Below, piece by piece: positions 1 to 34,136 of a stretch of 34,136 bases of DNA (its first letter is position 1; every line of letters begins with the position of its first letter). Made by a program: the position numbers and the translations under genes. This DNA comes from Deferribacteraceae bacterium (GTDB lineage: Bacteria > Chrysiogenota > Deferribacteres > Deferribacterales > JAISNW01), in NCBI GenBank assembly GCA_031256375.1, contig JAIRQX010000065.1, positions 1 through 34,136 of the forward strand. Reading direction: 5' to 3'. The notes under the pieces were generated by a model, which was given only the letters and a program-made list of their open reading frames with translations, searched no databases and had not been told where the DNA came from.

Positions 1-40
1 TTTTTAAACGTTACATTTACGATTTTTTAAAAAGTCTCTT

Positions 41-49
41 TTATCCACA
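41..49 (+). promoter_or_regulatory. Single DnaA-box-like nonamer
   Basis: TTATCCACA is an exact match to the classical DnaA box. It stands alone in the AT-rich leader of the HU gene and no cluster of boxes surrounds it, so an origin is not supported. It may be a titration or regulatory box, or chance. Confidence 0.25.
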
Positions 50-105
50 TAGTTATATAAAACTCAATGTATTCAATATCTTACGGATATAGCCAATAAA
101 AAATT

Positions 106-115
106 GGGGGTACGC
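106..115 (+). repeat. GGGGGTACGC motif, copy 1
   Basis: This ten-base motif lies 13 bases upstream of a TTGACA hexamer in front of the HU gene. The same string recurs exactly at 33076-33085, and GGGGTACGC recurs at 6585-6593. Its role is unknown: an upstream promoter element or an insertion-sequence end are both possible. Confidence 0.4.
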
Positions 116-128
116 GAGACATTTTATA

Positions 129-160
129 TTGACAAATATCTTTAAGTATGTGCAAATAAT
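129..160 (+). promoter_or_regulatory. Candidate promoter of the HU gene
   Basis: A perfect -35 hexamer TTGACA lies at 129-134. No good -10 sits at the canonical 16-18 base spacing; the nearest A/T-rich hexamer (AATAAT, 155-160) is 20 bases away. The promoter is therefore plausible but imperfect. The leader would be about 15-30 bases. Confidence 0.3.
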
Positions 161-181
161 GAGCATTCGGGAGGTCACACA

Positions 182-454
182 ATGAATAAACGGAAACTTA
201 TTGACAAGATAGCAAAAAAAGCAGAGGTATCAAAGAAAAATGCACAAACCGTGATTGACACAACAATAGAAGCTATTATGGAGGTAGTAAAAAAAGGCGA
301 TAAAGTGGTTCTTGTTGGTTTTGGTTCGTTTTCATCCGTTAAACGTGCCGCCCGTAACGGTCGTAATCCGCAAACAGGAAAAACCATTAAAATTCCTGCC
401 CGCAAAGCTCCAAAGTTTTCTGCTGGCAAAAGTTTCAAAGATAAAGTCAAGTAG
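182..454 (+). CDS. hup: HU-family DNA-binding protein
   Basis: This is a small basic nucleoid protein that binds and bends DNA as a dimer; 90 residues is the normal family length. The N-terminal helices carry the usual dimerisation pattern, and the beta-arm region contains GFGSF and a conserved RxGRNPQTG segment (residues about 55-65), followed by the standard lysine-rich tail with AGKSFKD. The ATG is preceded by a strong GGGAGGT ribosome site at correct spacing. The gene stands alone. A short hairpin follows the stop codon. The assignment to HU rather than IHF is from overall sequence; IHF subunits normally differ in the arm and are longer. Confidence 0.95.
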   Translation: MNKRKLIDKIAKKAEVSKKNAQTVIDTTIEAIMEVVKKGDKVVLVGFGSFSSVKRAARNGRNPQTGKTIKIPARKAPKFSAGKSFKDKVK

Positions 455-469
455 TTGTACAACTCAACC

Positions 470-489
470 TCTCTGCTTTGCCGGAGAGA
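470..489 (+). terminator. Weak hairpin after HU gene
   Basis: TCTCT (470-474) pairs with AGAGA (485-489) just after the HU stop, followed by an AT-rich but not T-only tract. A perfect ten-base palindrome GTTGTACAAC (454-463) directly precedes it. Either could end HU transcription, but neither is a textbook terminator. Confidence 0.25.
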
Positions 490-524
490 TATATTTCTGA
501 TTATAAAATTTAAGGAGAGATACC

Positions 525-1442
525 ATGAAAAAAGTATTTTGGAACTGTTTGATTATTGCTGCAATAACGCTGACATCGGTGGCATTGACCTCTTGCAAGA
601 GCAAAATAAGCGATGCTGAAAGGGCGGCGCAAGCACAAGCGCAAGCTGCTGCTGAGGCGGCTGAAGCAGCGCTACAAGCCTCCTATGCAGCGCTAGAAGC
701 CGAAGCTGTGTTACAAGCAGCTCAGCAAGAGGCTGAGCGCAAAAACAACGATAGTAGTGGCGTAAAGCTCTTAAGAAGCATAGTATCCGGTGACGGTGTT
801 ACTGAGTTTGGGTACGATAACCAAAACCGTATCGTAAAAGTAACATTTTACCAAGGGGAAGAAGCAATGTACACGCATATATTTTCTTATCCTGACGGTG
901 ATGGGATTGAATTCGCCACCCCTATGGAGGTAATGACAACTTTTGAATTAAGCGGAAATACAACAATAAACATTAATCACACGTACGCCGATAACGTACT
1001 TAACATTATGACCATGAACAAAGACGGGTATCTCACCAGATATGAAATGCAAAGCGGAGAAGGGCCTGAAAGTATGTTTCGCACTTATCAATACAAAGAC
1101 GGTAATATGGTATTGCAAAGATATGGAGATGAGATGGGCGAAAGCGTTATGGAATTAAAATACGATGATAAAAAATCTCCGTTTTATAACTGCGCCTCCC
1201 CAAAATGGTTATGGCAGTGGTATTTTAATGGTTTTATGGAATATTTTGGGCTTAATAATAACGTTACTGAAGTATCCAACGCCATTTTTGAATTCGGTAT
1301 GGTTACAAAGAAAAATGTTTACGAATATGACAGCGACGGATTTCCAATCACGAGAACACAAACTGAAGAACTGGACGGCCTTGAAGGAACCCGGCAGACT
1401 TCGACAACTGTTTTCATGTACAGAGGTTCACTCAGTAATTAA
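525..1442 (+). CDS. Ala-rich coiled-coil lipoprotein of unknown function
   Basis: The product has a lipoprotein signal peptide (basic MKK start, hydrophobic stretch, lipobox LTSC with Cys24), so it should be lipid-anchored in the envelope. Residues about 30-72 form an Ala/Glu/Gln-rich heptad-like segment, probably a coiled coil or long helix. The rest (about 75-305) is beta-rich with repeating aromatic-Asp patterns (FGYDNQ, LKYDDK, YEYDSDG) reminiscent of YD-repeat or DUF4595-like beta sheets of Bacteroidetes lipoproteins; that resemblance is tentative. A good AAGGAGAG ribosome site precedes the ATG. The gene is not in an operon; the next sequence downstream is a transposase stub on the other strand. 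No enzymatic motif is visible, and no function is proposed. Confidence 0.75.
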   Translation: MKKVFWNCLIIAAITLTSVALTSCKSKISDAERAAQAQAQAAAEAAEAALQASYAALEAEAVLQAAQQEAERKNNDSSGVKLLRSIVSGDGVTEFGYDNQNRIVKVTFYQGEEAMYTHIFSYPDGDGIEFATPMEVMTTFELSGNTTININHTYADNVLNIMTMNKDGYLTRYEMQSGEGPESMFRTYQYKDGNMVLQRYGDEMGESVMELKYDDKKSPFYNCASPKWLWQWYFNGFMEYFGLNNNVTEVSNAIFEFGMVTKKNVYEYDSDGFPITRTQTEELDGLEGTRQTSTTVFMYRGSLSN

Positions 1443-1458
1443 GGGCTTTTCTATTTTA

Positions 1459-1623
1459 TTATAACCATGTGGTTTCAATAATGAATATCCAGAACACTGC
1501 ATTAATAAATAGTCGATTGTCCCGAGCATTCCCGCCCCAAGTTCCTTTGTGTCCAAGTAAATGAGGTTTTATAACTTCCCAAAGTCTATCTGAGATATCG
1601 TGACATCGATGTGCTAATTCCAT
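1459..1623 (-). pseudogene. IS5-family transposase, N-terminal stub
   Basis: The short frame encodes the typical N-terminal helix-turn-helix portion of IS5/IS427-type transposases: an ISDRLWEVIKPHL segment, then RDNRLFINAVFWI, which matches the family pattern DxxWExIxPLL...DNRxFxNAVxWI. Similarity stops at the Trp that normally starts the TGAPWRDLP motif, and the catalytic DDE region is absent, so this is a relic. The ATG at 1623-1621 is preferred because a GGGGG ribosome site lies six bases upstream; an upstream in-frame ATG (1647) lacks one. No matching 3' end or intact inverted repeats are seen nearby. Confidence 0.6.
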
Positions 1624-1626
1624 TGC

Positions 1627-1757
1627 ATACCCCCATAATATATGCATAGGGTTTACACTATATTACAACATTATGCAATACTATTGACGACACGCCCTAA
1701 TGTGAGGAGCAAGTTGGCAAAGGCTACGATAATTAAACAATCCAAAAATATTTTTGT
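1627..1757. other. AT-rich gap with IS debris
   Basis: The stretch between the transposase stub and the Hint gene is AT-rich. On the minus strand it starts with GGGGGTATGCA, a one-mismatch relative of the GGGGGTACGC motif elsewhere in the window. No gene or convincing terminator is visible. Confidence 0.3.
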
Positions 1758-3005
1758 TTATTTCACAATTTCTGTTTTCACCAACAATCCATTTGCAATA
1801 TAATTGTCGCTTTCGGAAAGTTCTATTGTGTATGTAGTTTGTTTTATGTCAATAAATTCTATATCATCAATTTCCAAGAAGACATTTTTCTCCGGTATAA
1901 AAACTTTGCCGCCAATTTGCAGTTTTTCTACTTTTGTTTTTTGGATATAATGTTTATTTGCCTTTTCTGCATCATCAGCAGCCCAAACATTATTTTCAGT
2001 CCAAAACGGATGGTCTCTAGTTGTAATTATCTCATTGCCGACAAATTTTAATTTCAAAAGATTGGAATGTGTTGAGGAGATTAGTTTTGTAACTTTTGAA
2101 TTTATCAATTTTTTATTTTTAAAATCGTAACTTTTTATCAACTCCCCTTCTTGAATTGATTCGATATTTTTCAGCGAGTTGTCCGACATCAAAATTTTTG
2201 TTCCCGCTCCTAAACAAAGTACATCAAGTCCGTCAAAATAAATTTCAGATATTGCCGTATCGTCATATTTATCACCTTTATAAACTTCGAGAATTTCAAA
2301 TTTTAATGTCCAATTCGGCAATTTATTCAATTCTTCCAAGTTAGTATCTGATTGTTTTCTTCCAAACGGTTCAAATTTAAAAATCTGTTCACGCCGAACA
2401 TCTTTTAAATTTAAAATAGCAAAAGGCTTGCCATCAATATACATTTTAAGTTTTTTCACCCGCGAGTTTTCACGATACGCTTTTTCCGATTTCACATAAC
2501 CGTTTGCAATGATAATTGTTGTAACTCTTGGCGATGATTGTTTGAAAGAATAGGTAACAGACTCCCCTATGCCATAACCTTTTGCCCCTTTTTCACCCGG
2601 AACCCACGCGGTTTGAAAATTCAAATCGTGGATATTTTCCGGCAAATAAGTGATCGTTTTGCTATTTGACTTTAGATATGAAGAGGCGGAAACGCTTTCA
2701 GGTCCTCCGGCATTATACCAACCGTCCCCTCCGCCAAGTACATCCCAATAACTGCCCGAAGTTTCCCAAATACTATATTTTTCAGCAAACTCTTTTTGTT
2801 TTGCGGTTAATTTATCGTATTCCCATCCGGCTTTTACCAAAACATCCATAACTGTTTGATATTCAGTAGCGTCTTTATCATTAAAATCCAACTCTTTTCC
2901 GAGTGTTGGGTTCATTTCCTTTAAATCTGATGCGACAGACGCAGAAACACAAAATAATGCAGACATAAATGCAAGTCCCAAACAAATGCAAAACTTATTA
3001 ATCAT
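1758..3005 (-). CDS. Secreted protein with discoidin-like domain and C-terminal Hint domain
   Basis: The start is set at the ATG of MINKFCICL (3005): it has an AAGGTGAG ribosome site, and an in-frame ATG 16 codons upstream overlaps the -35 box, so it would not be transcribed. Residues 1-26 form a signal peptide ending near ASVAS. Residues about 105-262 resemble the NADase-type glycan-binding (discoidin-like) fold, with LPENIHDLNFQTAW and GIGESVTYSF typical of that group. Residues 264-415 are a Hint/intein-like domain: Cys264 in CLGAGTKI, block-B T329-R-D-H332, and a terminal SDNYIANGLLV. The C-terminal His-Asn of active inteins is replaced by K410-T411. Such proteins occur in periplasmic or surface proteins; a partner cargo is not present here. 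Codon use is more AT-rich than in the core operons, which suggests transfer. Confidence 0.75.
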   Translation of the reverse strand: MINKFCICLGLAFMSALFCVSASVASDLKEMNPTLGKELDFNDKDATEYQTVMDVLVKAGWEYDKLTAKQKEFAEKYSIWETSGSYWDVLGGGDGWYNAGGPESVSASSYLKSNSKTITYLPENIHDLNFQTAWVPGEKGAKGYGIGESVTYSFKQSSPRVTTIIIANGYVKSEKAYRENSRVKKLKMYIDGKPFAILNLKDVRREQIFKFEPFGRKQSDTNLEELNKLPNWTLKFEILEVYKGDKYDDTAISEIYFDGLDVLCLGAGTKILMSDNSLKNIESIQEGELIKSYDFKNKKLINSKVTKLISSTHSNLLKLKFVGNEIITTRDHPFWTENNVWAADDAEKANKHYIQKTKVEKLQIGGKVFIPEKNVFLEIDDIEFIDIKQTTYTIELSESDNYIANGLLVKTEIVK

Positions 3006-3024
3006 TTTACTCACCTTATTTTTA

Positions 3025-3053
3025 AGTTTACCGAAAGGATACGAAAATGTCAA
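3025..3053 (-). promoter_or_regulatory. Sigma70-type promoter of the Hint gene
   Basis: On the minus strand TTGACA (3053-3048) is followed by exactly 17 bases and TAAACT (3030-3025). The predicted start of transcription is near 3018, about a dozen bases before the ATG at 3005. Confidence 0.65.
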
Positions 3054-3151
3054 TTAGGCGCATAGCCTCATGATAGGAAGTTTTAAGCGGCGATAGAGCT
3101 TGACACAAGCGGCAGTTTAAATGCCTTTAAAAAGGGGCGGAATTTTTAGTA

Positions 3152-3337
3152 ACTGTTTCGAAGTCTGAACTAAGAAAGCTGTTTTATTATCTTATGTGGA
3201 GATTTAAGAATATTTCAGAGGTTTTTATTTTACATTGGCTTAATTGGCGAAGGCAACATCAATCTATTGCAAAACAATTTCATTACTTGAGAAAAAAGCT
3301 CGAAATGGCAAATGGGCAGATAAAGAGTGGGATATAA
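3152..3337 (+). pseudogene. Transposase C-terminal tail relic
   Basis: A frame without a usable start ends at TAA 3335-3337 and encodes a segment containing HWLNWRRQHQSIAKQFHYLRKK-like sequence. Many IS4/IS701-type and related transposases end with a W-S/N-x-WRRxHQ-x-A-x-x-x-HY-x-R pattern, which this matches well. Only the tail remains. Family assignment is from memory and not certain. The rest of the 3054-3397 gap shows nothing else that I can name. Confidence 0.4.
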
Positions 3338-3397
3338 GGAAATCAGACCCTTATTACTCTATTCCAGTTTTTATAGACTAATACAAACTTTATAGCT

Positions 3398-3500
3398 GTT
3401 CCACTTTACATTGACGGTTATTGCCGCGCCTTCGGCGCGGCAATACAGATTGTTTTATTCTTATGGATTGCTTCGTCACTGTGTTTCTCGTAAAGACGAA
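3398..3500. repeat. Intergenic REP/MITE-like repeat, copy A
   Basis: This copy starts with GTTCCAC...CATTGACGG, the same end sequence as the element at 19938-20060, and continues with ATTGCCGCGCC-TTCG-GGCGCGGCAAT, a very stable hairpin (3420-3442) with a UUCG loop. GGATTGCTTCG and CTCGTAAAGACG follow, both characteristic of the same repeat. Because it lies just past the chemoreceptor stop codon (minus strand), the hairpin could also end that transcript, although no clean T tract follows on either strand. Confidence 0.55.
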
Positions 3501-3549
3501 ATTTGAAAATACTGTATTGATTGCAAGTCGGTATTATTTATTGATTATC

Positions 3550-5163
3550 CTAAGTCTTAAACTTACCTACAATAGCTCTGAGGTTTTCGGCAAGCCCGCG
3601 CAGCGCGGTAGCTGTGCCTGTGAGGTCTGCCAAGGCATGGTTGCCCTCTTCCAAATCTATTGCTAATTTTTGCATATTCTGGTTTACATCCTGCAAATCC
3701 CGCGCCTGCTTGTCCACTGTGGAACTTACGTTGTCAGTTAGATTTTCGATAGTGTTAATTCCTTCCACAACATTACCGAAAGTCGCCGCTGTGGACGATA
3801 TAACATTAACCCCCTCGCCTACTCTCACCCCCGCCTCATTCATATCTTGGGTAGCAATTGTAGTGGAATTATTAAGCTGTTTAATGATCTTTGATATCTC
3901 TCCCACCGAATTCTGAGTGCGTTCAGCAAGTTTGCGCACCTCGTCCGCAACAACGGCAAACCCTTTTCCGGCGTCACCTGCCCTCGCCGCCTCTATCGCC
4001 GCGTTTAAAGCAAGCAGATTGGTTTGATCGGCAATATCGTTTATAACCCGCAGGATTTCACCTATCTGACCGGATGACTCAGATAATAAAGATATTGTTA
4101 CAGCCAATTTTTCCGTATGTTCTTTTATGGCGTATATCTTATCTTTGGTATCAGCCAGTTTCTGATTGCCTTCACCGGTTTGTTCGCTTGCTTTTTGCAT
4201 AACCGCGCTGTTATTCTGAATATTGCCGACTACGGAGAGAGATGCGTCCGTCACATTTGAAAGCATAACGGCAAATGTATTTATCTCAGTATTTTGCCGG
4301 CGAATCCTGTCACTGACGCTTTTAAGCGTAATGTCAAGTTTTTGCTCCTGCGTTGATATGTCAGACGCCGTTTTATTCAACTCTTTGATAATGTTTTGAA
4401 CGTTTTCGGTAAACCGGTTAAAATATTCAGCCAACGTGCCGATTTCATCCATGCTTTTGACCGGCAGCCGTTTTGTGAGATCCCCGTCTCCGGAGGTAAA
4501 ACCTTTGACAGTTATTATGAATTCTTTCAGTTTATCTGCAACTGTGAATTTGGTAATGGTTATTGTAATGGCAAATAACAGCAATATAATAAAACCGCTG
4601 ATTATTATTATGGCTTTCAGTTTATTATGTTTTTTGCTAATTTCAGCCATCTGATTGTCTACACCATACTGTACGTTGATTATTATGGAATCTATTGTGT
4701 TTTGTGATTCTTTAAGGGCAAAACCCACAAGATCATTAACACTTAAAAGAATTGTGTATTCCGCATGATCATTGATTGCGGGAATTAATTGATCTTCAAC
4801 AACAGGGCGGACAAACTCAATTATATTAAACACCTTATCTACATCTTCCATCATTTTCTTATCAAGTCGCTCTTTAAGATAAGTTTTGACAGTTTCCGCC
4901 TCCCCGAATATCCCGTCCAGCGTGTTGATATCCTGCTCGGAAAGTCCGCTAAAGCTGTGAATAGCTAAATTGCCGATACTTTCTATTAATTTCTGACTTA
5001 TGTATTGAACTTCCCTCAATTCTATCAGGATGTCAGTATTTTTCTTCTCTTTGCTCATTTCGCTACTAAGATTTGAAATGCTTACGGACATAAAAACTAT
5101 AAGCGCTACTACAAATAGGGCAGGTAAAAGCAAACTCAGTAAAACTCTGTTTTGTATTGACAT
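3550..5163 (-). CDS. Methyl-accepting chemotaxis protein
   Basis: This inner-membrane chemoreceptor transmits ligand signals to CheA/CheW. Transmembrane helix 1 spans about residues 8-30, a helical periplasmic sensor of roughly 150 residues follows (four-helix-bundle type by appearance), transmembrane helix 2 spans about 183-206, a HAMP domain about 207-260, and then a long cytoplasmic coiled coil. The highly conserved tip is intact: [20 protein letters not shown], followed by [16 protein letters not shown]. No C-terminal NWETF-type pentapeptide for CheR/CheB tethering is present; the protein ends VGKFKT. The ATG has a GGGAGAT ribosome site. It lies 37 bases downstream of the binding-protein gene in the same direction and shares its promoter, so that protein may be its periplasmic ligand carrier. 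No other chemotaxis gene is in the window. Confidence 0.93.
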
Positions 5164-5200
5164 AGCATCATATCTCCCGACGTCTGATCAGAACTTGGCA

Positions 5201-5983
5201 TTACATCTCTTTTTCCCAATCTGTTCCTTTAAACCAATAGTCATACAGTTTTTTATAGACGCCGTCTGCCTTAAGCGCGTTAATTTCGTCATTTAAACGG
5301 TTTACAAGCGAGCCATCCCCCTTTTTGACAGCAATGCCAAACGGTTCGTAAGTGAACGGGGTCGACAGGAAAACGGCGCTCTCTTTATGAATTTGCGCTG
5401 CAATCGCTAGGTACGGGAAATCATACACAAAAACATCAGCTTCGCCAGCTATCAGCGCGGCAACAATATCATCTTCCGGTTTATTCATCAAAATTATCTG
5501 CGCTTTTGAAAAAAAGTTTCTTACCAAATTATCAGCCACAGTTTCCTGTTTGGTGACAATCCGTATTCCGGGTTTGTTCATATCCCTAAAACTTTTAATC
5601 TGATCCGCTTTTTGTTTGTTTACCAATAATGTCTGACCGCCGATAAAATATGGTGTTGAGAAATCAACGATAGATTTGCGTTCCGAAGTGATAGTCATTC
5701 CTGACATAACAATATCGTACTTCCCATTGACCAGGTCTTTAAGGATGTTGTCCCAAGGCGTATCTATAAGTTCAAGTTTAACGCCGAGACGTTTGGATAT
5801 CTCCTCCGCTATAGAAACATCAAAACCGACGAATTTTCCCTCTTTATTTGTCATTTCAAAGGGGGCGTAACCAATTTCCATGCCAACCCTCAGAACACCC
5901 GCTTGCTGTACTGACTGAAGAGCATTTTGCGCAAAAGCCAACTGAACAGTAAGAAATACAAAAAGTATTATTAAACGTTTCAT
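5201..5983 (-). CDS. Periplasmic amino-acid-type solute-binding protein
   Basis: This is a bacterial extracellular solute-binding protein, family 3, the class that binds polar amino acids for ABC transporters. Residues 1-18 form a signal peptide with an AFA cleavage motif. The mature part has the hallmark order VLRVGMEIGYAPFE, GFDVSIAEEI, a D-x-V-x-SGMTIT-x-ER segment, DFSTPYF and a C-terminal YDYWF. The length of 260 residues is normal. No permease or ATPase gene follows; the next gene, 37 bases on, is a chemoreceptor. The ribosome site is weak (AGG seven bases before the ATG). The substrate cannot be deduced; the family suggests an amino acid. It may act as sensor ligand carrier, transporter subunit with partners elsewhere, or both. 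Confidence 0.9.
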   Translation of the reverse strand: MKRLIILFVFLTVQLAFAQNALQSVQQAGVLRVGMEIGYAPFEMTNKEGKFVGFDVSIAEEISKRLGVKLELIDTPWDNILKDLVNGKYDIVMSGMTITSERKSIVDFSTPYFIGGQTLLVNKQKADQIKSFRDMNKPGIRIVTKQETVADNLVRNFFSKAQIILMNKPEDDIVAALIAGEADVFVYDFPYLAIAAQIHKESAVFLSTPFTYEPFGIAVKKGDGSLVNRLNDEINALKADGVYKKLYDYWFKGTDWEKEM

Positions 5984-6007
5984 AAACTGCCTATCATATT
6001 TAGGAAG

Positions 6008-6035
6008 ATTATAAACAGGCTGTGAAAAAATACAA
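6008..6035 (-). promoter_or_regulatory. Promoter of the binding-protein/chemoreceptor pair
   Basis: On the minus strand TTGTAT (6035-6030), 16 bases, then a perfect TATAAT (6013-6008) lie just upstream of the binding-protein ATG at 5983. This leaves a leader of roughly 20 bases. No second promoter is obvious in the 37-base gap before the chemoreceptor. Confidence 0.6.
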
Positions 6036-6046
6036 TAATTATTATG

Positions 6047-6095
6047 GTAGTTTCCTTATATTGACCGTCTTCGCGAGCCAAGCGAAGCAATCCAG
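6047..6095. repeat. REP/MITE-like repeat, degenerate copy B
   Basis: GTTTCCTTATATTGACCGTCTTCGCGAG followed by GCGAAGCAATCCAGG aligns with the reverse complement of the right arm of the repeat at 19938-20060 (GTTCCAC, CATTGACCGTC, TTGCGAG). It appears to be a half copy. Confidence 0.5.
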
Positions 6096-6414
6096 GAATG
6101 ATAAAAAGTCATTTGTGATGAAGATGTGATATACTGCCTTAGATATAAGGCAACCCAAGGCTATAGTTCGCATTTTATACTGGTTTTTGAGACCGTAATC
6201 CAGAATGAAGAGCCGTAGCCGTAGCATCCGATGACCAAAGAGGTCGTATAGGAGAATGGAATCACATCCGCAAAGCAGTTTGCCTTATATGTGTTTAGGC
6301 GGCATAAATGATTAATATTGGCGTGAATCTTCAAAAAACTCAGTTTACTACATGGGCAAAAACAGGGTATATTAAAGAAATATTGTTATAAATTACGCTA
6401 AAAAATTGTTTGTT
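6096..6414. other. Intergenic stretch without a recognisable gene
   Basis: Short open frames occur in several registers, but none has a ribosome site or any resemblance I recognise. The sequence is AT-rich and looks like decayed accessory DNA between the chemotaxis pair and the response regulator. Confidence 0.4.
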
Positions 6415-6595
6415 TCACAAAAAAACAATATAAAAATGACACATTATGGAAAATGCGTTGCAGGATAGAACTTTTTTAGGGTTATTGGAGGTTGCCTTTA
6501 TTGTAGCTCGTTCCAGTCCAAACGATTGTTTGATAAATTTATAAGATTCTTCCACATTTTGCGGAATTGCTCTCAAAAATTTTTGGGGTACGCAA
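6415..6595 (-). pseudogene. Possible decayed transposase C-terminus
   Basis: Read on the minus strand, a frame ending at 6417-6415 contains NVEESYKFIKQSFGLERATIK, resembling the V/IEExF+xxKxxLGLE motif around the catalytic Glu of IS4-type transposases, then degenerates. There is no start codon or ribosome site and the match is short, so this is only a suggestion. Confidence 0.25.
6585..6595 (+). repeat. GGGGTACGCAA motif, copy 2
   Basis: GGGGTACGCAA shares nine bases with the motifs at 106 and 33076, and its CAA continuation is also found at the 33076 copy. Here it lies about 25 bases upstream of the candidate response-regulator promoter. Confidence 0.35.
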
Positions 6596-6609
6596 GTTAT
6601 AAAAAACAG

Positions 6610-6637
6610 TTGTAACTTATTAAATTTCTGATAAACT
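6610..6637 (+). promoter_or_regulatory. Candidate promoter of the response-regulator gene
   Basis: TTGTAA (6610-6615), 16 bases, then TAAACT (6632-6637) gives a reasonable sigma70-type site. A perfect small inverted repeat TTGCC-TAG-GGCAA (6657-6669) lies between it and the start codon and could be an operator or leader hairpin. Confidence 0.4.
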
Positions 6638-6699
6638 TTGAAATAAAATCATATGTTTGCCTAGGGCAAGCAAATTTTGATTAATCAGGAGGGTAACCA

Positions 6700-7059
6700 A
6701 TGAGTAAAAACATTCTTATTGTTGACGATGAACCGGATATCCGTATGCTTTTTTCCGATGAACTAAAAGAAGTGGGTTATATCATTCACGAGGCTGCTAA
6801 CAGCAAGGAGTGTTATAAGGTATTGGATGCCGAAAAAATTGACATATGTCTTCTTGATATTAAACTCAAGGATGAAAGCGGTATTGATATACTGCAAACG
6901 ATTACCAGTAATTATCCCGGTGTGCGTACCATTATGTGTACAGCATATAGCGCGTACCAAGACGATTTTGCCACATGGCAGGCGGATGGGTACTGGGTAA
7001 AATCACAGGATATTGACTCACTTAAAGATGAGATATCCAAAGTTTTAAATAAAAAGTAA
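6700..7059 (+). CDS. Single-domain response regulator (CheY-like receiver)
   Basis: A stand-alone phosphoacceptor domain of 119 residues with no output domain. All key residues are present: acidic pair D9-D10, phosphoacceptor D53 in LLDIK, T81 after the fourth strand, and K101. AGGAGGGT is a strong ribosome site. It lies 103 bases before the glycan operon in the same direction and could be cotranscribed with it, although a small TGCCTG/CAGGCA hairpin (7102-7128) lies between them. No histidine kinase is in the window. Roles as phosphate shuttle, chemotaxis-type regulator or partner of an unlinked kinase are all possible. Confidence 0.92.
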   Translation: MSKNILIVDDEPDIRMLFSDELKEVGYIIHEAANSKECYKVLDAEKIDICLLDIKLKDESGIDILQTITSNYPGVRTIMCTAYSAYQDDFATWQADGYWVKSQDIDSLKDEISKVLNKK

Positions 7060-7162
7060 CGGCATTGCTTAAAAGTTTTATTTGTTACCGTTTATTTATG
7101 CTGCCTGTTTTCTGACCTATTTCAGGCATATATATTGGTAATTTTTATTGTCGGAGGTTTTT

Positions 7163-9682
7163 ATGAAAGCTGTAGTGATGGCAGGGGGGTTTGGAACAAG
7201 GATACAGCCGCTGACGGCAAGGATGCCGAAACCGATGATCCCGGTGTTTAACCGCCCAATGATGGAGTATATCATACGCTCGCTGAAGGATCTTGGCGTG
7301 TATGATATTATTGTTCTTCTATATTTTAAGCCTGATGTGATAACATCATATTTCGGCGATGGCTCCCATCTTGGTGTGCGTATGCATTATGTCACGCCGG
7401 ATGATGATTTCGGCACCGCAGGGGCTGTTAAAAAGGCGCAACGTTTTTTGGACGAACGTTTTATTGTAGTTTCCGGCGATCTGATCACAGATATAAAACT
7501 CCCTGAAATAGTGAGGTTTCATGAAGTAAAAAAATCCACTGCAACCATTACCCTTACAAGCGTTAGTGATCCGCTCCAGTTCGGAGTGGTTATGGCGGAT
7601 AAAGAGGGGAGAATCCTGCGTTTTCTTGAAAAACCGGGATGGGGTGAGGTGTTTAGCGACACTATTAATACGGGAATATATGTATTGGAGCCGGAAGTTC
7701 TGAATTATATCCCTGAAAACCGCAATTTTGATTTTTCAAAAGACCTTTTCCCCGCCCTTATGTCTAAAGGGATTACGTTATTTGGTTTTAACGCCAAAGG
7801 ATACTGGCGCGATGTGGGCAACCCCGACTCTTACCGCAGTTGTATGAATGATATTACCGAAGGAAAGGTTACGCTCAGCATTCCCGGTAATCTTAATCAG
7901 GTTGACAACGCCGTCTGCTATACGGGGGATAACGTTCATATCGGCAATAATGTGGTCTTCAAGGGGGTTGTGGCAATCGGAAACAACTGTACTCTGCATG
8001 ACGATATTGTTTTGGACGGTGTGGCGCTGGGAGATGGATGTACTGTAGGCAGAGGAAGCCAAATCAGCAAATCTGTAATCTGGGATTGTGTAAAAGTTGG
8101 CGAAGAGTGTAAACTAACAAACTCCGTTCTCTGCTATAACGTTGTTTTGGGCAAAAATGTGGAAAGTTTTCAGGGAGTAATAATAGCGGACAACACCGAA
8201 GTAGGGGACAGGGTGTTGTTTGATAAAGACGTCACCGTATGGCCGGACAAACAGATAGAAAGCGGGTCAATAGTTTCCAGCAGTCTTATCTGGGGAGATA
8301 AGTGGAAAAGTTCTATCTTTGAAGGGGGAAAGGTCGGCGCGCGCACTAATATGGAGTTGTCTCCCGAGATGTCGGCTAAATTGGGCGCGGCATTTGGCTC
8401 CATCCTGCCGAGAGGTGTAAAAGTACTGGTGGGGCGGGATTACCACCGCGCGTCAAGAATGTTGAAACGCGCTTTCTTGGGCGGTTTAATCTCCACGGGG
8501 GTAAACGCTGTTGATCTTAAGATGGAAGCTGTTCCTGTCATGCGTTATAAACTTTCCTCTTTCGGAGAGATGGGCGGGGTTTACTTCCGTCAGCACCATA
8601 TAGATCCTACCCAGACAGAGATACTATTTTTTGATGAACACGGAAACGCTTTGGATTCCGGGATTGAAAAAAATATAGAGAGGATATTTTTCCGGGATAA
8701 TTTTCGCCGCACCCCTCACGATGAGGTGGGTGAAATAGTTGAACATCCGATGGTGCGTGAATTTTACCGTGAAGGAATGCTCAAAATGCTTGATTTGCCT
8801 GTTCTGAATGCGGCGCGCCTGAAAGTTGTGGTAAATCTTATGAACGGAAACACCGCATTACTTCTTCCGGATATTCTTAACAAGATCGGCGCCGAGGCGA
8901 TTATTCTAAACGCCTATCAGGATGAGGCGCGCCTATCGCGCACCTTTTCACAAAAACTTGAAGTTGAACGGCAGACATCCGAGATAACGCGAACGCTGAA
9001 AGCCGATGCGGGCATAGTTGTTTACCCTTCAGGGGAACGTTTTGTACTGCTTACAGATACAGGCGAGGTTGTAAAAGAAGACCGTCTCCTTTTGCTGATG
9101 CTTCTGCTTCTTGACCGCTCCGCCAAGCCGATGAGCCGTGTGTATCTTCCTGTTTATGTTCCGACAGTGATGGACAGCAGTTTCCGCAATATAGAGATAG
9201 TGCGCGGCAAATTTACCGGCATAAAAGCGCACTTTTTACGGGACTTTGCTTTCAGCGGAACGATAAACAACCTGTTTTCTTTTACCGGTCACATGGCTCA
9301 CTATGATGCAATGTTTGCGTCTATCAAACTTCTTGAAATGGCGGCGCGGATAAATGTACCGCTTTCTGAACTTTATAGCCAACTGCCCGATTATAAATAT
9401 TACCATTCGGTAATAAGCTGTCCGCTGGATCTTAAAGGCTACCTGATGCGTAAGATGAGCGAAGAGGCTATGGACAAAGATGCGTCATTTGTTGACGGGG
9501 TTAAAATAACTTATAAACATGACGCGTGGGTGCATATGCTTCCGGATCAGTACTCTCCTAACGTACATCTTTATGTGGAAGGGCTGACGGCGGAGTCGGC
9601 GGATAAATTGCACAGTGAATATGTAACTTTGATTAACCGTTGGATGGGCGGGTACGATAAAAGAAATGCGGAGTTGACATGA
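7163..9682 (+). CDS. Sugar-nucleotidyltransferase / degenerate phosphomannomutase fusion
   Basis: Residues 1 to about 235 form an NTP-sugar transferase with the signature AGGFGTR (8-14) and MPKPM, so this part should make an NDP-sugar from a sugar-1-phosphate. About 240-375 are hexapeptide left-handed beta-helix repeats (GDNVHIGNNV, GDGCTVGRGS). About 380-839 have the phosphoglucomutase/phosphomannomutase fold, but the catalytic TASHNP loop is replaced near residues 475-482 by FRQHHIDP, and the metal-binding DGDxDR loop by a D615-A-G...PSGER segment; mutase activity therefore looks lost. Fusions annotated as mannose-1-phosphate guanylyltransferase with such divergent mutase domains exist in other phyla. 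The ATG at 7163 is chosen over a TTG at 7148 because TCGGAGG lies five bases upstream. It overlaps the next gene by four bases. Its place before the glucan enzymes suggests supply of activated sugar. Confidence 0.85.
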   Translation: MKAVVMAGGFGTRIQPLTARMPKPMIPVFNRPMMEYIIRSLKDLGVYDIIVLLYFKPDVITSYFGDGSHLGVRMHYVTPDDDFGTAGAVKKAQRFLDERFIVVSGDLITDIKLPEIVRFHEVKKSTATITLTSVSDPLQFGVVMADKEGRILRFLEKPGWGEVFSDTINTGIYVLEPEVLNYIPENRNFDFSKDLFPALMSKGITLFGFNAKGYWRDVGNPDSYRSCMNDITEGKVTLSIPGNLNQVDNAVCYTGDNVHIGNNVVFKGVVAIGNNCTLHDDIVLDGVALGDGCTVGRGSQISKSVIWDCVKVGEECKLTNSVLCYNVVLGKNVESFQGVIIADNTEVGDRVLFDKDVTVWPDKQIESGSIVSSSLIWGDKWKSSIFEGGKVGARTNMELSPEMSAKLGAAFGSILPRGVKVLVGRDYHRASRMLKRAFLGGLISTGVNAVDLKMEAVPVMRYKLSSFGEMGGVYFRQHHIDPTQTEILFFDEHGNALDSGIEKNIERIFFRDNFRRTPHDEVGEIVEHPMVREFYREGMLKMLDLPVLNAARLKVVVNLMNGNTALLLPDILNKIGAEAIILNAYQDEARLSRTFSQKLEVERQTSEITRTLKADAGIVVYPSGERFVLLTDTGEVVKEDRLLLLMLLLLDRSAKPMSRVYLPVYVPTVMDSSFRNIEIVRGKFTGIKAHFLRDFAFSGTINNLFSFTGHMAHYDAMFASIKLLEMAARINVPLSELYSQLPDYKYYHSVISCPLDLKGYLMRKMSEEAMDKDASFVDGVKITYKHDAWVHMLPDQYSPNVHLYVEGLTAESADKLHSEYVTLINRWMGGYDKRNAELT

Positions 9683-11787
9683 AATTGTTAAGATTAAGTA
9701 TATTATGGCATATGCATCAGCCATATTATAAAGATGATGCTGACGGTTTGTACTATATGCCTTGGGTATATCTGCACGCTATTAAAGATTACCATGAAAT
9801 GGCAGCCCATGTGGAAAAAGCTTCGGCTTCAGGTAAGGTAAAGGTTACTTTTAACTATGTCCCTTCGCTTTTAATGCAGATGAAAGATTATGAGTCTGTG
9901 AATGTAAGCGATCTTTTTATGTTCTTTCTGCGCAAAGATACGTCAACTTTGAGCGACACGGAAAAACAGGCGCTTGTGCGGCAGCTTGTTATGATCCGGC
10001 AGGAGACAATGGCTTCGGAATTTAAACATTTTGAAAATCTTCTGATTAAAGCCAAAAAAGACCACCGCTTAACGGAGCAGGAATTGAGGGATATGTCTGT
10101 CCTCTACCTTTTGGCGTGGACAGGAACATATATCAGACAGGAAGAACTTCCGGCAACGCTTATCCGTAAAGGGCAAGGTTTTACGGAGGCGGAAAAATTT
10201 GATCTTTTAAATTTTTTAGCAAGTAAAATAGCTTCTATAGTGCCTTTGCACAAAAAACTTGTCTCAAGCGGCGCGGCCGAGATATCTGCGACCCCCGCTT
10301 TTCATCCCATACTGCCGTTGCTGGCGGATTTTACAAGCGCCCGCGAAGCAATGCCCGATGCCCCTATGCCTAATCTCAGCGGCAGTTTTGGCGATGACTG
10401 GAAATGGCATTTGGACGAAGCTATATCTACGCATACTGAGACTTTTGGCGCGCCGCCCGCGGGAATGTGGCCGGCGGAAGGTTCGGTGAGCGAAAAAACT
10501 GCTGATTATTATATGGAACGCGGAATAAAATGGATCGCCACCGATGAAGATATATTGGCGCGCAGCATCGGCGCAAATATTAAAATGTACCCTCAGAGGA
10601 CGTTTTTGTACCGCCAGCACTACCATTTCAAGAAAGATAAAAAACTGTCAGTTTTTTTCAGAGACAAACATTTAAGCGATCTGATAGGTTTTACTTATGC
10701 AAATTGGGACGCTGTGAAGGCGGTGGACAATTTCTTTGAGCATTTGAGAACAATTTACGATTCATGTGATTTCTCCCCTCATGTTTCAGTGATCCTTGAC
10801 GGGGAAAATGCTTGGGAATATTATCCGCACAACGCCTCTTATTTCTTTGAGGAGCTTTATAAAAGATTGGCGCAGACAGATTGGATCACTATGCAGACTA
10901 TGTCGGAGGCGCATGATGATATAGGTAGTAATACCCCAAAAATCCTGCTTCCCCGTATAGCAAGCGGGTCGTGGATATACGGAAACTTTGCTATCTGGTG
11001 CGGTCATCATGAAAAAAACAGAGCATGGGAGCTATTGTCAGCCACCCGCAATAAAATGGTTGACAAACTGGCGCAGCATATATATGAAAAGGATGTACTT
11101 GACAGTTTGTACAGAGAACTCCACGCTGCCGAAGGGAGCGACTGGTTTTGGTGGTATGGGGATGATCATTTTACCACTCAGGCGGATTTGTTTGACAGGC
11201 TGTTCAGAGGACATCTTATAAACATTTACAGAAAATTGGGCGAATATGTGCCCAGAGAACTGTTTGAGCCTATTAAAAGCACGGCTAAGACAGGGCTTTT
11301 GCGAAAACCATCCCTGCCTATATATCCAATATTGGACGGGGAGGCGTCTAACTTTTATGAATGGCTTGGAGCAGGTGAATTTGATCTTTCCTTTGATGAA
11401 GGTTCCATGCACGGCGGCAGCCATATGAAAAAGTTATATTTCGGATACAACGAAGAGAATGTATGTCTCAGGATTAATTGCGGTTCGTCTGACGGTTTTC
11501 CGAACGAATGCACCCTTGAGATAGAGATTGAAGAGTTGGGTTGTACGGCGCTAAAGCTGAGCCGCGGTAAACTTGTTGTAAATGATGGCATTATATGCTG
11601 TATGAATAGTGTTATAGAGATAACAATTCCTCTAAGGAAGTTTTTTTCCGGTGCAAACAGCAGAGGGGTTGTTTTTTATATGAATACGGAAGCGGGAAGC
11701 GCACAGGCGATACAGGAACGGGCGCCCAGATATAATATGGTCAAACTGGAATTGCCGAGCAAAAGCGATGTTGATTGGATAGTATAA
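9679..11787 (+). CDS. GH57 alpha-amylase-like glycoside hydrolase
   Basis: This cytoplasmic enzyme (no signal peptide) of glycoside hydrolase family 57 should cleave or transfer alpha-1,4-glucan by a retaining mechanism. Conserved region 1 is HMHQPYY (H11-P15), region 3 is GMWPAEG with the likely nucleophile E267, and region 4 is LDGENAWE with the likely acid/base D374. The stretch between regions 4 and 5 includes SGSWIYGNFAIW and GSDWFWWYGDDH, typical of the large amylase/amylopullulanase-like subgroup. The final 150 residues look like a beta-sandwich. It is translationally coupled to the preceding gene (ATGA). Its closest role, amylase, pullulanase or glucanotransferase, cannot be fixed from sequence alone. 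Confidence 0.88.
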   Translation: MKLLRLSILWHMHQPYYKDDADGLYYMPWVYLHAIKDYHEMAAHVEKASASGKVKVTFNYVPSLLMQMKDYESVNVSDLFMFFLRKDTSTLSDTEKQALVRQLVMIRQETMASEFKHFENLLIKAKKDHRLTEQELRDMSVLYLLAWTGTYIRQEELPATLIRKGQGFTEAEKFDLLNFLASKIASIVPLHKKLVSSGAAEISATPAFHPILPLLADFTSAREAMPDAPMPNLSGSFGDDWKWHLDEAISTHTETFGAPPAGMWPAEGSVSEKTADYYMERGIKWIATDEDILARSIGANIKMYPQRTFLYRQHYHFKKDKKLSVFFRDKHLSDLIGFTYANWDAVKAVDNFFEHLRTIYDSCDFSPHVSVILDGENAWEYYPHNASYFFEELYKRLAQTDWITMQTMSEAHDDIGSNTPKILLPRIASGSWIYGNFAIWCGHHEKNRAWELLSATRNKMVDKLAQHIYEKDVLDSLYRELHAAEGSDWFWWYGDDHFTTQADLFDRLFRGHLINIYRKLGEYVPRELFEPIKSTAKTGLLRKPSLPIYPILDGEASNFYEWLGAGEFDLSFDEGSMHGGSHMKKLYFGYNEENVCLRINCGSSDGFPNECTLEIEIEELGCTALKLSRGKLVVNDGIICCMNSVIEITIPLRKFFSGANSRGVVFYMNTEAGSAQAIQERAPRYNMVKLELPSKSDVDWIV

Positions 11788-11924
11788 TACAGAACTCCCT
11801 TTATGCTGACTGAATTGCGAAGCGGCGTACTGCAGTAAAAGCTGCGCCTTTTACGATAGCGGAGCCGAGTGGGAGAAGTGAACGCATGATATGCTGACGA
11901 AAAAAATAAATCAGGGGGTGAAAG
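11788..11924. other. 137-base gap inside the glucan operon
   Basis: This is the longest gap in the operon. It holds a 7-bp hairpin GTAAAAG/CTTTTAC (11835-11841 with 11848-11854), GC-rich REP-like pieces (TTGCGAAGCGGCG), and a duplicated ATGCTGAC (11802 and 11891 regions). No T tract follows the hairpin, so an RNA-processing or degenerate repeat role is more likely than termination. No clear internal promoter is visible. Confidence 0.35.
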
Positions 11925-13958
11925 ATGTCTTTCCCGTTAATAATAGGTCTTCATTGCCATCAGCCGGTGAATAACTTCAGCAATGTAGTGGATGAAGCTA
12001 TAGCCAAAGGATATATGCCGTTTCTGAAAGAGGCTGAAAATTATCCGTCTTTCCGTTTTTCCATACATTACAGCGGCTGGCTTTTGGAGTATATACGCGT
12101 AAATCACGACCAAACCTTTAAATTGCTGAAAAAATTATCAGACAGGGGGCAGGTTGAGTTTTTCAGCGGCGGGTATTACGAACCGGTACTTTCGGCAATC
12201 CCTCCCGCTGACAGGCGCGGGCAGATAGATATGCTTTCATCTGCGATTAAAAAATATTTCGGTACGCGCCCGACCGGCGTGTGGCTGACGGAGCGCGTCT
12301 GGGATCCGTCTATTCTGCCTGATCTTGCGGCGTGCGGTATTGAAGACCTGATTGTTGATGATTATCATTTTTATGCCGCCGGTTTTTCAGAAACTTCGCT
12401 GACAGGGTATTTCCGCACTGAACATGACGGCAGCGCGATAAATATATTCCCGATAGATCAAACGTTGCGTTACAAAATACCCTTTTCCCTTATGCCTGAA
12501 CTTGTGAGCTATGTAAAAAAAATGAGAGACAGCGGACGGAATATGCTGGTTTGTTTTGATGACGGGGAAAAATTCGGTCTCTGGCCTGAAACTTATGAAT
12601 GGGTATATGAAAAAGGCTGGCTCACAAACTTTATGAATGAAGTAACCTCCAACAGTGAGATAAAAACAAGCCATTTCTCCGATCTGAAAAAAACGCTGAA
12701 ACCGTTGGGTATGGCGTATCTGCCTATTACTTCATATCAGGAGATGGGAGAGTGGTCACTATTTTCCAATCTGCAACAGAATTTCACAGATATGGAAAAA
12801 TTCCTCAAAAATACAAAATACGAACCTTTTGTAAAAAATTTCGTGCGGGGCAGTATCTGGAAAAATTTCTTTGTAAAATACCCTGAGGCGAACCGCATAC
12901 ATAAGCGCACAGTCAACCTGTCAAAACGGGGAAACAGAAAAGACAAAGTTTTCCTTGACTGGCTTTATCGCGCGCAATGCAACGATTGTCTTTGGCATGG
13001 GGTATTCGGCGGTCTGTATTTGCCTAATCTGAGAAACAATGCGTGGAGCGCGGCGATAGAAGCGGAAAAATGTTACGAACTTTTTAAAGGGGATAAATTT
13101 CCTTTGTGGGAAGTAGCTGATACCGATTTGGACGGATATGACGAGGTGTATCTGCGTACAGAGCGGTATAATATGCAATTTGTCAGCCGCGATGGAGGGC
13201 AGCTTTCTACTTTTGAATGTAAAGAACCGGCGTTTAACCTTATGAACACGCTTTCCCGCAGACCTGAAGGCTATCACAGTATGTTTTTTGAAGAACCTGA
13301 GGATAAGAAAGAGGAAAATATCGAAGGGGTCGCTACAATTCACGAACGAAAACTGGTAATACCTCCCGGGCTTAAAGAAAAGATCGGATATGACTGGTAC
13401 AACCGTAATTCATTTATAGATCATTTTGTTGACAGCTACGATACTGCGGGATTTGTGCAGGGAACTTTTACGGAGCGGGGTGATTTTGTAAACCAGCCAT
13501 TCAGTACTGAAGTAACGGACGGCGGGGCAGAGTTTAAGCGTCATGGCGGCGTTTACCATGAAAATGAAAAAATTTCCTGTGTACTGACAAAAAAATATTC
13601 TGTCACCCCAAAGGGGATAAATTGTATAACCAAAGCTAACGGCGGTGATTTTGGTTGGTATGTGCAGGAGCATAACTTTAGTTTTGCCGACCCGGAAGCG
13701 GTAACTATAAATGGAAACCCTTATAAAGACGGCATGAATTTTTACGGAAAGGAGATGTCGGTTTTTGACCCTTATACAGGATGTAAGTTACACTGGAAAT
13801 GGGATAAAGAAATGTCTATATTTATATTCAGTGTGAACACTGTCTCGCAGTCAGTGGAGTGTATGGAGCTGACTGTGCAGGGAGTTTGTTTTCTTGCTGC
13901 TTTTAAGCGGGAGGGTTCGTTTACGCTGAATACGCAGCTGGATGTATTGTGGAGGTAA
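11925..13958 (+). CDS. GH57 4-alpha-glucanotransferase
   Basis: The sequence matches the Thermococcus-type 4-alpha-glucanotransferase group of GH57 (family knowledge: nucleophile E123, acid/base D214). Here region 1 is HCHQPV (14-19), region 3 GVWLTERVWDP places Glu exactly at residue 123, and region 4 CFDDGEKFGLWP places the Asp pair at 212-213. Length (677) fits the group. C-terminal residues from about 400 form the associated beta-sandwich (DUF1925/1926-type). No signal peptide is present, so it acts in the cytoplasm, shuffling alpha-1,4-glucan segments during glycogen synthesis or breakdown. A GGGGGTG ribosome site lies six bases before the ATG. Three bases separate its stop from galT. 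Confidence 0.93.
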   Translation: MSFPLIIGLHCHQPVNNFSNVVDEAIAKGYMPFLKEAENYPSFRFSIHYSGWLLEYIRVNHDQTFKLLKKLSDRGQVEFFSGGYYEPVLSAIPPADRRGQIDMLSSAIKKYFGTRPTGVWLTERVWDPSILPDLAACGIEDLIVDDYHFYAAGFSETSLTGYFRTEHDGSAINIFPIDQTLRYKIPFSLMPELVSYVKKMRDSGRNMLVCFDDGEKFGLWPETYEWVYEKGWLTNFMNEVTSNSEIKTSHFSDLKKTLKPLGMAYLPITSYQEMGEWSLFSNLQQNFTDMEKFLKNTKYEPFVKNFVRGSIWKNFFVKYPEANRIHKRTVNLSKRGNRKDKVFLDWLYRAQCNDCLWHGVFGGLYLPNLRNNAWSAAIEAEKCYELFKGDKFPLWEVADTDLDGYDEVYLRTERYNMQFVSRDGGQLSTFECKEPAFNLMNTLSRRPEGYHSMFFEEPEDKKEENIEGVATIHERKLVIPPGLKEKIGYDWYNRNSFIDHFVDSYDTAGFVQGTFTERGDFVNQPFSTEVTDGGAEFKRHGGVYHENEKISCVLTKKYSVTPKGINCITKANGGDFGWYVQEHNFSFADPEAVTINGNPYKDGMNFYGKEMSVFDPYTGCKLHWKWDKEMSIFIFSVNTVSQSVECMELTVQGVCFLAAFKREGSFTLNTQLDVLWR

Positions 13959-13961
13959 CCA

Positions 13962-14972
13962 ATGTCTGAACTGCGCAAAGATCCTTTGACAAATTGTTGG
14001 ACTGTTATGGCGCCGGAACGTAAAGGGCATCCCGGTGATTTTGTCGAACACATGGATATTCCTCAAACACATAATGTTTGCCCTTTTTGTCCCGGCAATG
14101 AAGCGCTGACCCCGCGCGAACTACTCAGCGCTGTGGAATACAACCGGTGGCAGCTTAGAGTCTTCCCGAACAAATATCCTATTTTTCGTGTTGAAGGGGA
14201 ATTAATAAAACGGGGCAAAGGTTTTTACGATACCATAAACGGGATCGGCGCCCATGAAATTATTGTTTACACAGAAAAACATACCAGACTTATGCATGAG
14301 CATGATATGATGCTCTTCGCCCGTTATTTCGGCGCGGTGAAAGCGCGTATGAACGATCTTTGTAAAGATATCCGTTTTGCCTATTTGCAGTTTTTTCAAA
14401 ACCATGGTTATCATAGCGGGGCTACCCTTGTGCATCCTCACGGTCAGCTTTTGGCGCTGCCTGTAATTCCTGACGCTTCCGTTCAGGTATTTGAAAATAC
14501 CCGCGCTTATTATAAACGTCACAAAAGATGCCTTATTTGTGATATTATTGATGGAGAGCGGGCGGATAAAAACCGTATTGTTTTTGAAAACAGCGATTTT
14601 GTGGCTATCTGTCCTTATGCCGCGTCTTCCCCGTTTGATATATGTGTGTATCCTAAGGTACACAACCATGATTTTATGGGAATATCAGACACCTTGTTGT
14701 TACGTTTGGGAGATATAATGGCAGAATGCTTTATGCGTCTGAGCAAAATATTAAACGAACCGGATTTTCAGCTTTTTATCCATACATCTCCTACTCCGTC
14801 AGTTATAGCGTCTGAGCCTGTCTATTCCCGTATAGCTTTATATTATCACTGGCGGATCATGATAACTCCTAAAATTTCCCGTCTGGCGGGCACAGAAAGA
14901 GGTTTAGGTTTTTTTGTTAATACAGTTTTACCTGAAGAATCAGCTGAGCTTCTGCGAGAGGTTAGCTTATGA
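13962..14972 (+). CDS. galT: Galactose-1-phosphate uridylyltransferase family
   Basis: A histidine-triad nucleotidyltransferase. The active-site motif H158-P-H160-G-Q is intact, with His160 the expected nucleophile; CPFC (Cys40, Cys43) gives the usual metal site, and a second CLIC pair occurs near residue 185. Length (336) is normal. The ribosome site GGAGG lies within the end of the previous gene, and the stop overlaps the next start (ATGA). No galK, galE or galactosidase is present in the window. In this glucan setting the substrate may be glucose-1-phosphate or ADP/UDP-glucose rather than galactose-1-phosphate; that is inference from neighbours. Confidence 0.88.
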   Translation: MSELRKDPLTNCWTVMAPERKGHPGDFVEHMDIPQTHNVCPFCPGNEALTPRELLSAVEYNRWQLRVFPNKYPIFRVEGELIKRGKGFYDTINGIGAHEIIVYTEKHTRLMHEHDMMLFARYFGAVKARMNDLCKDIRFAYLQFFQNHGYHSGATLVHPHGQLLALPVIPDASVQVFENTRAYYKRHKRCLICDIIDGERADKNRIVFENSDFVAICPYAASSPFDICVYPKVHNHDFMGISDTLLLRLGDIMAECFMRLSKILNEPDFQLFIHTSPTPSVIASEPVYSRIALYYHWRIMITPKISRLAGTERGLGFFVNTVLPEESAELLREVSL

Positions 14973-16420
14973 AGATTGCTCAGATTACACCCGAAATATA
15001 TCCGTTCAGTGCGCTTGACAGACGTGGATATAACCAGCTTCGGTCAAATATTCTGTTGCTTTCTCAGAATTTGGCGTTGCATGGTCATGAAGTTTTTGTA
15101 TTTACGCCGCTTTATGGTTCCATTGACAAGCAGGAGCACGGACTGAATATTACAGATCATAAAACATGGGTGAGTGTGAGCGGTAAGATTGTAGAGTTTG
15201 AAATATACGAAAAAGAAATGGATGGCATATACTTCTATTTTTTCAGCAACAGCGGATTATTTGACCGCAATGGCGTCTATGGTTACGGCAATATTGATTT
15301 CACAGATAACGAAATACGTTTCGGGGCATTTTGTCAGGCGTGTTTAAATTTTATAAACACAAACATTCCTGATATGCATATAATGCATTCCCACAACTGG
15401 CCGGCAGCCCTAATTCCCACTTATAAAAGCTACCGTTATCCTAAGATGAAATGTAAAACAGTGCTGACTATACACGATCTGGCAGTGCAGGGGATTTTTA
15501 ACAGATTCAGTATGGAAACGCTTAGTTTACCGTGGGATATGTACACTATGGAATGTCTTGAATATTATGATAATATTAATATTCTTAAAGGAGGGATAGT
15601 ATACGCTAACGCTGTAATAGCTCTGAACGTTCTGCAGGCGGAGTCTTTTCTTATGCATGATACAGGTTTTGGACTGGACGGGGTTTTTCGCCGGCATCAG
15701 AATAAACTTGTAACTATAGCTAACGGTATAGACAGCAAAAGCTGGGATCCTCTTACTGATGCCTATTTGGATGAGCGGTATAACTGGAGTTCATTAGGAA
15801 AGCGTAAGATCAATAAGGTAAAGTTTTGCGAAAGGTTCTCTTTAGATAATGAAAAACCGCTCTTTTGTGTCATAAACCGTTATGTATCAAAGGAAGGGAT
15901 AGATATTGTTTTAAAAACTCTGCCATCCATAATGAAAAACGATATGCGCCTTTTTCTTTATGGTCGCGGTGAAGAACCGTATGTTGACAAGCTTTTTGAA
16001 CAGCAGCGGGTGTATGAAAATATCCGGGTTGTAAAGGACAATGATCCGGCAATTTTTCACAACATACTGGCTTCGGCAGACTTTATAGTGATCACAAGCG
16101 GAACTCCCTCAATGGAGAAAGAGCGCAGACTTGCTATGCGATATGGGGCAATCCCGATTATCAGAGGTTATGTAGATATATGTGATACAACAAGAACTGC
16201 AAAAAATGAAGTAATAGGGTTTAAAAACCTTGATGATTTTGAATTGGCTTTACAAAAAGCCATAAGCTTTTATTATGATAAAGAAAATAAAGACAGGCAT
16301 ATATCAGAAATCATGCAATGTGATAATTCATGGGATTTTACAGCAAAGGAGCATGAGGAGCTTTATTATGGCCTGATAAATTCGCGTAAGCAGAATAATT
16401 TATGGGGGTACAGCAAATGA
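14969..16420 (+). CDS. GT5 glycogen/starch-synthase-like protein, signature residues lost
   Basis: The overall pattern is that of glycosyltransferase family 5: MKIAQITPEIYPF start, HSHNWPAAL, TIHDLAVQGIF, INILKGGIVYA, ANGIDSKSWDP followed by TD...L...Y and K..NK. The three hallmark sites are altered, however. The ADP-glucose-binding KxGGL is absent (residues 14-22 read SALDRRGYN), the RLxxQKG loop is NRYVSKEG (303-310) with Glu at the Lys position, and the EPCG catalytic segment near 380-393 reads PSMEKERRLAMRYG. Normal length (483) and an intact frame argue against a simple pseudogene. It may be a regulatory or scaffold pseudoenzyme, or use a different donor. It overlaps genes on both sides by four bases, so it is translated with the operon. 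Confidence 0.8.
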   Translation: MKIAQITPEIYPFSALDRRGYNQLRSNILLLSQNLALHGHEVFVFTPLYGSIDKQEHGLNITDHKTWVSVSGKIVEFEIYEKEMDGIYFYFFSNSGLFDRNGVYGYGNIDFTDNEIRFGAFCQACLNFINTNIPDMHIMHSHNWPAALIPTYKSYRYPKMKCKTVLTIHDLAVQGIFNRFSMETLSLPWDMYTMECLEYYDNINILKGGIVYANAVIALNVLQAESFLMHDTGFGLDGVFRRHQNKLVTIANGIDSKSWDPLTDAYLDERYNWSSLGKRKINKVKFCERFSLDNEKPLFCVINRYVSKEGIDIVLKTLPSIMKNDMRLFLYGRGEEPYVDKLFEQQRVYENIRVVKDNDPAIFHNILASADFIVITSGTPSMEKERRLAMRYGAIPIIRGYVDICDTTRTAKNEVIGFKNLDDFELALQKAISFYYDKENKDRHISEIMQCDNSWDFTAKEHEELYYGLINSRKQNNLWGYSK

Positions 16421-17154
16421 AACTTGAAAGTATGACAAAAAAAGAATTGAATGATTTAGCCAAAAAACATGATATTAAACGGCGTTCAGTTATGACTAAA
16501 CCGGAACTCATAAAGGCAATCAATGATGTTATGAAAAAATCGGGAGTACAGAAACTAAAACAGAAAACTCCTGCGGTAGGGTACGAGGCGGCTACAAAGC
16601 CGTTGCCGGTATTAAAGGCAAAAACCCCTGAACCGATTCCCAGTTATTATGTAGCGCCTTATTACCATCAGGATATTATTTTCTTCCTTCCTGTTTCTCC
16701 CGGCTCGGAATATGTTTACTGGGAGGTATCGCCTGATACGGATAACAGACTGAAAAATAACCTTGAATTGGAAAAATGCCAATATGAACTCAGAATACAC
16801 TGTAAAGACAAAACAGGGCAGCAAATGCTTGCGCACTGTTCAGTTTCTTCCAGAGGAGATTATTATTTCGGGTTATGGGCTCCGCTGAAGACACTATGGG
16901 CAGAGCTTGGCGTATGGGATAAACATGGACGTTTTCATTCAGTTATGAATTCCGCTTATATCATAATGCCGTCTGATGTGGTATCCAACAATGTAGATAC
17001 AGAATGGATGATGATAACGGATAGTTGGGAAAATGTTTACAAATTGTCGGGAGTGGATGAGACAAAATACAGCGGGGGAGCGTCAATGCCAGATCATATA
17101 GTACGCAGAATAAGGGAGTTTACGGAATCATCTTTCCAGGGAGATAAGCGCTAA
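16417..17154 (+). CDS. DUF4912 protein with N-terminal SAP/Rho-N-like helix pair
   Basis: Residues 1 to about 40 (MTKKELNDLAKKHDI...TKPELIKAI) resemble the SAP/Rho-N helix-extended-loop-helix module seen in some nucleic-acid-binding proteins. About 70-200 fit the DUF4912 pattern, with PYYHQDIIFFLPVSPG, a YVYWEVSP strand and GLWAPLKTLWAELGVWD. DUF4912 proteins often sit beside GH57 branching enzymes. The fold and role are unknown to me; a carbohydrate-binding-like beta domain is possible. The start at 16417 is chosen because GGGGG lies eight bases upstream and it gives the four-base ATGA overlap used across this operon; the in-frame ATG at 16402 has no ribosome site. The stop overlaps the branching-enzyme start by one base. 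Confidence 0.75.
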   Translation: MKLESMTKKELNDLAKKHDIKRRSVMTKPELIKAINDVMKKSGVQKLKQKTPAVGYEAATKPLPVLKAKTPEPIPSYYVAPYYHQDIIFFLPVSPGSEYVYWEVSPDTDNRLKNNLELEKCQYELRIHCKDKTGQQMLAHCSVSSRGDYYFGLWAPLKTLWAELGVWDKHGRFHSVMNSAYIIMPSDVVSNNVDTEWMMITDSWENVYKLSGVDETKYSGGASMPDHIVRRIREFTESSFQGDKR

Positions 17155-18731
17155 TGAACGGTTTTTGGGCGCTCGTACTGCACTCTCATCTGCCGTATAT
17201 ACATCATCCCAGCTATGAATATTTCCTTGAAGAACACTGGCTATTCGAGGCGATATCAGAGACGTATATACCGCTGCTTATAACATTAAGAGAGCTTGAG
17301 CAGGAAAATGTTTACACACGCATTACCGTATCTGTGACTCCCCCTCTTGCGGAAATGCTGGATAATAAAAATCTGAACCGGAAATACCTGAATTATCTCG
17401 ACAAACTTATAGAGTTAGCTGAGAAAGAGAAGGTGCGTACAAAAGACGACCCGTATTTTTCACCGCTGGCAAATATGTATTACGAACGGTTCCACAAGCT
17501 GAAAGCGTTTTTGCAAAACGATCTGCATGGACGGGTTTTAAACGGCTACAGAGAGTTTCAGGAAAAAGGGATGTTATGTATAATAACTTGCGGGGCAACT
17601 CACGGTTTTCTCCCTTTTATGACAGAAATTGCCGCGCGTGCGCAGATTGAAATCGCTTGCAGGGTACACCAGAAGCATTTCGGCAGACGACCTGAAGGGA
17701 TCTGGCTTCCAGAATGCGCCTACAGCGCCGGTATTGATAAACTGCTTTCCGATGCGGGAATAAAATTTTTCTTTGTGGATTCCCACGGTATTCTGTATGC
17801 CGATCCGCGACCCAGATACGGCACCTATTCGCCGGTGTTTACCTCTAACGGCGTAGCCGCTTTCGCAAGAGATTATTATTCATCCAAGCAAGTCTGGAGT
17901 TCTAAAGAGGGCTATCCCGGAGATCAATGTTACCGTGATTTTTACCGTGATATAGGTTACGATTTGGATATGGAATACATCGCTCCGTATATCAGTCCTA
18001 ACGGTGAAAGGGTTTTTACAGGGATAAAGTACCATAAAATCACAGGGGAATCCAGTTATAAAGAGGCGTATCATCATGACGCGGCTATGGCGCGCACTAA
18101 AGATCACGCCGCGCATTTTGCGCACGAACGCGAGAAGCAGACAGACGATGTTGCGCCTTATTTTGACAGACCGCCTCTGATAGTTTCCCCTTACGACGCT
18201 GAATTATTCGGTCATTGGTGGTTTGAAGGTCCGGAGTTTATAGGGAACATTTTTCGGGAGATGCAGCAGCGCGGGCATAAAGTGCGTCCGGTGAATCCTC
18301 TTGAATATTTGCATCAATTTCCTATGAATCAGGTGGTACAGGTAAATCCTTCGTCGTGGGGAGACAACGGTTTTTACAGCGTATGGCTGAATGCGGGTAA
18401 TGACTGGATTTATAGGCATTTAAGGTTTATGGCGGAACATATTACAACATTGGCGCGTAAATACAGAGATACAGGTAATGGAGATATAATACGCGGTCTT
18501 AATCAGATGGCGCGGGAACTTCTGTTGGCACAGGCGAGCGATTGGGCGTTTTTGATTACCACCGGCACTGCTACCAGTTACTCTGTCCAGCGCACAAAGG
18601 AACATATATCAAACTTTATGAAGATTTATGGGATGGTGGAGGATGGCAGATTTGACTGGGAGTTTTTCACAACAACGGAGATGAAGAACGATTTTTACCC
18701 TGAGATGGATTTTCGTGTGTTTGCTGGATAA
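17154..18731 (+). CDS. GH57 1,4-alpha-glucan branching enzyme
   Basis: This enzyme forms alpha-1,6 branches in glycogen by intramolecular or intermolecular transfer. The signature regions fit the Thermococcus-type GH57 branching enzyme (E183, D354 in that protein): region 1 LHSHLPYI (9-16), region 3 GIWLPECAY with Glu187, region 4 SPYDAELFGHWWFEGPEF with Asp348. The C-terminal helical part (from about 425), with a QASDWAF motif, is the family's DUF1957 domain. Length (525) is typical. No signal peptide. It starts inside the stop codon of the DUF4912 gene, so the two are coupled. It is the only branching enzyme visible. Confidence 0.95.
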   Translation: MNGFWALVLHSHLPYIHHPSYEYFLEEHWLFEAISETYIPLLITLRELEQENVYTRITVSVTPPLAEMLDNKNLNRKYLNYLDKLIELAEKEKVRTKDDPYFSPLANMYYERFHKLKAFLQNDLHGRVLNGYREFQEKGMLCIITCGATHGFLPFMTEIAARAQIEIACRVHQKHFGRRPEGIWLPECAYSAGIDKLLSDAGIKFFFVDSHGILYADPRPRYGTYSPVFTSNGVAAFARDYYSSKQVWSSKEGYPGDQCYRDFYRDIGYDLDMEYIAPYISPNGERVFTGIKYHKITGESSYKEAYHHDAAMARTKDHAAHFAHEREKQTDDVAPYFDRPPLIVSPYDAELFGHWWFEGPEFIGNIFREMQQRGHKVRPVNPLEYLHQFPMNQVVQVNPSSWGDNGFYSVWLNAGNDWIYRHLRFMAEHITTLARKYRDTGNGDIIRGLNQMARELLLAQASDWAFLITTGTATSYSVQRTKEHISNFMKIYGMVEDGRFDWEFFTTTEMKNDFYPEMDFRVFAG

Positions 18732-18754
18732 AGCATTTTAAATGGTATTAGTTA

Positions 18755-19633
18755 ATGAGTAAAAAATCTGTAATAATGTTACTGGTTTTTATTGTTCTGG
18801 CAGCTGTTGGGATATTTTTAGCGAATGAAGCAAAACGGCTGTCTTTAATGGATGTATTGGCGAATTTGTTTCATAAAGGGAAAAGTATTCAGAAGATCGG
18901 AGGGCTGGATGATCTTTTTAAAGGTTCCGCGTCCGATTTTAGGGGCGTCTCTGATCCTGCGCAAGATCCTCTTTTTGTAGCCGCGCGGTCAGGTACAGCT
19001 TCCGAAGTACTCGCCGCCTTGGGAAAAGGTTCGCCGGACGTGCAGGATTGGACAGGGTTGACGCCTCTGATGTATGCGGCGCGCAGAAATAAAATGGATA
19101 CCGCGAAAATACTTGTTGACAACGGCGCCGGACTTAATATTCAGGATGTGAAAGGTTATTCCGCTTTAATGTATAGCGCCGAGTCCGCTGCAGATGAGGT
19201 AAGCAGTTATCTTCTGAAAAGCGGGGCAAACCCGAATATTCACGCTTCCAGCGGCGATACGGCGCTTTCAATAGCTGCTTTTACGGGAAGGACTGCACAG
19301 CTCAGCGATCTTTTGAACAGAAACGCTGATGTTAATAGTAAAAATTCATCCGGTGTAACCCCTCTTATGTTTGCCGCGATGAACGGCAACCCTGAAGCTG
19401 TAAACATATTGATCCGCCGGAATGCGCAGGTAAACGCGGCGGATCACAATGGTTTTACCCCTCTGCTGTATGCGGCTGAATATGGAAATGCCGAAGCGGT
19501 CAGACTGCTTATAACGGCAGGGGCTGATATTACTGCCCGCGACAGAATGGGGATGACAGCTATTTATCACGCCAGACGTAATAACCACCGCAATGTAGTA
19601 GATTTTTTAACAGATTCCGGCGCTCCGGAATAA
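18755..19633 (+). CDS. Membrane-anchored ankyrin-repeat protein
   Basis: Residues about 5-23 form one hydrophobic segment after MSKK, likely an uncleaved N-terminal anchor. From about residue 68 to the end there are seven ankyrin repeats of about 33 residues (recurrent TPLMYAA, GADxNxxD, TALSIAA patterns). These repeats bind other proteins. No enzymatic domain is present. It lies 23 bases after the branching-enzyme gene in the same direction, possibly the last gene of that operon, but no clear ribosome site precedes the ATG. A perfect ATAACC-GGA-GGTTAT palindrome (19631-19645) follows the stop and may end transcription. The partner is unknown. Confidence 0.88.
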   Translation: MSKKSVIMLLVFIVLAAVGIFLANEAKRLSLMDVLANLFHKGKSIQKIGGLDDLFKGSASDFRGVSDPAQDPLFVAARSGTASEVLAALGKGSPDVQDWTGLTPLMYAARRNKMDTAKILVDNGAGLNIQDVKGYSALMYSAESAADEVSSYLLKSGANPNIHASSGDTALSIAAFTGRTAQLSDLLNRNADVNSKNSSGVTPLMFAAMNGNPEAVNILIRRNAQVNAADHNGFTPLLYAAEYGNAEAVRLLITAGADITARDRMGMTAIYHARRNNHRNVVDFLTDSGAPE

Positions 19634-19678
19634 CCGGAGGTTATCTAAGCGGAACTGATATAAAAGTAAAAAATTTGG

Positions 19679-19707
19679 TTGACAATATATACATCATAAA
19701 CTATATT
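19679..19707 (+). promoter_or_regulatory. Strong promoter for tRNA-Gly/tRNA-Thr/tuf
   Basis: TTGACA (19679-19684), exactly 17 bases, then TATATT (19702-19707) is near-consensus sigma70. Transcription would start near 19714, about 60 bases before tRNA-Gly. It is the best promoter in the window, as expected for a tRNA-tuf operon. Confidence 0.8.
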
Positions 19708-19772
19708 TTTTATCCTGTTTGATTTACAGGCTGCTGATGGTGTTCAGAAACAGTATATTTAGGTTATAATTT

Positions 19773-19846
19773 GCGGGTGTAGCTCAGATGGCTAGAGCAT
19801 CAGCCTTCCAAGCTGAGGGTCGCGGGTTCAAATCCCGTCGCCCGCT
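19773..19846 (+). tRNA. tRNA-Gly (anticodon TCC)
   Basis: A full cloverleaf is visible: acceptor GCGGGTG pairs with CGCCCGC, D arm GCTC/GAGC, anticodon stem TCAGC/GCTGA with loop CTTCCAA (TCC at 19807-19809), and T arm GCGGG-TTCAAAT-CCCGT. CCA is not encoded. It is the first gene after the strong promoter. Confidence 0.97.
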
Positions 19847-19937
19847 TGAGAAGCGCGCAAGCGCGATGCCCTTCCGGCATAATAATGAGCGAAGCGAAGT
19901 TACAATGTGCGAACTGAGAAAAATTTATACTATGGCG

Positions 19938-20060
19938 GTTCCACTTGTCATTGCGAGGAATGCAGCGCCGAAGCGATCCATTTAGAGCATTTGCCTGCAT
20001 GGATTGCCGCGCCTCATAAAAAGCATTCCGCTCGCAAAGACGGTCAATGTGATGTGGAAC
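19938..20060. repeat. REP/MITE-like imperfect palindrome between two tRNA genes
   Basis: The ends are inverted copies GTTCCAC (19938-19944) and GTGGAAC (20054-20060). Inside, CATTGCGAG/CTCGCAAAGACGGTCAATG, GGAATGC/GCATTCC and GCGATCCA/TGGATTGC pair in nested order around a loop near 19981-20000. The whole about 123-base element can fold on itself. Related pieces occur at 3398-3500 and 6047-6095. It has no coding capacity and resembles REP/BIME or MITE elements. It separates tRNA-Gly from tRNA-Thr, which in many bacteria are only a few bases apart. Confidence 0.65.
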
Positions 20061-20072
20061 TGCTGTAACAAC

Positions 20073-20146
20073 GCCCACATGGCTCAGTCGGTTAGAGCGC
20101 GTCCTTGGTAAGGACGAGGTCCCCGGTTCAATTCCGGGTGTGGGCT
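20073..20146 (+). tRNA. tRNA-Thr (anticodon GGT)
   Basis: Acceptor GCCCACA pairs with TGTGGGC, D arm GCTC/GAGC, anticodon stem CGTCC/GGACG with loop TTGGTAA (GGT at 20107-20109), T arm CCCGG-TTCAATT-CCGGG. CCA is not encoded. It lies 51 bases before tuf; the order Gly-Thr-tuf mirrors the classical tufB operon. Confidence 0.97.
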
Positions 20147-20197
20147 TTTGCAAAAAAATATGAGCCGAAAGGCGAACTTTACGAGAGGAAAATCAAT

Positions 20198-21388
20198 ATG
20201 GCAAAACAGAAGTATGAGCGTAAAAAACCCCATGTGAATGTGGGGACAATAGGTCACGTGGACCACGGCAAAACGACGCTGACGGCAGCGATAACGAACG
20301 TATTATCTAAAAAGAATCTAGCATCGTTTGTAGATTATGCGAACATAGATAAGGCTCCTGAAGAGCGTGAACGCGGCATAACGATAGCGACTGCGCACGT
20401 GGAGTATGAGAGTCTGAAACGTCACTATGCGCATGTTGACTGCCCGGGTCACGCGGATTATGTAAAGAATATGATAACCGGCGCAGCGCAGATGGACGGA
20501 GCAATTCTTGTGGTATCCGCCGCCGACGGTCCTATGCCCCAGACGCGGGAGCATATTCTCCTTGCGCGTCAGGTAGGCGTGCCGTATATAGTGGTATATA
20601 TGAATAAATGCGACATGGTTGATGATCCTGAGATACTGGAGCTTGTAGAGCTTGAGATACGGGATCTTTTGTCTGCGTATGATTTTCCGGGGGATGATAC
20701 TCCGATAATCAAGGGCAGTGCGCTGAAAGCGTTGGAGAATCCTGAGAATCCTGAATTAACGAAGAATATATGGGATTTAATGGATGCGTTGGACAGTTAT
20801 ATTCCTGAGCCAGTTCGCGCCATAGATAAGCCATATTTAATGCCGATAGAGGATGTATTTTCAATTTCCGGTCGCGGGACAGTTGTAACCGGTCGTGTAG
20901 AGCGCGGTAAGGTAAAGGTAGGTGAAGAGGTAGAGATAGTAGGTATCCGTAACACTCAAAAGACGACGGTGACAGGGGTGGAGATGTTTCGTAAGCTGTT
21001 GGATGAGGGAGTGGCTGGAGATAATATAGGAGTGCTTTTACGCGGCACCAAGAAAGATGATGTGGAGCGTGGTCAGGTATTGGCGAAGCCGGGAACAATA
21101 ACGCCGCATAAGAAGTTTAAGGCGGAGGCGTATATACTGACGCAGGCGGAAGGCGGTCGTCACACTCCGTTTTTCGGAGGATACCGTCCGCAGTTTTATT
21201 TCAGGACAACGGATGTGACGGGCATAATGACGCTTTCCGAGGGAGTGGAGATGGTAATGCCCGGAGACAATATAAGCTGTGAGGTAGCGTTAATAAACCC
21301 GATAGCTATGGAACAGGGTCTTCGTTTTGCGATCCGTGAGGGCGGCAGGACGGTCGGCGCCGGCGTTGTAGCCGAAGTTATTGAATAA
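20198..21388 (+). CDS. tuf: Elongation factor Tu
   Basis: This GTPase delivers aminoacyl-tRNA to the ribosome. It has 396 residues, the normal length. The G1 motif GHVDHGKT is at 19-26, followed by DCPGH (G3), NKCD (G4) and SALKA (G5); domains 2 and 3 follow with [16 protein letters not shown] and the C-terminal [12 protein letters not shown]. An in-frame extension further upstream lies inside tRNA-Thr and is not real; AGAGG ten bases before the ATG fixes the start. It is cotranscribed with the two tRNAs and probably with rpmG 31 bases downstream. Confidence 0.99.
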
Positions 21389-21419
21389 AATATATTGGTT
21401 TCCGAGAGGATAACAAAAG

Positions 21420-21569
21420 ATGAGAGAGATTATTACATTGGCGTGTACGGAGTGTAAAAACCGCAACTACACGACTACAAAAAACAAGAAGACTATGACC
21501 GGCAAACTTGAACTGAAAAAGTACTGCCGTTTTGACAGAAAACATACATTGCACAGGGAAACAAAATAG
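21420..21569 (+). CDS. rpmG: 50S ribosomal protein L33
   Basis: A 49-residue protein of the large subunit. [12 protein letters not shown] opens the family pattern, with Cys9 and Cys12 as the first metal pair; Cys36 with Asp39 (CRFD) forms the second, a variant common in L33 (for example CPRD). The end KHTLHRETK is canonical. Position between tuf and tRNA-Trp/secE is conserved in many bacteria. GAGAGG lies upstream of the ATG. Confidence 0.95.
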
Positions 21570-21587
21570 ATTTTTTGAATTGCGTAA

Positions 21588-21623
21588 ATTCCGGGCGGCA
21601 TAAATTTTTTGCAGTCCCGGAAT
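21588..21623 (+). terminator. Hairpin after rpmG
   Basis: ATTCCGGG (21588-21595) pairs perfectly with CCCGGAAT (21616-21623) across a 20-base loop, followed by GATTTGTTTT. The T tract is weak, so partial termination or tRNA processing is as likely as full termination. Confidence 0.35.
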
Positions 21624-21662
21624 GATTTGTTTTCGGCGGAAGAACTGTGTAATTATGAAATT

Positions 21663-21735
21663 AGGCCAATAGCTCAACTGGTAGAGTTCCGGTCTCCAAA
21701 ACCGGCGGTTGGGGGTTCGAGCCCCTCTTGGCCTG
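21663..21735 (+). tRNA. tRNA-Trp (anticodon CCA)
   Basis: Acceptor AGGCCAA pairs with TTGGCCT, D stem GCTC/GAGT (one G-T pair), anticodon stem CCGGT/ACCGG with loop CTCCAAA (CCA), T arm GGGGG-TTCGAGC-CCCTC. No encoded CCA. It lies 19 bases before secE, the usual rpmG-trnW-secE order. Confidence 0.97.
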
Positions 21736-21754
21736 TAATTGAGGGAAATTTAAG

Positions 21755-21949
21755 ATGGAAAAAAATAAATTCAAACTATCGGTGTTTTACTCGGAAGTGA
21801 AAGAAGAACTGAAAAAGGTGAACTGGCCTTCAAAGGAACAAACAATAGGCACAACGCTGGTTGTTGTTGCGGTTGTGGTTATAGTAACCATTTATCTTGG
21901 GATTATTGATATGGGGTTTTCCGAAATGATCACACGTATGTTGGGTTAA
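21755..21949 (+). CDS. secE: Preprotein translocase subunit SecE
   Basis: A short (64-residue) single-span SecE that stabilises SecY. The conserved amphipathic region contains EELKKVNWPSKEQT, followed by one transmembrane helix (about 32-52). GAGGGAAA precedes the ATG. The nusG start lies two bases after the stop, so the two are coupled. Confidence 0.95.
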   Translation: MEKNKFKLSVFYSEVKEELKKVNWPSKEQTIGTTLVVVAVVVIVTIYLGIIDMGFSEMITRMLG

Positions 21950-21951
21950 TC

Positions 21952-22494
21952 ATGCCTAAACAGTGGTATGTTGTTCACACTTATTCCGGGTTTGAAAAGC
22001 GTGTAAAATTGCTTTTAGAGAAAAAGGCTGCGGATCTTGCTCTTCAGAACGATATTTGCGAAGTGCTGATTCCTACTGAAGACGTAGTTGAGCTGCGTAA
22101 AGGGAAGAAATATGTTAGCAAGAAAAAGACATTTCCGGGATATATTCTTGTCAATATGGAAATGAACACGAATAATTGGCATATTGTTAAATCTATTCCT
22201 AAAGTAACCGGTTTTGTGGGCGGTAACTCCCCTGTTCCTATCGCCGAAACGGATGTAAACACCATGCTTAACCTTGCCAAGGAACAGGGACCGCGCCTTG
22301 CCGCAAAATATGTCAAAGGGGATTTAGTGGAAGTTGTTGACGGACCTTTCCAGACATTTACAGGCATTGTTGATGAAGTAAACCCTGAAAAAGAGAAAGT
22401 GCGCGTTATTGTTACTATATTTGGACGTCAGACGCCGATAGAGCTTGATTATCTTCAAATAAAAAGGGAGAAAGGGGGGAAACCGCATGGCTAA
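21952..22494 (+). CDS. nusG: Transcription elongation/antitermination factor NusG
   Basis: The protein binds RNA polymerase and links it to Rho or the ribosome. The NGN domain opens with WYVVHTYSGFEKRV and contains FPGYILVNM; the C-terminal KOW motif is GDLVEVVDGPFQTFTGIVDEV. It is 180 residues long with no insertion. Its last bases contain an AAAGGGGGG ribosome-site-like run that would serve the overlapping small ORF at 22487. Confidence 0.97.
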   Translation: MPKQWYVVHTYSGFEKRVKLLLEKKAADLALQNDICEVLIPTEDVVELRKGKKYVSKKKTFPGYILVNMEMNTNNWHIVKSIPKVTGFVGGNSPVPIAETDVNTMLNLAKEQGPRLAAKYVKGDLVEVVDGPFQTFTGIVDEVNPEKEKVRVIVTIFGRQTPIELDYLQIKREKGGKPHG

Positions 22495-22564
22495 ATTTTG
22501 TCAAAGTTGCTATATGCCCCTTAAAATGGAGAAAAAATTAATAGGAGTCAGAAAATATGGCTAA
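22487..22564 (+). CDS. 25-codon zinc-ribbon-like mini-ORF bridging nusG and rplK
   Basis: This frame starts with ATG inside the last nusG codons, has an AAAGGGGGG run six bases upstream, and ends with TAA inside the first codons of rplK (rplK ATG at 22557). Its product begins [13 protein letters not shown], closely resembling the start of the small 'putative zinc ribbon' family (FCQSCGMPL), then ends. It may be a relic of such a gene, a leader peptide that couples nusG to rplK translation, or chance. Both ends being tied to neighbouring genes favours a coupling role, but translation is unproven. Confidence 0.4.
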
Positions 22565-22982
22565 AAAAGTTATGGGGCAGATTAAGTTGCAAATTCCCGC
22601 AGGTAAAGCGAATCCTTCGCCGCCTATAGGTCCTGCGTTGGGACAGCGCGGTGTGAATATTATGGAGTTTTGCAAAGCCTTTAACGCGCAGACTCAAACT
22701 TTGGGTGATTCCATAGTTCCTGTTATAATAACTGTTTTTGAGGACAGAAGTTTTACTTTTATTACAAAGACGCCTCCCGTATCCCAGTTGATAAAGAAGG
22801 AACTTAAAGTGGAAAAAGGTTCCGCCGTTCCTAACAAAGTTAAGGTAGGGAAGCTGGCTAAAGAACAGATAAGAAGAATTGCGGAGGCAAAGTTACCGGA
22901 TCTTAACACAAAAGATGTCAGCCGGGCTATGAAGTCTGTGGTGGGAGCGGCAAGAAGTATGGGTGTTGAGGTAGAAGAATAA
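22557..22982 (+). CDS. rplK: 50S ribosomal protein L11
   Basis: Part of the GTPase-associated centre and binds 23S rRNA with L10/L12. The 141-residue length is normal. [25 protein letters not shown] is the conserved N-terminal loop (proline-rich thiostrepton region), and the C-terminal rRNA-binding domain ends with [15 protein letters not shown] lies before the ATG. Confidence 0.98.
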
Positions 22983-22992
22983 GGAGCAGTGT

Positions 22993-23694
22993 ATGGCAAG
23001 AACAGGCAAAAAGTATGCCGCCGGTTTCAGTGAAGTGGACCGCAACAAGTTTTATGCGCCGCTTGAAGCCTTGGAACTGGCAAAAAAAGTTGCATTTGCC
23101 AAGTTTGACGAGACAGTTGATGTTGCTGTCAAACTTGGAGTTGATCCGCGTCACGCAGATCAAATGGTTCGCGGCAGTGTAGTGCTGCCTAACGGTACAG
23201 GAAAAACGGTAAGAGTGCTTGCTTTTGCTAAGGGCGAGAAAGCGAAAGAAGCGGAAACTGCCGGAGCTGACGTTGTTGGCGATGATGAGCTGGTTGCGAA
23301 GGTGGAAGGCGGCTGGCTGGAATTTGACAAAGTGGTGTCAACGCCGGATATGATGCCAAAAGTCGGTAAATTGGGGCGTTTGCTTGGTCCCCGCGGATTG
23401 ATGCCAACACCAAAAATCGGGACAGTGACAAATGACGTCGCCGGAATTGTAAAACAGCTTAAATCCGGTATGGTAGAGTTTCGTGTTGAAAAGGCCGGTA
23501 TAGTTCATTGTATTATCGGCAAGAAGAGCTTTGATTCGGCAAAGTTGTATGCGAACCTGAAAGCTCTAATGGACACTATAGTTAAAGTAAAACCTGCGGC
23601 CAGTAAGGGCGTATATGTGCGTTCCGTGGCAATTTCAACAACTATGGGACCCGGAGTCAAACTGGATACCGCACAGCTTTTGGCTGAACTGTAA
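22993..23694 (+). CDS. rplA: 50S ribosomal protein L1
   Basis: L1-stalk protein, 233 residues, normal length. Conserved blocks include [46 protein letters not shown] and the end [21 protein letters not shown] precedes the ATG, ten bases after the rplK stop. Confidence 0.98.
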
Positions 23695-23728
23695 AAATGC
23701 GCAAAAGTGCAAATTAATTAAAAAAATT

Positions 23729-23849
23729 GCAGGTTGAAGAAAGCAGGGGCTTTCCGCTTTTTTTTAGACGGATAAATAAAAGGGGAAACTTAAAAATTCC
23801 TGCCGAAACGTGAATAAATATATTCAACCGGCTCTTGAGAGGTGTTTTC
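23729..23849 (+). promoter_or_regulatory. L10-type autoregulatory leader with internal terminator-like hairpin
   Basis: In the 160-base gap before rplJ, GGTTGAA (23732-23738) pairs with TTCAACC (23823-23829), which would close a long leader domain just ahead of the ribosome site GAGAGG. Inside, GAAAGC-AGGG-GCTTTC (23739-23754) forms a hairpin followed by CGC and eight T, an intrinsic terminator by appearance. GCAGG (23729-23733) can alternatively pair with CCTGC (23799-23803). This fits the known feedback leader bound by L10(L12)4; the detailed kink-turn was not modelled. Confidence 0.6.
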
Positions 23850-23855
23850 TTGAGA

Positions 23856-24374
23856 ATGAAAAAAGAGCAGAAAGTAGAGTTGGCAAAGGGAGTGGCTGAC
23901 GAGATTACCGGCGCGGAAGGGATAATTATCACAAGTTTTAAAGGGTTAACCTTCCCTCAGATGGATAATATACGCCGCGCCGTCAAAAGCGGCGGCAACG
24001 ATTTCCGCGTTATCAAAAACTCACTCCTGAAAAAGGCGCTTAATAGCCGTAACATAGATATTTTAGACCGGTTTCTGACGGAATCCACCGCGTTGGTTCT
24101 GGTTCGCAAAGAATTTGCCGCAGTGGCAAAGGATATTAAAAAGTACGCTAAAGATTATTCACAGTTTACTGTAAAAGCGGGCTACCTTGAAAACAAATTA
24201 CTCACAAAAGAGGAAGTTATCGCTATTGCGGATCTGCCTTCCCGTGACCAGCTTCTTGCCCAGCTGTTCGCCACTATGAACGCACCCGCGCAAAACTTTG
24301 TGTCTCTTCTTGCTAATATCCCGCGTAGCCTGCTTAATGTGCTGAACGCGGTGAAAGAGAATAAGGAAAAATAA
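23856..24374 (+). CDS. rplJ: 50S ribosomal protein L10
   Basis: Base of the L7/L12 stalk. The ATG at 23856 gives [13 protein letters not shown], which aligns with family N-termini; its ribosome site GAGAGG is 13 bases away. An in-frame TTG at 23850 has better spacing (seven bases) and would add two residues, so the true start may be there. Conserved segments include [29 protein letters not shown] and a C-terminal helix that binds L12 dimers. The preceding leader probably provides feedback by L10-L12. Confidence 0.93.
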
Positions 24375-24388
24375 TCAGGAGATTAAAC

Positions 24389-24769
24389 ATGGCTGTTACT
24401 AAGGAACAAGTAGTAGATTTTATTAAAAATATGTCTGTATTGGAGCTTTCTGAATTTGTTAAAGAGCTGGAGGAGATTTTTGGCGTCTCCGCCGCCGCGC
24501 CTGCCGCTGCTGTGGCTGTTGCCGGCGTAGCTGCGGCAGCTCCGGTTGTTGAAGAAAAAACCGAGTTTGATGTTATGCTGACAGAAGTCGGCTCTGAAAA
24601 AGTAAAAGTGATTAAGGTTGTCCGCGAAGTTACCGGTCTTGGTCTGAAAGAAGCCAAAGCTGTTGTAGATGAAGCTCCCAAACCGGTAAAAACAGGAGTC
24701 AGTAAAGAGGAAGCGGAAAAAATTAAAAAGGCTATTGAGGATGCCGGCGGGAAAGCGGAAATTAAATAG
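24389..24769 (+). CDS. rplL: 50S ribosomal protein L7/L12
   Basis: Stalk protein of 126 residues recruiting translational GTPases. An N-terminal dimerisation part, an Ala-rich hinge (about 33-55), then the globular C-terminal domain with [32 protein letters not shown] lies before the ATG. It is 14 bases after rplJ, as usual. The space to rpoB is 200 bases and carries two hairpins. Confidence 0.98.
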
Positions 24770-24814
24770 TTTCGCTGTCTCAAATGGTTTTATTACGGAA
24801 GCGGATTTTATATT

Positions 24815-24849
24815 CTGTACGCACCGGTAGTACAATCCGGCGCGTACAG
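24815..24849 (+). other. Stem-loop in the rplL-rpoB spacer
   Basis: CTGTACGC (24815-24822) pairs perfectly with GCGTACAG (24842-24849); inside, CCGG (24824-24827) pairs with CCGG (24837-24840). With bulged bases this makes a long stem. There is no T tract directly after. Similar spacer stems in other bacteria are RNase III sites, so transcript processing is a possibility. Confidence 0.45.
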
Positions 24850-24902
24850 ATTTTAGCTATTTTAATTGCAACTTGGCATTACAATATATTTTTGTTTTCC
24901 GT

Positions 24903-24935
24903 AAAAAAATCGTTCAGAGGAAGAACGTTTTTTTT
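24903..24935 (+). terminator. Intrinsic terminator/attenuator just before rpoB
   Basis: CGTTC (24911-24915) pairs with GAACG (24923-24927), followed by eight T (24928-24935) and preceded by seven A (24903-24909) that can extend the stem past a T-T mismatch. It ends only 34 bases before the rpoB start, so it should reduce rpoBC transcription relative to the ribosomal genes. Because A and T runs flank it, it is bidirectional in form. Confidence 0.6.
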
Positions 24936-24969
24936 ATGAGTGATCTATTATATCAGTACAGGTGACCGG

Positions 24970-27900
24970 ATGAAAATAAAAAATAATTTTATAGAACGTG
25001 TTAATTTTTCAAAAATTAAAAAGATAATCAGTCTTCCCGATCTTATCGAAGTTCAGAAAGATTCGTTTACATATTTTTTGCAGCACGATGTGGCGGAGCA
25101 AAAAAGAAAAGTTCAGGGACTTGAGGAAGTTTTCAGGGAGATATTTCCCATATCTGATTTCAATGAGATGGCGAAACTTGAGTATATCAGTTACAATATA
25201 GAACCGCCTAAATATTCGCCGAGGGAATCAATAGACCGTAATACAACGTATGCCGCCCCGCTTAAAATCCGTGTACGCCTTGTAACCTACAGTACGGAAG
25301 AGGGCATGGAAAAACCTGCGGTTAAGGCAGGTAAAGAGTCTGAAGTGTATCTATGTGATATACCGATGATGACTGACAATGGTACATTTGTAATAAACGG
25401 TGTAGAAAGGGTTATTGTCAGTCAGCTTCATCGCTCCCCGGGGATATTTTTTGAAGATTCCAGCGCGGGCAAAAGCGTTATTGAAAAACATCTGTACAGT
25501 TCCAGAATTATTCCATACCGTGGTTCATGGATAGATTTTGAGTTTGATTCCAAAAATATTTTGTATGTACGTATTGATAAAAAACGAAAAATCCCCGTTA
25601 CAGTGCTTTTAAAAGCGCTTGGCATGACGGATAAAGATATTTTGTTCACATACTATAAAACTGAAACGATATCTATTCTGGAAAATGGTTTTTCAAAACC
25701 GTTGGATCATGAAAAGATAATAAATCAACGCTTTTCACAGGATATTTATGCCGCAGGCGGCGGTGAAGCAATAATCAAGGCAAACCATATTGTCACCAAA
25801 GCGTCACGCAAACGCCTTATAAAGGCGGGAATTGATAGTATCCCTCTGAAAATGGATGATTTGATAGGGTTGTATTTCGCTGACGATATAATTGCGGACA
25901 AAGGCGAGGTACTAATTGAAGCGAATACTGAAGTAACAGAGGAGAAGATTGATCTTCTTAATGTCAGTAAAATAAAGAGTTTTGAAGTCCTGCTGATGGA
26001 GAAAAATTCCGCTGACAGTGTTATCAGGGATATCCTCGCGATGGATAAGATAAAAAATGAAGAAGAGGCGCTGATTGAGATCTACAAAAGGATCAGACCG
26101 GGAGAGCCAGCTACTGAGGAGGCTGCGCGCACCCTATTTCAAAACCTTTTCTTTAATGAAAAACGTTATGACCTTTCACCCGTTGGTCGCATGAAGATCA
26201 ACAAACGATTAAGACTGGATGATTCAATTAAAACAACTACGCTTACTAAGGCGGACATAGTTGAAACTGTCCGTGTACTTGAAAACATACGTACAGGGAA
26301 GGACCACATTGATGATATAGATCATTTGGGACACAGGCGTGTGCGCGCGGCGGGTGAGCAGTTGCAGAATCATATCCGTATAGGTCTTGCCCGTATGGAA
26401 AAGACAGTAAAAGAGCGTATGAGCATCCACGACGTAGAGGGGCTTACCCCGCAGGATCTTTTAAACGCAAAACCTTTATCGGCTTCCATAAAAGAGTTTT
26501 TTGGCGGTTATCAGCTTTCACAGTTTATGGACCAAACAAACCCTCTTTCAGAGGTAACTCACAAGCGCCGTTTGTCGGCGTTGGGTCCCGGCGGGCTCAA
26601 CCGCGACCGCGCCGGTTTTGAGGTGCGGGACGTTCATACCTCCCACTACGGCAGAATATGTCCTATTGAAACTCCGGAAGGTCCGAATATCGGTCTTATA
26701 ACCTCCCTGACTACTTATGCGAAGATAAACGACTACGGTTTTATTGAAACGCCTTACCGGAAAGTTGAAAACGGCAAAGTTACTGACGATGCGATCTATA
26801 TGTCGCCCATAGAAGAGCAGGATTATTACATCGCTCAGGCAAATACCCCCGTGGATAAATCCGGCGGGATTATTGACAACCTTGTTGCGGCGCGTCACGG
26901 AGGTGAGTCTATAACTACTGATAAATCCAAAATAGAGTATATGGACGTTGCGCCGATGCAGATAGTATCTATATCCACAGCGCTGATCCCTTTCCTTGAG
27001 CATGATGACGCTAACCGAGCCCTTATGGGATCTAATATGCAGCGTCAGGCGGTTCCTCTGATCCGGACTGAAGCGCCGGTTGTCGGAACCGGTCTTGAGC
27101 GTAAAGTGGCTATTGACGCAGGCTCCGCTTTGGTAGCGGAAAACGATGGCGTGGTGGATTATGCCGATGCTGATAAAATTATCGTAAGATACTCTTCAAA
27201 AAACGGTTTTGATATTGCAGTGTACGATCTTATAAAATACAGAAGATCAAATCAGGATACCTGTATAAATTTTTGCCCTGTGGCGCTGCCGGGACAATCT
27301 CTGAAGAAGGGGGATACCCTTGCGGACGGCACGGCGACAGCAAACGGAGAGCTTGCTCTCGGCCATAATACAGTGGTCGCTTTTATGCCTTGGATGGGAT
27401 ACAATTACGAAGATTCCATTCTTATATCGTCCAAACTTGTGAAAGAAGATGCCTTTACCTCGATTCATATAGAGGCGTTTGAAATGGAAGCGCGTGATAC
27501 TAAACTGGGACAGGAAGAGATCACAAGAGATATCCCAAACGTCAGTGAAGAGATACTTAAAGACCTTGATGAGAGCGGTATTATCCGTATAGGAGCAAAA
27601 GTCGCCGAAGGCGATATACTTGTGGGCAAGGTAACGCCAAAGGGTGAAACTCAGGCTACGCCTGAAGAAAAACTTCTCAGGGCTATTTTTGGAGATAAGG
27701 CGGGGGATGTAAAAGACGCTTCTTTGCGTGTTCCTCCCGGCATATCCGGCACAGTAGTAAATGTGCAGGTAATGACCCGCAGGGGGGTAGGAAAATGCGC
27801 GCGCACTGAAACCATTGAGGAGACGGAAACTCAGCATATAAAGAGGGATTACGAGTTGGAGATGGCGGCTATTAACAATGCCCGTAACGAAAGTTTGCGT

Positions 27901-29001
27901 TGCTGGCTGAATGGCAAAACCACGACTACAATCAAAAAAAAGGGCAAAAGCGCCGATCAAAACATAGATCAGAAACTTATTGAGGAAGAAAATAAAAGCC
28001 CCGATATAATCGCGGACCAGAAACTTACTGCGGAAATACTTGAAACAATGGATTATACACAGCTCTCTACGCTGACGTTAGCTGATAAAACAGGCTATAC
28101 AAAATTTTTAACCCTGCTTAACGAAATTTTCAGAGAAAAGGTAAAAAAAGCTGAAGATAAAATGAAAGATCACCGTAAAAAGATTGAGAAAGGCGATGAA
28201 CTGCCAGCCGGAGTGCTTAAAGCTGTACGGGTATATATAGCGATAAAACGTAAGCTCTCAGTCGGTGATAAGATGGCGGGCAGACACGGCAATAAAGGGG
28301 TTGTTTCAAGAGTTTTGCCGGAAGAGGATATGCCTTATCTGCCTGACGGCACTCCTGTGGAGATAATGCTGAACCCGCTGGCTATCCCTTCGCGTATGAA
28401 TGTAGGACAGGTACTTGAGATGCATCTTGGCTGGGCAGCCAAAGCGCTCGGGCTTTATATTTCAACGGAAGTGTTTGACGGGGCAAAAGAGAGTGACATA
28501 AAATCTATGTTAAAAAAGGCGGGACTTCAGGAAGATGGTCAGACAACGCTTTACGACGGACGTTCAGGAGAACCGTTTGATCAGGAAGTTACGGTGGGGG
28601 TAATGTATATGCTGAAGCTGCACCACCTTGTTGATACCAAGATACATGCCCGTTCTACCGGACCATATTCACTTGTTACGCAGCAGCCGTTGGGCGGTAA
28701 GGCGCAGTTCGGAGGTCAGCGTCTCGGAGAGATGGAAGTATGGGCGTTGGAGGCTTACGGCGCGGCAAATGTACTACAGGAAATGCTTACAGTGAAGTCT
28801 GATGATGTGGATGGACGAACGGATGTTTACCGTGCGATTGTAAACGGCAATTACAGTTTTAAACCGAGTATGCCGGAATCATTTAACGTTTTAATCAAAG
28901 AGTTGCAGGGGCTTGCGCTGGATGTTGAACTTATTAAGAATGAAGAAGATGCTGAAACCGCTATAAGTAGCGCTGAGTCAGATACGCCGGAGGTTGAATA
29001 G
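24970..29001 (+). CDS. rpoB: RNA polymerase beta subunit
   Basis: The protein has 1343 residues with an intact frame. The ATG at 24970 is preferred over a GTG at 24940 because AGGTGA lies four bases upstream and [13 protein letters not shown] matches family starts. The rifampicin-pocket region near residues 505-535 reads [19 protein letters not shown] and then [13 protein letters not shown]; contact residues known from resistance (Gln, Ser, Asp, His, Arg, Ser) are those of sensitive enzymes, with Asn518 (E. coli numbering) as Thr. Later blocks [18 protein letters not shown] and [19 protein letters not shown] are canonical. rpoC follows with no gap. Confidence 0.98.
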
Positions 29002-32000
29002 ATGATAAGCGTAAAAAACCCTTTCCAGAAGAGGGAGAAACAACCTATTTTTTTTGATGCAATCCGTATAAAAGTAGCGTCTCCGGATAAAATCAGGATG
29101 TGGTCATCCGGTGAGGTCACAAAACCGGAAACCATTAATTACCGTACATTTAAGCCGGAGAAAGACGGACTTTTCTGCGCCAAAATCTTTGGTCCGGTAA
29201 AAGACTGGGAATGCCTGTGCGGTAAGTATAAAAGGATGAAACACAGAGGTATTGTCTGTGAGAAATGCGGCGTGGAGGTTATTGAGTCTAAAGTGCGCCG
29301 TGAACGTATGGGACATATTGATCTTGCTTCTCCTGTCTGTCATATATGGTTTTTTAAAGGATCCCCTTCACGTATAGGTTCTATTCTTGACCTTTCTGTA
29401 AAAGATATAGAGCGTGTGGTTTATATTGAATCGTATATTGTGACCGACCCCAAAAATACCCCTCTGAAAGAACGGGAGATACTGACTGAAGAGCGTTACA
29501 GAAAACTTCAGGAAGAGTACGGTCATAATGGTTTTAGCGCTAAAATAGGCGCTGAAGCCATTAAAGAGCTTCTAAAACGTGTGGATATAGATTTGCTTTT
29601 AATTGAACTTAAACGTGAGCTTCAGGAAACAAACAGCGTTCAGAAAAAGCTAAAACTGGCAAAACGTCTCCGTGTGGTGGAAGCTTTTCGTAAGAGCGGA
29701 AACCGTCCTGAATGGATGGTATTGGATGTTATCCCTGTGATTCCGCCGGAACTGCGACCTCTTGTGCCGCTTGACGGGGGCAGATTTGCCACCAGCGATT
29801 TAAACGATCTTTACCGCCGCGTTATTAACCGTAACAACCGGCTGAAAAAACTGATAGAGCTTTCCGCTCCCGAAATTATTGTGCGAAACGAGAAACGTAT
29901 GCTTCAGGAAGCGGTGGACGCGCTTTTTGATAACGGTCGCCGCGGCAGGGTTATCAAATCCAGCAATAAACACCCGCTTAAATCTCTTTCGGATATTATA
30001 AAAGGGAAACAGGGGCGTTTCCGCCAGAATCTTTTGGGTAAAAGGGTTGACTACTCCGGTCGTTCGGTTATTGTTGCCGGACCGCATCTTAAGATGCATC
30101 AGTGCGGGTTGCCGAAAATGATGGCGCTGGAGCTGTTTAAGCCGTTTCTTTACTATAAACTTGAAAAGGAGCGTGAATTGGCGCCCACAATAAAATCGGC
30201 AAAAAAGATGGTTGAAGAGAGAAAGCCGGAAGTATGGGATGTTTTGGAAGAGGTTATACGCGAACACCCAGTTATGCTGAACCGTGCGCCTACTCTCCAC
30301 CGGTTGGGGATACAGGCTTTTGAACCTCTTCTTATTGAAGGGAAGGCAATTCAGCTTCACCCGCTGGTATGTCCCGCGTTTAATGCTGATTTCGACGGAG
30401 ATCAGATGGCTGTCCATGTGCCGCTTTCATTTGAAGCGCAGCTTGAAGCGCGTACACTTATGATGTCTTCATATAACATTCTTTCTCCCGCTAACGGCAA
30501 ACCTCTGGCAGTACCCACACAGGATATGGTTCTTGGGATTTATTACCTCACCCGCCCTATGCGAAATGCTAAAGGGTGCGGCAAAACATATGGTTCACCG
30601 AGAGAAGTTATTGTTGCCTATGATCAGAATAAACTTTCCCTTCATGCGGAGATAAATGTCCGCCTTGGCGATAAAATAGTATCTACAACTACGGGACGTA
30701 TTATCATTAATAACATCCTTCCGGAAGGGATTAGTTTTGATGAGATAAACCGTGTGCTTGGGAAAAAAGAGCTCACCAAACTTGTGGACACTATTTCAAA
30801 GAAACTAGGCAACTGGCATTGTGTGCAATTTCTTGATAATCTTAAAGACCTTGGTTTCCGTTACTCTACCAAAGCCGGTTTTTCTATATGCGTGGATGAT
30901 CTGTTGGTGCCTGAGGAGAAACCGCGCCTTGTGGAAGAAGCTATGTCAATGGTGCAGAAGATTAACGATCACTACCATCAGGGGGCGCTGACCGCCGGTG
31001 AGCGTTATAATCAGATTATTGACGTTTGGTCAGCCGCTAACGATAAAACTACTGAATATCTGATGAAAGCGATTCAGAATGTCGGAGGAGACGCCTCTAA
31101 GACAAAGAAGCGTGAACGCCACTATAATAATATCTTTGTATTTGCGCATTCAGGAGCGAGAAGCTCCAGAACGCAGATTGCGCAGCTTTCCGGTATGCGG
31201 GGTCTGATGGCAAAACCGTCCGGCGAAATTATTGAGACGCCGATTGTGGCAAACTTCCGCGAAGGTCTGACAGTGCTTCAGTTTTTTGATTCCACACACG
31301 GCGCGCGGAAAGGTCTTGCGGATACCGCTTTAAAAACAGCGAACTCCGGTTATCTTACACGGCGTCTTGTTGATGTGGCGCAGGATGTTATTGTCAGTGA
31401 AAATGATTGCGGCACTATTAAAGGGATGGAGATTACCGCCCTTATGGAAGGCAGCGAAGTTGTTGAACCTCTTGGAGAGCGCATTGCCGGAAGATTTACA
31501 CTGGAAGATATTTACGATCCTATAACCGATGAACTTCTTATTTCTGCCAACACTATGATTTTGGAAGATGAAATTGCCGTGATAGAGAAAGCGGGGATAG
31601 ACCGTGTAAAAGTCCGGTCAGTATTGACCTGTGATGCGGATTTTGGTATTTGTCAGACGTGTTATGGACTTGATCTCGCCACCCGCAGATTAGTGGAGAT
31701 CGGTGAAGCGACAGGTACTATAGCCGCTCAATCAATCGGCGAACCCGGCACACAGCTTACAATGAGAACATTCCACATAGGCGGCGCCGCATCTGCAAGT
31801 GGCGAAGCGTCCAGTTTGAACGCCAAATTCGGTGGCAAGGTAAAATTAGAAGATATTAGCGTTGTGAAAAAGCTCAACGGACAGCTTGTGGTACTGAACC
31901 GTAACGGATATTTAACCCTTGTGGACAATGACGGCAGAACTATTGAGAAATATACGATTGTTTACGGCACGCGCCTTATGGCGGAAGACGGTCAGATGGT

Positions 32001-33066
32001 AAAGCAGGGAGATTTGCTTGCCGAATGGGATCCGTATGCGGCGGTAATTATGACTGAAACGGAAGGTATAGTTGTCTATCAGGATCTGACGGCAGGCGAA
32101 ACGCTTAAAGAGGAGATCGACCAGATCACCGGTATATCCCAGAAAGTTGTTGTTTCAAATACGCGTGAAAAGCGTCAGCCGCGCATAATTATCAAAGATG
32201 CCGCGGGCAAACAGGTTCAGCAATATATTTTACCAATAGGCGCTATTATCACAGCGGATGAAGGGACAGGAGTATTCCCAGGTGATGTGGTAGCAAAGAT
32301 GCCGCGCGAAACACAAAAAACAAAAGATATTACTGTGGGTCTGCCGCGAATAGCTGAGTTATTTGAGGCGCGTAAACCTAAAGACCCTGCGGTTATCGCC
32401 GAAATTGACGGTATAGTGCATATAGAAAACACTGTCCGCGGGCTTCGCAGACTGACTATTGAAAATGAGGAGACTGGCGATAAAAAGAGTTATAGTATCT
32501 CAACTCAGCGTTATTTGAATGTCAGGGACGGCGACCGCGTAAAAGCCGGAGAGGCGTTGATTGACGGACTTATAAACCCTCACGACATATTGGCAATCCT
32601 TGGTGAGAATGCGCTGGAGAAATATCTGGTGGATGAGATTCAGGAAGTTTACCGCAAGCAGGGCGTTACCATTAACGACAAACATATAGAGGTGATCGTG
32701 CGCCAGATGTTAAAAAAGGTACAGGTGGAAGATCCCGGAGATTCCGATTTTATGCCGAACGAAGAGGTTTATAAAACAGATTTTAACAAAGTTCAGAATG
32801 AGATGATTCAGGATGGTAAACAACCGCCGAGAGGACGCGCAATAATGCAGGGAATTACCAAAGCGGCAATAAATACGGAAAGTTTTATATCTGCCGCGTC
32901 ATTTCAGGAAACGACAAAGGTTCTCACAGATGCGGCATGTTCCGGCAAGACAGACCGTCTGCGCGGATTAAAAGAAAATGTGATAATGGGTAAATTAATC
33001 CCCGCAGGTACGGGTTCCAAGTATATTATAAACAGGAAGCTGCATTTTGACAAAAAAGCGGAGTAA
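29002..33066 (+). CDS. rpoC: RNA polymerase beta' subunit
   Basis: The protein has 1354 residues. The N-terminal zinc ribbon has Cys71, Cys73, Cys86 and Cys89; the catalytic magnesium loop [12 protein letters not shown] has Asp463, Asp465 and Asp467. The second metal site [11 protein letters not shown] and bridge-helix/trigger-loop regions ([44 protein letters not shown]) are intact. The C-terminus ends near the standard GTGSKY motif. GGAGG lies within the end of rpoB, so the two are coupled. It is the last gene of the core operon. Confidence 0.98.
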
Positions 33067-33075
33067 TTCACATAT

Positions 33076-33085
33076 GGGGGTACGC
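33076..33085 (+). repeat. GGGGGTACGC motif, copy 3
   Basis: An exact ten-base repeat of 106-115, ten bases past the rpoC stop and followed seven bases later by TTGACA (33092-33097), an arrangement similar to copy 1. Confidence 0.4.
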
Positions 33086-33148
33086 AAAATATTGACATTG
33101 AATTAATGAAGACGTACGGTGCATTTACAGAGTTTGGCTGTACGCGAT

Positions 33149-33172
33149 AATACGCTTTCGGTATTTTTTATT
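33149..33172 (+). terminator. Candidate rpoC terminator
   Basis: AATAC (33149-33153) pairs with GTATT (33161-33165) over a seven-base loop, leading into TTTTATTTG. The stem is short and A/T-rich, so termination may be weak, but it is the only T-run hairpin in the first 300 bases after rpoC. Confidence 0.35.
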
Positions 33173-33240
33173 TGTGAATGGTGGTACTAAAGTTTTTTAG
33201 TAAATGGCCGATATCATTTATAGTGTTGGAGGTTGTGTTG

Positions 33241-33357
33241 GTGAATATTTCAAGCAACTTGAATTTCTTATACTCTACAAATCAATCCAAAACGATTTAT
33301 TTTTCTGGCTTGACTGAACCATTAAGGAAATGTCTATATATTAAATTGACAAATTAA
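33241..33357 (+). CDS. Possible 38-residue small protein
   Basis: A GTG start with TTGGAGG seven bases upstream opens a 38-codon frame ending TAA at 33355-33357. The product is polar with no recognisable motif. It ends where the transposase relic on the opposite strand ends. A gene is possible because of the good ribosome site, but no homology supports it. Confidence 0.2.
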   Translation: MNISSNLNFLYSTNQSKTIYFSGLTEPLRKCLYIKLTN

Positions 33358-33670
33358 TATGCATTTTGACATATAGTATAATTCCATTCACCATGAAAAT
33401 TATCATTTTTTTTCGTATCAAATCAAAATCTTCATCCGCTACTTTAATGCCTTTTTCGTATGTTGCTTCGTCCAATACACACCTGATTGAAAGCCCTTTT
33501 TCCGTTTTTGTTGAACCTATCAAATTAACAATAACTGAAATGCCGACAAGTGGAATACCCTGCCAGTTTTTACTAATAAATGAGAACATACGACGTTTAA
33601 TTTTGTTCCATTTGCTTGTCCCAGGCAGGTAATGCAACACCTGAACACGGAAATCAATTTTAAGAAAGTA
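33354..33670 (-). pseudogene. ISAzo13-family transposase, C-terminal relic with frameshift
   Basis: The minus-strand frame contains VLHYLPGTSKWNKIKRRMFSFISKNW, VIVNLIGSTKTEKGLSIR and a YEKGIKVADEDFD segment, the standard C-terminal half of ISAzo13-like transposases. Immediately after, eight consecutive T on the plus strand (33406-33413) coincide with a frame change: the expected NFHGEWNYTI continues in the other frame up to a stop at 33356-33354, so one base is missing. The N-terminal two-thirds of the transposase are absent upstream. Confidence 0.75.
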
Positions 33671-33780
33671 ATATTTTTCACGCTGTTTTGATTTTCGTAG
33701 TATGTAATAAATCTGTTGCTTATATTTTCAACATCCTCAATAACAATACTACATATGGAGGTGAATTTATAGGCAAAGCA
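33671..33780. other. AT-rich junction between transposase relics
   Basis: This AT-rich piece separates the ISAzo13 and ISAs1 relics. The minus strand has a short open frame reading EDVENISNRFITYYENQN that I cannot assign. No promoter or terminator is evident. Confidence 0.25.
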
Positions 33781-34136
33781 ATGCGGATCGTTGAATATTT
33801 TTCAGAACTGGATACTACAAGAGAATACTAAGTCTATTTTTGTACTGTTTGCGAAGCTCTGACGATAGTGATTTTGGGTACATTCTGTGGACTTCGCAAT
33901 GTCAGTCAAATACATCAATGGGCATCAAATGATGGGAGTGTTTCTGGATTTTTGTCGGAATATTTTAATATACATAATATTCCGTGTTATTATTGGTTGC
34001 TTTGTTTGTTGAAACTAATAGATCCTAAATCGTTAAACAGGTGTTTTATCAATTGAGTACAGTCCATTTTGCTTGATAAATCAGATAAATTGACGCTTAG
34101 TTTTGATGGTAAAACAATCCGGTCAACGGGTAAAAT
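33781..34136 (+). pseudogene. ISAs1-family transposase with two in-frame stops, truncated by window end
   Basis: A continuous frame from ATG 33781 reads VEYFSELDTTREY, then LTIVILGTFCGLRNVSQIHQWASND, NIPCYYWLLCLLKLIDPKSLNRCFIN and LTLSFDGKTIRSTGK: the N-terminal DDE_Tnp_1-associated domain and the first catalytic Asp (FDGKT) of ISAs1 transposases. It is interrupted by TAA at 33829-33831 and TGA at 34054-34056, the latter at a place where the family has Trp. The rest lies beyond the window. Confidence 0.75.

Follow-up and report, generated by a model that had tools for sequence, protein, structure and literature searches.

A glycogen synthase homologue with lost catalytic residues in a Deferribacterota GH57 operon, probably retained for a non-enzymatic role in glucan association or regulation

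The closest described systems to the protein analysed here are bacterial glycogen synthase (GlgA), represented by the enzymes of Escherichia coli and Agrobacterium tumefaciens, and plant STARCH SYNTHASE 5 (SS5). The structure of the E. coli glycogen synthase (GS) mutant E377A with bound ADP and an acceptor analogue (PDB 3COP) fits a catalytic role of Glu377. SS5 is a noncanonical, nonenzymatic starch synthase that binds MRC and takes part in granule initiation, and its mutants have fewer starch granules (PMC10801857). A non-enzymatic synthase homologue that affects granule number is known from plants; in the open-access literature searched, we found neither a description of an inactive bacterial GlgA nor a bacterial counterpart of SS5.

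Here we analysed a stretch of 34,136 nucleotides (hereafter the window) from a gut bacterium (phylum Deferribacterota) whose genome is a MAG assembled in 128 contigs (G000). At positions 14969–16420 the forward strand encodes a glycogen synthase homologue of 483 aa with the GT5 fold and lost catalytic residues (hereafter GT5p), and its 483 codons are uninterrupted. The profile of the GT5 N-terminal domain, PF08323, matched GT5p with an E value of 3.3e-43 and 148.6 bits (cut-off 22.7), and the glgA subfamily profile TIGR02095 gave 307.4 bits, slightly below its cut-off of 328.45. The sequence also matched A. tumefaciens glycogen synthase (1rzu) with an E value of 1.1e-47. Consistently, the AlphaFold (AF2) model of GT5p is a two-domain GT-B structure with both Rossmann domains retained (pLDDT 89.1, pTM 0.88). 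The TM score of the model was 0.87–0.88 to 1rzu and 0.82 to 2qzs, and its top 17 PDB structure matches were all glycogen or starch synthases. Low confidence in the model is confined to the C-terminal tail and to the former donor loops, at residues 18–21 (pLDDT <50) and 402–412. For comparison, we used 46 Deferribacterales genomes, with families labelled f1–f7, of which f1 is the family of the window, f6 comprises Mucispirillum and kin, and f5 and f6 are related families of f1.

The active site was examined residue by residue with E. coli GlgA (Ec) as the residue reference and 112 canonical sequences as background. A sequence-only reading of this DNA had claimed that three catalytic signatures of GT5p are replaced, and for the motifs themselves the claim stood. 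KxGGL is absent from the former donor loop (residues 14–26, positions 15008–15046): residues 9–28 read EIYPFSALDRRGYNQLRSNI, a five-residue insertion lengthens the loop, and Lys15, Gly17, Gly18 and Asp21 (Ec) are replaced by Ala15, Asn22, Gln23 and Ser26, respectively. The RLxxQKG motif reads NRYVSKEG (residues 303–310, positions 15875–15898), in which one pyrophosphate ligand is kept (Arg300(Ec), Arg304 in GT5p) and the other, Lys305(Ec), is Glu309. The EPCG loop reads PSMEKERR (residues 380–387, positions 16106–16129). Because the alignment is gap-free from Ser374(Ec), which is Ser377, to Tyr389(Ec), which is Tyr392, the catalytic Glu377 corresponds to Pro380; Cys379-Gly380-Leu381 (Ec) are Met-Glu-Lys, with Glu383 in place of Gly380. 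In addition, Tyr355(Ec) is Asn and Gly399-Gly400 (Ec) are Val-Asp. In the His161-Asn162 motif, the His is kept as His169 and the Asn is Asp170, a position occupied by Asp or Ser in every eroded copy that covers it. Within the donor site, however, His161, Asn246 and Arg300 (Ec numbering) survive in GT5p. A structure-guided search for an intact catalytic Lys or Glu elsewhere in the protein, which could have overturned the sequence-only reading, found none.

Most of the altered positions contact ADP or glucose in SSIV, GBSS and E. coli GS (PMC6086201; PMC7137382). Among 75 outgroup GT5s, the positions altered in GT5p were canonical in 71–75 sequences, except for the naturally variable Tyr355 and Leu381. 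Conservation of Lys305 (74/75), Glu377 (74/75) and Lys15 (71/75) in this outgroup excludes chance as the source of the changes in GT5p. With Glu377 and Lys305 missing together, the residues argue strongly that synthase activity of GT5p is very unlikely.

GT5p is located in an operon on the forward strand with the syntenic order nucleotidyltransferase/mutase fusion, GH57, GH57 transferase, GalT-like, GT5, DUF4912 and GH57 branching enzyme, and this order holds wherever contigs are long enough. The operon comprises a nucleotidyltransferase-LbH-phosphohexomutase fusion (7166–9682; Pfam and synteny), a GH57 glycoside hydrolase (9679–11787; Pfam), a GH57 4-alpha-glucanotransferase-type enzyme (11925–13958; Pfam), the GalT-like protein (13962–14972), GT5p, a Rho_N and DUF4912 protein (16417–17154) and, as the last syntenic gene, a GH57 branching enzyme (17154–18731; profile search and synteny). 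A response-regulator receiver protein lies upstream at 6700–7059 (Pfam), and its gene is the syntenic upstream gene in f5/f6. As first proposed from the letters, the intact frame of GT5p is joined to both neighbours by ATGA overlaps, with galT at 14969–14972 (TTATGAAG) and with the DUF4912 gene at 16417–16420 (AAATGAAAC); the downstream overlap is conditional on a DUF4912 start at 16417, which is favoured by relatives beginning with MKLxxLTKKEL. Immediately after the operon, an ankyrin-repeat protein is encoded at 18755–19633, with no match in the scanned neighbourhoods of relatives. Elsewhere in the window, the reverse strand carries a 431-aa ORF at 1758–3053, the C-terminal part of which looks Hint/intein-like by eye (CLGAGTKILMSDNS...).

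The nearest PDB entries of the GalT-like protein are the Arabidopsis structures 1z84 (E value 9e-58) and 2h39 (2e-56), whereas the true GalT 1hxp matched with only 2e-15. We take the two Arabidopsis structures to be ADP-glucose phosphorylase, and by analogy the GalT-like protein may be a source or consumer of ADP-glucose. No canonical glgC scored above the TIGR02091 cut-off in 15 genomes; in most of them, including that of the window, the best match to the glgC profile was the nucleotidyltransferase-LbH-phosphohexomutase fusion. The DUF4912 protein has an N-terminal Rho_N domain, a poor AF2 model (pLDDT 67, pTM 0.46) and a core with weak FN3-like fold matches. It was considered as an obligate partner of GT5p and rejected: the protein persists in f2 without a GT5, indicating that it is independent of GT5.

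The sequence-only reading had expected a synthase elsewhere in the genome, and one was found. The single other GT5 gene of this genome (G000:C103:13191–14624) has intact KSGGL, RFAEQKG and EPCG motifs and scores 533.5 bits with TIGR02095. Two GT5 genes were present in 29 of the 46 genomes, the operon copy only in six, the second copy only in four and none in seven; all seven genomes without a GT5 also lacked the GH57 branching enzyme, that is, the pathway is missing. The operon copy was canonical at the donor site in all six genomes where it is the sole GT5 (f3, f4 and f7) and donor-site-altered in all 29 two-copy genomes, Mucispirillum included. Second-copy GlgA was canonical at the contact positions in 31 of 31 sequences examined.

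The extent and kind of substitutions vary among the operon copies of the 28 two-copy genomes tabulated for the donor site; the 29th, G034, has similar residues around an in-frame stop. Operon copies of f5a have Gln or Lys at position 15 and Phe379, those of f5b have Arg15, Met/Ile18 and Lys300, those of f6 have Tyr/Asn/Ser/Gly15, Ser18, mostly Lys300 and often Arg305, and those of f1 have Glu or Met at 305 and Pro377. Glu377 is present in nearly all f5/f6 copies, and the copy of one genome (G025) still has Lys15, Arg300, Lys305 and Glu377. An independent MAG of the same family (G002; Deferribacteraceae, JAITWF01) carries the only same-family homologue of GT5p, a 220-residue fragment ending at the contig end, which reads NRYLRKMG and HPFMGRDRR and so has Met at 305 and Pro at 377. 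The prediction that orthologues would carry the same changes was therefore borne out in the window's own family by the shared Pro377 and missing Lys305, and in the related families by donor-site alteration of every two-copy operon copy.

Loss of the gene was also observed. In the four second-copy-only genomes, the operon has no GT5 gene wherever it was examined. At the f2 loci L171, L172, L173 and L186, the GalT-like gene adjoins the DUF4912 gene, the GT5 between them is missing, and a canonical GlgA is found elsewhere. The operon GT5 of G034 (L052:8658–10097) has a single in-frame TAA at residue ~255, near the domain boundary, and the remainder is conserved with G032. The f2 operons and this in-frame TAA indicate that the operon copy is dispensable in some lineages.

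In the phylogenetic tree, the operon copies formed one clade (SH-aLRT 89, below the starred level), the eroded operon copies formed a subclade (SH-aLRT 98), and the second copies clustered with Campylobacterota sequences with support of 100. We rejected the possibility that the operon copy is a duplicate of the second GlgA, as an AU test was against joining the eroded and second copies (p = 2.5e-183) and synteny was also against it. The simplest reading would be that a native operon GlgA was joined by an acquired GlgA and that the native copy then lost catalysis or the whole gene. Given a single, monophyletic eroded clade, few independent events underlie the association of a second copy with an eroded operon copy. 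Individual residue losses in the eroded copies appear largely parallel, and many would have followed the meeting of the two copies, because G025 retains the four residues named above. Among the Campylobacterota, the loci L088, L090, L095, L096, L105 and L119 carry neighbouring GT5 pairs, both canonical.

The view of GT5p as a conserved pseudoenzyme, also put forward in the sequence-only reading, agrees with purifying selection on the donor-site-altered operon copies of related families. For close f5/f6 pairs of eroded copies, dN/dS was 0.036–0.095, and the wider pair G016–G022 gave 0.153; the active copies gave 0.005–0.075. Such low values indicate that the eroded copies of f5/f6 are functional proteins and not relics. 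The evidence for selection is that of the f5/f6 pairs, and in the window's family the operon copies of G000 and G002 share 44% identity over 220 residues with saturated synonymous sites, which precludes dN/dS for the window. Simulated neutral drift of 0.1 substitutions per site broke the GT5p frame in every one of 300 trials.

Present-day decay of a functionless operon copy, made redundant by the arrival of the second GlgA, is unlikely. The f2 operons and the nonsense codon of G034 would be expected of such a relic, as would the faster evolution of operon copies, which are 44% identical between G000 and G002 where the active copies are 66% identical. However, the frame is uninterrupted in 28 of 29 two-copy genomes (that of G002 being cut by the contig end), the slot in the operon is identical wherever the context is visible, and the predicted fold of GT5p is intact. 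Together with dN/dS, the simulated frame breakage makes a relic a weak explanation for f5/f6 and a less tested one for f1.

Persistence of sugar transfer, with another donor or another catalytic arrangement, is distinctly improbable. GT5p retains Arg300, His161 and Asn246, and since nearly all f5/f6 copies have Glu377, some activity is possible in those relatives. Against this, GT5p has Pro for Glu377 and Glu for both Lys305 and Gly380, has lost the KxGGL loop and the Gly399-Gly400 turn, and is predicted with low confidence at both donor loops. Moreover, the donor residues lost are not the same from lineage to lineage, a pattern closer to relaxed catalysis than to a new specificity held in common. 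Use of another donor is unlikely for GT5p and possible for some of its relatives. Finally, misalignment, misassembly or a sequencing error mimicking the losses is scarcely credible even in an assembly of 128 contigs, since the frame is uninterrupted, losses at the same site are graded across the related families, misalignment of the EPCG loop is ruled out by the gap-free stretch between the conserved Ser377 and Tyr392, and Pro377 with a non-Lys305 recurs in the independent MAG G002, which refutes such an error in the main.

We favour the reading, with a probability of about two in three, that GT5p is a GT5 paralogue without catalytic activity, which persists after GlgA displacement as a non-enzymatic subunit that is glucan-associated or regulatory; that it is inactive, binds glucan, has a partner and acts in regulation is what we infer from the data above. 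In the ancestral state, the operon gene would have been the single active GlgA of the Deferribacterales GH57 glycogen operon. Another GlgA, nearest to Campylobacterota enzymes, would have entered the ancestor of several families, and catalysis would have passed to it. In each lineage, parallel loss of donor-site residues from the operon copy could then have followed, with the deepest erosion in the window's family, where Glu377 and Lys305 are both gone, and the eroded copy would have been kept as a folded, non-enzymatic part of the glycogen machinery. It may bind alpha-glucan through the surviving acceptor-side residues Glu9, Tyr104 and Trp144 (Ec 9, 96 and 138), and would serve the active GlgA or the co-expressed GH57 enzymes as a putative subunit for glucan docking or regulation, like plant SS5 in starch granule initiation.

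In a small, post hoc comparison of donor and acceptor positions, the acceptor contacts Glu9, the aromatic residue at 96 and Trp138 were kept in every eroded group covering them, whereas only one of 15 donor positions (His161) was always kept across the eroded groups; the acceptor positions Asp137 and Tyr165 (Ec) are changed in GT5p. This retention pattern favours a protein that would still touch glucan and no longer handle nucleotide sugar. The proposed docking or regulatory function draws on this pattern and on the operon setting, with its three GH57 enzymes and the GalT-like protein. A shared new motif in the eroded copies was also considered and rejected: only D110, P188, Y192, I203 and N351 (window numbering) were distinctive, that is, conserved in eroded copies and uncommon in canonical GT5s, and five positions are too few to define an interface. 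The broader proposal, to which we give even odds, is that the native GlgA was repurposed in three Deferribacterota families, Mucispirillum included, as a non-enzymatic partner, glucan-docking or allosteric, of the new GlgA or of the GH57 branching/transferase enzymes, in convergence with SS5.

Within one order and one operon, these genomes present a series in which the synthase gene is a canonical single copy, partly eroded under selection, fully eroded or missing, which allows the roles of a glycogen synthase beyond catalysis to be examined directly. The annotation "glycogen synthase" for the operon gene in Mucispirillum and relatives should accordingly not be read as implying an active enzyme.

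Compared with the GlgA of E. coli and A. tumefaciens (PF08323/TIGR02095), GT5p shares full-length homology, the GT-B fold, length and an alpha-glucan operon, but lacks K15, G18, D21, K305, E377 and G380 and scores 307 against 328 bits with TIGR02095. The operon GlgA of single-GT5 Deferribacterales (f3, f4 and f7) is the syntenic orthologue of GT5p and its sister group in the tree; unlike GT5p, it has intact catalytic residues and is the sole GT5 of its genome. An independently degenerate GT5 is found beside a canonical GlgA in one Planctomycetota MAG (G046; L151:10001–11443, equal to L192; also L191), where it reads RRTPLAE, RFDADSG and NPGNA; it belongs to a separate lineage and was seen in one genome. 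Like SS5, GT5p would be an inactive GT5-family protein kept beside active synthases, although SS5 is a plant protein of granule initiation acting with MRC and is not orthologous to GT5p, which has both Rossmann domains in its model and lies in a bacterial GH57 operon. By analogy, and with no claim of membership, plant SS5 is the best-known functional precedent for the way in which GT5p may work.
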